From Variovorax paradoxus EPS (lineage in GTDB: Bacteria; Pseudomonadota; Gammaproteobacteria; Burkholderiales; Burkholderiaceae_C), in the NCBI RefSeq assembly GCF_000184745.1, contig NC_014931.1:4464001-4528000 (forward strand): a DNA stretch of 64,000 nucleotides. The letters are read 5' to 3'. Positions 1 through 64,000 of this stretch are shown here, in pieces. Positions within the stretch are counted from its first letter, which is position 1. The number at the start of each line of letters is the position of its first letter. The notes below the pieces were generated by a model. The model made no database searches. It was not told where the DNA came from and saw nothing but the letters and a program-made list of their open reading frames with translations. Both the position numbers and the translations under genes were made by a program.

Positions 1-1
1 A

Positions 2-631
2 ACCCGCGAAGACGGCTCGCAAGGCGACCCGATCACCATCTGGAACGCCAAGAGCATGTTCGACGCCGCCCGCGTGCTGGGCTCGGCGGTGCGCCATGTG
101 TACGACCGCGATGCCGAGGCGCTGAAGCACGCGGGACTCGACTTCAACGTGTCCTTCATCTTCGGCGGGCAGGTCAAGGGCGAAGGCATGCGGCTGTTCC
201 TGGTCTACGCCGCGGGCAACTTCATCGAGGCGACGACCGAGACGCCTTATTTCCAGGTGGGCGAATCGAAGTACGGCAAGCCGGTGCTCGACCGCGTGCT
301 CACGCCCGAAACGCCGCTGGACGAAGCCGCCAAGTGCGCGCTGGTGTCGATGGACTCGACGATGAAGTCGAACCTGTCGGTGGGCCTGCCGCTCGACCTG
401 GTGGTGTACGAAGCCAACAAGTTCGAGACCGACCGGGTGATCTGCATCGACGCCGACAACCCCTACTACCGGATGATGCACAACAGCTGGGGCCAGAAGC
501 TGCGCGAGGTGTTCGACAGCATCGAAGACCCGGTGTGGGACGACAGCCATACCGAGCACCCGCTGAAGATGCCGGCCACGCGGCACGGCGCGCTGCGCAA
601 GATCTCCACCCCCGACGAAAAGCTCATCTGA
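2..631 (+). CDS. Anbu-type proteasome-like peptidase, 5' truncated by window edge
   Basis: The reading frame is open from base 2, so the true start lies outside the window; 209 residues are visible. The sequence (for example GGQVKGEGMRLFLVYAAGNF and MDSTMKSNLSVGLPLDLVVY) matches the bacterial 'proteasome-type protease' family called Anbu, a self-compartmentalising relative of HslV and the 20S beta subunit. The N-terminal catalytic Thr expected in this family is not in view. In other genomes Anbu is commonly linked with ATP-grasp, alpha-E and transglutaminase genes, which would lie upstream here. The next gene starts 14 bases downstream on the same strand. Confidence 0.85.
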   Translation, partial: TREDGSQGDPITIWNAKSMFDAARVLGSAVRHVYDRDAEALKHAGLDFNVSFIFGGQVKGEGMRLFLVYAAGNFIEATTETPYFQVGESKYGKPVLDRVLTPETPLDEAAKCALVSMDSTMKSNLSVGLPLDLVVYEANKFETDRVICIDADNPYYRMMHNSWGQKLREVFDSIEDPVWDDSHTEHPLKMPATRHGALRKISTPDEKLI

Positions 632-645
632 GCCCGGCATCGGCC

Positions 646-1464
646 ATGGCCATGCCGCCCGTCGTCTTCTCGCACGGCAACAGCTTTCCGGCGAGCACCT
701 ACCGCGTCGTTCTCGACAGCCTGCGCAATCGCGGCTTCGAGGTCGATGCCATCGAGAAATTCGGGCACGACCCGAAGTACCCCGTCACCGACAACTGGCC
801 GCACCTGGTGCAGCAGCTGGCCGATTTCGCCAAGGTGCGCGCAGATCGCGCGGGCGGGCCGGTGTTCCTGGTCGGCCATTCGCTCGGCGGATTCTTGAGC
901 CTGATGTGCGCGGCGCTGCACCCGGCGCTCGCGCGCGGCGTGGTGCTGATCGATTCGCCGATCCTCGGCGGCTGGCGCGCCAACACGCTCAACGTGGTCA
1001 AGCGCACGCCGCTCATGAAGAGCATTTCGCCCGGCGCCATCAGCCAAAAGCGCAAGAACAGCTGGGCGCACCGCGAGGCGGTGTTCGAGCATTTCCGCAG
1101 CAAGAAGGCGTTTGCGAAGTGGGACGAGCAGATGCTGCACGACTACATCGACCACGGCACCTTTGACGGGATCGCTGCGGGGGAAGACAGCCGCGAGCTG
1201 AGCTTCGACCGCGACGTGGAAACCGCGATCTACAACACCCTGCCCCACAACCTGGGCGCGCTGCTGCGCAAGCACCCGCTCAAGTGCAAGGCGGCGTTCA
1301 TCGGTGGGCGGCAGTCGGCCGAGATGAAGCGGGTGGGCATGGCGATGACCGAGCAGGTGACCAAGGGCCGCATCACGATGCTCGACGGCACGCATCTTTT
1401 CCCGATGGAAAAGCCGCTGGCCACCGCGGCTGCCGTCGAGGCGGCGCTGCGCAACCTGCTGTAA
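646..1464 (+). CDS. Alpha/beta hydrolase
   Basis: A 272-residue cytosolic hydrolase of the alpha/beta fold. The nucleophile elbow GHSLGG (residues 77-82) supplies Ser79, HGN near residue 10 fits the oxyanion-hole region, and the C-terminal DGTHLFPME supplies the likely catalytic His. The substrate cannot be told. The frame stays open far upstream into the Anbu gene, so the start was placed at the first Met (646; a second Met is at 652) before the conserved strand PPVVFSHG. It follows the Anbu gene by 14 bases and is probably co-transcribed. Confidence 0.85.
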   Translation: MAMPPVVFSHGNSFPASTYRVVLDSLRNRGFEVDAIEKFGHDPKYPVTDNWPHLVQQLADFAKVRADRAGGPVFLVGHSLGGFLSLMCAALHPALARGVVLIDSPILGGWRANTLNVVKRTPLMKSISPGAISQKRKNSWAHREAVFEHFRSKKAFAKWDEQMLHDYIDHGTFDGIAAGEDSRELSFDRDVETAIYNTLPHNLGALLRKHPLKCKAAFIGGRQSAEMKRVGMAMTEQVTKGRITMLDGTHLFPMEKPLATAAAVEAALRNLL

Positions 1465-1482
1465 GGCCTCAAGCGTCAGGCC

Positions 1483-2007
1483 TCAGGCGGAAGCGGGACG
1501 GCATTCGATGCCGTCGCCGATGCGCAGGACGCCGCCGCGCAAGACCCGCGCCGTCACGCCGCCGTGGCCGCGCATGGCGTTGTAGCCGCCGGGGCCGAGC
1601 AGCTCTTCCATCCGAGAACAGGGCTCGCAGGGGCCGCTGATTTCGAGCAGCACCTCGGCGCCGATGGCCAGCACCAGCGGCTGGTCGCGAAAGAGCGAGC
1701 GCGCCGCCAGCAGGTTCAGGCCCGAGACGACCAGGTTGCGCCGCAGCCCTTCGGCATCGACGCGCGCATGGCCGGTGAGCGCGGCGATCACCGGCAGGTG
1801 CTCCTGCTGGATCAGCGAGACCTGCCGCTTGCCGCCGGGGCGCGCGGCGGCGATGCGGTCGCCTTCCAGCCCGCGCCCTTCCACCGCCATGGCCTCGTCC
1901 ACGGACAGCACCGGCGCCCGGCGCGCCGGCCGCAGCAGGATGGCGTCGAGGCGGCCGGGCCGCGCGAATTGCCGGGTCAGTTCGTGGAGGTCGGGCATGC
2001 GGGGCAT
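1483..2007 (-). CDS. MOSC domain protein
   Basis: A 174-residue protein spanning most of a MOSC domain, the sulfur-carrier fold of molybdenum cofactor sulfurases and of YiiM-type proteins. The conserved segment [20 protein letters not shown] contains the Cys expected to carry sulfur, followed by [12 protein letters not shown]. The role (sulfur transfer or hydroxylaminopurine reduction) is inferred from family only. Start uncertain: Met codons at 2007 and 2016 are both possible and neither has a clear ribosome binding site. It is divergent from the sigma factor gene and convergent with the hydrolase. Confidence 0.8.
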
Positions 2008-2094
2008 TGTCCACATGATTTTTTGCGCCCCGTTGTCGGCCCGACGCATACTCGCCCGTCCTTGGGGGAGCAACGCCAGACTGAACCCGCCCGC

Positions 2095-3351
2095 ATGACC
2101 GACATGTCCTGGATCGCCATCACGCTGACCGCCTCGCGACCGCGCGCGGTGGCGGCGCTGCTGCGGTACTTTCGCGATCTCGACATGGCCGAGGAAGCCT
2201 TCCAGGAGGCGAGCCTGCGCGCCCTGCAGCACTGGCCCGGCAGCGGCCCGCCGCGCGATGCGCTGGCGTGGCTGATCTTCGTGGGCCGCAACGCCGCGCT
2301 CGACGAGGTGCGGCGCCGCAACCTGCACGACGCGCTGCCCGATGACGAGGCCGCGATCTCCGACCTCGACGACGCCGAGGCCCGGCTCGTCGAGCAGCTC
2401 GACCACGCGCACTACCGCGACGACGTGCTGCGCCTCCTGTTCGTCTGTTGCCACCCCGAGCTGCCGCTGACGCAGCAGATCGCGCTGGCGCTGCGCATCG
2501 TCTCGGGGCTGTCGGTGCGGGAGATCGCACGCGCGTTCCTGATCGGCGAAAGCGCGATGGAGCAGCGCATCACGCGCGCCAAGAAGCGGGTCGCCTCGGC
2601 CGGCATTCCCTTCGATGCGCCCGGCGCGCGGGAGCGCGGCGAGCGGCTGGCCGCGGTGAGCACCACCGTCTACCTGCTCTTCAACGAAGGCTATTCGGCC
2701 AGCGGCGGCACAGAGCACGTGCGCGCGGCGCTGTGCGACGAGGCGATACGCCTGGCGCGCCTGCTGCGCGAGCTGTTCCCTGACGATCCCGAGTTGATGG
2801 GCCTGGCCGCCCTGCTCCAGCTGCAGCATGCCCGCGCCGCGGCACGGCTCGATGAAGAAGGGCTGGTGGTGCTGCTCGAAGACCAGGACCGCGGCCGCTG
2901 GAACCGCGCACAGATCGGCGAAGGCCTCGCGCTGGTCGACAACGCGCTGCGGCGCGGGCAACCCGGCCCGTACCAGCTGCAGGCCGCCATCGCCGCCATG
3001 CACGCACAGGCGGCACGCGCGGCCGACACCGACTGGGCCGAGATCGACCGGCTCTACGCCGTGCTCGAGGTGCTGCAGCCGACGCCGGTGGTCACGCTGA
3101 ACCGCGCGGTGGCCGTCGCCAAGCTGCGCGGGCCCGAGGCGGCGCTCGCGATGATCGGGCCGCTGGCCGGGCCGCTCGCGGCCTACTTTCATTTCCATGG
3201 CCTCAAGGGCGGGCTGCTGATGCAGCTGGGCCGGGCGGAAGAAGCGCGCGCCGCGTTTGCCGATGCCATCGCCCTCGCCCGCACTGCCGCCGAAGCTGCG
3301 CACATCCGCAGCCAGCTCGACCGTCTCGCCCACAACACCGCAACGCACTAG
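2095..3351 (+). CDS. ECF42-type RNA polymerase sigma factor
   Basis: A 418-residue protein with sigma-70 region 2 (about residues 10-80, [18 protein letters not shown]) and region 4 (about 105-165, [21 protein letters not shown]). A long C-terminal extension of helical TPR-like repeats, containing [17 protein letters not shown], marks the ECF42 group. These sigma factors have no anti-sigma factor and are nearly always next to a DGPF/YCII protein, as seen 17 bases downstream. The extension probably controls activity. The start ATG at 2095 opens the conserved N-terminus; Met2104 is an alternative. Confidence 0.9.
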
Positions 3352-3368
3352 CCAACCAAGGAAGACCG

Positions 3369-3749
3369 ATGCTTTATTCCATCCTGATCTACGGTTCCGA
3401 ATCCGCCGTGGGCGCCTGGGCGCCGGGCGCGGAAGACGACATGCTCGAGCGGCACACCGACCTGCGCGACGACCTGCAGTCCCAGGGGCGCCTGGGCGCG
3501 GTGCTGCGCCTGATGCCCGACACCGCCACCACGGTGCGCCACGCAGGCGCGGCGCATCCGCTGGTCACCGACGGTCCGTTCGCCGAAACCAAGGAGCAGT
3601 TGATGGGCATCTACATCGTCGATTGCGACACCCTCGAGCAGGCCCGCGACGCCGCCCGCCGGCTGGACTTCGAGACCGGGGTGTTCGAGATCCGGCCGGT
3701 CACCTGGTACGACCCGGGCGTGATCCCCGCGCGCATTCCGCAGGTCTGA
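3369..3749 (+). CDS. YCII-related (DGPF) domain protein
   Basis: A 126-residue single-domain protein of the YCII family, the usual partner of ECF42 sigma factors. The conserved block [20 protein letters not shown] gives the DGPF signature (about residues 67-87). A ribosome binding site-like AAGGAAG precedes the ATG. The biochemical role of these partners is not established; fusion and neighbourhood evidence in other bacteria suggests they take part in signalling with, or are targets of, the sigma factor. It is expected to be co-transcribed with the upstream gene. Confidence 0.88.
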
Positions 3750-3847
3750 CCGGAAGAAATTTCGCCAGCACTGTCGGATCGGGCCGCGGCCCGCCGTCCT
3801 TGGTTCGAACGCCCGCATGTCGCTGGGCGCACACCAAGGAGAAGTTC

Positions 3848-4654
3848 ATGTCGTCGATTTCATTGCAGGACCAGTGCGCGGTCATTCACGGTGGCGGCGG
3901 CGCCATCGGTGGCGCGGTGGCCCGGGCCTTTGCGGCCGCGGGTGCGAGGGTGTTTCTTGCAGGCCGCACGCGCGCCAAGCTCGAAGCCGTTGCACGGGAC
4001 ATCGCCGCGGCCGGCGGCCTGGCAAAAGTGGCGGTGGTCGATGCGCTCGACGAAGAAGCCATGCTGCGCCATGCCGACGGCGTCGCCGAGCGGGCAGGCG
4101 GCATCGACATCGCCTTCAACGCCGTCGGCGTGCTGCACGTGCAGGACCGGCCGCTGTCGGAACTCTCGCTGGAGGACTACTTCCTCCCCGTGCACGCCTA
4201 CACGCGCAGCAACTTCCTCACCGCAAAGGCCGTCGCGCCGCACATGGCCCGGCGCGGCGGCGGCGTGATCGTCTCGGTCTCCACACCGGCTTCGCGCCTG
4301 CCGGGGCCGGGCTACCTAGGCCATGCGGTGGCCTGCGCGGGGGTCGAGGCGCTGACGCGGCACATGGCGGGCGAACTGGCGGCCTTCAACATCCGCAGCG
4401 TCTGCATCCGCTCGCACGCGATTCCCGAGGCTGCCGCCGCGGGGTCGCACAGCCACGAGGTCTTTCGGCCTGCGGCCGAGCGCATGGGAATGACGGTCGA
4501 GCAGATGCTCGCGGCCAAACCGGCCGGGCTGCTGGTGAAAAGGCTGCCGTCGCTGGACCAGTTGGCGAATACGGCGGTATTCGTGGCGTCCGGGCACGCA
4601 GGCGCCATGACGGGGGCAATGGTTAACCTCAGCGGCGGTGTCACGCTGGACTGA
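3848..4654 (+). CDS. SDR-family oxidoreductase-like protein lacking the Tyr/Lys pair
   Basis: A 268-residue short-chain dehydrogenase/reductase fold. The nucleotide loop GGGGAIGG is at about 12-19, an NAVG motif stands in place of NNAG, and a Ser lies in VSVSTPAS. At the catalytic site the usual Tyr-x3-Lys is replaced: aligning GHAVACAGVEALTR with the family pattern puts His at the Tyr position and Cys at the Lys position. It may bind NAD(P) without classical oxidoreductase chemistry. The start ATG follows AAGGAG at suitable spacing. It lies 98 bases after the YCII gene on the same strand. Confidence 0.82.
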   Translation: MSSISLQDQCAVIHGGGGAIGGAVARAFAAAGARVFLAGRTRAKLEAVARDIAAAGGLAKVAVVDALDEEAMLRHADGVAERAGGIDIAFNAVGVLHVQDRPLSELSLEDYFLPVHAYTRSNFLTAKAVAPHMARRGGGVIVSVSTPASRLPGPGYLGHAVACAGVEALTRHMAGELAAFNIRSVCIRSHAIPEAAAAGSHSHEVFRPAAERMGMTVEQMLAAKPAGLLVKRLPSLDQLANTAVFVASGHAGAMTGAMVNLSGGVTLD

Positions 4655-4883
4655 CGCTCTGGAAGCTCCGGCCGTGCGGGTGGTCCATGAGCACCGCGCC
4701 GATGGCCTCTGCCGCACGCTTTCTGGCTAAACATTCCAAATAGAGCGATAGTTCCTGCCCCCTCGAAGGTTTCCCCCTGTTTTCAATTGGGTGACTACAG
4801 GATACATATGGCAATACTCTGCAACAATCCCATATAAGTAAAAACGTCCTACCCAAGTCAGGCACCGTCAGAATCCCGCCCAC

Positions 4884-5591
4884 ATGTCCAATTCGCACCT
4901 GGAAGACGTCGAAGTCGTTTCCCTGAGCCCCGCGCTGGTGGTCGAAGACGATCCGGCCATGCGCGAGCGGCTCGCCTACGTGCTGTCGACCCTGGGTTGC
5001 GACGAGCCGCAGATCGCCTGGGCCGACAGCGTGACGGCGGCCAAGGAACTGCTCGAGGACCGCGATTTCGGGGTTGCGCTGGTCGACATTGGCCTGCCGG
5101 ACGGCAGCGGCGTCGAGCTGATCGGCTGGATGCAGGCGCATCGCCCGAGGGTGCCCGCGGTGGTGGTCTCGGCCTGGCGGACCGAAGAGGTCATCTTCGC
5201 GGCGCTGCGGGCCGGCGCCATCGGCTACCTGCTGAAGGAACGCGACGACCTGGAACTGAGCATCGCGCTGCGCAGCATCGAGCAGGGCGGCGCGCCCATC
5301 GATCCGTCCATCGCGCGCCGCATCCTCGGCTGGATCGCGGCGCAGCAGACTTCGCTGTCCGCGGTGCTGGCCAGCGATGCGCCGTCCCCGCTGCCCGTGG
5401 CGCTGACGCCGCGCGAGCGAAAGATCCTTGAACTCGTGTCGCAGGGGCTGAGCAACCGCGACATGGCCGAATCGCTGTCGATCTCGCGCCTCACGGTGGA
5501 ATGCCACACCAAGAACATCTACCGCAAGCTCGCCGTCACCTCGCGTACCGAGGCGGTCTTTCAGGGGCGCAGGCACGGCTTGCTGCGCTGA
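4884..5591 (+). CDS. NarL/LuxR-family response regulator
   Basis: A 235-residue two-domain regulator. The receiver domain (about 15-130) has the acidic pair EDD, the phospho-acceptor Asp in VDIGLPDGSG and the Lys in LLKERDD; the C-terminal LuxR-type helix-turn-helix includes LTPRERKILELVSQGLSNRD. The matching histidine kinase of the HisKA_3 class is at 7812-9740, on the far side of the adhesin gene at 5631-7715, so the pair may control that adhesin. The upstream region (4655-4883) is less GC-rich than its surroundings and holds an inverted repeat ATATGG/CCATAT at 4806-4811 and 4830-4835, a possible operator. Confidence 0.9.
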   Translation: MSNSHLEDVEVVSLSPALVVEDDPAMRERLAYVLSTLGCDEPQIAWADSVTAAKELLEDRDFGVALVDIGLPDGSGVELIGWMQAHRPRVPAVVVSAWRTEEVIFAALRAGAIGYLLKERDDLELSIALRSIEQGGAPIDPSIARRILGWIAAQQTSLSAVLASDAPSPLPVALTPRERKILELVSQGLSNRDMAESLSISRLTVECHTKNIYRKLAVTSRTEAVFQGRRHGLLR

Positions 5592-5598
5592 CCGGCCT

Positions 5599-5621
5599 GC
5601 AGACCGGTCTACCCGGTCTGC
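5599..5621. terminator. Stem-loop between convergent genes
   Basis: A perfect 9-base-pair stem, GCAGACCGG paired with CCGGTCTGC around the five-base loop TCTAC. It lies between the 3' ends of the response regulator (+) and the adhesin gene (-). There is no T-run on either side, so if it terminates it would be as a bidirectional block or with Rho. Confidence 0.5.
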
Positions 5622-5630
5622 CTCATCACC

Positions 5631-7715
5631 TCACCAGGCGTAGCCCGCCTGCACGCGCGCCGCAATCCGGTTGCCGCTGCCGCTGCTGGTCGCCGTGGAA
5701 ACGCCCAGCCCCAGGTTCAGGTTGTCGTTGAGCTGGTAGCCGAAAGCGAAGCCGATGGCCGATGCACCGGCGTAGTTGCCCACGGCGGCGCCCATCCATT
5801 TCTTGCCCACCGCCAGCGTCGGCATCGACGGCATGGCCAGCGCAGCGGCGACGCCCCGAGCCGCGAAGGCATTCGCCTGGCTGGTCGCGTTGCCGACCAC
5901 CTGTTGCAGCTGATTGACGTTGACGGCGTCGGTTCCCAGCACGCCGGGTGCGACATTCGCAATGCCGCGCAACTGGTTGGTTGCCGCATTGCCCACCGAC
6001 ACCGTGTTGTCGCGGTCGGCCACCGAGCCCTGGCCCAGCGCCACCGAATTGCTGCCCGTGGCAAGTGTGTTGGCACCCAGCGCGACCGCGTTGTTGCCGG
6101 CCGCCACGGCGTTGTTGCCCACGGCGGTGGTCGGGTCGGCCAGCGCCCGGGCACCCGCGCCGATGGCGACCGAGCCCGCGTGATCGGCCTTCGCGCCGTT
6201 GCCGATCGCGACGGTGTTCTCGCCGTTGGCTTGCGCGTTGGTGCCCATCGAGGTGCTGCCGGCGCCACCCGCACTGGCGCCAGGACCGCAGGCCACGGCA
6301 CCGCCCGCACCCACCGCGCAGACGCCGCTGCTCAAGGCCTGGTTCATCAGGGCCTGCAATGCGGTGACCTGTTGCACGGTGAAGTTGTTCGCCGTGGTGA
6401 CCGCCCCCTGCTGCGCCTGCTGCACCTGTCCGACATTGGCGGCATCGGTAGCCGCCTGCCCCGCGCCGACGTTGCTGATGGTGGTACCGGCGCCGCCGTT
6501 GGCGTTGAGCTGCAGCGAGGTGCCGCCCGCACCGTACTGCGCCGAGTTCTGTGCCGCGCCGAGTGCGGTGTCGGCGGTCTGCTTCACCGTGTTCAGCTGG
6601 CCGACGTTGGCGGCATCCGTGGCGACCTGCCCCGCACCGACGTTGCTGATGACGGTACCGGCGCCGCCGTTGGCATTGAGCTGCAGCGAAGTGCCGCCCG
6701 CGCCGTACTGCGCCGAATTCTGTGCCGCGCCGAGCGCCGCATTGGCTGTGTTCTGTGCCGCGGTGGCGCTCTGCTGCACCGTGTGCAGCTGGCCGCCATT
6801 GACGGCATCGGTGCTCGTGGCGTTCACCGCGCCGGCGCTGACATTGACCAGACCGCGCGTCTGGCCGGCCGAGCCGAACGAAACGGTATTGGCCGCGGTG
6901 GCGACGGCGTTCGCGCCAATGGCCACGCTTCCGTTCGCGCCGCTTGCGACCTGGCTGCCCGACCCGATGGCCACGCTGCCGGTTGCCAGCGCCGCCGCGC
7001 CCGAAGCGCCGTTGCTCGCGCCGCCGATCGCCGTGCTGGCATTGCCGGACGCCACGGCACCCTGGCTGGTGCCCGACGCGCTTCCGATGGCCACTGCGGC
7101 CTCGCCCGTGGCCTGCGCACCGCTGCCGCCGGCCTGGCCGCCAGTGCCACCGCAGCAGACAACTGCCCCGGCTCCGCCCGAACCGAACGCGATCGCGCCG
7201 GAGGCCGAGGCCTGCGCACCACGTCCTCCCGCCGCGCCCGTGCCGCCTGCACGGCCTTGGCCGCCCGTGCCGCCCGCGCCGACCGCAATGGCGCCCGAAG
7301 TCGAGGCCTGAGCGCCGCTCCCTCCCGCCGCGCCGGTGCCGGTTGAAATGCCTGCTCCGCCGGCACCACCACCGCCAATGGCTGTCGAGCTCCCTGCAGC
7401 TGCACTTGCGCCACCGCCACCCACGCCGCCGGTTCCGCCGGCGCTGCCATAGCCGCCGGTGCCACCTCCGCCCAGCGATGTGGCGCCGTCCCCCGAGACG
7501 ACGGCCGCGGCGCCTCCGACGCCTCCCGATCCACCGGTATCCGCCGGGCCGCTTCCGCCGGCCGTGCCTCCGGCGAAGCCCGCCGCATGGGCGCCGGCTG
7601 CCATCAACAACGCCATCGCAGGCAGATGCCGAAGCGCCCGCCTGAACCGCCGTGTTCCTGTCGGCGTCTTGCGAAAGGCCTCGTGGGCGGCGGCGGGGTG
7701 AATCTGGGTGGACAT
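5631..7715 (-). CDS. YadA-like trimeric autotransporter adhesin
   Basis: A 694-residue surface protein. An extended signal region (residues 1-45, with RRFRRALRHLPAMALLMAAG) leads to a Gly/Ser/Thr-rich segment of GGxGG runs, then YadA-type head repeats (SVAIGSGSQVASG, NTVAIGNGAKADH, NSVALGQGSVADRDN), neck/stalk motifs (DAVNGGQLHTVQQ, DAANVGQLNTVKQ), and a C-terminal anchor ending in GYAW that should form the trimeric 12-stranded barrel. Two 57-residue stalk units are tandemly repeated. The start follows from the signal sequence; the frame runs open well upstream. It is divergent from the histidine kinase gene with about 96 bases between. Confidence 0.9.
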   Translation of the reverse strand: MSTQIHPAAAHEAFRKTPTGTRRFRRALRHLPAMALLMAAGAHAAGFAGGTAGGSGPADTGGSGGVGGAAAVVSGDGATSLGGGGTGGYGSAGGTGGVGGGGASAAAGSSTAIGGGGAGGAGISTGTGAAGGSGAQASTSGAIAVGAGGTGGQGRAGGTGAAGGRGAQASASGAIAFGSGGAGAVVCCGGTGGQAGGSGAQATGEAAVAIGSASGTSQGAVASGNASTAIGGASNGASGAAALATGSVAIGSGSQVASGANGSVAIGANAVATAANTVSFGSAGQTRGLVNVSAGAVNATSTDAVNGGQLHTVQQSATAAQNTANAALGAAQNSAQYGAGGTSLQLNANGGAGTVISNVGAGQVATDAANVGQLNTVKQTADTALGAAQNSAQYGAGGTSLQLNANGGAGTTISNVGAGQAATDAANVGQVQQAQQGAVTTANNFTVQQVTALQALMNQALSSGVCAVGAGGAVACGPGASAGGAGSTSMGTNAQANGENTVAIGNGAKADHAGSVAIGAGARALADPTTAVGNNAVAAGNNAVALGANTLATGSNSVALGQGSVADRDNTVSVGNAATNQLRGIANVAPGVLGTDAVNVNQLQQVVGNATSQANAFAARGVAAALAMPSMPTLAVGKKWMGAAVGNYAGASAIGFAFGYQLNDNLNLGLGVSTATSSGSGNRIAARVQAGYAW
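6426..6740 (-). repeat. Tandem 171-base repeat inside the adhesin gene
   Basis: Bases 6426-6569 and 6597-6740 are near-identical and spaced by exactly 171 bases (57 codons). Each encodes ALGAAQNSAQYGAGG followed by LQLNANGGAG and DAANVGQ. In-frame stalk repeats of this kind can expand or contract by recombination, changing stalk length. Confidence 0.85.
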
Positions 7716-7811
7716 GGAATGTGTTCTTTCTCGAAAAACGGACAGACGAAAACGCGACGAAGTGTGTCTTTCTGTTATCAACGGGGCCATCCCCGAGAAC
7801 TGGTAGACGGA

Positions 7812-9740
7812 ATGCCCTCCCCCCAACATCGAGCGCCGCTCGGCCTTCGACCCGCGCTCAGAAGCCGATTGGCAAAGGCATGGGCATGGCTTGCCGTGTC
7901 GCTGGGCATGCTCGTTTTCGTGCTCTTCGCGGCGCCCCTGTCGATGGCGACTGCGCAGGGGCAGCAGCCCCCTGCTCCCGAGCTCCATGCTGAAGCCGTG
8001 CGCGGCACCGGCTGGGACGACACCACGCCGCCCACCGACGGCTGGACGCCCGTCGCGCTGCCCGACAGCTGGCCCGATCGCTGGCCCGGTTTCGATGGCG
8101 TGGTCTGGTACCGGCTCACCTGGACGCAGCCCGCGGAGGCGAACGAAATCGGGCTGCTGCTGAACTACTTCAACATGGCCGGCGCGGTGTTCCTCAACGG
8201 CACGCCGATCCTTCGCGACCCGAACCTCGTCGAGCCGCTCACGCGCTCGTGGAACACGCCGCGCTACTGGCTGCTGGCAGCGCCGCTGCTGCGGCCCGGC
8301 GCCGCCAACACGCTGCTGGTGCGCGTTTCGGGCCTCTCGCCCTACCAGCCGGGGCTGGGGCCGGTGCGACTGGGCGCGCCTGCCGCGATGCAGGCGCTGT
8401 ACGAACGCGAGCGCCTTTTTCGCCACGACCTCCCGATGTTGGGCCTCGCGCTGAGCGCCGTGGTCTCGGCCTTCTTCGCGGCCCTGTGGGTGTTGCGCCG
8501 CAGCGAGACGGCCTACGGCTGGTTCGCGCTGATGTCGGTGCTGTGGCTCGCGTACGGCTACAACCACGTCGCCACGACGCCCTGGCCCTTCACGAACAAC
8601 CACAGCTGGCAGGCGTTCAACACCTCGGCGTTCCTCGCGTTCAGCGTGGCCTTTCTGGTCTTCACGCTGCGCTTTTGCGAGCGGCGCATGCCGCGCCTGG
8701 AAATCGCGGCGCTGCTGCTGGTGAGCGTGGGCTGGCTCGATCTCTGGACCGCGGGCATGCCGTCGCTGCCCCTGCACCGGGCTGTGTGGGGGCTGGTGGG
8801 CGGGCTGATGACGATTGCCGTGTGCTGCTCGGCGCTGGTCCACGCCCTGCGCTTGCGCCAGGGCCCCGTACTCGCGCTCGCGCCGTTCATGGCGATGTCC
8901 GCCGTGACCGGCACGCACGATCTGCTGGTGTTCACGCAGGTGATCGACAGCAACATCTACTACACGACGATGTCGTCCTATGCGCTGCTGCTGGGCATGG
9001 CGCTGATCCAGGCCGGCCGCTTCGTCAAGAGCCTCGAGCGCATCGAGAACTTCAACACCGAGCTGATCGAGGAAGTGAACGCCGCCAAGGCCGAACTCGC
9101 CGCCACGCTCGCGCAGCAGCATGCGCTGGAGCTCGCGCATGCGCGCATCGGCGAGCGCGTCAACCTCGCGAGCGACCTGCACGATGGCCTCGGCGGCATG
9201 CTGGTGGGCAGCATCGCGACGCTGGAGCGCACGCCAGAGAACCTGTCGGCGCCCGAACTGCTCGCGATGCTCAAGAGCCTGCGCGACGACCTGCGGCTGA
9301 TCATCGAAGCCACCGGCCGCCACGACAGTGCGCGCGCGTTCGGCGAACTGCTCGCGCCGCTGCGGCACCGCACCTCGCAGCTGCTCGATGCGAACGGCAT
9401 CGACTGCCGCTGGCAGGTGTCGAATCTCGAAACGCTCGAACTGCCGCCCTCGCAGAGCCTGGACCTGCTGCGCTTTCTGCAGGAGGCGCTGACCAACGTG
9501 CTCAAGCACAGCGCGAGCCGTCGCGTGGACGTGGCGGTGATGCGCGACGGCGCCGAACTGCAGCTCAGCGTGCGCGACAACGGACGTGGCTTCGTGGTCG
9601 ATGGGGCCGACAAGGCGGCCGGTTCCGGCTTGCGCAGCCTGCGCACCCGGGCGCGCCGCCTCGGGGCCGAGCTTCAGTTGCAGTCGCGGCCCGGCGAAAC
9701 GCAACTGGCACTGCGGATGCCCCTGGCGCCCGCAGCCTGA
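7812..9740 (+). CDS. Membrane sensor histidine kinase (HisKA_3 class)
   Basis: About 642 residues. An N-terminal hydrophobic segment (residues 25-50) leads into an extracytoplasmic beta-rich domain with WPDRWPGFDGVVWYRLTW, as in the 7TMR-DISM class. Several membrane helices follow (about 210-395), then a coiled linker, the phospho-acceptor motif LASDLHDGLGGMLVG and a HATPase domain with VRDNGRGF and GSGLRSLRTRARRLGA. It is the natural partner of the NarL-type regulator at 4884-5591. The Met at 7812 was chosen because a signal-like segment follows; upstream in-frame Mets exist and no strong ribosome binding site decides. Confidence 0.88.
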   Translation: MPSPQHRAPLGLRPALRSRLAKAWAWLAVSLGMLVFVLFAAPLSMATAQGQQPPAPELHAEAVRGTGWDDTTPPTDGWTPVALPDSWPDRWPGFDGVVWYRLTWTQPAEANEIGLLLNYFNMAGAVFLNGTPILRDPNLVEPLTRSWNTPRYWLLAAPLLRPGAANTLLVRVSGLSPYQPGLGPVRLGAPAAMQALYERERLFRHDLPMLGLALSAVVSAFFAALWVLRRSETAYGWFALMSVLWLAYGYNHVATTPWPFTNNHSWQAFNTSAFLAFSVAFLVFTLRFCERRMPRLEIAALLLVSVGWLDLWTAGMPSLPLHRAVWGLVGGLMTIAVCCSALVHALRLRQGPVLALAPFMAMSAVTGTHDLLVFTQVIDSNIYYTTMSSYALLLGMALIQAGRFVKSLERIENFNTELIEEVNAAKAELAATLAQQHALELAHARIGERVNLASDLHDGLGGMLVGSIATLERTPENLSAPELLAMLKSLRDDLRLIIEATGRHDSARAFGELLAPLRHRTSQLLDANGIDCRWQVSNLETLELPPSQSLDLLRFLQEALTNVLKHSASRRVDVAVMRDGAELQLSVRDNGRGFVVDGADKAAGSGLRSLRTRARRLGAELQLQSRPGETQLALRMPLAPAA

Positions 9741-9752
9741 GCGACTTGCGGA

Positions 9753-10580
9753 TTACTCCGCCCAGACTACCGTGCCGGTCCACGCCGTCACCAGCACCAC
9801 GATGCCGAAGGCGATGCGATACCAGGCGAACGGAATGAAGTTGTGGGTGCTGATGAACTTCAGCAGCCAGCGCACGCACAGCCACGCGCTGATGAACGAG
9901 AACACGAGGCCCACCGCGAAGAGCGGCACGTCGGCCATCGACAGCAGCGCGCGCTCCTTGTAGACGCTGTACACGCCGGCGCCGATCAACGTCGGGATCG
10001 CGAGGAAGAAAGAGAAGTCCGTCGCCGCCTGGCGCGAGAGGCCCAGCAGCATGCCGCCGATGATGGTCGAGCCGCTGCGGCTCGTGCCCGGGATCATCGC
10101 GAAGCACTGCACGAGGCCGACCTTGAGCGCATCCCACGCCGTGAGGTCGTCGACATGTTCGACGCGCACCGAACCGGGCGGCCGCTTCTCGGCCCACAGG
10201 ATGATGAAGCCGCCGATGATGAAGGTGCTGGCCACCACGGTCGGGATGAACAGGTTGGCCTTGATCACCTTGCCGAACAGGAGGCCCAGCACCACCGCGG
10301 GCAGGAAGCCGATGAAGATGTTGAGCGCGAGGCGCCGCGCCTTGGGTTGCCGCGGCAATGCCACGACGGTCGACTTGATCTTCTGCCAGTAGACCAGGAT
10401 CACCGCGAAGATCGCGCCGGTCTGGATGGCGATCTCGAACACCTTGCCCCGGTTGTCGCCGAAGCCGCCGAGCAACGAGCCCGCAAGAATCAGATGGCCT
10501 GTCGACGAGATCGGCAGGAACTCGGTCAGCCCTTCGACGATGCCCATGGTGGCGGCCTTGACCAGCAAAACAATATCCAC
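9753..10580 (-). CDS. uppP: Undecaprenyl-diphosphatase UppP (BacA)
   Basis: A 275-residue integral membrane enzyme that dephosphorylates undecaprenyl diphosphate to recycle the lipid carrier for peptidoglycan and other envelope polymers. Both signature regions are present: [15 protein letters not shown] (about 15-29) and [10 protein letters not shown] (about 165), with the catalytic Glu, Ser and Arg. The start is set at GTG 10580: the family begins (M)DIVLLIKAA and AGGAG sits seven bases upstream on the minus strand. The ATG at 10607 would add nine unconserved residues. It is convergent with the kinase gene. Confidence 0.95.
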
Positions 10581-10749
10581 GCGTACTCCTTCAACAAAGA
10601 GCGTCAATTATGGCGAGGGCATCGGTCAGCTCCGGTTCAGGTGAGAGGCGCGCGGGAGTACCGAATACCTAATTTCGGGGATGTTCACCCTGTGGGAGCC
10701 GATACATATTGCAACCTGAACATTCATGTGCCCCCGAAGGAGTCTTGCC

Positions 10750-11622
10750 ATGCGAACGTCGACTGCCGCGGACGAGCGCGAATCAACTGCCGAAGACCAC
10801 GGCCGGGACCGGCTGAAGAACCCCCTCGCGATCGAGCGGGAGCAGTGCGAATCGATGCGCCGCGTGGCCGGCGCGACCGGCGCCTCGGCCCATGAATTGA
10901 AGCTCTTGATGCAGCGGCTGGTCGACATCGACCGCTCGGGCAAGAGCGCGGGCATCGTCGCGCAGGGCAACATCGCCGCCGACCGGATGGAAGCCGAGGT
11001 CCAGATGCTCGACCTGGGCGACGGCTGCATCGCCGGGCAGCAGGCCGAGGCCTGCCAGCGCATCGACTTCGGCCTGCTCGAACCGCTGAACCCCGCGCAC
11101 GACAAGAAGTGGTACGCGCGCTGGAAGTTCTGGAGCTTCATCCTCGGCGCGGCCGGCCCGGTGGCCTCGCTCACGCTGCAGGGCCTGGCGCTGCGCCCGA
11201 GCGAGCCCGAAGACGCGCACGCCGATCTCGTGGCCAAGGCGCGCAAGGTGCTGGAGAGCTGGCGCCGCACCTCCGACCCGCTCTTCTGGTCGGCCGTCGA
11301 AGACTACGTGCGGCAGCAGGCCTTCTCGCTCGAAACGCAGGCCTACCTCATGCACTGCATCGCGGCCGTGTTCAGCGGCGACACGATGAAGCTCTCGAAC
11401 GAACAGAGCGAAGCACTCACCGGCCTGCTCACCGACACGTACTGCGATGCGCTCGGCACCGCGGCCACGATGCCTTCGTCGGACATCTACCGGCGCCTGG
11501 CCGAAGGCCTGGAAGCGACCGACCGCGAGACCGGCGTGCACCGCATGCTGGGACGTAGCGACGCGGCGCAGATCGCGATGACCACGCTGGTCACCGCCAT
11601 CGGCCACGGCGGCTCACACTGA
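10750..11622 (+). CDS. Protein of unknown function
   Basis: A 290-residue protein not recognised. The N-terminal half is hydrophilic and helical (IEREQCESMRRVAGAT, HELKLLMQRLVDIDRSGKS). Around residue 120 there is KKWYARWKFWSFILGAAGPVASLTLQGLAL, one likely membrane or amphipathic helix, and the rest is mostly alpha-helical. No signal peptide is seen. The start is well supported by GAAGGAG eight bases before the ATG at 10750. It is divergent from uppP with about 170 bases between, enough for promoters in both directions. Confidence 0.7.
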   Translation: MRTSTAADERESTAEDHGRDRLKNPLAIEREQCESMRRVAGATGASAHELKLLMQRLVDIDRSGKSAGIVAQGNIAADRMEAEVQMLDLGDGCIAGQQAEACQRIDFGLLEPLNPAHDKKWYARWKFWSFILGAAGPVASLTLQGLALRPSEPEDAHADLVAKARKVLESWRRTSDPLFWSAVEDYVRQQAFSLETQAYLMHCIAAVFSGDTMKLSNEQSEALTGLLTDTYCDALGTAATMPSSDIYRRLAEGLEATDRETGVHRMLGRSDAAQIAMTTLVTAIGHGGSH

Positions 11623-11704
11623 CACTGAGCGCGGCTGCCCGGTTCTCTGGCGAAGGGCGCGCACGGCGCTGTCGATCGCCGTGTGCCACCTGTCGCGCGT
11701 GAAG

Positions 11705-12166
11705 TCAGGCCGGTTTGCCGCCCGCCGCCATGTGGATCGCGGCGCGAATGCGCGGGTAGGTGCCGCATCGGCAGATGTTGCCGCTCATCGCATTCGTCAC
11801 CTCGTCGTCGCTGGGCTGCGGCACCTTCTTGAGCAGCGCGCAGGCCGACATCAACTGGCCGCTCTGGCAGTAGCCGCACTGCACGACATCGACCTCGGTC
11901 CAGGCACTGCGCAGCGCATCGGCCTCCTTGCCCTGCAGGCCCTCGATGGTGGTGACCTCGCGTGCACCCACCGATTCGAGCGGCGTGACGCAGGAGCGCA
12001 CCGCCTCGCCGTCCAGGTGCACGGTGCAGGCGCCGCACAACGCCTTGCCGCAGCCGAACTTGGTGCCGACGAGCTGCATCTCGCCGCGCAGCACCCACAG
12101 CAAGGGCGTGTCGGGCTCGGCGTTGACGGTGGAGGTCTTGCCGTTGATCCTGATCGTGGTGGTCAT
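11705..12166 (-). CDS. iorA: (2Fe-2S) subunit of a xanthine-oxidase-family molybdoenzyme
   Basis: A 153-residue small subunit with two [2Fe-2S] clusters. The plant-type ferredoxin cluster ligands are in [18 protein letters not shown], and the C-terminal helical domain carries CGYCQSGQ and CRCGTYP. It passes electrons from the molybdopterin subunit encoded just upstream. Length and motifs match isoquinoline 1-oxidoreductase alpha subunit-like (IorA) proteins; the actual substrate is unknown. It lies 21 bases after the large subunit, so the gene order is large then small subunit. No cytochrome or XdhC maturation gene is adjacent. Confidence 0.85.
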
Positions 12167-12187
12167 GGGGCGTTCCTTTTTATTCGT

Positions 12188-14455
12188 TCAGGCGAGCTTC
12201 AGCGGCAGGCTGCGCAATCGCTGGCCGGTCAGCGCGAACAGCGCGTTCGCCACCGCCGGCGCGATGGGCGGCGTGCCCGGTTCGCCGACGCCGCCGGGGC
12301 GGTCGCTGCCCGCGACGATCTCGGTCTCGATGACCGGGCACTCGTTCATGCGCAGCGGCATGTAGTCGTGGAAATTGCTCTGCTGCACCTGGCCCTTTTC
12401 GATGGTGATCTCGCCGTGCAGCGCAGCCGAGAGGCCGTAGACGATGCCGCCCTCCATCTGCTGGCGAATGAGGTTGGGATTGACCGGCACGCCGCAGTCG
12501 ATGACGCAGACCACGCGGTGCACGCGGATCTGCTTGTCCGCCGAGACCGACACTTCGGCCACCTGCGCGACGATGCTGCCGAACGCGCGATGGATGGCAA
12601 CGCCGCGCGCACGCTTCGCGCCGTCGGGCGCATCGGCCAGCGGCTTCCCCCAGCCCGACAACTCGGCCGCGCGTTGCAGCACGTGCAGATGGCGCGGGTC
12701 TTTCGCGAGCAACGTGGCGCGGAAGGCGACCGGGTCCTTGCCGGCAGCGGCTGCGCACTCGTCGATGAAGCTCTCGACGAAGAAGCCGTTCTGCGAATGC
12801 GCCACCGAGCGCCACACGCCGGTGGTCACCGCAGACTCCACCGGTTCGTGGGCCACGCGGGCGTTGGGGAAGTCGTAGGCCGTGTTCCAGGCGCCGTCGG
12901 TCGAGGTGTCCATGAACGACGGCGCACCCAGGCTGGAGCCGGCCGTGGTGGTCTGCCACGCGACCAGCGCACCGTTCGCATCGAGGCCCGCCTTGCAGCG
13001 CGCCACATAGGCGGGCCGGTAGTAGTCGTGCGCCATGTCTTCCTCGCGCGACCAGATCAGCTGCACCGGCGCACCGTCGGTCTCGCGCGCCAGCATCGCG
13101 GCCTGCGTGACGAAATCGGTGGAATAGCGGCGGCCGAACCCGCCGCCCAAGAAGGTCACATGCAGATCGACCTTCTTCGCGTCGATGCCCAGCGCCGAAG
13201 CCACCGCGCCGCGCGCGAAGCCCGGCGCCTGCGTGGGCGCCCAGACGGTTGCCACGCCGTCCTTGAACTGCGCCGTGCAGTTCATCGGCTCCATGGTGGC
13301 GTGCGCGAGGAAGGGCACGCGGTATTCGACGTCGAGCGTCTTCGCTGCCGACTTCAGCGCAGCGGCCGCATCGCCTTCGTCGAGCCGCGCATTGCCTTCG
13401 CTCGTGCGCAAGGTCTGCGAGAGGCGCTCGATCATCTCGCGGCTCGACAGACTGGCCGCGGGGCCGTGGTCCCACTCGATCTCGACCGCCTTCAGCGCGC
13501 GCATCGCGTGATACGGCGTGTCGGCGATCACCGCCACGCCGCCCGAGGTGCTGCCGGTGCCGATGAGCGTCACGCCCACCGGCGCCAGCGCCACCACCTT
13601 GCGCACGCCGGGCAGCTTCTGCGCGGCAGCGGCATCGAAGCGAGCGACCCTGCCGCCGATGGTCGGGCACATGGCGATGCTCGCGTACAGCAGGCCGGGC
13701 GGCAGCGTGTCCATGCCGAACTTCGCTGTGCCATCGAGCTTGGCCTTGTTCTCGATGCGGCGCGAGGGCTGGCCGATCAGCTTGAAGTCGGCCGGTTTCT
13801 TCAGCGCGACGTTCCTGGCCAGCGGCTGCTGCGAAGCGCCCTGCGCCAGTTCACCGAAGCTCGCGCTCTTGCCATTCGGATGCAGCACGCGGCCGCCTTC
13901 GGTGCGGCATTCGCCGGCCGGCACGCTCCACGCGGCAGCAGCGGCGCCGATCAGCATCGCGCGTGCGGAGGCGCCCGCTTCGCGCACGGGCAGCCACTGG
14001 TCGGTGATGCTCGACGAGCCGCCCGTGCCCGAGAGCCCCGGGATCGAACGCAGCAGCTTGCCGACCACGTGCTCGGTCGCACGCTTGACCCTGCCTTCGT
14101 CGCCGGGCTTGAAAGGCAGCGCATCGAGGATCACGGCCTGGTTGTTGTAGATGGCGTCGGCGCCCGCGCTTTCGATGCGGACCTGGCCGAGCGAGGCGTC
14201 CATCTCCTCGGCCAGCAGCATCGCAAGGCCGGTGTGCGTGCCCTGCCCCATCTCCGACTGCGACATCATCAGCGTGACGGTGTTGTCGCCGCCCACCTTG
14301 ACCCAACCATTGAGCGCGACTTGGCCCGGCCCCGCGGGCAGCGGCTCGGAGCCCACAAGACGAGAAGCGGCCGGCGTGGCGGACCAGCCGACCACGAGGG
14401 CGCCGACGGCCCCGAAGGTGCCGAGGACGAAATGACGGCGCTTGAGTTGGGGCAT
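12188..14455 (-). CDS. iorB: Molybdopterin-binding subunit of an aldehyde/isoquinoline oxidoreductase
   Basis: A 755-residue large subunit of the xanthine-oxidase family, IorB type. The twin-arginine signal RRHFVLGTFGAVGALVVGW at the N-terminus indicates folded export. Cofactor-binding stretches are visible (SEMGQGTHTGLAMLLAEEMD, FLGGGFGRR, GEPGTPPIAPAVANALF). It should hydroxylate a heteroaromatic or oxidise an aldehyde, with electrons going to the [2Fe-2S] subunit downstream. The start at 14455 places the Tat motif immediately after the N-terminus; the frame is open further upstream but that part is not conserved. Confidence 0.88.
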   Translation of the reverse strand: MPQLKRRHFVLGTFGAVGALVVGWSATPAASRLVGSEPLPAGPGQVALNGWVKVGGDNTVTLMMSQSEMGQGTHTGLAMLLAEEMDASLGQVRIESAGADAIYNNQAVILDALPFKPGDEGRVKRATEHVVGKLLRSIPGLSGTGGSSSITDQWLPVREAGASARAMLIGAAAAAWSVPAGECRTEGGRVLHPNGKSASFGELAQGASQQPLARNVALKKPADFKLIGQPSRRIENKAKLDGTAKFGMDTLPPGLLYASIAMCPTIGGRVARFDAAAAQKLPGVRKVVALAPVGVTLIGTGSTSGGVAVIADTPYHAMRALKAVEIEWDHGPAASLSSREMIERLSQTLRTSEGNARLDEGDAAAALKSAAKTLDVEYRVPFLAHATMEPMNCTAQFKDGVATVWAPTQAPGFARGAVASALGIDAKKVDLHVTFLGGGFGRRYSTDFVTQAAMLARETDGAPVQLIWSREEDMAHDYYRPAYVARCKAGLDANGALVAWQTTTAGSSLGAPSFMDTSTDGAWNTAYDFPNARVAHEPVESAVTTGVWRSVAHSQNGFFVESFIDECAAAAGKDPVAFRATLLAKDPRHLHVLQRAAELSGWGKPLADAPDGAKRARGVAIHRAFGSIVAQVAEVSVSADKQIRVHRVVCVIDCGVPVNPNLIRQQMEGGIVYGLSAALHGEITIEKGQVQQSNFHDYMPLRMNECPVIETEIVAGSDRPGGVGEPGTPPIAPAVANALFALTGQRLRSLPLKLA

Positions 14456-14592
14456 GGTGGGGTTCTTGTGACCGATGACGTCGAGGTCATCGGGGGCGAT
14501 TTCCGGACGGCCGATGATAGAAGGCCGCACCGCTGCGCCCCTGTGCTGCACTGCCGCAAGACGGAACCGCGCCCGACGGCGGGTGTCCAACC

Positions 14593-14622
14593 CCTGTCGC
14601 GGCGCCTTGTCGCGACAGGAGG
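14593..14622 (+). promoter_or_regulatory. Hairpin overlapping the ribosome binding site of the SPW gene
   Basis: CCTGTCGCG (14593-14601) is the exact reverse complement of CGCGACAGG (14611-14619), with a nine-base loop. The Shine-Dalgarno AGGAGG occupies 14617-14622, eight bases before the ATG at 14631, so its first half is inside the stem. The fold could limit translation until opened by temperature, a protein or a pairing partner; this is inference. Confidence 0.5.
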
Positions 14623-14630
14623 TAATGACC

Positions 14631-14996
14631 ATGAAGCAAGTGAAGCATTGGCAAGACCCCGTCAACGCCGTCGCCGGCGCCTGGCTGATCGTCTCGCCCT
14701 GGGTCTTGGGCTTTCAGGGCATCTCGCCCGCCATGTGGACCATGGTGGCGACCGGCATCGTGCTGGGCGCCGTGGCACTGGGCGCGACCTTCGTGCCCAA
14801 GCAATGGGAAGAGTGGACCGAAGTGGCCCTCGCGGTGTGGCTTGCCGCATCGCCTTGGCTGGTCGGTTTCGCCGCGATGGAAACGGCGATGGTCAACGCG
14901 GTGCTCGTGGCCGCGCTGATCCTGGTGCTCGCCCTCTGGGTGCTGGTGACCGACAAGGACTACCTTGGCAGCTCGCTGAACCGTCCGGCGCATTGA
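14631..14996 (+). CDS. SPW-repeat membrane protein
   Basis: A 121-residue inner membrane protein with four predicted helices and two copies of the SPW motif, one in WLIVSPWVLGF and one in WLAASPWLVGF, defining the SPW-repeat family of unknown function. A Met at 14625 is in frame, but AGGAGG lies only two bases from it and eight from the ATG at 14631, so the latter was chosen. It is divergent from the molybdoenzyme operon. Confidence 0.85.
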   Translation: MKQVKHWQDPVNAVAGAWLIVSPWVLGFQGISPAMWTMVATGIVLGAVALGATFVPKQWEEWTEVALAVWLAASPWLVGFAAMETAMVNAVLVAALILVLALWVLVTDKDYLGSSLNRPAH

Positions 14997-15111
14997 ACGA
15001 AACCACTGCGCCGTGAAACTAAGCCCGCCGCGTCCGGCTTGACGCCGGCGGCGAGCCGACTGGATGGGCACGATGCCCGTCCGCGAAACCGCCCTCGCCG
15101 CGTTCTTCTTC

Positions 15112-16695
15112 TTATTGCGCGCGAGGGACGGTGGGTTGTTGTTGCTGCGCCGTGGCCGCGGTGCCGTCCGGGTTGTTGCTCATCCAGTCGGCCTGCCAGC
15201 CACCGCCCATCGCCTGGATGAGCGCGATCGCCGAAGCCTGGCGGTTGACCTGCAGCTGCACCAGCGCGCGCCGCGCGTTGAGGGCAGCGGCCTGCGCCGT
15301 CACCACCTCGGTGTAGCTCACCTGCGCCGCGCGATAGCGGTTGAGCAACTGCTGCTCGGTCTTGTCGGCCGCGAGCGTCGCTTCGCGGCGGAAGCCCTCT
15401 TGCTGCGCAAGCGTGGCGCCCGTCGTCAACTGGTCTTCGACCGCCTGGAATGCAGTGAGCACCGTCTGGCGGTAGCGCGCCACGGCAGCTTCGTGGCCGG
15501 CCTTCGCGGCATCGACGCTCGCGCCGATCGCGCCCGCATCGAACACCACCTGCGCCACGGAGAAGCCGAGCGACCACAGCGTGTTGGCCGAACTGAACAG
15601 GTCCTTCACGCGGCTCGCATTGGTGCTGCCGACCGATGCGGTCAGCGGGATGTTCGGGAAGTAGGCGGCGCGTGCGATGCCGATCTGCGCATTGGCGGAC
15701 GCAACCGAGCGCTCCGCCGCCGCAATGTCGGGGCGGCGCTGCAGCAGCGTCGAAGGCACGCCAGTCGGCACACCAGGCACCGTGGGTGTCCATTTCGCGG
15801 CCGGCAAGGTGAAGTCGGCGGGTGCCACGCCCACCAGCATCGCGATGGCATGTTCGAGCGTGGCGCGCGTGCGCGTAAGGCCCACGCGGTCGGCCTTGGC
15901 ATTGACCAGTTGCGTTTGCGCCTGCAGCACGTCGGTCTGCGCGGCGATGCCGGCCGCATAGCGGTTGCCCGTGATCTCGAAGGCGCGCTGGTAGCCCGCG
16001 ATGGTTTCGTCGAGCAGCACGATCTCGGCATCGGCCTCGCGCAGCGAGAAGTAGTTGGTCGCGAGGTCGCCGATGGCCGAGAGCCGCGCCGCCGCGAGGT
16101 CGGCCTCGCTCGCTTGCGCATTGGCTTGCGCGCTGCTCACCGCTTCGCGCAGGCGCCCCCAGACGTCGGGCGTCCAGCTCGCGTTCAGCGAGGCGGAGAA
16201 ACTGTTCGACGGGCTGGCGGTATCGCTGTTGCTGTTCACGTTGCCGCTGCGACGTCCGCTGCCGCTGAACGACACCGAGGGGAACAGCGCCGCGCGCTCG
16301 CCGCGCACCAGCGCCTGGGCCTGCGTGTAGTTGGCCACGGCGGCGGCGATGTTCTGGTTCGACACCTGCACGCGGCCGGCCAGTTCGTCGAGCGTGGGGT
16401 CGGCGAAGAGCTTCCACCACTCGCCGCGGTCCAGCGCATCGGCCGGTGCGGCGGGCAGCCAGCCTTCGGCGGTCTTCTGCTCCTTCCATGCGGTGGACGC
16501 CACGGAGGTCGGCACCTTGTAGGCCGGTCCGACCGCGCAGCCTGCGAGCACGGCGGCGAGGGCCAGCACGCCGAGCCTGAGCACAAACCGTTCGGGCTGA
16601 GCCTGTCGAAGCCCTGCGCGGCGCTTCGACAGGCTCAGCGTGAACGGTTGGCTCTTTTCGGGCGTCACAGAAGATGAAGTAGGCGATGCGTTCAT
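15112..16695 (-). CDS. Outer membrane efflux lipoprotein (NodT/OprM family)
   Basis: The channel component of the RND pump encoded upstream, up to 527 residues. The lipobox LAAVLAGC gives lipidated Cys53, followed by two OEP repeats (for example PTLDELAGRVQVSNQNIAAA and QRRPDIAAAERSVASANAQI). It would form the trimeric TolC-like tunnel. Residues 17-37 of the ATG-start form are encoded by a 60-base palindromic repeat. A GTG at 16584, just after that repeat, would give a compact lipoprotein signal, so the start is open. It lies 11 bases after the permease stop and is the last gene of the operon. Confidence 0.9.
   Translation of the reverse strand: MNASPTSSSVTPEKSQPFTLSLSKRRAGLRQAQPERFVLRLGVLALAAVLAGCAVGPAYKVPTSVASTAWKEQKTAEGWLPAAPADALDRGEWWKLFADPTLDELAGRVQVSNQNIAAAVANYTQAQALVRGERAALFPSVSFSGSGRRSGNVNSNSDTASPSNSFSASLNASWTPDVWGRLREAVSSAQANAQASEADLAAARLSAIGDLATNYFSLREADAEIVLLDETIAGYQRAFEITGNRYAAGIAAQTDVLQAQTQLVNAKADRVGLTRTRATLEHAIAMLVGVAPADFTLPAAKWTPTVPGVPTGVPSTLLQRRPDIAAAERSVASANAQIGIARAAYFPNIPLTASVGSTNASRVKDLFSSANTLWSLGFSVAQVVFDAGAIGASVDAAKAGHEAAVARYRQTVLTAFQAVEDQLTTGATLAQQEGFRREATLAADKTEQQLLNRYRAAQVSYTEVVTAQAAALNARRALVQLQVNRQASAIALIQAMGGGWQADWMSNNPDGTAATAQQQQPTVPRAQ
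16588..16647. repeat. 60-base palindromic repeat (REP-like), copy 1
   Basis: Arms CCGTTCGGGCTGAGCCTGTC... (16588-16611) and CTTCGACAGGCTCAGCGTGA... (16624-16647) are inverted around a GC-rich loop. Copy 2 at 46415-46474 has the same length and orientation with a few compensating differences. Here the repeat sits at the 5' end of the efflux lipoprotein reading frame. Confidence 0.85.
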
Positions 16696-16706
16696 TGGTG
16701 TTGTTC

Positions 16707-19700
16707 TCAAGCGGGCGTGACCCGGCTCAGCTCGTGTTCGTTCTTGCCACGGCGGCGCAGCTTGTCGAGCAGGAGATAGACGACCGGCGTTGTCAGCAAG
16801 GTGAGCAACTGGCTCGCGATCAGCCCGCCGATGATGGCCACGCCCAGCGGCCGGCGCAGCTCCGCGCCCTCGCCGAAACCAATGGCCAGCGGCAGTGCGC
16901 CCAGCGCGGCGGCCAGCGTCGTCATCAGGATGGGCCTGAAGCGCAGCAGGCATGCCTCGCGCACCGCCTCCAGTGGCGTGAGCCCGCGCGAGCGCTCGGC
17001 CTCCAGCGCGAAGTCGATGATCAGGATGGCGTTCTTCTTCACGATGCCGATCAGGAGGAACACACCGATCAGCGCAATGATCGAGAACTCCATGCGGAAC
17101 ATCAGCAGTGCCAGCACCGCGCCCACGCCGGCCGAAGGCAGCGTCGACAGCACGGTGATCGGATGCACCAGGCTTTCGTACAGGATGCCCAGCACGATGT
17201 AGATCACGACCAGCGCGGCCAGGATCAGCATGAACTGCTGGCCCTGCGACTGCTGCGCGCTGGCGGCAGTACCGGCGAAGGCGCCGCGCACGTTGGTCGG
17301 CATCGCGATGTTGGCCTCGGCCTTGGCGATGGCCTCGCGCGCATCGCCGAGGTTCGCGCCCTCGGCGAGGTTGAACGAGATCGTGGTCGCGAGTTCGCCG
17401 TCGTCGTGGCTCACCGAGGTGGCGACCGATTGCTCCTCGAACTTCGCCACCGCCGACAGCGGCACCAGCGTGGTGGGCGTGTTGCTCAGCACATTGCCGG
17501 TCGATGCGCCGCGCAGGCCCGCGTTGGCCGACACGGGCACCGTGGTGCTCGCGGCGGTGGCAGTCGATGCGGCGCCGCCGGTGGTCGAAGTGGTGGTGGC
17601 CGTCGCCGCGACCTGCGTGGTCACCGTCTGCCCGCCGATCACCGACGTCCTGGTGGCCGGCACGTACACGTCGCTCAGCGAATTGGGGCTGCGCGTGTAG
17701 CGCGGCGCCCACTCCATCACCACGTGGTACTGGTTGAGCTCGGTGTAGATGGTCGCCACCTGCCGCTGGCCGAAGGCGTTGTAGAGCGCGTTGTCGATGG
17801 CGGTGGAGGTGAGGCCCAGGCGCCGTGCGCTGTCGGGGTCGACCTTGGCCACCGTCTCCACGCCGTTCTGGTCCTGGTCGGTGTCCACGTCGGTGAGCAG
17901 CGGCTGCAGCTTCAGTTCGTCCGACAGCTTCGTGGCCCAGGTGCGCAGATCCGCGAGGTTGTCGCTCTTGAGCGTGTACTGGTAGGTCGAGTTGCTCGAG
18001 CGCCCGCCCGAGCGCACGTCCTGCACCGTGCCGAGGAACACGCGAAGGCCTGTCACCTCGTTGAGCTGGGGCCGCAGGCGCGCGATGACGGCCAGGCCGC
18101 TTTCGGTGCGCTGGTTGGCCGGCTTCAGGTTGACGAACATGAAGCCGCCGCCCGCACGCGAGCCGCCGGTGAAGCCGATCACCGTGTCGACCGCCGGGTC
18201 CTTGCGGATGATGTCGACCACCTGTCGCAGCTTGGCCGCCAGCGCCTGCGACGAAATGCTCTGGTCGGCGCGCAGCCCCCCGTTGAGCTGGCCGCTGTCC
18301 TGCTGCGGAAAGAACCCCTTGGGAGCGGCGCTGAAGAGATAGACGTTCAGCCCCACCACCGCCACCAGGATCAGCATGACCAACGCCTTGCTGTCCAGCG
18401 CCCAGTCGAGGCTGTATTCGTAGCGCTTGAGCACCCAGTCGTAGCTGCGCGCGGCCATGCGCCCCAGGCGTCCTTGCGGCTTGTTCTTGTCGTGCTCGCC
18501 GCCGGGCTTGAGCAGCCACGCGCACATCATCGGCGTGGTGGTCAGCGAGATGACCAGCGAAATCATCACCGCCGCCGACAGCGTGATCGCGAACTCGCGG
18601 AACAGCCGCCCCACCTGACCGCCCATGAAAAGCAGCGGAATGAACACCGCCACCAGCGACACGCTGATCGACAGCACGGTGAAGCCCACTTCCTTGGCGC
18701 CCAGCAGCGCCGCCTTCATGCGCGACATGCCCGACTCGATGTGCCGGCTGGTGTTCTCCAGCACCACGATGGCGTCGTCCACCACGAAGCCGGTCGCCAC
18801 CGTGAGCGCCATCAGGCTCAGGTTGTTGAGGCTGAAGCCCAGCAGGTGCATCACGCCGAAAGTGCCCAGCAGCGCCACCACCGTGGCCACGGCCGGCACG
18901 ATGGTCGCCCGCACGCTGCGAAGGAACAGGCTGACCACCAGCACCACGAGCAGCACCGAAATGACCAGCGTGAGCTCGACCTCGTGCAGCGATCCGCGGA
19001 TGGAATTGGTGCTGTCCGAGGCGACCTGCAGCGTCACGTCGGGCGGCAACTGCGCCTGCAGTTCGGGCAGCAATGCGCGCACGCTGTCGACGGTCTCGAT
19101 GATGTTGGCCGAGGGCTGCCGCGTGATGAGGATGATGATCGCCGGTTCGCCGTTGAAGAGGCCCAGCGTGCGCGTGTCTTCCACGCCGTCGATGACCTCG
19201 GCCACGTCCTGCAGCCGCACCGCCGCGCCGTTGCGCCAGGCCACGACCATCGAGGCGTAGTCGCTGGCGCGCAGGGCCGGCGTCTGCGTGTAGATCTGCA
19301 GCTTGCGGCCATCGCCCTGGACCATGCCCTTGGGGCGGTTGGCGTTGGAGGCCTGGATGGCGGCGCGCACGTCTTCGGTGCTGATGCCGTAGCGGTTGAG
19401 CGCGAACGGGAGCAGTTCGATGCGCACGGCGGGGAGCGAGCCGCCGCCGATTTCGACGTCGCCTACGCCGTCTACTTGCGAGAGGCGTTGGCTCACGATG
19501 TTCGATACCGCGTCGTAGATCTGGCCTGGGGTCTTCGTCTTGGACGTGAGGGCCAGGATGATGACGGGCGAGGCGGCCGGGTTGGCCTTGCGATAGGTTG
19601 GGTTGCTTCTGAGGGTCGCCGGCAGGTCGACTCGGCTGGCGTTGATGGCGGCTTGGACCTCTCTTGCCGCGCCGTCGATGTTGCGGCTCAGGTCGAATTG

Positions 19701-19979
19701 GAGGGTTACGCGGGAGGAGCCTACGGAGCTCGTGGACGTCATTTCGTTGACGCCTGCGATGGTGCCTAGGTGGCGCTCTAAAGGCGTCGCGACACTCGTT
19801 GCCATCGTTTCGGGGCTTGCTCCCGGAATCGAGGCTCTTACGGAGATGACTGGGTAGTCGACCTGCGGCAGTGGCGATACGGGCAGCACGAAGAAGGCTG
19901 CTATGCCGGCCAGGGCTATGCCGATGGTCAGCAGGACTGTGCCTATGGGTCTTCTGACGAAGGGGAGCGATAGATTCAT
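16707..19979 (-). CDS. mdtC: RND efflux permease, MdtC/MuxC-like
   Basis: A 1090-residue inner membrane proton-drug antiporter. It has the RND arrangement: N-terminal helix (FVRRPIGTVLLTIGIALAG), porter domain, helices 2-6, second porter domain and helices 8-12. The proton relay Asp pair is in [13 protein letters not shown], and the C-terminal [15 protein letters not shown] is conserved. Paired with the second permease at 20803-23937 it should form a heteromeric MdtBC-type pump. It is longer than usual because of a Thr/Ala-rich insertion in the second periplasmic domain (about bases 17470-17630). The start follows family alignment. Confidence 0.92.
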   Translation of the reverse strand: MNLSLPFVRRPIGTVLLTIGIALAGIAAFFVLPVSPLPQVDYPVISVRASIPGASPETMATSVATPLERHLGTIAGVNEMTSTSSVGSSRVTLQFDLSRNIDGAAREVQAAINASRVDLPATLRSNPTYRKANPAASPVIILALTSKTKTPGQIYDAVSNIVSQRLSQVDGVGDVEIGGGSLPAVRIELLPFALNRYGISTEDVRAAIQASNANRPKGMVQGDGRKLQIYTQTPALRASDYASMVVAWRNGAAVRLQDVAEVIDGVEDTRTLGLFNGEPAIIILITRQPSANIIETVDSVRALLPELQAQLPPDVTLQVASDSTNSIRGSLHEVELTLVISVLLVVLVVSLFLRSVRATIVPAVATVVALLGTFGVMHLLGFSLNNLSLMALTVATGFVVDDAIVVLENTSRHIESGMSRMKAALLGAKEVGFTVLSISVSLVAVFIPLLFMGGQVGRLFREFAITLSAAVMISLVISLTTTPMMCAWLLKPGGEHDKNKPQGRLGRMAARSYDWVLKRYEYSLDWALDSKALVMLILVAVVGLNVYLFSAAPKGFFPQQDSGQLNGGLRADQSISSQALAAKLRQVVDIIRKDPAVDTVIGFTGGSRAGGGFMFVNLKPANQRTESGLAVIARLRPQLNEVTGLRVFLGTVQDVRSGGRSSNSTYQYTLKSDNLADLRTWATKLSDELKLQPLLTDVDTDQDQNGVETVAKVDPDSARRLGLTSTAIDNALYNAFGQRQVATIYTELNQYHVVMEWAPRYTRSPNSLSDVYVPATRTSVIGGQTVTTQVAATATTTSTTGGAASTATAASTTVPVSANAGLRGASTGNVLSNTPTTLVPLSAVAKFEEQSVATSVSHDDGELATTISFNLAEGANLGDAREAIAKAEANIAMPTNVRGAFAGTAASAQQSQGQQFMLILAALVVIYIVLGILYESLVHPITVLSTLPSAGVGAVLALLMFRMEFSIIALIGVFLLIGIVKKNAILIIDFALEAERSRGLTPLEAVREACLLRFRPILMTTLAAALGALPLAIGFGEGAELRRPLGVAIIGGLIASQLLTLLTTPVVYLLLDKLRRRGKNEHELSRVTPA

Positions 19980-20802
19980 CGCTTGCTCCCCTGCGAGGGG
20001 CGGAGGCCGGGTCTCGCCCCGGCGGGCGACTTACTTTCTTTTGCTTCGCCAAAAGAACGTAAGCAAAGAAAAGGCGACCCTGCTGTCTGCGTCCCTGCGC
20101 TTCACTTCGGGCAACCTGCGGTGCTCACGTTCCGCGGGGTCTCGCCCAAACTCGCTGCGCTCAAACAAGGGCGAGCCCTGATCCGCGAAACGCTCCGCTC
20201 CTCGGCGCATACAGAAGGGCTTTGGGGACCGACGCGCCATCGCTGCGCTCGGCTGCTCAACACCTCACGAGCCTTTGCTTCGCTCGGCTTGGATTGGCTC
20301 CCTCCCCTTCCGGGGGAGGGTTGGGGTGGGGGCACGCGGCGCTCGTTGAGGCGCGGCTGTGCAGCGAGCGCCGTCGTGCCCCCATCCCAGCCTTCCCCCG
20401 GAAGGGGAAGGAGCAATGCATCAGGCCCGGTGTCGCATGTCTTGTCTTTCTCCCTCCCCTCCCGGGGGAGGGCCGGGGCGGGGGCACCACGGCCGAGCGA
20501 AGCGAAGGCCCGACTGCAAGCCGAGCGAAGCGATGGCGCATCCGGGGTCAAAGCCCTTCTGGCTGCGCCGAGGAGCGCAGCGGTTCGCGGATCAGGGCTC
20601 GCAGCTGTTTGAGCGAAGCGAGTTCTGCGAGACCCCGCGAACCGCGAGCACCGCAGGTTGCCCGCAGCGAAGCGAAGGGTCGCAGACAGTAGGGTCGCCT
20701 TTTCTTTGCTTACGTTCTTTTGGCGAAGCAAAAGAAAGTAAGTCGCCTGCCGGGGCGAGACCCGGCCTCGGGAAAAAAACAAAGAACAGGAAGCAAAACC
20801 GA
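19980..20802. repeat. Intercistronic repeat block with a large inverted repeat
   Basis: No real gene lies in these 823 bases between the two permease genes. Arms of about 250 bases are inverted, at roughly 20004-20254 and 20518-20770. Both contain stretches such as TTACTTTCTTTTGCTTCGCC or its complement with only scattered mismatches. The roughly 260-base centre holds three copies of a shorter GC-rich element (20298-20334, 20376-20413 inverted, 20450-20488). Open frames across it are by-products of the repeats. The block would form a very large hairpin in mRNA in the middle of the efflux operon. Confidence 0.85.
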
Positions 20803-23800
20803 TCAAGCCGCTTCCTCCTCAACCGCAGCCCGACGCGAACTGCCTCCCCCAAGCCGATCAAACGCCAAATAGATAACAGGCGTAGTGAACAGAGTCAGCA
20901 GCTGGCTAACGATCAACCCGCCAAAGATCGCAAGCCCGAGCGGCCGCCGCAATTCAGCGCCTTCACCAAAACTCAACATCAACGGCACGGCAGCAAAAAG
21001 AGCAGCCAAAGTCGTCATCAAGATAGGCCGAAATCGCAGCAGTGCAGCCTGGTGAATCGCCTCCCGAGGCGACAACCCTCCCGTCCGCTCCGCATCGATC
21101 GCAAAGTCAATCATCATGATCGCGTTCTTCTTCACGATGCCGATCAGCAAGATGATCCCGATGATCCCAATCACCCCCAGATCATTGCCAGTCAGCATCA
21201 GGGCAAGCAGCGCCCCAACCCCGGCAGAAGGCAACGTCGACAAGATCGTCAACGGATGCACATAGCTCTCGTACAGCACCCCCAGCACGATGTACACGCA
21301 AACAACCGCCGCAAGAATCAGCCACAGCTGATTCGACAGCGACCGCTCGTAAGCCCCCGATGCGCCAAGGAAAGTCATCGTCACGCTCCCCGGCATCCCG
21401 ATCTCCTTGGCCGCCGCCCGAATCGCATCGACCGACTGGCCCAGCGACACGCCGGGCGCGGTGTCGAAGTTCAAGGTGCTCGCCGGGTACTGCGCCACGT
21501 GCGTGATCTGCAAGGGCGCCGGCTGCTCGGAGATGTCTGCGATTGCGGCGAGCGGCGTCGCCGTGCCCGATCCGGCGATCAGGTTCAGCTGCCCCAGCGT
21601 CTGCGGCGTGTTCACCATGCCGGGCCGTGCTTCGAGAATCACGCGGTACTGGTTCGTCTCGGTAAAAATGGTCGACACGATGCGCTGGCCGAAGGCGCTG
21701 TAGAGCGCATCGTCCACCGTGCTCGCGGTGATCGACAGCCGCGCCGCGGTGTCGCGGTTCACGTTGACGAATGCAGCGAGCCCCTGCGCGCCGGCATCGC
21801 TGCTCACATTGCGCACCTTGTCCGACTCCTGCAGCTTCGCCACCAGCTTCTGCATCCACTCGGTGATGAGCGCGCTGTTCACGCCTTCGAGGGACACACG
21901 GTATTCGGTCGGGCCGGTCTCGGCGTCGATGGTCAGGTCCTGCGTGGGCTGCAGGTACAGCGTGACGCCGGCCACCTGCCGCACGCGCTCGCGCAACCGG
22001 TCCATCACTTCCTGCTGGCTGTCGTGGCTGCCCTTCAGGTTGATGAGCATGCTGCCGGTGTGCAGCATGGTGTTGTTGGCGGCATCGACGCCGACGAAGG
22101 AACTGAGGTTCTCCACGTCGGGGTCTTCGAGAACCGCACGCGCCGCCTGCAGCTGCAGCTGCGCCATGCGATCGAACGACACATCCTGCGCCGCCTGGAT
22201 GCGCGCCTGCAATTGGCCGGTGTCCTGCGTGGGAAACAGGCCCTTGGGGATCGTGAGGTACAGCACCACCGTGAGCACCATGGTGAGCAGCGCGACCAGC
22301 AGCGTGAGCGGCTGGTGGTCGATCACCCAGTGCAGCGAGCGGTCGTAGCGCACCATCACGCCGTCGAAGAAACGCTGCGCGCGTGCGCCGAAACCCGTGC
22401 CGCCGGGCTCCTTCTTGGGCTCGTGCTTGAGCCAGCGCGCCGACATCATCGGCACCAGCGTGAGCGAGACCACCGCCGAGATCAGGATCGTGATCGCCAG
22501 CGTCACCGCGAACTCGCGGAACAGGCGCCCGACCACATCGCCCATGAAGAGCAGCGGAATCAGCACTGCGATGAGCGACACCGTCAAAGAGATGATGGTG
22601 AAGCCGATCTGCGTCGCGCCCTTGAACGCGGCCTGCAGCGGCTTTTCGCCCTCCTCGATATAGCGGGCGATGTTCTCGATCATCACGATCGCGTCGTCCA
22701 CCACGAAGCCGGTGGCGATGGTCAGCGCCATCAGGCTCAGGTTGTTGAGGCTGTAGCCCAGGAGGTACATCAAGCCCAGCGTGCCGATGAGCGAGATCGG
22801 CACCGCGATGCTCGCGATGACGGTGGCGCGCAGGCTGCCGAGGAACGCGAAGATCACAAGCACAACCAGCACCACGGCCAGCACCAGTTCCATCTCCACG
22901 TGCTGCACCGAGGCGCGGATGCCGGCGGTGCGGTCGCTCAGCACCTCGATCTTCAGGCCCGCAGGAAAGCCCGCCTGCAGCTCGGGCAGCTGCTTCTTGA
23001 TGGCGTTGACGGTGGCGATCACGTTCGCGCCGGGCTGGCGCTGCACGTTCAGGATGATGGCGGGCGTGAGCTTGGGTTCGGCGCTTTCGCCACCCTCGGC
23101 GGTCTTGGTCCCCGCCCACGCGCCTAGCTGCGTGTTCTCGGCGCTGTTGACCACCTGCGCCACATCGACCATGCGGATCGGCGCGCCGTTCTTGTAGCTG
23201 ACGATGAGGTTCTTGTAGTCCTCGACCGTGAGCAGCTGGTCATTGGAATTGATGGTGTAGGCGCGCTTGGGGCCGTCGAAGCTGCCCTTCGCGCCATTCG
23301 AATTGGCAGCGCTGATGGCGGTGCGCAGCGTATCGAGCCCGATGCCGTTGGCCGCGAGCGCCTGCGTGTTGGCCTGGATGCGCACGGCCGGGCGCTGCCC
23401 GCCGCTGAGCGACACCAGCCCCACGCCCGAGACCTGGCTGATCTTCTGCGCGAGCCGGGTGTTCACGAGGTTCTGCACCTCGGTGAGCGGCAGCGTATCG
23501 GAAGTGATGGCGAGTGTGAGCACCGGCGCGTCGGCCGGGTTGACCTTGGCGTACACCGGCGGCGCGGGCAGATCTGCCGGGAGCAGCGAGCCGCCGGCGT
23601 TGATGGCGGCCTGCACTTCCTGCTCGGCCACGTCGAGCGTCTGGCCGAGCGAGAACTGCAGCGTGATGATCGACACGCCCGCCGCGCTGGTCGAACTCAT
23701 GCGGTCCAGGCCCGACATCTGGCCGAACTGGCGCTCCAGCGGCGCGGTGACGGTGTTGCTCATCACCTCGGGGCTGGCGCCGGGGTAGAGCGTCTGCACC

Positions 23801-23937
23801 TGGATGGTCGGGTAGTCGACCTGCGGCAGCGCCGACAGCGGCAGGAAACGGAACCCGACCATGCCGGCCAGCACGATCGCGACCATCAGCAGCGAGGTCG
23901 CCACCGGTCGCAGGATGAAGGGGCGTGAGGGACTCAT
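20803..23937 (-). CDS. mdtB: RND efflux permease, MdtB/MuxB-like
   Basis: A 1044-residue RND permease starting [20 protein letters not shown], with the usual 12 helices and two large periplasmic loops. The Asp pair is in [21 protein letters not shown], and the conserved [19 protein letters not shown] is near the end. Length fits MdtB. It follows the adaptor gene and is separated from the MdtC-like partner by the 823-base repeat block rather than the usual few bases. The substrate is not predictable; MdtABC/MuxABC pumps handle bile salts, novobiocin and other amphiphiles. Confidence 0.92.
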
Positions 23938-23945
23938 GGTCTTGC

Positions 23946-24056
23946 TCCTTCCCCTTCCGGGGGAAGGTAGGGATGGGGGCAGGCGGCGTCAACCGCGCCG
24001 TGGCTGTTCAACGGCCGCCGTGCCCCCAGCCTGACCCTCCCCCAGCGGGGGAGGGA
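23946..24056. repeat. Inverted pair of GC-rich repeats between adaptor and permease genes
   Basis: Two copies of the element seen in the 19980-20802 block. One is at 23946-23980 (CCCCTTCCGGGGGAAGG then GGGGGC) and an inverted one at 24020-24056 (GTGCCCCCAG then CTCCCCCAGCGGGGGAG). Each copy can form its own hairpin and the pair can also fold together. Confidence 0.7.
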
Positions 24057-24073
24057 AAAGTCCGCCCACGCGC

Positions 24074-25690
24074 TCATTCCGTTTTTCCCTGACGTTCCGA
24101 CATGCGCTGCCAGCGCTCCAGCGCCGCCGGATCGCCCTTGTCGAGCGCTTCGAGGAAACGCTTGCGGCGCTCGAGCTGTTCGGGGTTGTCCTTGGCCGAA
24201 TCGAGCATGCGCTGGCGCTGCTCGGCGGTGGGAAGCTTGGCTGCGGCTGCAGGCGCCGGCGCTGCCGCAGCGGCCGGTGGCGTTGCGGCTGCACCGGCGG
24301 CTGGGGCGGCGGCGGTTCCGGGTGCCGGCGCGGTGGCTGCGGCAGGCGCCTGGCCTCCCGCCTTCGCGCCCGCACCGTTGCCGCCACCTTGGCGGCGCCG
24401 GTGGGTGCCCGCCGCGGCGCCCGAAGCCGGGGTGGCCGGCCGGTCGGCCTGGGTCTGCACGCGCGCGCCGTCCTTCAATCGGTCGCCGCCTTCGGTCACG
24501 ACCTGCTCACCGGCCTTCAGGCCCGACATGACGGCCACGTTGTCCACGCTCGATTCGCCGCGCGTCACGGGGCGCTGCGACACCGTGTTGTCTTCGTTGA
24601 TCACGTAGACGTAGTCGCCGTTGGGCCCGTGGCGCAGCGCCGTCACCGGCACCACGACGGCACTGCTGACGGTGCGCAGCAGGAGCCGCAGGTTGACGAA
24701 CTGATTCGGGAACAGCGCGCCGTCGGCGTTCGAGAAGCGCGCCTTCGATTTGACGGTGCCGGTCTGCGTGTCGACCAGGTTGTCGAGCGTGGAGAACATG
24801 CCCTTGGCGAGCTGGCGGGTGCGGGTGCGGTCGAAGGCCGTGGCCTCGAGCTGCGCGCCCTGCGCAAGACGCTCCTGCACTTCGGGCACGCGGTCTTGTG
24901 GCACGGAGAACTCGACGTCGATGGGCGCGATCTGCGTGATGACCGCCACGCCGCCCGTGGTGCCGGTCGAGATGTAGTTGCCCGCGTCCACCGGCCGGAG
25001 GCCGATGCGTCCGCTCACCGGCGCGGTGATGCGGCTCCAGGTGAGGTTGAGCTTGGCCGTGCCTTCATTGGCGCGATCGATCGCGACAGTGCCTTCGAGT
25101 TGCTTCACCAACGCGGCCTGCGTGTCGACATCCTGCCGCGCGATGGAGTCCTGGGTCAGCAGCGTCTGGTAGCGCTGCAAGGTGACGCGCGCGGCGGCCA
25201 GCTGGGCCTCGTCGCGCTGGCGTGCACCCGAGGCCTGCGCCAGCGCGTTCTGGAACGGTGCCGGATCGATGGTGGCGAGCACGTCGCCCTTCTTGACCAT
25301 CTGCCCTTCCTTGAAGAGCACCTCGGTGAGCACGCCCGAGACCTGCGGCTGCACGGTGACGTTGGCCAGCGGAGTGACCGTGCCCAGCGCCTCGAGCTGC
25401 ACCGGAATGTCGGCCTGCCGCGCGGTGGCGACGCCGACCGTGTTGGCGGACGCCCCGCCGCCGCCTCGTCCGCCCGGCCCGCCGCCCGGACGCCCGGCAC
25501 CTGGACCACCGGGACCGCCCGGTCCCGCCGCGGGGGCTTTCGACCGCTGAATCAGATACCAGGCACCGCCTCCCAGGGCCACCAGCAGCGCCAGGGTCAG
25601 CAACCACCCCAACCAGCGCCGCCTCTGTGCCGGAGGATGTGTCGGCGACACGATGGGCGGCAGGGGCTCGGGGGGAGTTTTGGGGTCCAT
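24074..25690 (-). CDS. mdtA: RND periplasmic adaptor, MdtA/MuxA-like
   Basis: A 538-residue membrane-fusion protein. It has an N-terminal membrane anchor (WLGWLLTLALLVALGGGAWY), a Gly/Pro-rich linker, lipoyl halves around a helical hairpin (VQPQVSGVLTEVLFKEGQMV and LTWSRITAPVSGRIGLRPVD), beta-barrel and membrane-proximal domains, then an unusual Ala/Pro-rich tail of over 100 residues ending in a charged helix (LERRKRFLEALDKGDPAALE). It is the first gene of the efflux operon. The start ATG at 25690 precedes the anchor; the open frame upstream is unconserved. No BaeSR-type regulator is adjacent. Confidence 0.92.
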   Translation of the reverse strand: MDPKTPPEPLPPIVSPTHPPAQRRRWLGWLLTLALLVALGGGAWYLIQRSKAPAAGPGGPGGPGAGRPGGGPGGRGGGGASANTVGVATARQADIPVQLEALGTVTPLANVTVQPQVSGVLTEVLFKEGQMVKKGDVLATIDPAPFQNALAQASGARQRDEAQLAAARVTLQRYQTLLTQDSIARQDVDTQAALVKQLEGTVAIDRANEGTAKLNLTWSRITAPVSGRIGLRPVDAGNYISTGTTGGVAVITQIAPIDVEFSVPQDRVPEVQERLAQGAQLEATAFDRTRTRQLAKGMFSTLDNLVDTQTGTVKSKARFSNADGALFPNQFVNLRLLLRTVSSAVVVPVTALRHGPNGDYVYVINEDNTVSQRPVTRGESSVDNVAVMSGLKAGEQVVTEGGDRLKDGARVQTQADRPATPASGAAAGTHRRRQGGGNGAGAKAGGQAPAAATAPAPGTAAAPAAGAAATPPAAAAAPAPAAAAKLPTAEQRQRMLDSAKDNPEQLERRKRFLEALDKGDPAALERWQRMSERQGKTE

Positions 25691-25958
25691 GGGATGCGTG
25701 GGGGAGGTGCAGGGTTGCGGCCTAGAGTACAGCGCCGAATGGTAGTACCGCTGTTTGCTGCGCCGTAAAGCGACGGTAAAGCTGACGGGCCGCCCGATCG
25801 ATCGATACCGGGCACCTGCGGTTCGCGCCGGCCGGATGCGCCTCGCGCCGCGTTCCCGCATTTCGTCGCATCGCGGTGGCCGGGGAGAGGCAGCGCCGGC
25901 ACAGTCCGCCCATCGATTCCCCGTTCACAACACCCATACCTTTCACCGGAGAACCACC

Positions 25959-26480
25959 ATGCTGCTGCAGATCCTTCTTCACACACCCAAGTGGGTGTTC
26001 GCCGTCTTCGTGCTGCTCGTCTGGCTCGGCGCCAAGCAATTGCTGTCGAACAGCGTGAGCCTCAGCCGGGTCACGCTGATGCCCATCCTCATGGGCGGCC
26101 TGTCGGTCTTCGGCGTGATCTCGGCCTTTGGCGATTCACTGGGCGCCCTGCTCGGCTGGGCGGCGGCAGCGGCGGTGCTGATCGCGCTGGTGCTGCAGCG
26201 CCCGCTGCCGGCCACCACCCGCTACGACGCGGCGAACCGCCAGTTCCACCTGGCCGGCAGCGCCGTGCCGCTCGCGCTGATGATGGGCATCTTCTGCACC
26301 AAGTACGTGGTGGGTGTGGCGCTGGCCATGCACCCCGAGCTGCGCCACCAGGCGGTCTTCGCCCTTGCGATCCCCACGCTGTACGGCGCCTTCAGCGGCA
26401 TCTTCGCGGCCCGTGCCGTGCGCCTGTGGAAGCTGGCCATCGCCACCGACGCTGTCGCCACCGGCGTCGGCGCGGCCTAA
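25959..26480 (+). CDS. DUF6622-like four-helix membrane protein
   Basis: A 173-residue hydrophobic protein with about five predicted membrane helices (WVFAVFVLLVWLGAKQL, VFGVISAFGDSLGALLGWAA, VPLALMMGIFCTKYVVGVAL and others). It resembles the DUF6622 family, function unknown. GGAG lies at a suitable distance before the ATG. It is divergent from the efflux operon across a 268-base gap and lies 45 bases before the sterol-desaturase-like gene. Confidence 0.75.
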   Translation: MLLQILLHTPKWVFAVFVLLVWLGAKQLLSNSVSLSRVTLMPILMGGLSVFGVISAFGDSLGALLGWAAAAAVLIALVLQRPLPATTRYDAANRQFHLAGSAVPLALMMGIFCTKYVVGVALAMHPELRHQAVFALAIPTLYGAFSGIFAARAVRLWKLAIATDAVATGVGAA

Positions 26481-26525
26481 GATCCGAGCCCCAGCCCCGA
26501 GCGCCCCGCCCAGCCAGGAACCGCC

Positions 26526-27473
26526 ATGACCGTGCTCTTTCTGCTCCTCAAGATCTCCGTCACGGTGGTGCTCGTGGCCTCCGTCCTCGAGGCGCTGGTG
26601 CTCTCCTGGCGCAACGGCTGGGCAAGCTACGACTGGAAGGCGGCCGGCGTCTCGGTGTTCGACTTTCTCGTGCGCGAATACCCGCTGCGCTGGCTGCTGC
26701 CGGTGGCCTTCTGGACCGGCGCGATGGACTGGTTCTGGAACCACCGCCTCTTCACCCTGCCGATGGACCACTGGAGCGGCTGGGTCGCCTGCTTCATCGG
26801 CCAGGAGTTCTGCTACTACTGGTACCACCGCGCCGCCCACCGGGTGCGCTGGTTCTGGTGCACCCACGCCATCCATCATTCGCCGAACCAGCTCAACCTG
26901 TCGGCCGCCTACCGCTTCGGCTGGACCGGCAAGCTCACCGGCACGCTGCTGTTCTTCATGCTGGCGCCGCTGCTGGGCATGCCGCCCAAGGTGATCCTGC
27001 TGATGCTCACGCTGAACCTGCTCTACCAGTTCTGGATTCATGCGACCTGGATTCCGCGCCTCGGGCCGCTGGAATGGGTGCTCAACACGCCCTCGGCGCA
27101 CCGGGTGCACCACGCCTCGAACCTCGAATACCTGGACGGCAACTACGGCGGCGTGCTCATCGTGTTTGACCGGCTCTTCGGCACCTACATTCCCGAGCGC
27201 GCCGATCTGCCCTGCCGCTACGGGCTGGTGAACCCGATCACCTCGCACAACATCCTGGAGATCGAGTTCACCCACTGGCGCGGGCTGTTGCGCGACCTGC
27301 ATTCGGCGCGCTCGGTGCGTGCGTTCGTGGGATACCTCGTCAAGCCGCCGGGCTGGCGTCCGGATGGGCCCGGCGACACCACCGAGGAACTGCGGCAGCG
27401 CGCCGCCCTCCGGCCCGTAACGCCGCCTTCCGCACCCGATTTCATTCCCCTTCCAGTCAAGGAGTTGTCATGA
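26526..27473 (+). CDS. Sterol desaturase / fatty acid hydroxylase family protein
   Basis: A 315-residue membrane di-iron enzyme. The His clusters that bind iron are visible: WYHRAAHRVRWFW, THAIHHSPNQLN, HRVHHASN and later THWRG. The first helices are at about 2-25 and 55-75. Family members hydroxylate or desaturate sterols, carotenoids or lipid chains; the substrate here is unknown. Its stop overlaps the start of the next gene in ATGA, and the downstream genes form a continuous overlapping chain through 29723. Confidence 0.88.
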   Translation: MTVLFLLLKISVTVVLVASVLEALVLSWRNGWASYDWKAAGVSVFDFLVREYPLRWLLPVAFWTGAMDWFWNHRLFTLPMDHWSGWVACFIGQEFCYYWYHRAAHRVRWFWCTHAIHHSPNQLNLSAAYRFGWTGKLTGTLLFFMLAPLLGMPPKVILLMLTLNLLYQFWIHATWIPRLGPLEWVLNTPSAHRVHHASNLEYLDGNYGGVLIVFDRLFGTYIPERADLPCRYGLVNPITSHNILEIEFTHWRGLLRDLHSARSVRAFVGYLVKPPGWRPDGPGDTTEELRQRAALRPVTPPSAPDFIPLPVKELS

Positions 27474-27772
27474 ACACCACCACCTCCACCTCCAATACCT
27501 CGCGTCCCGACCTCGAAAAGCTCGCCCGCCGCCGCGCCGGCGCCAAGATGGGCTGGTACATCCACGCCTTCGTCTATGTGCTGGTCAACATCGGGCTGGT
27601 CGGGCTCTCGGCCGCCAAGGGGCACACCTGGGCGATGTATCCGCTGATGGGTTGGGGCCTCGGCCTCCTCATCCACGGCGCGGTGATCTGGCTTCTTGCG
27701 CCCGGCGGCGGCTTCTACGAGCGGCTCGTGGCACGCGAGCGCCGCGCACTGGGCGCCGGGGAGCACGGGTGA
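27470..27772 (+). CDS. 2TM-domain membrane protein
   Basis: A 100-residue protein with two hydrophobic helices, WYIHAFVYVLVNIGLVGLSA and PLMGWGLGLLIHGAVIWLLA, after a positively charged segment. This matches the small '2TM domain' family, often found fused or next to LytS-type histidine kinases. It overlaps the desaturase stop (ATGA) and its own stop overlaps the kinase GTG start, which suggests translational coupling and a role in the kinase's membrane complex. Confidence 0.82.
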   Translation: MNTTTSTSNTSRPDLEKLARRRAGAKMGWYIHAFVYVLVNIGLVGLSAAKGHTWAMYPLMGWGLGLLIHGAVIWLLAPGGGFYERLVARERRALGAGEHG

Positions 27773-28857
27773 CCCCTGAAGCGCTGCCCCGGTTTCGCGC
27801 GGAGAACTTCCGCAACATGCTGCGGCATGGCCTGATCACCGTCGCCTTCTGTTGCCTCATCGGCTCGGCGTTGGCCATCTCGGGCAACGGCAGTTGGGAA
27901 TCTCAGATGGTGTATTCGCTGTCGATCGGAACGATCAGCTGGCTCGTCATCGACACCGGCCGGCTGATCCTGAGCGGCAGCAAGGAGGTGCTGTGGCCGC
28001 ACGGGCTCTGGGGCTACGGCCTGGTGGCGCTGGGCGTCACCGTCGGCTTTCTTGCCGGCAATGCAATAGGCGACGCCTGGATCGGTGTGCCGCCGATGGA
28101 ATTCCGCAATCTCGCCACGCGCAAGATGACGTCGACCATCGTCATCACCCTGGTTGCCACCATCGGCATGTGCTACTTCTTCTTCAGCCTCGGCAAGAGC
28201 AAGCACATGCAGGGCCAGCTCGACCTGGCGCAGCGCAACGCCACCGAAGCAAGGCTCAAGCTGCTGGAGACGCAGCTCGAGCCGCACATGCTGTTCAACA
28301 CGCTCGCGAACCTGCGCGTGCTGATCACCGCCGACCCGCCGCGCGCGGTGGCGATGCTCGACCGCCTCAACAGCTATCTGCGCATGACGCTCAGCGGCTC
28401 GCGCGCGCTGGCACATCCGCTCTCGGCCGAGTTCGACCGGCTGGGCGACTACCTCGAGCTGATGTCGGTGCGCATGGGCGAGCGCCTGCGCTACACGCTC
28501 GACCTGCCCGAGGACCTGCGCGATGTTCCGGTGCCGCCGCTCCTCTTGCAGCCGCTGGTGGAGAACAGCATCCGCCACGGGCTGGAGCCCAAGGTCGAGG
28601 GCGGCGAGATCGCCGTGCGCGCGCGCCGGAACGGAGACCGGCTGGTCATCGAAGTGAACGACACCGGCGTCGGGCTCGATGCGGCGTTGCCCTCCGACTC
28701 TGAAGAAGGCGGCAGCGGCTTCGGGCTCGAACAGGTGCGCGAGCGCCTGGCCACGGTGTTCGGCCCGCAAAGCGAGATGCACCTCGCGGCCGCACCGGCC
28801 GGCGGCACCTGCGCCACGCTGAGCTTTCCTCTGCCGGCAGCGGCTGCTGCCTCATGA
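27769..28857 (+). CDS. LytS/YpdA-type sensor histidine kinase
   Basis: About 362 residues. Three or four membrane helices (about 20-140) lead to a His_kinase domain whose phospho-acceptor region is LEPHMLFNTLANLRVLI, then a HATPase domain with VPPLLLQPLVENSIRHGLEP and VNDTGVGLD. The GTG at 27769 is chosen because it overlaps the previous stop as GTGA; an internal ATG at 27817 would cut into the first helix region. The stop overlaps the response regulator start, so the two are made together. Confidence 0.88.
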   Translation: MTPEALPRFRAENFRNMLRHGLITVAFCCLIGSALAISGNGSWESQMVYSLSIGTISWLVIDTGRLILSGSKEVLWPHGLWGYGLVALGVTVGFLAGNAIGDAWIGVPPMEFRNLATRKMTSTIVITLVATIGMCYFFFSLGKSKHMQGQLDLAQRNATEARLKLLETQLEPHMLFNTLANLRVLITADPPRAVAMLDRLNSYLRMTLSGSRALAHPLSAEFDRLGDYLELMSVRMGERLRYTLDLPEDLRDVPVPPLLLQPLVENSIRHGLEPKVEGGEIAVRARRNGDRLVIEVNDTGVGLDAALPSDSEEGGSGFGLEQVRERLATVFGPQSEMHLAAAPAGGTCATLSFPLPAAAAAS

Positions 28858-29723
28858 ATGCGACGACAACCACGATGAACCCCACCGCACTGATCGCCGA
28901 AGACGAACCCCTTCTGGCCCAAGCCCTCAAGGCCGAACTGGCCGCCGCGTGGCCCGAACTGCAGATCGTCGCCACCGCCGGCGACGGCCGCAGCGCGGTG
29001 CGCGAGGCGCTGCGCCTCTTGCCGCAGGTGCTGTTCTTCGACATCCGCATGCCAGGCCTCGACGGCCTGGGCGCCGCCGCCGAGCTGGCCGACAGCTGGC
29101 CCACCGACGAGGCGCCGATGCCGCAGCTGGTGTTCGTTACCGCCTACGACGAATACGCCGCGCGCGCCTTCGAGGCAGAAGCCATCGACTACGTGCTCAA
29201 GCCCGTGCAGCCTGGGCGGTTGCAGAAGACCGTGGCGCGGCTGCAGCAGGCGCTGGCGGCGCAGCAGCCTTCGTCATCGGCCTCCCCTGCCGTAGCCAAC
29301 GACGAAGCGCTCGAACGAACCTTGGCGCAATGGCGCCAGGTACTCACCGCGGCCGGCACCGGCGCGGCCCTGCCGGCCGCGGCAGCCTCGGCACCGCTGC
29401 GGATGATTGCCGCCAGCGATGCCGGCGGCAGCACGGTGCGCATGGTGCCTATCGATGAAGTGCTGTATTTCGAGGCGGCCGACAAATACCTGCGGGTGCT
29501 CACCGCGACGCACGAGTACCTGATCCGCACGCCGCTCAAGCAGCTGCTGACGCAGCTCGACGCCGACGCCTTCTGGCAGGTGCACCGCGCGGTGGTGGTG
29601 CGAAGCGCGGCCATCGAATCGGTGCACCGCGACGAGGCCGGCAAGCTGCATCTCACGCTGCGCGGGCGAGCCGAGAAGATTCCGGTCAGCCGGCTCTACG
29701 CGCATCTGTTTCGCGCGATGTGA
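28854..29723 (+). CDS. LytTR-family response regulator
   Basis: A 289-residue regulator. The receiver domain has the acidic EDE cluster, phospho-acceptor Asp63 in FFDIRMPGLDG and Lys in VLKPVQPG. An Ala-rich linker joins it to a C-terminal LytTR DNA-binding domain (VRMVPIDEVLYFEAADKYLR, FWQVHRAVVVRSAAIESVHR). It is the partner of the kinase encoded just upstream (ATGA overlap). Targets are unknown, but the co-transcribed desaturase and 2TM genes are candidates. A strong terminator follows 23 bases after the stop. Confidence 0.92.
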   Translation: MNATTTTMNPTALIAEDEPLLAQALKAELAAAWPELQIVATAGDGRSAVREALRLLPQVLFFDIRMPGLDGLGAAAELADSWPTDEAPMPQLVFVTAYDEYAARAFEAEAIDYVLKPVQPGRLQKTVARLQQALAAQQPSSSASPAVANDEALERTLAQWRQVLTAAGTGAALPAAAASAPLRMIAASDAGGSTVRMVPIDEVLYFEAADKYLRVLTATHEYLIRTPLKQLLTQLDADAFWQVHRAVVVRSAAIESVHRDEAGKLHLTLRGRAEKIPVSRLYAHLFRAM

Positions 29724-29745
29724 AATCGCACGGCGAGCGCCCAGC

Positions 29746-29779
29746 AAAAAGCCGGCCCCTTTCGGGAGCCGGCTTTTTT
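29746..29779 (+). terminator. Rho-independent terminator after the two-component operon
   Basis: The stem AAAAAGCCGGC / GCCGGCTTTTTT closes over a CCCTTTCGGGA centre that can extend the pairing, and the stem ends in a run of six T. The A-run on the other side lets it also serve the minus-strand gene at 29806. Confidence 0.92.
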
Positions 29780-29805
29780 CATTTAGTCACGAATGCTGTG
29801 GCTGT

Positions 29806-30153
29806 TTAGCGCCAGTGGCCGTGACGGTGACCACGGTGGTACCCACCGCCGTAATAGCGGGGACCGTAGTAAGCCGGCGGCGCGTAATACACCGGCGCCG
29901 GACGGTAATACACCGGCGGCGGCGGACGGTAGTAGACCGGAGGCGGTGCGTAGTAAACCGGGGCCGGCGGCGCATAGACCGGAGCCGGGTAGTAGGCGGG
30001 ACCGCCCACGCCGACCGCCACGCCGGGGACGCCGACACCGATCGACCAGCTCACATCGCTGCGAGCGCTGGCCGAGGTGGCTGCGAACAATGCACCGGCT
30101 GCCACGACGCCCGCGGCAGCCCATTTGAAGAAGGTGGAACGTGTGAGGCTCAT
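29806..30153 (-). CDS. Small secreted Tyr/Pro-rich protein
   Basis: 115 residues with a clear signal peptide (FFKWAAAGVVAAGALFAATSASA). A short region SWSIGVGVPGVAVGVGGP follows, then repeats of the type PAPVYYAPPPVYYRPPPPVY, and a Gly/His/Arg-rich end (HRGHRHGHWR). Similar proteins are widespread in Comamonadaceae without a known function. AAGGAG eight bases before the ATG supports the start. It is divergent from glnS. Confidence 0.8.
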   Translation of the reverse strand: MSLTRSTFFKWAAAGVVAAGALFAATSASARSDVSWSIGVGVPGVAVGVGGPAYYPAPVYAPPAPVYYAPPPVYYRPPPPVYYRPAPVYYAPPAYYGPRYYGGGYHRGHRHGHWR

Positions 30154-30300
30154 GATGTTGACTCCTTGTTTCGGGGGCACTGTCCGGGTCTGGACCGCCC
30201 ATGTGTGTATTGAACGCGGCAATTGCAAACGGGGTGCACCGGCCATTGTGAAGAACGTTGCCAAAGGTAACCCACAGAGGGCGCCCTCTAGAATGAAGCA

Positions 30301-32121
<1,821 letters not shown>

Positions 32122-32193
32122 TAGCCTCTTTTTAAAGATATTGAACCATATGCCAAATCCATCATTGGCAATGAATGAGCATTCAAAAAATAA

Positions 32194-33003
32194 ATGAGAC
32201 CCCTACTTAGATGGGCTGGCAGTAAAAAGCAATTAATTGGCCACCTTCGGCCCTATTGGGAGGCGTCTTTGGCTCAGCGCTATGTCGAACCATTTGCGGG
32301 TTCTGCTGCTTTATTTTTCGATATTGAGCCAAAAGCAGCCCTATTGGGGGATGTTAATTCTTTGCTGGTCGAGTTCTACACTGCGCTCCGCGATACACCA
32401 GATCGAATCTTTCAACTTACTTCATCCTGGGCGATCAACAAAGAAAAATATTATGAAATCCGCGCCTCCCTAATAGTAGAAAAAGACCCGATTTTGCGAA
32501 GCGCAATGTTTTTTTATTTGAACAGGAATTGCTTTAACGGCATATTTCGAACAAACATGCGTGGCGAATTTAATGTGCCTTTTGCCGCAACAAAAACCGG
32601 CGCCATGCCGGATATCAGCGAAATAAAACAGGCCGCCTTACTTTTAAAAAACACGAAGATTGAAAAAAAAGATTTTCGAGAAATACTAAAAAAAGTCAAG
32701 GCAGATGATTTTGTTTTTCTTGACCCCCCTTATGCAGTCGAAAATAGACGAATATTTGTTCAGTACAACGCCCAGACATTTGGGCTAGCTGACCTAGAGG
32801 AGCTATCCGATACATTGCATTGCATTGATGCCCTGGGAGCAAAATTTGTAATGTCATACGCAATTTCGGCTGAAGCACTTCACTATTTTGATTACTGGAA
32901 CGTCCGACGCGTTACATGCCAACGTAATGTCGCCGGCTTTTCAAGTCATCGGAGAAAAGCGGTGGAATTGATAGTTTCGAATATGGAAAAGGCATCACCA
33001 TGA
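32194..33003 (+). CDS. D12-class (Dam-like) adenine-N6 DNA methyltransferase
   Basis: 269 residues with the alpha-class order of motifs: RWAGSKKQL at 6-14, the AdoMet-binding PFAGSAA at 33-39, and the catalytic DPPY at 177-180 in FVFLDPPYAVENR. The C-terminal FSSHRRKAVELIVSN is also typical of Dam/T4 Dam enzymes. It should methylate adenine in a short target; GATC is a guess from family. No restriction enzyme gene is beside it within the cassette. It is AT-rich with codon use unlike glnS. Its stop overlaps the next start in ATGA (33000-33003). Confidence 0.9.
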   Translation: MRPLLRWAGSKKQLIGHLRPYWEASLAQRYVEPFAGSAALFFDIEPKAALLGDVNSLLVEFYTALRDTPDRIFQLTSSWAINKEKYYEIRASLIVEKDPILRSAMFFYLNRNCFNGIFRTNMRGEFNVPFAATKTGAMPDISEIKQAALLLKNTKIEKKDFREILKKVKADDFVFLDPPYAVENRRIFVQYNAQTFGLADLEELSDTLHCIDALGAKFVMSYAISAEALHYFDYWNVRRVTCQRNVAGFSSHRRKAVELIVSNMEKASP

Positions 33004-34043
33004 ATATTCAAGAATCTCTACCTCTTGATTCCAAGGTACAGTCGGCTGCAGAGTTGCTCACTTTGCCAGCTCAACAACTTGTTCCTAACCCGCAAAATCC
33101 ACGCGTTCTTTTTGATCCTGAGCCGTTACGCGATTTAAAACAAAATATCGCACTTCACGGAGTTTTAGTTCCTTTGACCGTTTTCCGACTTCCCGACGGA
33201 AAACGCTTCGGTATTCTGGATGGAGCACGGCGGCATCGTTGCTGCAGCGAATTACTAGAAGAAGGAATAGCAATAGAAATTCCCTGCAATATTGTAGTCC
33301 CTCCAAATAAATTGGCAGGACTGCTATATATGTTCAATATTCACAACTTCAGAGAGGCTTGGGAGCTAATGCCAACAGCTCTTAGTCTGAGCATTGTGAT
33401 AGAAGAACTCGGTGAAACAGATACAAAAAAGCTCTCTAACCTAACCGGGTTAAGCGAACCGCAGGTTGAACGATGCAAACTCCTCTTAAACGTTGACGAT
33501 GATCTTCGCCAACTATCGCTGGACCCTAATCCCAAAACAAGAATCCCATCGAATTTCTGGATTGAGGCGATTCCAATCGTTGAACTAACAAGGATCGAAC
33601 TACCCGATCTCTATGAGTCTATGGGTGAAAGAGGAATCCTTGAGCGATTTGTTGAAAAATATCGCAGGAAAAAAATAAAAAGCGTCATCCATTTTCGACG
33701 AATTGCAGAGGCCTTTACTAACGTTGAGGATGATCCTGTTGGGAAAGATCAAGCCGCCACGTTATTACGTCGCTATATAAATGAAATCGACCTCGAAACA
33801 CGCGCTGCATTTGATGCTTTTGTTCAAGATGCAAGAAAAGTTAAGGGTGCCCTTGAAGCGTGTAGCACGTTCGTAAATGCGCTCGGCCGCATTAATGTCG
33901 AGCACGTAACCGATCAACGCCCAGAGTTGGTCGAGGCTTTGAAATCTGCAAAGACATACATCGACGGCCTTCTTAATAAATTATCAGGCGAAGATGACCC
34001 AACGCTCTTCGACGATAGTGACGAAGATGGCGATGAAGAATGA
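33000..34043 (+). CDS. ParB/Srx-fold protein with HTH (ParB-like)
   Basis: 347 residues. The N-terminal ParB-like domain (about 20-105) contains LVPNPQNPR and LDGARRHRCC, the position where chromosomal ParB has its GERR nucleotide-binding motif; here Glu is Ala. A helix-turn-helix region follows (KKLSNLTGLSEPQVERCKLL, about 140-160), then a helical part and a very acidic C-terminus (DDPTLFDDSDEDGDEE). No ParA partner is present, so plasmid or chromosome partition is unlikely; ParB-fold proteins also act as nucleases, CTP switches or adaptors in conflict systems. It overlaps both neighbours by four bases. Confidence 0.82.
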   Translation: MNIQESLPLDSKVQSAAELLTLPAQQLVPNPQNPRVLFDPEPLRDLKQNIALHGVLVPLTVFRLPDGKRFGILDGARRHRCCSELLEEGIAIEIPCNIVVPPNKLAGLLYMFNIHNFREAWELMPTALSLSIVIEELGETDTKKLSNLTGLSEPQVERCKLLLNVDDDLRQLSLDPNPKTRIPSNFWIEAIPIVELTRIELPDLYESMGERGILERFVEKYRRKKIKSVIHFRRIAEAFTNVEDDPVGKDQAATLLRRYINEIDLETRAAFDAFVQDARKVKGALEACSTFVNALGRINVEHVTDQRPELVEALKSAKTYIDGLLNKLSGEDDPTLFDDSDEDGDEE

Positions 34044-34879
34044 ATCTCGCTGATTTCATCTTTGCGGCTCGAATCGCCTACCGATTCCGAAGATACCGCC
34101 CCCAGCGAGTTTCAATAAAATCGGTCCTTGCGTGGTTATCCCAGTATCCACTTGAGGAAAGGCAAATAATAAAACAAACAGCACTTCATCTAAAATGCGT
34201 TACCGATAGCGTGATGCTTCGCGATCTTCTGGATCGCAATTCACAGCTCCTAAGAACTCTCAGCGAAGCAAAAATCCCCAATAAGAACATTATTTATGTC
34301 AGCATTAGCGAAGCTGGAAGTAGCAGTCATGTTGTTTTAAATATGCTACGGGATCAAGCTCGCTTAGAAGTAATGGGCTGCAAACTTTTAGATGCAGGAA
34401 ATGCAGGCAAACTTCATGAAACCACAGCCAAACTTGAAAGCGGCGCGATCATTTATGTAGATGATTTTTCGGGAAGTGGAACCCAATTTTGTAGTCAACG
34501 CGAAATGATTGGAGGCTATATTGTGGGGAATTTCTCGGAATATTTTTTACTCCATACTATCTGCGAAGAAGCCATTCCGCATATTGCCAAAACAGGCGTG
34601 GTTGTATGGCAATCCCAGATACACGAAAAGCATGTTCGCCCTCTTAATGAAGCAAGTTCGCTTCTTAAGCCAACAGATCGTGCAACATTGGTTGCGCGTG
34701 CAACAGCCATAGCAAAAAAAGGTGGGCTTGGCTATCGAAGCCTTGCGTCGATGATTGTTTTCGAAAGAAACACTCCCAATACGGTTCCACTAGTTTTTCG
34801 TGGAGATAAAGGCCAACGATCCTTTAAGGGTTTTATTCCTCGAACGACGGATTTACCGCCTCATTCTTTACTCCTTTAA
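34040..34879 (+). CDS. Phosphoribosyltransferase-fold protein (PRTase-like)
   Basis: 279 residues. The PRPP-loop-like motif VDDFSGSGT (140-148) preceded by hydrophobic AIIY fits type I phosphoribosyltransferases. Upstream, IIYVSISEAGSSSHVVLNML resembles the first strand and loop of the fold, and the C-terminus is Lys/Arg-rich. It is not a known purine or pyrimidine salvage enzyme. Comparable PRTase-fold proteins occur as effectors in type III retrons and in predicted conflict operons (PRTase-CE). It is last in the cassette and its start overlaps the ParB-like stop in ATGA. Confidence 0.72.
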   Translation: MNLADFIFAARIAYRFRRYRPQRVSIKSVLAWLSQYPLEERQIIKQTALHLKCVTDSVMLRDLLDRNSQLLRTLSEAKIPNKNIIYVSISEAGSSSHVVLNMLRDQARLEVMGCKLLDAGNAGKLHETTAKLESGAIIYVDDFSGSGTQFCSQREMIGGYIVGNFSEYFLLHTICEEAIPHIAKTGVVVWQSQIHEKHVRPLNEASSLLKPTDRATLVARATAIAKKGGLGYRSLASMIVFERNTPNTVPLVFRGDKGQRSFKGFIPRTTDLPPHSLLL

Positions 34880-34999
34880 ATTTAATTTTTGACGCCGAAT
34901 TATTCGCCTGAAACGCGTCCCTTTATAGCTTCGCGGCGTTAATCGACGTCAGTAGTGCTCGATGCAGCGAAGGATGTCGGCCAGCTATCCTGCGGCGTC

Positions 35000-35548
35000 A
35001 TGACTTTCCCAAATACTTCCCGCCTCATCCGCTTCAACAAGCCCTACGGCGTCCTCAGCCAGTTCACCCCCGAGGGCCGATGGCGTGGGCTGAAAGATTT
35101 CATCGACATCCCCGACGTCTACGTCGCCGGCCGCCTCGATGCCGACAGCGAAGGCCTGCTGCTCCTTACCAACGACGGCCAGCTCCAGGCGCGCATCGCC
35201 GATCCGCGCTTCAAGATGGAGAAGACCTATTGGGTGCAGGTGGAGGGTGTGCCGACCGAAGAGGCGCTCGCCGCGCTGCGCCAGGGCGTGCAACTCAACG
35301 ACGGCCTCACGCGCCCTGCCCGCGCCAGCCTGCTCGATCCGCCGCCCGATGTGTGGCCGCGGCAACCGCCGATTCGCGAGCGCAAGAGTATTCCGACCGC
35401 ATGGCTGGAGCTGGCGATCAGCGAAGGCCGCAACCGGCAGGTGCGGCGCATGACCGCCGCTGTCGGGCTGCCCACGCTTCGCCTGATCCGGGCCGCCATC
35501 GGGCCGCACACGCTTGATGGATTGGCGCCCGGCACCTGGCGCGAGTAA
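35000..35548 (+). CDS. rluE: 23S rRNA pseudouridine synthase, RluE-type
   Basis: 182 residues of the RsuA/RluB/RluE group. The catalytic Asp47 is in [18 protein letters not shown], followed by KTYWVQVEG and the signature [16 protein letters not shown]. There is no S4 domain, which together with length fits RluE (U2457 of 23S rRNA in E. coli). The Met at 35000 directly precedes the conserved [14 protein letters not shown]; an upstream in-frame Met at 34955 reaches into the cassette's right border and is not conserved. Composition is back to GC-rich here. Confidence 0.92.
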
Positions 35549-35606
35549 CAACGAACGCGGCCGCGCGACGTCACAGACAAAACCTCTTTCATTCAATCCT
35601 CCCTTC

Positions 35607-36533
35607 ATGCACGACAACATCCGAACCACCTCGCCCGACCTCCTCACGCCCGCACTGATGAATCGCCGCAGCGCATTGCTCGGCACGCTGGGCTTGCTCG
35701 CGCTGCCCGCAACGCAGGCCGTCGCGGCTGCGCCCGCGAAGTCGAAGCAGACACAAACGCAGAAGCACCCCGACGTCTGGCCGCACGCGTCACAGGTGCC
35801 GGGCGGCGTGGCGCGCCTGTCGCTCGGCCCGAGCGCCAAACGCCCGGCCGCCTTTGCAGGCGACGTGCCCTTGCTCGTTGTGGGTGACGCCATCGAATGG
35901 ACAGCGCTGGTCGGCATCCCGCTCGCAGCCACGCCCGGCGAGGCGAGCATCACGGTGCGCACCGAGAGCGGGAGCGAAAGACAGGTCGCCTACACGGTCA
36001 CCGACAAGCAGTACCGCGAACAGCGCCTGACAGTGGCGCCGCGCACGGTCGACCTCTCGCCCGAAGACGAAGCGCGCTACGTGCGCGAACGCGACCACCT
36101 GACCGGCGTGATGGCCACGCTCACTGACCTGCGGCCCGATGCTGTGCTGCAGATGCGCGTGCCCGTGCCGGGTCGCCGCTCCAGTTCGTTCGGCCTGCGC
36201 CGCGTGTTCAACGGGCAGTCGCGCAATCCGCACAGCGGGATGGACATCGCGGCCCGCACGGGCACGCCGGTGCTGGCGCCGCTGCCGGGGCGGGTGATCG
36301 ATACGGGGGACTATTTCTTCAACGGCGGCACGGTGTGGCTCGACCATGGCGGCGGGCTGCTGACGATGTATTGCCATCTGAGCCGGGTGGATGTGAAGGT
36401 GGGGGATGTGATGAAGACGGGGGAACAGTTGGCTGCGGTGGGCGCGACCGGGCGGGTGACGGGGCCGCATCTGCATTGGTCTGTGATGTTGAATCGGGCG
36501 ATGGTGGACCCGGCGTTGTTCATTGCGGCTTGA
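35607..36533 (+). CDS. M23-family peptidoglycan endopeptidase
   Basis: About 308 residues. A signal region (MNRRSALLGTLGLLALPATQ, with paired Arg as in Tat signals) leads to an N-terminal beta domain. The LytM/M23 domain has zinc ligands in RNPHSGMDIAA and PHLHW, with GGGLLTMYCHLS between. It should cleave peptide cross-links in the periplasm. Two starts are possible: 35607 (used) and 35658, the latter giving a more typical signal peptide. It overlaps no neighbour and lies 58 bases after rluE. Confidence 0.9.
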   Translation: MHDNIRTTSPDLLTPALMNRRSALLGTLGLLALPATQAVAAAPAKSKQTQTQKHPDVWPHASQVPGGVARLSLGPSAKRPAAFAGDVPLLVVGDAIEWTALVGIPLAATPGEASITVRTESGSERQVAYTVTDKQYREQRLTVAPRTVDLSPEDEARYVRERDHLTGVMATLTDLRPDAVLQMRVPVPGRRSSSFGLRRVFNGQSRNPHSGMDIAARTGTPVLAPLPGRVIDTGDYFFNGGTVWLDHGGGLLTMYCHLSRVDVKVGDVMKTGEQLAAVGATGRVTGPHLHWSVMLNRAMVDPALFIAA

Positions 36534-36606
36534 GTAATCACCCTGAGTTCCGGATTCCGCTCGCCTCATAAACTCGCGCCATTCCAACGAGGGGCGGGTT
36601 GAGGCG

Positions 36607-37563
36607 ATGACCAAACAGACAAGAGCCGAGCGGCGCCGTGAACGCGCACGCAGCAAACTGGCGGGCAACGGATGGACGGCGATCATCGTCGGCGTCTTGC
36701 TCCTGGTGGTACTTCCGGCGTTCATGCACGGCCCGATCATCGGCACGCTCGGCCCGGCGCTTCGTCCTGCGGGATGGACAGCATTGGCGATTGGCGCGGC
36801 CTTGCTGGGGCTGCACTACCTCGTCGCTCGCAAGAAGGTCGTGCCTCAGGCCATCGAACGTACAGAGCCATCGGCTGCTGCGGTCAAGGTCGCTCGTCCG
36901 ATGGCAACGCCTCCCGCTGCCGCACGACGCGAACCGGTATTGGATTCCGAGCTCTCCCAGCCAACGCCCTCGCCTTCAGTACCCGCACCTGCACAGCAGC
37001 AGCAATGGAGCCCCGCCGTACTCGCCGCCATCGAATGGCGACGCTTCGAGGCCTTGTGCGAAGCGCTCTACGCGCAAGCGGGTTTCACCACGCGCAGCCA
37101 GTCGCACGGCGCGGACGGCGGCATCGACATCTGGCTTCACTCCAAGCACAGCGACGTGCCGCGCATCGTTCAATGCAAGCACTGGCGAAGCAAGCCCGTG
37201 GGCGTGAAGGAGATGCGGGAGTTCCTTGGCGTGATGGCTTCGCATCAGTTGAAGACCGGCACCTACGTGACGAGCTCGACCTTCTCCGCCGATGCCACTG
37301 CCTTCGCCAAGGCCAACGGCATCCACGCGCAGGACGGCGCCGCCTTGCTCAAGCTGATCGGCCAGCGCACGCCCGAGCAGCAGGCCGCATTGCTCGCCGT
37401 GGCTTACGAAGGCGAGTACTGGCGGCCCACCTGCGCAAGCTGTGGCACGAAGATGGTCGAAAGAAACTCGTCAAAGAATGAAGGCAGCTTCTGGGGCTGC
37501 GCCAACTATCCGAAGTGCCGGGGCAGGACGATTCCGAAGTCGAAGGCATCTGCAACGGTCTGA
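36607..37563 (+). CDS. Membrane-anchored Mrr-like nuclease with zinc ribbon
   Basis: 318 residues. Two N-terminal membrane helices (about 22-40 and 55-77), a low-complexity linker, then an Mrr_cat restriction-endonuclease fold with GADGGIDIW (about 168-176) and the core QCKHW (189-193, in place of ExK). A C-terminal topoisomerase-type zinc ribbon (CASCGTKM ... GCANYPKC) follows. It probably cuts DNA, perhaps modified or foreign, at the inner membrane. Such three-part proteins are common in Betaproteobacteria and are not tied to a methylase gene. GC content matches the genome. Confidence 0.85.
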   Translation: MTKQTRAERRRERARSKLAGNGWTAIIVGVLLLVVLPAFMHGPIIGTLGPALRPAGWTALAIGAALLGLHYLVARKKVVPQAIERTEPSAAAVKVARPMATPPAAARREPVLDSELSQPTPSPSVPAPAQQQQWSPAVLAAIEWRRFEALCEALYAQAGFTTRSQSHGADGGIDIWLHSKHSDVPRIVQCKHWRSKPVGVKEMREFLGVMASHQLKTGTYVTSSTFSADATAFAKANGIHAQDGAALLKLIGQRTPEQQAALLAVAYEGEYWRPTCASCGTKMVERNSSKNEGSFWGCANYPKCRGRTIPKSKASATV

Positions 37564-37577
37564 CCACGAGGCGCGCC

Positions 37578-37901
37578 ATGACCAATCAACCGCTGTTCAC
37601 CGAAGACTGCCTCGACGCATCCTTCGCCCGCGCCACCCGCCGCGAAACCCTCGACCTCCTCAACACCCGCCTGCACCCCGCCCTGCAGAAAATCCTCGCC
37701 GCCGAAATTGCCTCCGGCAACCGCGTGGTCGACGTCGGCATCGACTGGCCCGATGCGGGCTCCGTGCACGTCACCTTGCACAACCATTTCGACAATCGCC
37801 ACGCGACCGCCGAAGCCGTCTTCAGCCTCTGCGCCGACCCGCACTACTGGCACGCCGACTACAGCACCACCAGCAAGCCGACGCACCTGCTCATCTGCTG
37901 A
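37578..37901 (+). CDS. Small protein of unknown function
   Basis: 107 residues, soluble, not recognised. An N-terminal helix (RATRRETLDLLNTRLHPALQ) is followed by a beta-rich segment (NRVVDVGIDWPDAGSVHVTL) and an aromatic/His-rich end (DPHYWHADYSTTSKPTHLLI). The start at 37578 follows the nuclease stop by 14 bases. Its 3' end overlaps the convergent DoxX-like gene by 11 bases. Confidence 0.65.
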   Translation: MTNQPLFTEDCLDASFARATRRETLDLLNTRLHPALQKILAAEIASGNRVVDVGIDWPDAGSVHVTLHNHFDNRHATAEAVFSLCADPHYWHADYSTTSKPTHLLIC

Positions 37902-38304
37902 CCCTCTTCTTCGACCCCGGCCACACCGACGTGCTCCAGGCAATGAGCGCCAGCAGCGCCACCTGAACCGGCAGCCGCACCACCAGCGCCCAATACGGCA
38001 CGCTCGGAAAAAGCTCCGGCCGCTGCAGCATGTAGAAATGCGCGGGCGTCACGGCCAGGGTCAGAAGGATGAGGCCGATGCCCGCAGCACGCCGCGTCGG
38101 CCGCCACAGCAGCCCGGCCGCGCCCAGCAGTTCGAATACGCCGCTCACCAGCACGGCCGCGCGCGGCCAGGGGATGTACGGCGGCACGATGCGCATCTCC
38201 GCTTCGGTCGCCACGAAGTGCGCGATGCCGCCGAGAGCGAACCACAGGAAGACGAACACGAGTCCCGCCACGCGCCAGCGGCTCATGGCGGGCGAATCCG
38301 TCAT
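37891..38304 (-). CDS. DoxX-like membrane protein
   Basis: 137 residues with four predicted helices (VAGLVFVFLWFALGGIAHFV, AAVLVSGVFELLGAAGLLW, GIGLILLTLAVTPAHFYMLQ, LPVQVALLALIAWSTSVW), matching the DoxX superfamily; function unknown, probably linked to redox or membrane stress. Met codons at 38304 and 38286 are both possible. It starts eight bases after the stop of the upstream M14-type gene on the same strand, so the two are likely one transcript. Confidence 0.8.
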   Translation of the reverse strand: MTDSPAMSRWRVAGLVFVFLWFALGGIAHFVATEAEMRIVPPYIPWPRAAVLVSGVFELLGAAGLLWRPTRRAAGIGLILLTLAVTPAHFYMLQRPELFPSVPYWALVVRLPVQVALLALIAWSTSVWPGSKKRVSR

Positions 38305-38312
38305 GCGCTTCT

Positions 38313-39248
38313 TCAGACCGGCTTGGTCAGATACACCGCTTCGCGCCCCACGATCACGCGCTGCGCGGGCATGAAGATCGTGCAGTCGTCGCACGGCGCG
38401 CGGATTTCGTCCGGGCCGTTGGTCGCGATCAGCTCGTCCTTGGCAAAGGTCTCGAAGCCGATCAGCGGCCGCACGAACGCGAAGTCTTCCGACTTGATGA
38501 CATGCGTCTGCAGCAACTGAAAGCGGCGCTGCGGCGCGGGTTCAGGCGTGGCCGGGTCCTTGTCGACCAAGCCGAAGTACGCGAGGAAGTCATACGTGAC
38601 CGCGGTCGCCAGCACCGACGCCGAGCGCAGGAAGTGCTGTCCGCACTCGACCACCATCGCCACGCCCTTGCCGTCCGGGCCGCCGTGGCTGCCGTACTGG
38701 ATCAGCGGCGTGCCCGAACCCAGGCCATCGGGCATCACCAAGTGCACCGACGGGCGGCCGATGGCCAGCGCCACCTCGGCGTTGCGCTCGAACGCCGGGT
38801 AGACCCAGAACGGCACGACGGGCTGGCTGGTCGAATGGATGTCCAGGATGTGGTCGGCGGTGTCCACCACCGGCCGCAGGATGCGCGCGCGGCGCAGCTC
38901 GGGGCTGTCCTCGCCGCCGTCCAGCCATTCGGGCGACCAGATGCGGTTGAGGTTGTGCACGATCTGGCGGCTGTCGTAGGGGGACTCTTCCTTGAACGAT
39001 TCGTAGGCGTCGATGTTGGCGAAGGCCACGGTGAGCGTGCCGATCTTCGGGCGCACGCCGTTGTCGAGCAGGTGGGTGGCGGCGGTCATGCCGCAGATTT
39101 CGTTGCCGTGCGTGAGCGCGTTGATCAGCACGTGCGGGCCGGGCTTGCCGGACTCGAAGCGGTGCACGTAATCGATGCCGACGTTGCCTTGGCGGTAGGC
39201 GGAGAGGTCGCGGGGGAGGACCTCGAGGGCGGGTGGGGATTGGGTCAT
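38313..39248 (-). CDS. Succinylglutamate desuccinylase/aspartoacylase family protein
   Basis: 311 residues of the AstE/AspA branch of the M14 metallopeptidase fold. The zinc ligands are in LTHGNE (His47, Glu50) and LDIHSTS, with the later VECGQH region carrying the likely catalytic Glu. It should remove an acyl group from an amino acid or similar amide. No arginine-catabolism (ast) genes are nearby, so the exact substrate is open. Start by family alignment. Confidence 0.88.
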   Translation of the reverse strand: MTQSPPALEVLPRDLSAYRQGNVGIDYVHRFESGKPGPHVLINALTHGNEICGMTAATHLLDNGVRPKIGTLTVAFANIDAYESFKEESPYDSRQIVHNLNRIWSPEWLDGGEDSPELRRARILRPVVDTADHILDIHSTSQPVVPFWVYPAFERNAEVALAIGRPSVHLVMPDGLGSGTPLIQYGSHGGPDGKGVAMVVECGQHFLRSASVLATAVTYDFLAYFGLVDKDPATPEPAPQRRFQLLQTHVIKSEDFAFVRPLIGFETFAKDELIATNGPDEIRAPCDDCTIFMPAQRVIVGREAVYLTKPV

Positions 39249-39354
39249 GGGGCTGTGGACGTGGGAGCGATGCGGTCGGGGGAGTTTGCTACAGCAGGCA
39301 AATCTGTGCTTTCCGACCTCGCGAACCAGTCACCGCCGCTGCGGCGTCCCAAAA

Positions 39355-39396
39355 ATACGCTTCAAAAATGAAGCGTATCCGGCCCGAATACGCTTC
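39355..39396. promoter_or_regulatory. Triple repeat able to form two exclusive hairpins
   Basis: ATACGCTTC (39355-39363), its exact complement GAAGCGTAT (39370-39378) and a second ATACGCTTC (39388-39396). The middle copy can pair with either outer copy but not both. It sits in the 159-base gap between the metallo-hydrolase stop and the M14-type gene start, both on the minus strand. Confidence 0.6.
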
Positions 39397-39407
39397 AGAT
39401 CACCGAG

Positions 39408-40382
39408 TTATCGCACCTGCTGGTAATCCACAGGCACCCACGCATACCCCGAACCCTCGGCCCGAATCCGCCCCAGCCCCGGGAACGGCAGATGCGCGCC
39501 GGCCACGAGATACCGGCCCTTCGCCGCATCGGCATACGCCTTCTTGCGCTCCGCCGCGGCGGGCTTGGAATCGACGTCGAACGAAATCGTCACCTGCGGC
39601 TGCACGAACTGCACCGAGGCCACGTGCATCAGGTCGCCCCACAGCACGAGCTTCTGGCCCTTGGACTCGATCACGTAGGTGTTGTGGCCGGGCGTGTGGC
39701 CGTGGGCGGCGACGGCCTTGATGCCGGGTACGAGGTCGGCGGCGCCGCCCGTCAGGGGCTTGAACTTGCCGGCTTCGACGTACGGATTCAGCGACGCCTG
39801 CGCGCCCTGGAAGTAGCCCTTCATCTCGGGCGTGGCCTTTTCCAGATTGGCCTTGCTGAGCCAGAAATCGGCGTCTTCCTGACCGGCGTGGATGGTGGCG
39901 TTCGGAAAGGCCAGCTTGCCGTCGACGATGAGGCCGCCGACGTGGTCGCCGTGCATGTGGGTGATGAACACGTCGTCGACCTGCTCGGGCTTGTAGCCGG
40001 AGGCCAGGAGGTTGTTGCGCAGGTTGCCCAGCGTGGGGCCGAAGAGCGTGCCGGCGCCGGTGTCGATCAGCACCAGCTTGCTGCCGGTGTTGATGAGGTA
40101 GCTGTTCACCGAGGTGGGCACAAGGTCCTTCTTGAAGGAGCGGTCGAGCAGCCTGCCGACCTGCGCCTGCGTGGTGTTGGTGAGCAGCTTCTTCACCTCC
40201 AGGTCGATGGTGCCGTCGAAGAGCGCCGTGACCTCGAAGTCGCCGAGCATCATGCGGTAGAAGCCGGGCGCCTGTGTCTTGACCTGGGGTGCGCCAGCAT
40301 GTGCTGATGCAAACGAAAGCATCAGCACGCTGCTCGCCAGCGCGGCGATGCCGCGGCGCAGCCAGTGGGTGGGTTGGGTCAT
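39408..40382 (-). CDS. Secreted MBL-fold metallo-hydrolase
   Basis: 324 residues with an N-terminal signal peptide (GIAALASSVLMLSFASAHA). The metallo-beta-lactamase motif THMHGDHVGG is at 141-150, with the further His of AHGHTPGHNTYVIE. Sequence resembles the periplasmic AHL-lactonase/N-acyl-type MBL proteins common in soil Proteobacteria, but substrate cannot be assigned. It is followed after 159 bases by the M14-type gene on the same strand. Confidence 0.88.
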   Translation of the reverse strand: MTQPTHWLRRGIAALASSVLMLSFASAHAGAPQVKTQAPGFYRMMLGDFEVTALFDGTIDLEVKKLLTNTTQAQVGRLLDRSFKKDLVPTSVNSYLINTGSKLVLIDTGAGTLFGPTLGNLRNNLLASGYKPEQVDDVFITHMHGDHVGGLIVDGKLAFPNATIHAGQEDADFWLSKANLEKATPEMKGYFQGAQASLNPYVEAGKFKPLTGGAADLVPGIKAVAAHGHTPGHNTYVIESKGQKLVLWGDLMHVASVQFVQPQVTISFDVDSKPAAAERKKAYADAAKGRYLVAGAHLPFPGLGRIRAEGSGYAWVPVDYQQVR

Positions 40383-40458
40383 GGGTCTTCCTTCTCCGGC
40401 TTGTCTTTAGAGGGGCCGAAGAATAGCCCAACCCGCCCGCCCTGCGCCTTTGCCTTCC

Positions 40459-41661
40459 TTACCAGTTGACTTCGCGCTCCGGCGTGGCCGAGATATGGTG
40501 GATCGACAGGTCGGCGCCGTCGTATTCCTCTTCCTGCGAGAGGCGCAGGCCCATCGTGGCCTTGAGCGTGCCGTACACCACCGCGCCGCCGACGAGCGCC
40601 CAGACCACGCCGATCACCGTGCCGATCAGCTGCGCCCAAACGTTCACCCCGCCGATGCCGCCCAGCGCCTGCGTGCCGAAGATGCCGGCCGCGATGCCGC
40701 CCCAGGTGCCGCACAGGCCGTGCAGCGGCCAGACGCCGAGCACGTCGTCGATCTTCCATTTGTTCTGCGTGAGCGTGAACATGACAACGAAGATGCCGCC
40801 CGCCACGCCGCCCACGACCAGCGCGCCCAGCGGATGCATGAGATCGGAGCCGGCGCACACGGCCACGAGACCCGCGAGCGGGCCGTTGTAGACGAAGCCC
40901 GGGTCGTTCTTGCCCAGGGCCAGCGCCACCAGCGTGCCGCCGACCATCGCCATCAGCGAGTTGACGGCCACGAGGCCCGAGATCTTGTCGATGCTCTGCG
41001 CGCTCATCACGTTGAAGCCGAACCAGCCCACGCACAGCACCCACGCGCCGAGCGCGAGGAAGGGGATGCTCGACGGCGGATGCGCGCTCAGCGAGCCGTC
41101 GCCACGGTAGCGGTTGCGGCGCGCGCCGAGCAGGATGACCGCCGGCAGCGCGAGCCAGCCGCCCACGGCGTGCACCACGATCGAACCGGCGAAGTCGTGG
41201 AACTCGTGGCCGGTGACCGAGGCGATCCAGGCCTGGATGCCGAAGGCCTTGTTCCAGGCGATGCCCTCGTAGAGCGGATACACCACGCCGACGATCACCG
41301 CGGTGGCGATGAGCTGCGGCCAGAACTTGGCGCGCTCGGCGATGCCGCCCGAAATGATGGCCGGAATGGCCGCGGCAAAGGTCAGCAGGAAGAAGAACTT
41401 CACCAGCTCGTAGCCGCTCTTGGCCGCGAGCTCGGTGGCGCCCACGAAGAAGTGCGTGCCGTAGGCCACGCCGTAGCCCACCAGGAAATACACGATGGTC
41501 GAGACCGAGAAGTCGACCAATATCTTCACCAGCGCATTGACCTGGTTCTTCTTGCGCACGGTGCCCAGTTCAAGAAAGGCAAAACCGGCATGCATGGCCA
41601 ACACCATGATGGCGCCGAGAAGGATGAATAGCGCATCTGCGCCCTGTTTGAGTGCGTCCAT
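40459..41661 (-). CDS. amtB: Ammonium transporter AmtB
   Basis: 400 residues, 11 helices. The conserved features are AGFAFLELGTVRKKNQVN, the GHEFHDFAGSIVVHAVGG segment with the first pore His, and LGVWPLHGLCGTWGG with the second. It conducts NH3/NH4+ across the inner membrane. No signal peptide is obvious and the gene lacks the usual upstream glnK, so PII control, if any, is from a distant locus. The start codon has only a weak ribosome binding site. Confidence 0.93.
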   Translation of the reverse strand: MDALKQGADALFILLGAIMVLAMHAGFAFLELGTVRKKNQVNALVKILVDFSVSTIVYFLVGYGVAYGTHFFVGATELAAKSGYELVKFFFLLTFAAAIPAIISGGIAERAKFWPQLIATAVIVGVVYPLYEGIAWNKAFGIQAWIASVTGHEFHDFAGSIVVHAVGGWLALPAVILLGARRNRYRGDGSLSAHPPSSIPFLALGAWVLCVGWFGFNVMSAQSIDKISGLVAVNSLMAMVGGTLVALALGKNDPGFVYNGPLAGLVAVCAGSDLMHPLGALVVGGVAGGIFVVMFTLTQNKWKIDDVLGVWPLHGLCGTWGGIAAGIFGTQALGGIGGVNVWAQLIGTVIGVVWALVGGAVVYGTLKATMGLRLSQEEEYDGADLSIHHISATPEREVNW

Positions 41662-41814
41662 GGGAGCTTCTTGCAGTTTTTGGTTTGAATTGGTGCATCG
41701 CAGCCGGATTGCCCGGAGCGATGGTGCACGGAAGCAAAAATGGTGCCTGAAGGCTCTTTGATGGTGCGAAACGGGCCATAACGGCGCGCTCGCGCACCGG
41801 AACAGGCTGCTTTT

Positions 41815-42759
41815 TCAGCCCGTCGAGCCTGCGCCGGCCCGGAGCGCGTCGCGATAGCGGCGGCTGCAGGGCACGGTCGTGCCGTCGTGCATGTGCAACT
41901 TGGCATCGCCGCCGTCCAGCGGCTCGATTTCCTTGATGCGCGCGAGGTTCACCGCATGGCTTCGGTGCACGCGGACGAACCTGGCCGGGTCGAGCTGGGT
42001 CAGGAAATCGGTGAGCGTGGCGCGCAGCAGGTAGTCGTGGCCGTTGACGTGCAGGCCGACGTAGTTGCCCTCGGCCTGGAGCCAGTCGATGTCGGTGGCG
42101 GCGATCAGGAATTCGCGGCGCAGCTTGCGTACGAGGAAGCGTTCGGGGCGGGCGACGGGCGGTGTTGGGGGCACTGGCTGCATCGAGGGTTCGGATTCCT
42201 CCGGTTCCGCCGGGGTCGGCGCCGGTTCGGCCGCGCCCGCCTCCGGCGCATCGAGCACCCGCGCCTCGCCCTGCAAGCGCAGCATGAAAAGCCGGTAGGC
42301 CCAGATGCCGAAGACGATCGAGACGTAGACCCGCACGTCCTTCAGGTACTCGTAGCCCCATTGAGCGATCCAGCCGCCGAAGTCGTAGCGGCCGCCCATC
42401 AGGGCATAGACCAGCGATCGCACCGCGAACATGCCCGCCACGTGCACCACGCTGATGGCCACGCTGGCAATGATGTGTCCGGCCACGAAATGCACCCAGC
42501 GGCCGGGCATCAGCGGCGCCAGCCGGCGCTCGATGGCCACGAACACCGGAATCAGCATCAACAGCACCAGGTGGCTCGACCCTTCCCAGGTGACGATTTC
42601 CCAGGTCGCGCGCGGCACGGCGCGGTTGCGGGCGTCGACCACCGCGACCATGGTGGCGAACACGCCCTGCAGCGCCATCAGCACGATCCAGAAACCCACT
42701 TCCACGTAGCGGCGGATCGGCTCGTAGCGCTCGTACAGGTTCCGGTGGGACGCTTTCAT
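41815..42759 (-). CDS. Membrane-bound LytTR-type regulator
   Basis: About 314 residues. Four predicted helices occupy the N-terminal half (VGFWIVLMALQGVFATMVAV, LVLLMLIPVFVAIERRLAPL, FVAGHIIASVAISVVHVAG, VYVSIVFGIWAYRLFMLRL). A Pro/Glu-rich linker joins these to a C-terminal LytTR domain (DIDWLQAEGNYVGLHVNGHD, RFVRVHRSHAVNLARIKEIE). There is no receiver domain, so it probably senses a signal in the membrane and binds DNA directly. Starts at 42759 and 42777 are both possible. It is divergent from the acyltransferase gene. Confidence 0.85.
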   Translation of the reverse strand: MKASHRNLYERYEPIRRYVEVGFWIVLMALQGVFATMVAVVDARNRAVPRATWEIVTWEGSSHLVLLMLIPVFVAIERRLAPLMPGRWVHFVAGHIIASVAISVVHVAGMFAVRSLVYALMGGRYDFGGWIAQWGYEYLKDVRVYVSIVFGIWAYRLFMLRLQGEARVLDAPEAGAAEPAPTPAEPEESEPSMQPVPPTPPVARPERFLVRKLRREFLIAATDIDWLQAEGNYVGLHVNGHDYLLRATLTDFLTQLDPARFVRVHRSHAVNLARIKEIEPLDGGDAKLHMHDGTTVPCSRRYRDALRAGAGSTG

Positions 42760-42914
42760 GCCCGGGATTCTCGCCATCTGCGCGGTGGCGGGGCGAATTT
42801 CGTCCCACCGGGGCCACCGCTCGTCACAAAGGCCGGGCCATCCGTCCCGCGGGCGCGCCGCCGGGCGGTGCCGGGCCACACGATGGCCGCACTTTCTGTT
42901 TCGAGGACCCTGAA

Positions 42915-44144
42915 ATGAGCCTTCCGACTCCCCTGCCCGGCACGGACCGGCGCCACGACATCGACGCCCTGCGCGCGCTCGCCTTCCTGTTCGTGATCCT
43001 CTATCACGTGGCCATGTACTACGTCGCCGACTGGCCCTGGCACCTCAAAAGCCCGCACGCAGCCGAATGGCTGCAGTGGCCGATGCGGGTGCTGAACCTT
43101 TGGCGCATGGACCTGGTGTTCTTGATCTCCGGCGTGTCGCTCGGCTTCCTCGCTCGCCACCAGGGCACCGGGGCGCTGCTGCGCAGCCGGGGCGCCCGGC
43201 TGATGCTGCCGCTGGTGTTCGGAATGATGGTGATCGTTCCGTACCAGGCCTATGCGCAGGGCGTGGCCAACGGGCTGGTCGCGCCAGGTTTCGGCGCCTT
43301 TTTGCTGCGCTACCTGTCGATGGCCGAACCGTGGCCCAAGCGCGCTTTCGACGGCGCGGAGTTCGGCATGACCTGGAACCACCTCTGGTATCTGCCGTAT
43401 CTGTTCGCGTACACCGCGCTGGTCGCGTTGACGCTGCCCTTGTGGAAATCGCCGGCCGGCCAGTGGGTGCGCCGCCGGTTCAATGCGCTGCGCGGCTGGA
43501 AACTGTTGCTGCTGCCGGTGCTCCCGCTGCTCGCGTGGACGGCGCTGCTGGCCCCGCACTTTCCGCCCACGCACAACCTGGTGCGCGATTTCTACCTGCA
43601 TGCCATCTACCTCACCGTGTTCCTCTACGGCTACTGGATGGGCGTGGACACGGGCATCTGGAAGGAGCTGGAGCGGCTGCGGCGGGTGTCGCTGGTGCTG
43701 GCGGTCGTGGCGATCGGCACGTTCATCGCGCTGCGCGTCGGCGCGGGAAAGTCCGCTCCTGGCCTGCTCATGGACCTGCTGCGCACGCTCTACATGTGGC
43801 TGGCCATCGCGACCATCCTGGGCCATGGTCACCGCCACCTGAACCACCCGTGGCCCTGGCTGCGCTGGGCCAATGAGTCGGTCTACCCGTGGTACGTGCT
43901 GCACCAGACGCTGATCATCGTCGGCGTGACCGTGCTGGCGCCGCTCGCGCTAGGCCCGGTGCTGGAGCCCGCGCTGCTGGTGACGCTGACCATCCTCGGC
44001 TGCTGGCTGCTGACCGATGGGCTGATCCGCCGCATCAACTGGCTGCGGCCGCTGTTCGGGCTGAAGCTCAGGCGGCGGGCTTCGGCTGAAGCTCTTCCAC
44101 CGCAATCGGAACCAGGATGGCGTTCCCCGTCGCCACGAGCTTGA
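42915..44144 (+). CDS. Acyltransferase family 3 membrane protein
   Basis: 409 residues with about ten helices. The family signature at the N-terminus is RRHDIDALRALAFLFVILYH, with the catalytic His, then FLISGVSLGFLARHQ. It resembles the MdoC-like acyltransferases that modify glucans or other envelope glycans with succinyl or acetyl groups. It is divergent from the LytTR regulator, a possible controller. Its last 77 bases overlap the 3' end of the convergent thioesterase gene. Confidence 0.88.
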   Translation: MSLPTPLPGTDRRHDIDALRALAFLFVILYHVAMYYVADWPWHLKSPHAAEWLQWPMRVLNLWRMDLVFLISGVSLGFLARHQGTGALLRSRGARLMLPLVFGMMVIVPYQAYAQGVANGLVAPGFGAFLLRYLSMAEPWPKRAFDGAEFGMTWNHLWYLPYLFAYTALVALTLPLWKSPAGQWVRRRFNALRGWKLLLLPVLPLLAWTALLAPHFPPTHNLVRDFYLHAIYLTVFLYGYWMGVDTGIWKELERLRRVSLVLAVVAIGTFIALRVGAGKSAPGLLMDLLRTLYMWLAIATILGHGHRHLNHPWPWLRWANESVYPWYVLHQTLIIVGVTVLAPLALGPVLEPALLVTLTILGCWLLTDGLIRRINWLRPLFGLKLRRRASAEALPPQSEPGWRSPSPRA

Positions 44145-44508
44145 GTTCGTCCTCGCCTTTTCCTTCGGGTTGCGCATAGAGCTCGGCCACGACGAACACC
44201 TGCTTGCGTCCCGCCTTCACCACCCGGCCGCGCGCCACGAAGGCGCTTCCGATGGCGGGCGAGATGCAGTTGACGGAAAAGTGCGAGGCCAGCACGCGCC
44301 CTGCCTTCGTGGAGGCCGCGTAGCCGCTCACGGTGTCCAGCAGCGCGGCGATCATGCCGGCGTGCAGGAAGCCGGCGTACTGGCCCATGTCTTCCTCGCG
44401 CCAGTTCATGCGCAGTTCGGCTTCGCCGTCGGCGGCATGGTGGACTTCGAAACCGGCCCAGCGGTTGAACGAAGCGGTGCGGTTGATGGCCTGGATGGTG
44501 TCGAGCAT
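44068..44508 (-). CDS. PaaI-family thioesterase
   Basis: 146 residues with a hotdog fold. The core motif YAGFLHAGMIAALLDTVSGY contains the HAGM and Asp expected of the active site. It should hydrolyse an aryl- or acyl-CoA. AAGGAG lies six bases before the ATG on the minus strand. Its 3' end runs 77 bases into the convergent acyltransferase gene. Confidence 0.88.
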   Translation of the reverse strand: MLDTIQAINRTASFNRWAGFEVHHAADGEAELRMNWREEDMGQYAGFLHAGMIAALLDTVSGYAASTKAGRVLASHFSVNCISPAIGSAFVARGRVVKAGRKQVFVVAELYAQPEGKGEDELKLVATGNAILVPIAVEELQPKPAA

Positions 44509-44726
44509 GGGGTTCTCCTTGGAACGGGCACGTTGGTGGTGTGGACGAATCCACTCTACGAACCGCGCCCGCCGCGCGTCGTCGCACGCGTGACCGGAAG
44601 TGCCGTTACGGTTGCATTGGCGACAGCCGCCATCGGCATGAAATATTTCTCGCGGCGTCTTAACCCCGTTGAACGAGCCCGGCCGTATGAGTGGAGGTCA
44701 ACCCACTCACTTTCGAAGGCTCTTCC

Positions 44727-46364
44727 ATGAAAGCACCGTCCTCCGCCCTCCTGCTCCGCGCCACCGTCGTCGCCGCCACCTGGCTGGTCTTGAACGCCAG
44801 CGCCCAGGTGCCGGCCCCCCTGCAAACCCAGGCGGCCGACTCGCGCATCACCCAGGTCAAGGTCTACCCTGGCAGCGCCACGGTGGAGCGCGTGGCACGT
44901 GTCGCGGCCGGCAGCCGCTCGGTCACCTTCGCGTGCCTGCCGGCGGGGCTGGACGTGCAGAGCCTGCAGGTGTCGGCCGATGCGTCGGTGCGCGTGGGCG
45001 AGACCTCCGTGCTCAACGAGCAGCGCGAGCTTTCGGCGCGCTGCGCCACCAGCGCGCTCGACGGCCGCATCCGCGAACTCGAAGACCAGAAGGCCGCGCT
45101 GCAGGCCGAGAGCGATGCGCTGGGCATGGTCACGGGCTACCTCAAGGGCCTTTCGGGTGGAGATTCGTCACAGGGCGCTCGCGCGCCGATGGACGCGCGC
45201 AACCTCGCCGCGGTGACCGACGCGATGCGCCGCACCGGGCAGGACTCGCTGCTGAAACAGCACCAGCTCGCGCGCAAGCAGGGCGACATCGACCGCCAGC
45301 TCAACCCGCTGATCGCCGAGCGCAAGCGCTCGCAGGGCAACGGCGCGCAGGTGGTGGCCGTGACGGTCACGCTGGCCGCCAGCGCCGATGCGGAGGTGAA
45401 GCTCAGCTACCAGGTCAACGGCCCGGGTTGGACGCCCACCTACCGCGCGCTGCTCGACACCACCACACGCAAGGTGCGCATCGAACGACAGGCGCTGGTG
45501 GCGCAGGCCACGGGCGAAGACTGGCGCGGCGTGAAGCTGGTGCTCTCCACCGGCCAGCCGCGCCGCGAAACCACCGGCCGCACGCCGGGCGCGTGGCGCA
45601 TCGGCATCGAGCCGCCGCCGCAACGCCCAAAGACCGACATGGCCTACATGGCGGCACCGGCGCCAGCCATCGCGGGCGCACCGCCATCGCTCAGGGAGTC
45701 GGCCATGGAACGCCGCGCGCCGCTATTCGATGTGAGCGTGTTCGACAACAGCTTCGCCACCGAATTCTCTGTGCCGCAAAGCATCGACGTGCCCTCCAAC
45801 GGCCAGCGCGTGACGATGGCGCTCGGCCAGTACGAGGACACGGCGAAACTCGCCTCGCGCACCAGTCCGCGCGTGGACGCGAGCGCCTTCCTGGTCGCCG
45901 ACCTCGCACAGCCCACGGGCGTGTGGCCGGCCGGCCCGATGCAGCTTTATCGCGACGGCAACTTCGTCGGCAACGGCCAGTGGACGGCGCCGAGCGATGC
46001 GCGCCTGACGCTCTCCTTCGGCCGCGACGAACTGGTGCGCGTGCAGGTCGAACCGGAGCAGGACAACCAGGGCACGGGCGGCTTCGCCGGCACGCGCGCC
46101 GAGCGCAAGGTGCAGCGCGCCTACGTGGTCGAGAACCGCCACCGCACGCCGATCGCGGTGCAGGTGCTGGAAGCGGCGCCGATCTCGGTCGACGAGCAGG
46201 TGCGCATCGCCTCGCAGTTCTCGCCGCAGCCGGGCGAGCTGGCGTGGAACAAGCAGCCGGGCCTCGCGATGTGGAGCTTCGACCTCGACGCCGGCAAGAC
46301 CGCGCGCGTGGCGGCCGACTACACGATCAGCTATCCGAAGGACGTGCGGCTGCAGATGCGCTGA
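44727..46364 (+). CDS. DUF4139 (MuiA-like) secreted protein
   Basis: 545 residues. A signal peptide (LLLRATVVAATWLVLNASAQ) leads to a DUF4140 N-terminal domain (ITQVKVYPGSATVERVARVA), a coiled coil (about 105-190), then the DUF4139 domain (LSYQVNGPGWTPTYRALLDT to the end). 'Mucoidy inhibitor A' family; the function is not established and it is probably periplasmic or surface linked. GAAGG before ATG 44727 supports the start. A REP-like palindrome follows the gene. Confidence 0.85.
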   Translation: MKAPSSALLLRATVVAATWLVLNASAQVPAPLQTQAADSRITQVKVYPGSATVERVARVAAGSRSVTFACLPAGLDVQSLQVSADASVRVGETSVLNEQRELSARCATSALDGRIRELEDQKAALQAESDALGMVTGYLKGLSGGDSSQGARAPMDARNLAAVTDAMRRTGQDSLLKQHQLARKQGDIDRQLNPLIAERKRSQGNGAQVVAVTVTLAASADAEVKLSYQVNGPGWTPTYRALLDTTTRKVRIERQALVAQATGEDWRGVKLVLSTGQPRRETTGRTPGAWRIGIEPPPQRPKTDMAYMAAPAPAIAGAPPSLRESAMERRAPLFDVSVFDNSFATEFSVPQSIDVPSNGQRVTMALGQYEDTAKLASRTSPRVDASAFLVADLAQPTGVWPAGPMQLYRDGNFVGNGQWTAPSDARLTLSFGRDELVRVQVEPEQDNQGTGGFAGTRAERKVQRAYVVENRHRTPIAVQVLEAAPISVDEQVRIASQFSPQPGELAWNKQPGLAMWSFDLDAGKTARVAADYTISYPKDVRLQMR

Positions 46365-46414
46365 GCGCGCGCGCTCGCACCTTCTTATACGAGTTTGCGG
46401 TTAATCAACCAGAA

Positions 46415-46474
46415 CCGTTCGGACTGAGCTTGTCGAAGTCTCGCGCGGCGCTTCGACAAGCTCAGCGTGAACGG
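46415..46474. repeat. 60-base palindromic repeat (REP-like), copy 2
   Basis: Same length and orientation as copy 1 at 16588-16647. The arms are CCGTTCGGACTGAGCTTGTC... and CTTCGACAAGCTCAGCGTGA...; differences between copies keep the stem paired. It sits between the 3' ends of two convergent genes, the usual place for such elements, where it may end transcription or protect mRNA ends. Confidence 0.88.
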
Positions 46475-46509
46475 ATTGATATTCTTGAACGCGTTTCCGT
46501 ACCAGAAGT

Positions 46510-48699
46510 CTAGAAGTCGAACTTGGCCGACACCTCGAAGGTACGGCGCGGCGCAAGCAGCACCTGGCTGGTGGCACGCCCCACCCAGGTGGCGTAGAGC
46601 TTGTCGGTCAGGTTGCGCACGCGGAAGCTGAGCAGCGCGTTCTTCAACCGGTAGCTCACCGCCGCATCCATGGTGGTGTAGCCGTTGATGCGGATCTGGT
46701 TGGCGGTGTCGGTGAACATGTGGCCGGTGCGGTTGAGCGACACGAAATATTCGAGCTTCGAGTTGTCGGGCCGGTAGGTCGCGAAGACATTGGCCACGCG
46801 CTCGGGCACGTTGGGCGGGGTCTTGCCGACGCGCGAGACGTTGCCCGCCTCCACCAGCGTGTCGAAGCGCGCATCGAGAGCGGCGAGGTTGCCTGCCAGC
46901 GTCCATTCGCGCGTGGGCTTCCACACCGCCGACAGCTCTAGGCCGCGCGATGACTGGCGCCCGTTGTTCACCGTATTGGCCGCGTTGGCCGGATCGCGCG
47001 AGAGCACGTTGTCGAGCTCGATCTTGTAGGCGGCCGCGGTCCACTCCAGATTCGCTTCGGGCAGGCTCTGCTTGAAGCCCACCTCCGCCTGCTTGCCGCG
47101 CGACATCGGAAATGCCGCGTTGGATGCCGACAGGAGGAAGAGCGAATTCACCGGCAGCGTGGCGTTGGTGTACTGCGCATAGATGCTCGATTGCGGCGTG
47201 ATGTCGTACACCGCGCCGAGGCGGCCCGAAGTCGAACGGTAGCTGCTGCCGAAGCGCGTGTTGCTGCCCAGGTTGAGATCGGTGATCGAACGATCGACCT
47301 CGGTGCGGTCGTGGCGCAGGCCCCCGACCAGCGTGAGGTTGCGAATCGGCTTGAGCGCGTCTTCGACGAAGACCGAACTGACCCGCACCTTGGTGTGCAT
47401 GTCGGTCCGGTTGCCGCCGCCCACGCTGAGCGCCGGGTCGTTGTTGAAGAAGCCCACGTAGGGGTCGAACACCGGCACCCGCAGCAGGCTCGCCGTGCTG
47501 GCGCTGCTGTTCGAGAAGCGGCGCTGGCTGCCGAAGCGCGTCTCGCTGTATTCGCCGCCGACGACGAGGCGGTTGTCCATGCCGCCGATCGTGCCCTTGT
47601 GCGTGGCGTCGATGCGGTCGAGCCAGAAGTCCTGGTCGTGCGTGATCAGGGTCTGGTCGCGCGCGATGCTGGACGGCGCCACGAAGGTAGCGCTTTCGGA
47701 ATTGCGGAACACGCGGTTCGACTTGTTGGCCGAGAACTCATTGCGCCACGACCAGCCGCCGTCGAGCTGGCCCGTGAGGCGCGCGCGCAGCCAGTAGGTT
47801 TCGGAGGAGTTGTCGTCGTCCAGCACGTTGTAGTTGGTGCGCGTCATGCGCCGGTCGATCACGCGGCCGTCGGGCGTGCTCACCACGTTCGTCGGCTGGG
47901 TGGCGAAGCTGCGCGGCACGAGCGGCGTGCCCCAGTAGGCGTCGTTGTTGTCGCGCAGGTAGTCGAACGAGAGGTCCAGCTTCACCGAGCCGCCGAGGTC
48001 GACCATCAGGCCGCTGGTGAAGTGATCGATGCGCTCGCCGTTGCGGTCGATGGTGCCGACCTTGCTGTCGTTGCGGCTGTAGTCCAGCCGGTAGGCGCTG
48101 GCATCGCCGAGGGCGCCGCCGAAACCGAAGGCCGCGCGCGTGGAGCCGTAACTGCCGTACGAGAGCAGCGCTTCCTTGTGCGGGTTGTCGCGGTCGGGCC
48201 GCTTGGTCACGAAGTTGACGACGCCGCCGATGGCGCCCTCGCCGTCGAGCACCGAGGCAGGCCCCTTCAGCACTTCGATGCGGTCGTAGTTCCAGGTGTC
48301 CTGCACGCGGTTGACGACGCCCGCGCCGGAGCTGCGCACGCCGTCGTAGAGGTACATGAGGCTGGTGAAGCCGCGCGTGGAAAGCGTCGTCGGCGACGAC
48401 GGCGGGCCGCCGCCCGACAAACCCGCCATGCCGCGCAGCGCTTCGCTGAAGGTGCGCGCGCCGCGCTGCTGGATCGCGTCCTGCGACAGGATCTCGACGG
48501 AGGCCGGCGTCTCGCGCACCGAAAGGCCGAGACGCGAAGCGGCGCCGCTCGACTCCTCGAGGTGCAGGCTGTTGGCATCGCGGCTGCCTTCGATGGTGAC
48601 GGCGCCGAGTTCTGCGTTGGTGCTGTTGCCTTGTGCATACGCTGCCTGGAAGGCCGTGACGGCGGCCACGGCGATGGCCGTGCGGGTGAACTGGATCAT
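46510..48699 (-). CDS. TonB-dependent siderophore-type receptor
   Basis: 729 residues. Signal peptide (IAVAAVTAFQAAYAQ), plug domain (ETPASVEILSQDAIQQRG, RIEVLKGPASVLDGEGAIGG), a 22-strand barrel and a C-terminal aromatic end (FEVSAKFDF). It resembles FhuA/FpvA-class 'TonB-dependent siderophore receptor' proteins. It would take up a metal chelate across the outer membrane with TonB energy. It is the last gene of the minus-strand set 52639-46510, 52 bases after the ABC permease, so it likely takes part in the metal-starvation response controlled by the operator at 52676-52699. Confidence 0.9.
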   Translation of the reverse strand: MIQFTRTAIAVAAVTAFQAAYAQGNSTNAELGAVTIEGSRDANSLHLEESSGAASRLGLSVRETPASVEILSQDAIQQRGARTFSEALRGMAGLSGGGPPSSPTTLSTRGFTSLMYLYDGVRSSGAGVVNRVQDTWNYDRIEVLKGPASVLDGEGAIGGVVNFVTKRPDRDNPHKEALLSYGSYGSTRAAFGFGGALGDASAYRLDYSRNDSKVGTIDRNGERIDHFTSGLMVDLGGSVKLDLSFDYLRDNNDAYWGTPLVPRSFATQPTNVVSTPDGRVIDRRMTRTNYNVLDDDNSSETYWLRARLTGQLDGGWSWRNEFSANKSNRVFRNSESATFVAPSSIARDQTLITHDQDFWLDRIDATHKGTIGGMDNRLVVGGEYSETRFGSQRRFSNSSASTASLLRVPVFDPYVGFFNNDPALSVGGGNRTDMHTKVRVSSVFVEDALKPIRNLTLVGGLRHDRTEVDRSITDLNLGSNTRFGSSYRSTSGRLGAVYDITPQSSIYAQYTNATLPVNSLFLLSASNAAFPMSRGKQAEVGFKQSLPEANLEWTAAAYKIELDNVLSRDPANAANTVNNGRQSSRGLELSAVWKPTREWTLAGNLAALDARFDTLVEAGNVSRVGKTPPNVPERVANVFATYRPDNSKLEYFVSLNRTGHMFTDTANQIRINGYTTMDAAVSYRLKNALLSFRVRNLTDKLYATWVGRATSQVLLAPRRTFEVSAKFDF

Positions 48700-48751
48700 T
48701 GGACTGCCTGGTTGGAACGAAACGAAAAACCGGAAGGGCCGAGGCGATGCG

Positions 48752-50233
48752 CTAAGCCACGGAGAAGCGCCGCAGCCGCCACGCCGCAAGGCCGAACAGC
48801 AGCAGGCTCGGCACAAGCAACTGCAGCACCGCCAGAGCGGCCTGGCCGCGCATCAGGCCGGCTGGCTCCTCTTGCCACGCGAAAGTCGGAATGCGGTCGA
48901 ACTCGGCGGGCGTGAACGCATCGCGCGCATCGATGCGCGGAAAGAAGAAGGCCTTCCACGCCTCGTGGTGCGCCACCGTCTGCGCCTCGAAGCGCGCATG
49001 GCGCCGCACGCCGTTGCCGGCCAGCGCGGTCATACCTTCGTAGGCCACGGCGGCGGGCGACACCGCGCCGAAGCGGCCGAGCAACTGCTGCTGGCGCGCC
49101 TGCTGCGCGTCGAAGCGCTCGAGCGCGGGGCGGATCGCCTCATCGACCTCGCGCTCGATCTTGTAGTTGGCCAGCGCGCGGCCGGCGATCTCGATCTTGC
49201 CGTTGCGCGGCACGAGGATCGCGCCGTGGCCCACGTGCTGGTACTCGGTGCCCAGCAGGTCCTGGTAGCGCTTCATCGCCTCGGCCGTGACCACGCGCTG
49301 GTGCGTGGCGAGCTCGGTGCGCGACGGTGCCGGCACAGCCCGCGTGACGGCGAGGTTGAGCAGCACCGGTGCGACCAGCACCAGCATCACCCACGCGATG
49401 ACCAGCACCATCGCATTGGTCGCCGACGAAGCGCCGAAGGCATTCACCGCCACGACCAGCGCGAACCAGAACAGCGCGTAGGCACCGACCAGCAATGCCC
49501 ACCAGAGCGTTGCGCTGCCCGCGCCACCGGCGAAGCCTGCATGGCGCGCGATCCACAGCACCGCCACTGGCAGAAGCACCGCTGGTCCCAGCAACACCGC
49601 GGCGCGCACCGTGAGCTTGCCCGCGAGCAGCGTGCGCAGGCGCAAGGGCTGCGACAGAAGCAGGCGCAAGGTGCCGTTCTCGCGCTCCGCCGACAGGAGG
49701 TTGTAACTGAGCGCGAAGATCAGCAAGGGCAGCAAATAGACGATGACGAACGCCAGGTCGAAATGCCCGCTCAGCAGGTGCCACGGGTTCTCGATGTCGC
49801 TCGGGTTCATGAACACGACGCGGCTCTGGTTCGTGACCTTGTACTGGCTCGGGAACAGGTCGCTCTGCCCCAGCGCGACCGGGCCCAGTGGCGCGGTCGG
49901 CAGCAGCGCATGCTGGCCGCCGTAGCCGCTTGCCATGCGCGAGGGATCGGCCGGGTTCTCGAACGGCGTGGGCTGCGCGGTGCCGGCGAGGATGGCTTCG
50001 AGCTGCACGCGCTGATTGGCGCGAGTGTCGCGGTCGGCCTGTGCGACGGCCGCCTGCGCGCGGTCGCGCTTGGCGGTCTGCAGAAGGCCGTTGCCGAGCG
50101 CATAGGCCACGAGCAGCAGGAACAGCGCACCGACGACCCAGAGGCCGCGCTCGGCGAGCATCAAGCGGATTTCCTGGCGCATCACGGCCAGCAGGCGACG
50201 GGCTTGGGGAGGATGGATGGACATGTGTGGCAT
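48752..50233 (-). CDS. ABC-2 type permease, DUF3526 (second of two)
   Basis: 493 residues. Helix 1 (GLWVVGALFLLLVAYALGNG) is followed by a large extracytoplasmic loop, then five helices (LAFVIVYLLPLLIFALSYNL and others) and another loop with a final helix (ALAVLQLLVPSLLLFGLAAW). This is the layout of DUF3526 permeases. It has no cognate binding protein, so export or membrane handling of a metallophore or lipid is as likely as import. It starts seven bases after the previous permease. Confidence 0.85.
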   Translation of the reverse strand: MPHMSIHPPQARRLLAVMRQEIRLMLAERGLWVVGALFLLLVAYALGNGLLQTAKRDRAQAAVAQADRDTRANQRVQLEAILAGTAQPTPFENPADPSRMASGYGGQHALLPTAPLGPVALGQSDLFPSQYKVTNQSRVVFMNPSDIENPWHLLSGHFDLAFVIVYLLPLLIFALSYNLLSAERENGTLRLLLSQPLRLRTLLAGKLTVRAAVLLGPAVLLPVAVLWIARHAGFAGGAGSATLWWALLVGAYALFWFALVVAVNAFGASSATNAMVLVIAWVMLVLVAPVLLNLAVTRAVPAPSRTELATHQRVVTAEAMKRYQDLLGTEYQHVGHGAILVPRNGKIEIAGRALANYKIEREVDEAIRPALERFDAQQARQQQLLGRFGAVSPAAVAYEGMTALAGNGVRRHARFEAQTVAHHEAWKAFFFPRIDARDAFTPAEFDRIPTFAWQEEPAGLMRGQAALAVLQLLVPSLLLFGLAAWRLRRFSVA

Positions 50234-50239
50234 CCCCTT

Positions 50240-51640
50240 TCAGAGCGCGCGCTGGCGCACGGTGGCGAAGGCCGCGAACGCCGCTGCGAGCAGCAGGCCG
50301 ACGCACAGCACGGCCAGGCTGCGCGCCTGGTGCCACAGCGCCCATCCCACGCCCGGCGAGTGGTAGTCGAACGGCGGCACGGTGGCCCAGAGGTCGGGCG
50401 TGGCCTGGTAGGAAAAGTGGCGGTCGCCCAGCGGGTCGGCATGCACCACCAAGTCCTTGCTCATCAGGTCCTGGATGTTGCGGCGATGCAGTTCGGCCGC
50501 GGTCGTGAAGCGCCGGTGGTGCGAGAAATCGGTGCCCGCCATGCCCATCGAGAAGCTGCGGATCGCGAGGATGGGCAGCACAAGGCCGCTCCATTCCTGC
50601 ACGGTCTGCTGCTGCTCCCAGGTGTCCCACAAACGGCCGTAGTGACGGTCGTACACGGGGTACGAGGCCTGATCGTCCAGGCGCAGCGCTATGCCCCACT
50701 TGCTGAGCGGCACGTCGCGGCCCCAGCGTTCGGTGGTGCCGAAGTTCTTCTGCCAGACCTGGTCGGACACGGTCTTGAGTTCGGCGCCGAGCTGATGGTT
50801 GAACTCCAGCCGCGTCGGGCTCGGGAACCAGGTGCGCGACAGCTCGGAGAGCACGCGCGGCGCCATCACGGCCTGTCCGATCCACAGCGCGAGCAGCACG
50901 GTGATGGCGGTGCGCGAAGTGGCCGACATCGCCGACACGCCCAGCACGAGGAACACGAAGATGCCCAGGTACACCGCATAGCCGAGCGCCCATGCGGCAA
51001 GGCGCAGCAGCGCGTCGATGCGCTCGCCCTGCTCCGCGCCCACGGCCACCGCGATGGCCGCGACGATGGCGGCCGGCACGAGCAGCACCGCGAGCGATGC
51101 CGCGAGCGCGAGCGCCTTGCCGGCCAGGAGGCGCAGTGGAGACACGCCCAGGCTCAGCGTCTGCCGCAGGATGCCCTGCTCGCGTTCGCCTGCAAACGCG
51201 TTGAAGCCGAGCACGATCACCAGCAGCGGCCCGAGCACCTGCAATATCCAGCCGACCGAGAGGTTGCCGAAACGCTGCAGCCCGGTCGCATCTTGTGCGG
51301 CGTTGAACTTCACCTCGCTCTGCCGGTGCGCCTGCAGCCACACGGTGCTGCCGATGAAGGGGTTGATGCCCGAGTCGACCATCGACAGCGGCGGCTCGGG
51401 CTTGAAGGCGTGCATGCCCTGGTGGGCGGCGTCGTGCGGATGGCGCTTGTCCTGATGCAGCCAGTCGCGGTAGTCCATGGCCTGCGCGGCGACCTGCTCG
51501 GCGTGGGCGCCCTGCTGGTGCGCCCATCCCACGGCGAGTGCGGTGAAGAGCAGCATCACCACGAGTCCGCCCGCCAGGTACAGCCGGCCGTCGCGCAGGC
51601 GTTCGAGAAATTCGCGTCGTGCGATCCAGTTCAGCAACAT
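50240..51640 (-). CDS. ABC-2 type permease, DUF3526 (first of two)
   Basis: 466 residues with the same topology as its partner: first helix (LYLAGGLVVMLLFTALAVGW), an outer loop of about 130 residues, then clustered helices with FAGEREQGILRQTLSLG on the cytoplasmic side (coupling region) and a final helix (SLAVLCVGLLLAAAFAAFA). It forms a heterodimer with the second permease. It starts three bases after the ATPase stop. Substrate unknown. Confidence 0.85.
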   Translation of the reverse strand: MLLNWIARREFLERLRDGRLYLAGGLVVMLLFTALAVGWAHQQGAHAEQVAAQAMDYRDWLHQDKRHPHDAAHQGMHAFKPEPPLSMVDSGINPFIGSTVWLQAHRQSEVKFNAAQDATGLQRFGNLSVGWILQVLGPLLVIVLGFNAFAGEREQGILRQTLSLGVSPLRLLAGKALALAASLAVLLVPAAIVAAIAVAVGAEQGERIDALLRLAAWALGYAVYLGIFVFLVLGVSAMSATSRTAITVLLALWIGQAVMAPRVLSELSRTWFPSPTRLEFNHQLGAELKTVSDQVWQKNFGTTERWGRDVPLSKWGIALRLDDQASYPVYDRHYGRLWDTWEQQQTVQEWSGLVLPILAIRSFSMGMAGTDFSHHRRFTTAAELHRRNIQDLMSKDLVVHADPLGDRHFSYQATPDLWATVPPFDYHSPGVGWALWHQARSLAVLCVGLLLAAAFAAFATVRQRAL

Positions 51641-51642
51641 GT

Positions 51643-52350
51643 TCAGGCTCTCATGTGCTGGAGGTAGAGCGACTGCAGATCGGTGTTCGCAATCTGCGCT
51701 TCGCCGTCGAGGCTTTCGACGAGGCGGCCGCGCTTCATGATGCCGACGCGGGTGGCGGTCTGCTGCGCATGGAAGAGGTCGTGCGTGGTGGTGAGCACGG
51801 CCACGCCGGTGTCGGCGGCACGGCGCAAGAGGTCTGAGAACTCGGCGGCGGCGTGCGGGTCGAGCCCCGAGGTGGGCTCGTCGAGCAGCAGCGCCTTGGC
51901 TTCCTTGGCGATCGCCACCGCGATCCATACCTTCTGCCGCATGCCTTTGGAATACGCCGAGACGCGTTTTTCGGCAGCCGCGTGGTCGAGCCCCACCTCG
52001 GTCATCAACTCGAGCAGGCGCGTGCGCGGCAGCTCGTGGCCGAGCGCGAGGCCGGCGAAGAAGCGCAGGTTCTCCAGGCCCGAGAGCGTGCCGTAGAGCG
52101 TGACCTGCTCGGGGATGTACGCCACGTCCTGCTTGGTCGCGACCGCGTGGCGCGTGACGTCGACGCCGTTGATCTCCACCGTGCCGCCCGTCGGCGCGAT
52201 GAAGTTCAGGAACAGATTGATGGTCGTCGTCTTGCCCGCGCCGTTGGCGCCCAGCAGGCAGTAGATGTCGCCGCCGCGGATGTCGAGGTCGAGACGGTCG
52301 AGCGCAATGTGCGTTCCGTACTGTTTGGTGAGGCCGATGGCTCGGAGCAT
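51643..52350 (-). CDS. ABC transporter ATP-binding protein
   Basis: 235 residues, a complete ATPase domain. Walker A is GANGAGKTT (34-42), the signature region YSKGMRQKVWIAVAIAKEAK (a degenerate LSGGQ), Walker B LLLDEPTSGLDP and a switch His in TTTHDLFH. It energises the two DUF3526 permeases encoded directly downstream. It lies about 140 bases after the L36 gene on the same strand; no terminator-like hairpin is evident between them, so the operator upstream of L36 may control the entire set. Confidence 0.92.
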   Translation of the reverse strand: MLRAIGLTKQYGTHIALDRLDLDIRGGDIYCLLGANGAGKTTTINLFLNFIAPTGGTVEINGVDVTRHAVATKQDVAYIPEQVTLYGTLSGLENLRFFAGLALGHELPRTRLLELMTEVGLDHAAAEKRVSAYSKGMRQKVWIAVAIAKEAKALLLDEPTSGLDPHAAAEFSDLLRRAADTGVAVLTTTHDLFHAQQTATRVGIMKRGRLVESLDGEAQIANTDLQSLYLQHMRA

Positions 52351-52489
52351 GGACAGGTTTCCGGTTGGAGAAAAAGGCGCGCGCAGGCCTGCGGCGGCGC
52401 GGGGTGCGCCGGTGCGGTTTATGGGGTCGTGGAGCGAGGGTCGGCGGGCTGCGCGAATCGAAGGCGCCCGCGGTGTCGTCAGCGCAGGT

Positions 52490-52639
52490 TCAGCGCTTGT
52501 TCTTGTTCTTTGCGCCGCCCTGGCGCGCCTTGAAGCGCGGGTTGGACTTGCAGATCACGTAGGTGCGGCCGCGCCGTGTCACCACCTGGCAATCGCGGTG
52601 ACGCTTCTTTGCTTCCTTGAGCGAGGACAGGACTTGCAT
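52490..52639 (-). CDS. rpmJ2: Alternative (zinc-independent) 50S ribosomal protein L36
   Basis: 49 residues reading [20 protein letters not shown] then [20 protein letters not shown] and a Lys/Asn/Arg tail. This is the type B (YkgO) paralogue that lacks the complete zinc-ribbon ligand set and replaces the zinc-binding L36 when zinc is scarce. In many bacteria such paralogues are repressed by Zur. A perfect Fur-family palindrome lies 37-60 bases upstream of the ATG. Too short for usual gene-size cutoffs; identified from the translated minus strand. Confidence 0.93.
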
Positions 52640-52675
52640 AGGGTCGTTCCGAAAAGTTGGACCCGCGACTATACG

Positions 52676-52699
52676 TTATTGAGAATTCATTCTCAATAA
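52676..52699. promoter_or_regulatory. Perfect Fur-family operator palindrome (Zur or Fur box)
   Basis: TTATTGAGAAT and its exact reverse complement ATTCTCAATAA are separated by TC. The GAGAAT/ATTCTC half-sites resemble Fur-family boxes. Position just upstream of rpmJ2 and downstream of a Fur-family gene on the same strand makes it the likely switch for the rpmJ2-ABC-receptor group. Whether Zur or Fur binds cannot be told from sequence; the L36 target favours Zur. Confidence 0.8.
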
Positions 52700-52737
52700 A
52701 GCCAATAACATCGCAAGGCTGACCGCCACCTAACGCC

Positions 52738-53187
52738 TCAATGCGCCTTGCGCTTGCTCGCCTTGCCGCCTGCGTCGACGCAAGCCGCGCACAGCCCGTG
52801 CAGCGTCACCTCGTGGCTCTTCACCTGGAAGCCCTTGGGCGCGAGATCGTCCATCGGTCCCGGGCATGCATGCAGCAGGAACACCTGCTTGCAGCCCGAG
52901 CAATGGAAGTAGTGGTGATGGTGGTCGGCCTCTTCGCCGTCGTGGTGCGCGTGGCGATGCGCGGCGGGCTTGCAGGCCACTTCGTAGCGTGCCGGTTCGC
53001 CCGGCAGTTCGACCTTCGCGATCTCGCCGTCGGCGAGCAGCAGCGAGACCTGGCGGTACACGGTGGAAAGGCTGATCTCGGGAACGATCTCGCGGGCGTG
53101 TTCGAGGATTTCCGGTGCGGTGAGGACGCGGCCGGCGTCGCTGAAAGCGGAGAAAACGGCGTTGCGTTGGCGCGTGAGGCGTTGCAT
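52738..53187 (-). CDS. Fur-family metalloregulator (Zur-like)
   Basis: 149 residues. An N-terminal winged helix (TRQRNAVFSAFSDAGRVLTA, PEISLSTVYRQVSLLLADGE), then a His-rich loop (HRHAHHDGEEADHHHHYFH) and zinc-site cysteines in CSGCKQVF and CAACVDAG. The start at 53187 fits the short N-terminus of this subgroup; the open frame upstream belongs to other genes. With rpmJ2 and its operator directly downstream, a zinc-sensing role is favoured, but a second Fur-family gene at 62427 competes for the Zur title. Confidence 0.85.
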   Translation of the reverse strand: MQRLTRQRNAVFSAFSDAGRVLTAPEILEHAREIVPEISLSTVYRQVSLLLADGEIAKVELPGEPARYEVACKPAAHRHAHHDGEEADHHHHYFHCSGCKQVFLLHACPGPMDDLAPKGFQVKSHEVTLHGLCAACVDAGGKASKRKAH

Positions 53188-53249
53188 TTTTCGATGATAG
53201 TGGGCGGGCCTTTTCCGGCCGGCGCCAAGGGCCGACGAGCCGCCGGCTG

Positions 53250-53720
53250 CTACGCCAGGACGTTCTGGCCGATGCGCCGGGCCTCGTCGGCCAGCGCGTC
53301 GTAATCGCCCTGCACGAACTGCCGCACCAGGCCGGCCACGTCTTCGCGCGCATGGATCTCGAAGCTGAGGTTCTGCGTTTCTTTCGAGAACCAGCCCTTT
53401 TTCAGTTCGCGGCTGAAGCTGCACTGGTAATAGTGCAACGGCTCCTGGAAGACACCGCTGATGCCGAACTGCACCTTCATGTCTTCGCTGCACAAGACCA
53501 GCGCGGGCAGCGGACCTTCCTGCGCGACGAGCCAAGCCGCCATCACCTCGCGCCATGGCACGGCATCGAGCTCGCGCAAGAAATCCTCGGCATCGGTGGT
53601 CTTGCGCTCGTGTTCCTGCGCGCTCAGTTGCTTCAGGTACGCGGCAACGCTCACCAGTCCCGGGAAGTCTTCCGAATCGGTATCGAGACCGCCCTTGCGA
53701 AAGAAAAAGAAATTCGGCAT
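53250..53720 (-). CDS. Conserved protein of unknown function
   Basis: 156 residues, soluble, not recognised. N-terminal MPNFFFFRKGGLDTDSEDFP, a helical middle (EDFLRELDAVPWREVMAAWL) and a beta-rich end (FGISGVFQEPLHYYQCSFSR, LSFEIHAREDVAGLVRQFVQ). Its start shares one base with the stop of the GTPase gene (TGATG on the minus strand), so it is translationally coupled to ribosome-assembly GTPase synthesis. Confidence 0.75.
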   Translation of the reverse strand: MPNFFFFRKGGLDTDSEDFPGLVSVAAYLKQLSAQEHERKTTDAEDFLRELDAVPWREVMAAWLVAQEGPLPALVLCSEDMKVQFGISGVFQEPLHYYQCSFSRELKKGWFSKETQNLSFEIHAREDVAGLVRQFVQGDYDALADEARRIGQNVLA

Positions 53721-54682
53721 CAGGCACCGTCCTCCGGCGTGGTTTCGGTTTTTTGCTTGCCCTTCTTCCCGCGCGCCGCCTTCTTCGCCGCACGTTCCGC
53801 ATCGATGCGCTGCCCTTCGGCCAGCCAGGCGGCAAATTCCTCGGGCGTCTCGAGCGTGATTCGCCCGAGATTGCCGGCACGGAATTCGTGCATCACGATT
53901 TCCGCTGCCTTCTGCAGGTTGACCCGGCCCTTGCCCAGCAGCGCGCCGCGCTTGCGGCCGATGGTGTCGAGCACGTCCTCGTCCTTCATGCCGGAAATGG
54001 TCGCGGCGTCGAGTTCGATCAGCTTGAAGCGCGCCGCGATGCCGGCGGCGTAATGCGTCTTCAGGTAGTTGAGCAGCTCCAGCGCCACTTCCTCCTCGTC
54101 GAAGGCGTTGCGTCCGACCGCACCGCTGGCCGCGAGGTTGTAGCCGCTCTTGGGCACCACGATGCGCGGCCACAGCATGCCGGGCGTATCCCACAGATAA
54201 AAGTCGTCGGCCAGCGTGATGCGCTGCTCCAGCTTGGTGATGCCGGCCTCGTCGCCGGTCTTGGCCTTGCGACCGCCCGTCAGCGTGTTGATGAGCGTCG
54301 ACTTGCCCACGTTCGGAATGCCGCAGATCAGCACCCGCATCGGCTTGGCCATGCCGCCGCGGTTGGGCGAGAGGTCGTGGCAGGCCTTCACGATCTGTTG
54401 CGCTGGCGTGGTGAGGCTGGCGTCCAGCGGAATCGCGCGCGTGTCGGGCAGCGCGTTGTAGTGCGCGAGCCAGAGCGCGGTGCGCGCGGGGTCGGCCAGG
54501 TCCTGCTTGTTGAGCACCTTGAGCGTCGGCCGGCCAGCGGTCAGCTCGGCCAACATCGGGTTGGCGCTGGAGCCGGGCAGGCGCGCGTCGAGCAACTCGA
54601 TGACCACGTCGATGTCCTTCACCCGCTCGGTGATGGCCTTCTGGGTCGTGTACATGTGCCCGGGGAACCACTGGATCGCCAT
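53720..54682 (-). CDS. ylqF: Ribosome biogenesis GTPase YlqF (RbgA family)
   Basis: 320 residues with circularly permuted GTPase motifs: G4 NKQD at 58-61 comes first, then G1 GIPNVGKST (121-129) and G3 DTPG (165-168). A C-terminal domain with a basic, Lys-rich end follows. It assists late assembly of the 50S subunit. The start at 54682 (MAIQWFPGHM) is conserved in the family. Confidence 0.92.
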   Translation of the reverse strand: MAIQWFPGHMYTTQKAITERVKDIDVVIELLDARLPGSSANPMLAELTAGRPTLKVLNKQDLADPARTALWLAHYNALPDTRAIPLDASLTTPAQQIVKACHDLSPNRGGMAKPMRVLICGIPNVGKSTLINTLTGGRKAKTGDEAGITKLEQRITLADDFYLWDTPGMLWPRIVVPKSGYNLAASGAVGRNAFDEEEVALELLNYLKTHYAAGIAARFKLIELDAATISGMKDEDVLDTIGRKRGALLGKGRVNLQKAAEIVMHEFRAGNLGRITLETPEEFAAWLAEGQRIDAERAAKKAARGKKGKQKTETTPEDGA

Positions 54683-54775
54683 CGATGGATGCTCTTTCTG
54701 TCGCGCTGACTTGGAAGGGGACGGCTCGGAGGCCGGGTGCGCATTGTGAACCGGGAACCTGAACAGCGACCCAAT

Positions 54776-54792
54776 GCTATCTTTTCAATAGC
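54776..54792. repeat. Short GCTAT/ATAGC stem-loop
   Basis: GCTAT (54776-54780) and ATAGC (54788-54792) are inverted around a T-rich loop between divergent genes. A similar element (GCTA ... TAGC around six T) is at 60790-60806 in the gap upstream of gshA. Confidence 0.5.
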
Positions 54793-54855
54793 TGCAACCC
54801 TAGAATCCGCGGCGCTGCGTCCAGCAGCATTCCAACAAAACCCCGAGGGAAATCC

Positions 54856-55455
54856 ATGTTCAAGCGCCTTGCCGCTGCCGCCTTGCTGGCAGCCACCGTC
54901 GTGCCCGTGTCCGTCGTTCATGCCCAGCGCCCTTCCCCGCCGCCCGGCCCGCTGACCAGCGGCTTCCTGTGCTGCAACATGCGCACCTACGGCGACTCGA
55001 TCAGCGACATCAACTACGACGAGCAGGGCACGAGCATCGTCGCCGTGGGCACGCCGGCGCGCATCACGGGCTACGACTTCCGCTTTTTCAACCTCGATCT
55101 CGCGGGCAAGCCGCAGCGCATCAAGAACGACTACAGCCGCAACATCACGCTGATCGACTTCGCCAAGCGCTATGTCGTCACCGAAGACCCGAAGCAGAAG
55201 ATGGCGGCCTTCCCGCCCGCGGTGAGCACCGCCATCCGCGCCGGCAAGGTGATGCCCGGCATGACGCGCGAGCAGGTGCTCATGGCCATCGGTTATCCCG
55301 TGGCCGGCGAGAACCCCAGCCTCGAGGCGCCGACGTGGCGCTACTGGCGCGACAGCTGGTCGGAGTACCAGGTCAACTTCGACGACAAGGGCCTCGTGAA
55401 GACGGTGGTCGGCGACCCGGTGGCGCTCAGCCGCGTGCTGGCCGCGACACCTTAA
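54856..55455 (+). CDS. Secreted protein with BamE/SmpA-like domain
   Basis: 199 residues with a signal peptide (AAAALLAATVVPVSVVHAQ) and two adjacent Cys in GFLCCNMRTYGDSI. The C-terminal part has the SmpA/BamE-like pattern VMPGMTREQVLMAIGYP then YQVNFDDKGLVKTV. It is not the essential BamE lipoprotein itself, since it has no lipobox in the signal region. Function unknown. Confidence 0.75.
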   Translation: MFKRLAAAALLAATVVPVSVVHAQRPSPPPGPLTSGFLCCNMRTYGDSISDINYDEQGTSIVAVGTPARITGYDFRFFNLDLAGKPQRIKNDYSRNITLIDFAKRYVVTEDPKQKMAAFPPAVSTAIRAGKVMPGMTREQVLMAIGYPVAGENPSLEAPTWRYWRDSWSEYQVNFDDKGLVKTVVGDPVALSRVLAATP

Positions 55456-55598
55456 GTTCTCGCCGGTTTCTCGCGCGCGGCACACGCGCAATCCCCTAGA
55501 GGGTTTTGCATCGCGAGGGCCTTGTCCGCCCTATGATTTGACCGAGTGCGGCGCCTGCGGCGTCGGTCGAATCGAAATTTTCTGATGGAGTGACCGCG

Positions 55599-56027
55599 AT
55601 GAAACCCGTCTCCGAACTGCTCAAGCGCCATGACTCCGCCGCCTGGCGCACCTCGCCCCACACCAGCGTGTTCGATGCGCTGGCCACGCTGGCCCGCTTC
55701 GAGGTCGGCGCGCTGATGGTGATGGACGGCGAGAAGCTCGTGGGCTTTCTCTCCGAACGCGACTACACCCGCAAGGTGGCATTGCAGGGCAAGAACTCCA
55801 AGGAGATGAAGGTCTCGGAGATCATGACGCCCGACGTGATGACCGTTACCCCGCAAACCCGCACCCGCGCCTGCATGGCGCTGATGAGCCAGCGCAAGTT
55901 CCGCCACCTGCCGGTGGTCGACGGCGACAAGGTGGTGGGCATGATCTCGATCCAGGACCTGATGGACGACATCATCAGCGAGCACGAGCAGACGATCGAC
56001 CAGCTCACCAGCTATATCCAGAGCTGA
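55599..56027 (+). CDS. CBS-domain pair protein
   Basis: 142 residues, two CBS domains (about 8-62 and 74-130) with repeats such as LVGFLSERDYTRKVALQG and VVGMISIQDLMDDIISEHEQ. Such proteins bind adenine nucleotides and sense energy state. GGAG eight bases before the ATG at 55599 decides the start over a GTG nine bases earlier. A HPF-like gene follows on the same strand. Confidence 0.9.
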   Translation: MKPVSELLKRHDSAAWRTSPHTSVFDALATLARFEVGALMVMDGEKLVGFLSERDYTRKVALQGKNSKEMKVSEIMTPDVMTVTPQTRTRACMALMSQRKFRHLPVVDGDKVVGMISIQDLMDDIISEHEQTIDQLTSYIQS

Positions 56028-56150
56028 AACCGCCCGCATCGCGACATTGCGGACCCTGCCCGGCGCGTGGGTAGGGAATAGACCTACGCACGGCATGGTG
56101 CCCAAGGGCGCACAGTGGACCTTCGTTCATCCATCCAGCAGGGACATTGC

Positions 56151-56510
56151 ATGCAGATTCAGGTCAACACGAGCAACGGTATTGAAAACAAGGACACGCT
56201 GGAACGCTGGGCCGACACCGAGATCAAGCAGCAGCTGAGCCGTTTCGTCGAAGACGTGACGCGCGTCGAGGTGCATCTGAGCGACGAGAACCACGACAAG
56301 GCCGGCGGCGGCGACAAGCGCTGCGTGATGGAAGCGCGCCTGGCCCACCACAAACCGCTGGCCGTGACACAGCACGCCAACACGCTCGACGAGGCCTTCC
56401 GCGGCGCAGCCGACAAGCTCAAGCGGCTGCTCGACAGCACGCTGGGGCGCCTGAACAACCACCGCGACCGCGATTCGATCCGCAAGGACAGCGGCTTCGT
56501 CGCCGAATAG
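56151..56510 (+). CDS. HPF/RaiA-family protein
   Basis: 119 residues of the ribosome hibernation/S30EA fold: ERWADTEIKQQLSRFVEDVT, VEVHLSDENHDKAGGGDKRC and HANTLDEAFRGAADKLKRLL. It is shorter than long HPF, so at most dimer-independent action on the 30S subunit would be expected. Start at 56151; an in-frame Met at 56115 is less likely because conservation begins later. Confidence 0.85.
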   Translation: MQIQVNTSNGIENKDTLERWADTEIKQQLSRFVEDVTRVEVHLSDENHDKAGGGDKRCVMEARLAHHKPLAVTQHANTLDEAFRGAADKLKRLLDSTLGRLNNHRDRDSIRKDSGFVAE

Positions 56511-56519
56511 CGGCGGCGG

Positions 56520-57008
56520 TCAGGCCGTTTTGCGCCGTTTCGGCGGCGCGGCGCGCGGCGTGTCCGCGGGAATCAGCGGCGGGCGATGGCCGCTCGCCAT
56601 CCAGACGTCGTAGAAGTCGATCTTGCGGTCGACCAGCGTGAGCGCCTTCTTCCAGTCGGCAATCGTTTCGGTCACGCGCGCGCGGTGCGCGGCGAGCAGG
56701 TCGCGGCGCTGCTGCAGCGTGGCCTTGCCCTGCAGCGCGAGCGCGGTGTATTCGCGCATCTCTGCAATCGACATGCCGGTGCGGCGCAGGCGCTCCATCA
56801 AGTCGAGCCAGCCGACGTGCAGCTCGCCGTAGAGGCGCCGTCCGCCCTCGTCGCGCGCCACGCCGGGCACGAGGCCCTGCGTTTCGTACCAGCGGATGGC
56901 GTGCACCGTGCGGCCGGTGCGCGTGGCCAGTTCGCCGATGTGGAAGGGCGTGCCCTTCACCACCGGTGCGGCCGGTGCGGTCTTCTCTCCAGTCACGCTA
57001 GCCGGCAT
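56520..57008 (-). CDS. MerR-family transcriptional regulator
   Basis: 162 residues. A winged helix (FHIGELATRTGRTVHAIRWY, EGGRRLYGELHVGWLDLMER) is followed by a coiled-coil dimer helix. There is no Cys cluster typical of metal sensors. It overlaps the 3' end of the NTF2-like gene by 11 bases, so the two are co-transcribed from the promoter at 57466-57496, which has MerR-type geometry and suggests autoregulation. Confidence 0.88.
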   Translation of the reverse strand: MPASVTGEKTAPAAPVVKGTPFHIGELATRTGRTVHAIRWYETQGLVPGVARDEGGRRLYGELHVGWLDLMERLRRTGMSIAEMREYTALALQGKATLQQRRDLLAAHRARVTETIADWKKALTLVDRKIDFYDVWMASGHRPPLIPADTPRAAPPKRRKTA

Positions 57009-57420
57009 GCGCGGCCGCCGGCGGCGCCTCGAGCGCCTGCTGCACCAATGCGGTGTCGAAGTACTCGGTCAGCTCTTTCACCTTGCCTCCTTCGAGTCGG
57101 TAGACGTAGCAATAGCGGTTGTTGTAGCGCTTGCCGGCCTTGGTGGGCACATCGCCGCTGAAGAGCACCACCACCCGGTCGTCTTCGGCAATGATGCGCT
57201 CGGTCTTGCTCGCGTACGGCGCGGCGAACTGCGCGAACAGCGGCTTGATCAGTTCGTCGCGAATGGCTTCCTTGCCCGCGTAGGTGCGCGACCAGGGCGT
57301 GGTGCCCTCCAATGTCCAACTGGCATCGTCGGCCAGGCTGTCGATGAAGGCCTGGCCGTTGCCCTTGTCCAGCTCGGCGTGAATGTGCTGGACCAGGGCC
57401 TTGTTGTCGCTCGTGTTCAT
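56998..57420 (-). CDS. SnoaL/NTF2-like protein
   Basis: 140 residues with a cone-shaped NTF2 fold: LVQHIHAELDKGNGQAFIDS, DDASWTLEGTTPWSRTYAGK, RVVVLFSGDVPTKAGKRYNN and YCYVYRLEGGKVKELTEYFD. Probably a small-molecule binder or cyclase-like enzyme. It is first in the operon with the MerR regulator, which may sense its ligand. Confidence 0.85.
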   Translation of the reverse strand: MNTSDNKALVQHIHAELDKGNGQAFIDSLADDASWTLEGTTPWSRTYAGKEAIRDELIKPLFAQFAAPYASKTERIIAEDDRVVVLFSGDVPTKAGKRYNNRYCYVYRLEGGKVKELTEYFDTALVQQALEAPPAAAHAG

Positions 57421-57465
57421 GGTTTTTCCTCGGCAGTTGAATGAACCGGAAGTCCCGGTGAATTC

Positions 57466-57496
57466 ATTGGAAATGCTCGAGTGCGCTCTAGGTCAA
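57466..57496 (-). promoter_or_regulatory. MerR-type promoter with 19-base spacer and dyad
   Basis: On the minus strand, -35 TTGACC (57491-57496) and a -10-like TCCAAT (57466-57471) are separated by exactly 19 bases. The spacer carries the imperfect dyad CTAGAG/CTCGAG (57476-57491). Long spacing with an internal dyad is the signature of promoters activated by MerR-family proteins. It drives the NTF2-like and merR genes. Confidence 0.78.
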
Positions 57497-57536
57497 GCGC
57501 CATGAACAGGGCGGCAGTTCGGGCTCTTCAGGCCCT

Positions 57537-58463
<927 letters not shown>

Positions 58464-58582
58464 GAGTCGCTCTCTTCTCTGCTGCTTTCGTTGGGGGAGT
58501 GTCTGCGCCTTGCCGCTGTGCGGCAGCGTGGCGTTTTACCCCAAAAGATCCTGGCACCAGTGCCGCAGGCAGAGCGTGCCAG

Positions 58583-58963
58583 TCACCCGGGCGACGGCTG
58601 CATGGTGGCGCAGTACGCCACCAACTGGTCGAGCTCGGCCGACTTGTCGAAGAAGGCGTCGGCGCCCAACTGGGTCGAGCGGTCGCGCATGTCGGCCGTG
58701 GCGTAGTTGCTGAGCACGACCACCTTCTGGTGCGGCGAGCGGTTGCGGCAGGCGTTGATCACGCCCAGCCCGTTGCCGCGCTTGAGGAAGAGATCGACGA
58801 TGGTCAGGTCCCAGCCGTCGCGGTGCTGGCGCAGCCAGGCGACGGCTTCTTCCTCGGTGCTGGCGGAGGCCACGACCTCCGCATCGGCCACGTCCTCCAG
58901 GAATCCGACGAGGTTCTCGCGGATCACGGGACTGTCCTCGACGAGGTAGGCCTTGAACGTCAT
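58583..58963 (-). CDS. Single-domain response regulator (receiver only)
   Basis: 126 residues, a CheY-like receiver: acidic pair VEDSP near residue 9, Asp57 in LTIVDLFLKRGNG, Ser/Thr in VVVLSNYAT and Lys in FFDKSAELDQ. It has no output domain, so it signals by protein contact. The partner kinase is not adjacent. It lies 170 bases downstream of gshA on the same strand. Confidence 0.88.
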   Translation of the reverse strand: MTFKAYLVEDSPVIRENLVGFLEDVADAEVVASASTEEEAVAWLRQHRDGWDLTIVDLFLKRGNGLGVINACRNRSPHQKVVVLSNYATADMRDRSTQLGADAFFDKSAELDQLVAYCATMQPSPG

Positions 58964-59133
58964 GATGAAACCAGGGGGACGGTACTTGCGCTGTGCATGC
59001 AACGCATCCTCGCAGCGCAGGCGTGGCGCGCGGTGGGCCATGCGGGCCAATGCCTGTAGGCCATCGGCCACCACCGCTGTCGTCTGAGGATGGTGGCGCC
59101 GACGGACGCCGAACGACGCTGAAGGCTTTGGTA

Positions 59134-60690
59134 TCAGGCCGCGACGGCCATCCGCCCCCGGGCGATGCCCAGCCGCGCGGGCGAGACGTACTGCTCGCGG
59201 TAGATCTCGAAGGGCATCGTGTCGGCCGCCTCGATGCGCTTTTGCTCCTGGATCGACTCGGCGGTCATGCGCTCGAATGCAGCCTGCTGCTCGGCCGAGA
59301 ACGGCAGGGCCAGCAGCGCGGCGCGGGTCTGCTCCGACTGGGCGCGCACGAAGCCGATGAACGAGTTGGCGTGCTGCTGCTCGACGGCCGCGAGCACGCG
59401 GGCCGAGGGCAGGCTGTCGGGGTTCTGCAGCGCGGCCCGGGCGGCATTCACCGCGTCGGTGTGCAGCGTGCCGCCCTGCGCCGCGTCGAGCGCGGCGGCG
59501 ATGGGCAGGCATTCGTCGACCAGCTCGATGCCCCAGTCGGTCAGCGTCACTTCGCTGCCGCCGCGCGACAGGCGCAGGCCCGGTTCGCGGCCGCGCGCGG
59601 CGGTCAGGTGCTGGTTGCTTGCCAGGTCGGCGATTTCCTCGGGGGTGTCGTCGGGACTGTCGCTCAAGAGGCAATGCAGCAGGAACACATCGATGAAGCG
59701 CATCGTCTGCGCGTTGATGCCGACGGTCTCGAAGGGGTCGAGGTCCATGAGGCGCACCTCGACGTACTCGACGCCGCGCTCGCGCAACGCATGCAGCGGA
59801 CGCTCGCCGGGGTTGATCACACGCTTGGGGCGGATGGTGCCGTAGAACTCGTTCTCGATCTGCAGCAGGCTGGTGCCCAACTGGTTGTAGTCGCCGCCCA
59901 GGTTGCGGATGCCGATGGATTCGTAGGCCGGCCAGGGGCGGGTGAGCGCGTCCTGCAGCGAGGCGCCATAGCCGTCGAGGCTGTTGTAGCTCACGGCCAG
60001 CGAGGCTTGCGCATCGCTCTGGTAGCCCAGGCGGCCCATGCGCAGCGACGTGCCGTGCGGCATGAACATGCTGCCGTCGCCCAGCGGCTGCAGCTCGTGC
60101 GGGCGGCCCGCGACGAAGCTCGAACACAGCGCCGGCGAAGCGCCGAACAGATACAGCAAGAGAAAGGCGTGGCGGCGGAAGTTGCGGATCAGCGCGAAGT
60201 ACTGTTCGCTCGACACATCGGGCAGCGACCAGTTGTAGTGAATGCCCGAGATGGTCTGCATGCGGCGGCCGTAGCGGTGGCTCAGGCCCATGCGGTAGAC
60301 GCTCTTGGCGCGGCCCACGTTCGAGGAGCCGTAGCGCCCGATGGGAATGGTCTCGTCGGTCGGCAGGCCGCAGGGCATGCTGGAAACCCAGAGGCGCTCG
60401 TCGCCCAGCTGGTCGAGCACGCGGTAGGTGAACTGGTGAACCTGGGTCAATTCTTCCAGCGCCGATTCGACGCCGGCGTGCACGCCTGTGATGAGCTCGA
60501 GCTGCGATTCGCTGAAGTCGGTCGTGATGTGCGGATGCGTGAGCGCCGAGCCCAGCGCCAGCGGATGCGGCGTCAGCGCGAGCTTGCCGTCGGGCAGCGC
60601 GCGCAGGCTTTCCTTCTCGATGCCACGGCGCATGCCCTTCAGGCGTGCGGCTGAAAGGGCACCCAGCCTCTCCTGCAATCTGTTGCTCAT
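59134..60690 (-). CDS. gshA: Glutamate-cysteine ligase
   Basis: 518 residues, the E. coli-type (class I) enzyme catalysing the first step of glutathione synthesis. Conserved segments include MRRGIEKESLRA, TTDFSESQLELITG, TISGIHYNWSLPD and GVEYVEVRLMDLDPF. Met at 60690 is used; Met at 60705 (five residues longer) is also possible. Normal length for the family. Confidence 0.93.
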   Translation of the reverse strand: MSNRLQERLGALSAARLKGMRRGIEKESLRALPDGKLALTPHPLALGSALTHPHITTDFSESQLELITGVHAGVESALEELTQVHQFTYRVLDQLGDERLWVSSMPCGLPTDETIPIGRYGSSNVGRAKSVYRMGLSHRYGRRMQTISGIHYNWSLPDVSSEQYFALIRNFRRHAFLLLYLFGASPALCSSFVAGRPHELQPLGDGSMFMPHGTSLRMGRLGYQSDAQASLAVSYNSLDGYGASLQDALTRPWPAYESIGIRNLGGDYNQLGTSLLQIENEFYGTIRPKRVINPGERPLHALRERGVEYVEVRLMDLDPFETVGINAQTMRFIDVFLLHCLLSDSPDDTPEEIADLASNQHLTAARGREPGLRLSRGGSEVTLTDWGIELVDECLPIAAALDAAQGGTLHTDAVNAARAALQNPDSLPSARVLAAVEQQHANSFIGFVRAQSEQTRAALLALPFSAEQQAAFERMTAESIQEQKRIEAADTMPFEIYREQYVSPARLGIARGRMAVAA

Positions 60691-60860
60691 ATTGTTATGA
60701 CCCATCAATCTTCTGAGGGGCTGGAAGGTAGCACGGGTGCGCGGGCAACGCTCGTGCAGGGAATCCCGTTTCCAGCTAGGTTCTCGCGCGCTACTTTTTT
60801 GATAGCTCCCCGCATAGGCACCGTGGGGCCAAAGGCCTTTTCCGTAGAGAAAAATGCGGG

Positions 60861-61172
60861 CTAGGCGCGGCCTGCCCGCAGGTCTATCTCGTCCGACTGG
60901 TAGACGTGGATCTCCGGCGTGCCGTCGGCCATGGCCGCGAGCGCCTTGCCGAAGGCGCGCGAGGCATCGACGCGAAAGTGCGTCTGCAGCGCGGGCATGT
61001 CGCTCCATCGCTCCACGAACGTCAGCCGCAGCGGGTCTTGCACGTCGGTCGTGACTTCGTGCGAGATGCAGCCGGGCTCGGCGCGCGAGCGCAGCACGTG
61101 CTCCACGCTGATGGCCTGCATCGCCTGCAGGGTGTCGGGTTTGGCGAGGGCGTGTCCGATGACGAGGATCAT
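60861..61172 (-). CDS. Antibiotic-biosynthesis-monooxygenase-fold (ABM) protein
   Basis: 103 residues with the ferredoxin-like ABM fold: HVLRSRAEPGCISHEVTTDV, LTFVERWSDMPALQTHFRVD. Family members include quinol monooxygenases (YgiN) and oxidative stress proteins. It follows the esterase gene by 54 bases on the same strand. Confidence 0.85.
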   Translation of the reverse strand: MILVIGHALAKPDTLQAMQAISVEHVLRSRAEPGCISHEVTTDVQDPLRLTFVERWSDMPALQTHFRVDASRAFGKALAAMADGTPEIHVYQSDEIDLRAGRA

Positions 61173-61226
61173 GGGGTGTCTCCTTCTTCGTGGGTTGCCG
61201 CGGCGGCCTTTTGGCGCTTTGGCGCT

Positions 61227-61889
61227 TCAGGCCAGCACGCGCAGCAGGAAATCGTTCAGGTCGGCCACTTCCTCCATGCAGACCGAGTGCGCCATCGCGT
61301 AGTCGTGCCACTCGACGGTATAGCCCAAGGCGATGAGCGCGTCACGCGATTGCGTGGCCCGTGCCAGCGGCACCATCGGGTCCTGCCGGCCGTGGCCGAG
61401 GAACACCGGCGTGTCATGGTTGGCCGCATGGCGCTCGGCCGCGGTGCTGGCCGCGAGCGGCAGCCAGCCCGAAAGGCCGACGATGCCGGCCAGGCGCTCG
61501 GTGTGGCGCAGCCCGGTCAGCAGCGCCATCGCGCAGCCCTGCGAGAAGCCGGCCACCACGATGCGGTGGGCGGGAATGCCGCGGGCCTTTTCGTTGGCGA
61601 TCAGCGCCTCGATGGCGGCCTGCGAACGGCGCAGGCCCGTGGCGTCTTCCTGCACATTGAAATCGGGGCCGGCGATGTCGAACCAGGCCGGCATCTGGTA
61701 GCCGTTGTTCAAGGTGACCGGAATCACCGGCGCGTTGGGAAACACGAAGCGCACCGGCCCGACGCTGGACAGGTCGAGCTCACCGGCGATCGGCACGAAG
61801 TCGTTGCCGTCGGCGCCAAGGCCGTGCATCAGGATCACGGAGGCGGTGGGGTTCGGGGCGGTTTCGATTTCGATGGGAAGGCGGGACAT
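61227..61889 (-). CDS. Carboxylesterase/phospholipase (alpha/beta hydrolase)
   Basis: 220 residues of the EstB/dienelactone hydrolase-like group (Abhydrolase_2): SVILMHGLGADGND near the N-terminus, nucleophile Ser in GFSQGCAMALL, Asp in GHGRQDPMVPL and His in HDYAMAHSVC. Cytosolic. It begins the minus-strand set that continues into the ABM gene. Confidence 0.9.
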   Translation of the reverse strand: MSRLPIEIETAPNPTASVILMHGLGADGNDFVPIAGELDLSSVGPVRFVFPNAPVIPVTLNNGYQMPAWFDIAGPDFNVQEDATGLRRSQAAIEALIANEKARGIPAHRIVVAGFSQGCAMALLTGLRHTERLAGIVGLSGWLPLAASTAAERHAANHDTPVFLGHGRQDPMVPLARATQSRDALIALGYTVEWHDYAMAHSVCMEEVADLNDFLLRVLA

Positions 61890-62020
61890 GGTCGGGCAAA
61901 GGTATTCAGGGCTTCGGATGGCCGCACCTTAGCGCATTCGGGCGGTCGGCTGACTTGCGCGGGCCGCCTTCGCGCCCAAGATGGGCCGAAACAAAAGGAA
62001 AGAAAAAAGGAAAGAAGCAC

Positions 62021-62329
62021 GTGAGCCATTCCCCTCCCCTGGTCGAGATCAAGCTTTCGGGCGTCGTGCTGGTTTGCGGCGACTGTGAAGAGCGCAGCGA
62101 CGGCCCCACGAAACTCAAGGCGAAACAGGTCCGCAAGGAACTCAAGCGAGACCTGGTGCATGTGCCGGGGCGCCTGCGCGTCGTGCAATCGACCTGCCTG
62201 GGCCTCTGCCCCAAGAAGGCGATGGCGCTGGTCGCCGTAGCGGGCGGCCATGCGCCAGTGGCCGCCGAGGTGTGTCGCGACGACGATGTCGCGGATTTCG
62301 CCAAGGCGCTGTCCCGCTCGATCCGCTGA
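62021..62329 (+). CDS. Thioredoxin-like [2Fe-2S] ferredoxin domain protein
   Basis: 102 residues. Four Cys arranged as CGDC and CLGLC around a Lys-rich helix (KLKAKQVRKELKRDLVHVPG) fit thioredoxin-fold [2Fe-2S] ferredoxins. The only usable start is the GTG at 62021, after a purine-rich GGAAAGAAG; no in-frame ATG lies close upstream before the conserved strand. It probably carries electrons or senses redox. It lies 97 bases before a Fur-family gene on the same strand. Confidence 0.75.
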   Translation: MSHSPPLVEIKLSGVVLVCGDCEERSDGPTKLKAKQVRKELKRDLVHVPGRLRVVQSTCLGLCPKKAMALVAVAGGHAPVAAEVCRDDDVADFAKALSRSIR

Positions 62330-62426
62330 CCGCGGCCTTTGCGGCGGCGATTTCCGGCTTGGCAGGCAGGCGATTTTCGTTGCTTTACGCACCCCGGCCC
62401 GAAGATGCAACACAATCGCGTTTCCC

Positions 62427-62909
62427 ATGAAGACCCCGAACCCGCACCCGAAGCCCCCGCTCGCCGCCGCAGCCGCCGCCTTCGACAGCGAAACCCTGTT
62501 GCGCGAAAGCGGCCTGCGCGTCACGCGCGCCGCCCAGACGGTGCTGGAACTGCTCCGGCACACCTCCCAACCCCTGACGCACGAGGAAGTGGCCGCGGCC
62601 TACACCACTGCCACCGGCGAAGCACCCGACCGCGTGACCATCTACCGCGTGCTCGACCGCCTCGTCGAAGCGGGCCTGTGCGACCGCCGCGTGGGCGCCG
62701 ACCGGGTCAACCGCTTTGCGCGGCACGTCGAGGCGGCATCAGGCAACACCTTCGAATGCGACCAGTGCCACAAGGTGCTGGCGCTGCCGTCGGACCCCGA
62801 ACTGCCCAAGGTGATGGGCCGGCTCGGCAAGGCGCTGCGCAAGCAGGGCATCGACACCCGACACACCGCGCTCACACTTCACGGCACCTGCGGCGACTGC
62901 GCCCGATAG
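62427..62909 (+). CDS. Fur-family regulator, candidate Zur
   Basis: 160 residues. A winged helix (LRVTRAAQTVLELLRHTSQP, PDRVTIYRVLDRLVEAGLCD) leads to a dimerisation domain with zinc Cys pairs CDQC and CGDC. It is convergent with a COG0523 metal-chaperone GTPase gene six bases away. A Zur next to COG0523 GTPases is a common arrangement, so zinc sensing is likely. No GAGAAT-type palindrome was seen near its own start. Confidence 0.85.
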   Translation: MKTPNPHPKPPLAAAAAAFDSETLLRESGLRVTRAAQTVLELLRHTSQPLTHEEVAAAYTTATGEAPDRVTIYRVLDRLVEAGLCDRRVGADRVNRFARHVEAASGNTFECDQCHKVLALPSDPELPKVMGRLGKALRKQGIDTRHTALTLHGTCGDCAR

Positions 62910-62915
62910 GTCTTT

Positions 62916-64000
62916 TCAGACGTTCCAGGACGGGAACGGATCGGGCAGGTTCTGCCACCACGAGGCGCCGAAGCGCATCTCGTTTTCGGTGAGCAGGCAC
63001 GCATCCAGCCGCGCACGCAATGCGGCCTCGTCCATGCCGATGCCGATGAGCACCAGCTCCTGACGCGCATCGCCGGTTGCCGGATCCCAGTTCTTCTGGA
63101 TCGTCTCCAGCGCATCCGGCTCGGTCGGCCAGTGCTCCCGCGGCACCGCCGCCCACCAGAATCCCGCCGCGCCGTAACGGCAGGCGCCACCGGCCTGCGA
63201 CCACGAACCGGCACGCGTGGCACGGCTCGCGAGCCAGAAGAAGCCCTTGGAGCGCACCACGCCCTCCCACTCGCTTTGCACCAGGTCCCAGAAGCGCTTC
63301 GGATGGAACGGCAGGCGCGAGCGATAGACAAAGCTGCGGATGCCGTATGCCTCGCTCTCGGGCACATGCTCGCCGCGCAGCTCGGCCAGCCAGCCCGGCG
63401 CCTGCTCCGCCTGCTCGAAATCGAAAAGACCGGTGTCGAGCACCCGGTCGAGTGCGACGCGGCCGAACTGCGACACCTCGATGCGCGCACGCGGATTCAG
63501 GCTCTGCAAGATCGCCATCAGGCGCTCGCGCTCCTCGGGCGTGACGAGGTCGGTCTTGTTGACCACCAGCACATCGCAGAACTCGATCTGCTCGATCAGC
63601 AGGTCGACCACCGTGCGCGTGTCCTCGTCGCCCAGCGACTGGCCTCGCTGGCCCAGGCTGTCGGGCGAGCCGTAGTCGCGCAGGAAGTTGAAGGCATCGA
63701 CCACCGTCACCATGGTGTCCAGCCGCGCCACGTCGGCCAGGCTCTTGCCGTCCTCGCCCGCGAAGGTGAAGGTCTCGGCCACGGGCAGGGGCTCGGAGAT
63801 GCCGGTGGACTCGATCACCAGTTGGTCGAAGCGGCCCTCCTTCGCGAGGCGGTTCACCTCGATCAGCAGGTCTTCGCGCAGCGTGCAGCAGATGCAGCCG
63901 TTGCTCATTTCGACCAGCTTCTCGTCGGTGCGCGAGAGCTGCGCGCCGCCGTCGCGCACGAGCGCCGCGTCGATGTTGACCTCGCTCATGTCGTTGACGA
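62916..64000 (-). CDS. COG0523 (CobW-family) metal-chaperone GTPase, 5' truncated by window edge
   Basis: 361 residues visible; the N-terminal Walker A lies beyond the window. The metal-binding GCICCTLREDLL is near the right edge, with VNKTDLVTPEE as the GTP-base motif, followed by the CobW C-terminal domain (IRSFVYRSRLPFHPKRFWDL to SWNV). It should deliver zinc or another metal under starvation. The convergent gene is a Fur-family regulator. Confidence 0.9.
   Translation of the reverse strand, partial: VNDMSEVNIDAALVRDGGAQLSRTDEKLVEMSNGCICCTLREDLLIEVNRLAKEGRFDQLVIESTGISEPLPVAETFTFAGEDGKSLADVARLDTMVTVVDAFNFLRDYGSPDSLGQRGQSLGDEDTRTVVDLLIEQIEFCDVLVVNKTDLVTPEERERLMAILQSLNPRARIEVSQFGRVALDRVLDTGLFDFEQAEQAPGWLAELRGEHVPESEAYGIRSFVYRSRLPFHPKRFWDLVQSEWEGVVRSKGFFWLASRATRAGSWSQAGGACRYGAAGFWWAAVPREHWPTEPDALETIQKNWDPATGDARQELVLIGIGMDEAALRARLDACLLTENEMRFGASWWQNLPDPFPSWNV

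Follow-up and report, generated by a model that had tools for sequence, protein, structure and literature searches.

A horizontally acquired dam-parB-PRTase gene trio, conserved across phyla, points to an undescribed defence-like system

The question raised by this locus is why three genes of foreign composition lie tightly packed between two core genes, and whether they work together. The window, by which we mean the whole stretch of 64,000 bases of Variovorax paradoxus EPS that was analysed, carries at this point a gene for a dam-like adenine methyltransferase (32194..33003, + strand, 269 aa), one for a ParB-like protein (33000..34043, + strand, 347 aa), whose start ATG lies within an ATGA shared with the dam stop, and one for a PRTase-fold protein of the PRTase-CE type (34040..34879, + strand, 279 aa). 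A sequence-only reading of this DNA had described three genes in the same direction joined by ATGA at 33000 and 34040, and both overlaps are indeed present; it had also placed the core genes glnS and rluE on either side, which is supported by matches of the left flank to glutaminyl-tRNA synthetases of the PDB (best E 4e-178) and of the right flank to pseudouridine synthase E (E 5e-70). The change in composition is sharp, with a GC content of 0.435 in 32122-34940 vs 0.675 in the remaining window, or 44% vs 67% when only the cassette genes (32194-34879) are considered, and a GC3 of 0.35-0.40 in the dam, parB and PRTase genes vs 0.885 in glnS. When 2.8-kb stretches of the window are ranked by GC content, the 12 lowest begin at 31001-33201 and thus all overlap the cassette, and the 60-base line from 32641 has 14 G+C, which equals the figure given earlier for a sudden drop in GC.

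Comparison with relatives of the genus places the foreign stretch at about 32112-34983, so that the location proposed earlier (32122-34940) stands and its extent becomes slightly wider. The left border (32112..32193) comprises the glnS 3' end followed by a 72-bp leader 5' of dam, the glnS match running in most relatives no further than query base 412, corresponding to window position 32111; the right border (34880..34983) is an AT-rich tail that ends where homology to the rluE upstream region of relatives restarts, the matches of several of them beginning at 34984. Of ten empty-site alignments, the four in the correct orientation (L016, L020, L021 and L025) were used, the six reversed ones having negative gaps. 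Scans for promoters (5 vs 4.7) and terminators (5 vs 3.5) remained at chance level, there was no Rfam match in window positions 30000-37000, the cassette shows no depletion of GATC (15 observed vs 13.6 expected), and the leaders preceding dam in nine loci yielded no shared DNA site. A palindrome in the leader was considered as a conserved ParB site and dropped, because only one of these nine leaders has one.

The cassette is horizontally acquired and rare. Indeed, the PRTase occurs in one of 101 genomes of the genus and a full-type ParB in one of 369 genomes of the class and one of 398 of the phylum, where a second, distant match is found in G472; in other phyla the full-type ParB is present in 2/297, 1/200 and 1/198 genomes. 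The methylase is likewise not core in the genus, where a Dam above cut-off is carried by 4/71 genomes, the source genome counted, and in the source genome it is the sole match to PF02086. As measured from match coordinates, the glnS and rluE matches are spaced by 7 bases in two relatives (G084 and G038), 12 bases in a third (G032) and approximately 16.4 kb in a fourth (G059), and in G071, the relative nearest to the source genome in that search (97% at rluE), the gap contains about 1.5 kb of other sequence. The sequence-only reading had called for a comparison of this gap; the trio is not vertically inherited there, given the presence of the PRTase in 1/101 genomes and the differing composition.

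Other defence genes lie in the same gap of two relatives, namely a PADLOC HEC-01A gene (638 bits) in G033 and a PDC-S14 gene (357 bits) in G042. Among 10 proteins picked from the glnS-rluE inserts of seven relatives, three match PADLOC at E 1e-5 (PDC-S14, HEC-01A and an Mrr-like protein), the last of which is left out of the inserts, since window 36607-37563 encodes a protein that resembles it by eye. The seven others include a short-chain dehydrogenase, an AraC-type regulator, an M23 peptidase and a transposase, and as the inserts therefore also carry ordinary genes, the gap is a general variable site and not one reserved for defence. At the related loci elsewhere, none of 10 chosen neighbour proteins matches PADLOC at E 1e-5, from which the loci tested do not lie in known defence islands; searches based on such islands could therefore miss the trio. 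A serine recombinase adjoins one related locus (L006, of Paracidobacterium acidisoli, with the cassette at 7156-9868) and a tyrosine integrase another (L044).

Are the three genes a unit beyond this one genome? Profile scans with the ParB-like protein gave 10 loci from genome contigs and four from viral contigs, which, after merging of duplicates (L043 = L002; L046 = L045 at 99%) and counting as one the two contigs L009 and L010 of a single assembly, amount to 12 distinct ParB-anchored loci, the window included. The order dam-parB-PRTase, on the same strand, is found in all 10 single-contig loci that extend beyond parB, the PRTase of L003 being truncated by the contig end. In the split assembly parB is divided, its first half lying with dam on L010 and its second half with the PRTase on L009, and an inserted element in this parB is possible, since homology stops some 80-120 bases before both contig ends; L004 has dam, broken in two by the ORF call, and parB, its contig ending 217 bases later. 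The trio is present in Acidobacteria, Nitrospirota, Chloroflexi, Cloacimonadota, Gemmatimonadetes and Ignavibacteria, two further loci being viral contigs, and in eight loci the gene joints are tight, measuring from -13 to +28 bases. The genes bordering the trio differ between these distant phyla, which answers a check proposed by the sequence-only reading.

Since these loci had been found with ParB as bait, a reverse test with the PRTase profile was run. In the phylum of Paracidobacterium (297 genomes), G846 and G849 carry the full-type ParB and strong PRTase matches occur in the same two, a coincidence with a chance of 2.3e-5 when kinship is ignored; the third genome with a ParB match (G1024) has no PRTase match, and the third PRTase match (G1030, E 5e-6) adjoins a reverse transcriptase. 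In the protein database, 31 of 119 ParB matches among those listed come with a longest contig equal in size to that of a PRTase match, vs a mean of 1.6 and a maximum of 8 in a control with jittered sizes; this comparison covers 119 of the 120 ParB matches listed (out of 1135) and 117 of the 118 listed for PRTase, those lacking a size being dropped. Using protein distances from nine loci, Mantel correlations are r 0.94 for ParB-PRTase (p 0.0002), r 0.82 for Dam-PRTase (p 0.0028) and r 0.78 for Dam-ParB (p 0.0044), a co-divergence that plain shared inheritance could also produce. Clearly, the dam-parB-PRTase trio is a real, co-inherited unit. The earlier description of the block as a compact, acquired unit of conflict type is thus well supported, because the trio recurs as such in distant genomes and has not been inherited vertically at this site.

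The first protein is a methylase of the Dam type, as concluded from PF02086 (E 3.8e-41) and TIGR00571 (E 1.1e-59, above cut-off), its closest PDB chain being DpnM (2dpm, E 7.8e-39). The stretch NGIFRTNMRGEFNVP (32536..32580, + strand), which aligns with NGLCRYNLRGEFNVP of E. coli Dam (2g1p) and is kept in 12 aligned Dams, we take to be part of GATC recognition, and the catalytic motif DPPY (32722..32733, + strand) reads DPPY or DPPF in the same 12 proteins.

The second protein has the architecture of a ParB, with a ParB N-terminal domain (PF02195, E 3.9e-10), an HTH region and an all-helical C-terminal region, its score with TIGR00180 (44.9 of 58.45 bits) being below cut-off. The profile matches structures of Noc, ParB and Spo0J, and the structure model (pLDDT 84.8) has Foldseek matches to Noc, ParB and KorB. 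The HTH region, at about residues 142-163 (33423..33488, + strand), is modelled as helices 142-149 and 153-163 and aligns with that of Noc and ParB. The motif GARR (G75-R78; 33222..33233, + strand) has G75, R77 and R78 invariant in 35/35 aligned sequences and reads GERR at this position in most relatives. The canonical ENxxR nucleotide motif is absent from the window ParB, which has I-H-N-F-R in its place: the signature MFNIHNFREAW (M111-W121; 33330..33362, + strand) replaces the ENxxR stretch of partition ParBs, aligning with ENVQR of Caulobacter ParB, and its residues M111, F112, I114, H115, R118 and W121 are invariant in 35/35 aligned sequences. The ENxxR glutamate of ParB is needed for CTP turnover, and as this residue is a histidine here, a standard CTP switch cannot be taken for granted.

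Another reading is maintenance of a mobile element, with ParB serving partition, Dam controlling replication and the PRTase supplying nucleotides, and the recombinase genes beside L006 and L044 as well as the several loci from viral contigs are in line with such a function. We nevertheless regard it as very improbable. In fact, the eight plasmid and 16 phage records matched by the window ParB include none that covers 80% of the query, the two plasmid matches inspected are both ordinary ParA-ParB pairs, and the PRTase has no match in plasmid or phage records (tblastn), for which reasons a plain phage or plasmid gene block was also discarded. Moreover, in the window only the trio lies between the two core genes, and phmmer searches with two plasmid ParAs detected no ParA in the window or in 16 related loci, a weak test considering that the two queries recognise one another at no better than E 2.4e-4 and 1.5e-3.

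The third protein matches PF24390 (PRTase-CE) with 88.7 bits for a cut-off of 27 and five PADLOC PRTase_III-A models, best E 1.8e-16, in a library without curated cut-off, and its predicted structure is that of a clear PRTase. It contains a PRPP-loop-like motif, YVDDFSGSGTQF (Y139-F150; 34454..34489, + strand), in which D141, D142, F143 and Q149 are invariant in 39/39 aligned sequences. PRTase-type enzymes act on small molecules. A scan of viral contigs with the window PRTase as a single sequence gave no match, and an identity with DS-32 was rejected, DS32_1 (NCBIfam NF053875) scoring only 19.7 of 250 bits.

A distinct arrangement is seen with three distant ParB relatives, which adjoin Dam and not a PRTase, their partner being a different protein, 273-282 aa long. 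The order in G1454 (L086) is dam, parB and the gene of a 273-aa protein; G472 (L066) has, in this order, dam, a DpnII endonuclease (PF04556, E 9.8e-90), parB, the gene of a 281-aa protein and an N6/N4 methylase; and G1024 (L076) has dam facing a parB that is accompanied by the gene of a 282-aa protein. In all three variants parB and the third gene are again adjacent, and H, R and W of the ParB signature are retained. That the variant third proteins are diverged PRTases was rejected, the hhalign probability being <1% for each. The family of the L086 partner (A3) has R238 and H243 invariant in 15/15 sequences, forming an R-x4-H motif, a spacing shared with HEPN RNases, and by this motif the family looks HEPN-like; Pfam HEPN_Apea gives 14.6 of 24.4 bits with P0239 and no match with P0241 and P0240. 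The L066 partner, from the DpnII operon, is homologous to the A3 family (probability 92%), and membership of the L076 partner, P0240, is not supported (probability 8%). In P0240 an IHDRYI stretch appears PLD-like by eye, without support from any search. Searches with A3 gave a single match at chance level in the PDB and none in viral contigs. Between PRTase-type and variant ParBs the identity is 0.37 in the N-domain vs 0.14 in the C-tail, a drop that would be expected if the ParB C-terminus contacts the partner, simple divergence being equally sufficient.

Because these three variants keep Dam and ParB with another partner, the third slot looks like that of an exchangeable effector, and a constant pair with a changing third gene suggests that the pair recognises and the third gene damages. 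The roles assigned to Dam, ParB and PRTase by the sequence-only reading fit this exchange. The L066 operon would also be in keeping with a restriction-like function, in which the PRTase or the ParB modifies or cuts unmethylated DNA, the target being the phage genome and not the cell; this we judge improbable, as typical loci have no recognisable nuclease and the PRTase model is clearly of a fold of small-molecule enzymes. Other ParB-fold domains are reported to act as nucleases in the portions of PMC5512222 consulted.

The chief alternative is a toxin-antitoxin unit coupled to an epigenetic switch, in which the ParB-like protein, as a DNA-binding antitoxin, restrains the PRTase toxin and Dam sets expression or addiction, in a manner likened to DprA with its PRTase or to the winged-helix protein of retron III. 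The adjacency of parB and the third gene in the three variants and the tighter co-divergence of ParB and PRTase (r 0.94) than of either with Dam (0.82 and 0.78) speak for this explanation, as do known PRTase effectors, which pair with DNA-binding partners according to the sections of PMC9122126 and PMC12548924 considered. Nonetheless, Dam is retained beside ParB in all three variants, beyond what a spare regulator needs, and an upstream palindrome for autoregulation is missing in 8/9 leaders scanned, so we find a toxin-antitoxin unit rather unlikely.

The reading that we prefer, to which we give an even chance, is that of a horizontally acquired three-gene conflict system, probably anti-phage, with Dam as self-mark, ParB as sensor and PRTase as effector; it is proposed on account of the constant pair and of the roles, known or proposed, of PRTases in retron III-A and with DprA. 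What the analysis establishes is the unit, its co-inheritance, the folds and the change of partner, from which GATC specificity, the reading of unmethylated DNA by ParB, a toxic PRTase and an anti-phage purpose are inferences. In such a system Dam would methylate adenine, probably in GATC, so that resident DNA is marked, and the ParB-like protein, with its nucleotide-binding domain, HTH and partner-specific helical C-terminus, would load on unmarked DNA and then recruit, or release and activate, the third protein. As effector, the PRTase might use PRPP against a nucleotide, nucleic acid or the PRPP pool, whereby the infected cell would stop, and the Dam-ParB pair would constitute the constant self/non-self part to which an exchangeable third gene is attached. 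A more specific version, which we put forward tentatively, is a new, modular class of immunity whose sensor, a nucleotide-dependent DNA clamp of the ParB type and not a nuclease, reads missing Dam methylation and triggers an exchangeable effector, be it a PRTase, a HEPN-like protein or another; the altered IHNFR..W motif may then make a dedicated clamp that signals by loading on unmarked DNA. If this were true, restriction-type self marking would be joined to abortive-infection-type killing via a partition-protein fold.

Within the reach of our searches the trio, which is real, acquired and conserved across phyla, has no earlier description, and the recurrence of the same ordered genes in distant groups points to an undescribed defence-like system, of a kind already known in that self-marking is combined with an effector. 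Being conserved, compact, easily cloned and spread across phyla, it offers a direct test case for whether a protein of the ParB fold can serve as an immune sensor gated by DNA methylation, and for what PRTase effectors do. In full-text literature, with few subscription papers and preprints covered, we found no description of Dam, ParB and PRTase as one system; nor is the trio described in the portions considered of PMC13092281 (DefensePredictor, where a PRTase is named only in a figure legend), PMC12839542, PMC10853773, PMC12548924, PMC5512222, PMC9122126 and PMC9519451.

Several known systems nonetheless share parts with it. DpnII-type restriction-modification, directed at GATC, has in common the DpnM-like Dam, and a distant ParB relative lies within a DpnII operon, but the window cassette lacks a DpnII nuclease and a second methylase; a restriction endonuclease partner is likewise absent, the second and third genes giving only ParB_N and PRTase-CE in Pfam. 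The ParB/Noc/KorB CTPases share the ParB N-terminal domain and HTH, in sequence and model, and differ from the window ParB, which has IHNFR..W for ENxxR and a distinct helical C-terminus. In PD-lambda-5, which Vassallo et al. 2022 (PMC9519451, in the part consulted) describe as a compact system of RM plus Abi, the component PD-Lambda-5_B is matched by the window Dam (E 8.8e-15), whereas the window ParB matches no PADLOC model at E 0.1 and a variant ParB reaches PD-Lambda-5_A only weakly (E 8e-4). PRTase-CE proteins also occur with ORC-CDC6-like ATPases (PF24390 with PF24389), as in two loci of distant members of this Pfam family (L053 and L065), which adjoin PF24389 ATPases; there the sensor gene is the ATPase, and neither Dam nor ParB is present. 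Type III-A retrons (PADLOC PRTase_III-A; PMC12548924, in part) share the PRTase superfamily, of which the distant relative in G1030 adjoins a reverse transcriptase, PRTases being effectors or toxin partners both there and in DprA-PRTase defence according to the passages considered of PMC12548924 and PMC9122126, the function of the retron PRTase being called unknown in those of the latter (Rousset et al. 2022). The window cassette differs in having ParB and Dam as partners, and was rejected as a retron, since only three genes lie between glnS and rluE, none of them a reverse transcriptase, and there is no Rfam match. The DprA-PRTase anti-phage system (Rousset et al. 2022, PMC9122126) likewise combines a PRTase with a DNA-binding protein, proposed to sense phage DNA and then activate the PRTase; in the sections of that paper considered the partner is DprA instead of ParB and a methylase is not named.

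Across the genus, the gap between glnS and rluE that holds the dam-parB-PRTase cassette is a general variable insertion site (loci L068-L075), as short as 7 bases and as long as about 16 kb, that carries mixed cargo, with HEC-01A and PDC-S14 genes among the inserts. An imperfect 25-nt inverted repeat (76%) places one copy at each border of the cassette, at window positions 32094-32118 and 34969-34993, the core common to both copies being GGATAGCTGG / CCAGCTATCC; this repeat may belong to the host sequence or may have been left behind by the insertion. Downstream of rluE, the protein encoded at 36607-37563 is Mrr-like in appearance, as judged by eye, and has no PDB match at E 0.01.

The split copy of the trio in an Ignavibacteria assembly (contigs L009 and L010) has parB homology that breaks off short of both contig ends, as if the gene had been interrupted by an inserted element. 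Distant ParB relatives also occur beside Dam with other third genes. At L086 (G1454, 5414-8022), dam and parB are accompanied by a gene for a 273-aa protein, in whose family, A3, an R-x4-H motif is invariant, and we regard this locus as a sister arrangement with a different presumed effector. At L076 (G1024, 4911-7663), parB is paired with a gene for a 282-aa protein without a Pfam match, and the pair is faced by dam. A DpnII-type operon at L066 (G472, 3779-8310) includes a ParB-like gene and a gene for a 281-aa partner, flanked by the endonuclease and a second methylase.

Distant genes of the window PRTase family (PRTase-CE, PF24390) adjoin ORC-CDC6-like ATPases (PF24389) at L065 (8450-13382) and L053 (5536-8333), a further PRTase conflict arrangement; at L065 the PRTase-CE gene additionally adjoins a protein with a haloacid-dehalogenase-like match. 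At L087 (G1030, 4603-7134) a reverse transcriptase (PF00078) adjoins a distant PRTase, and this pair is retron-like.
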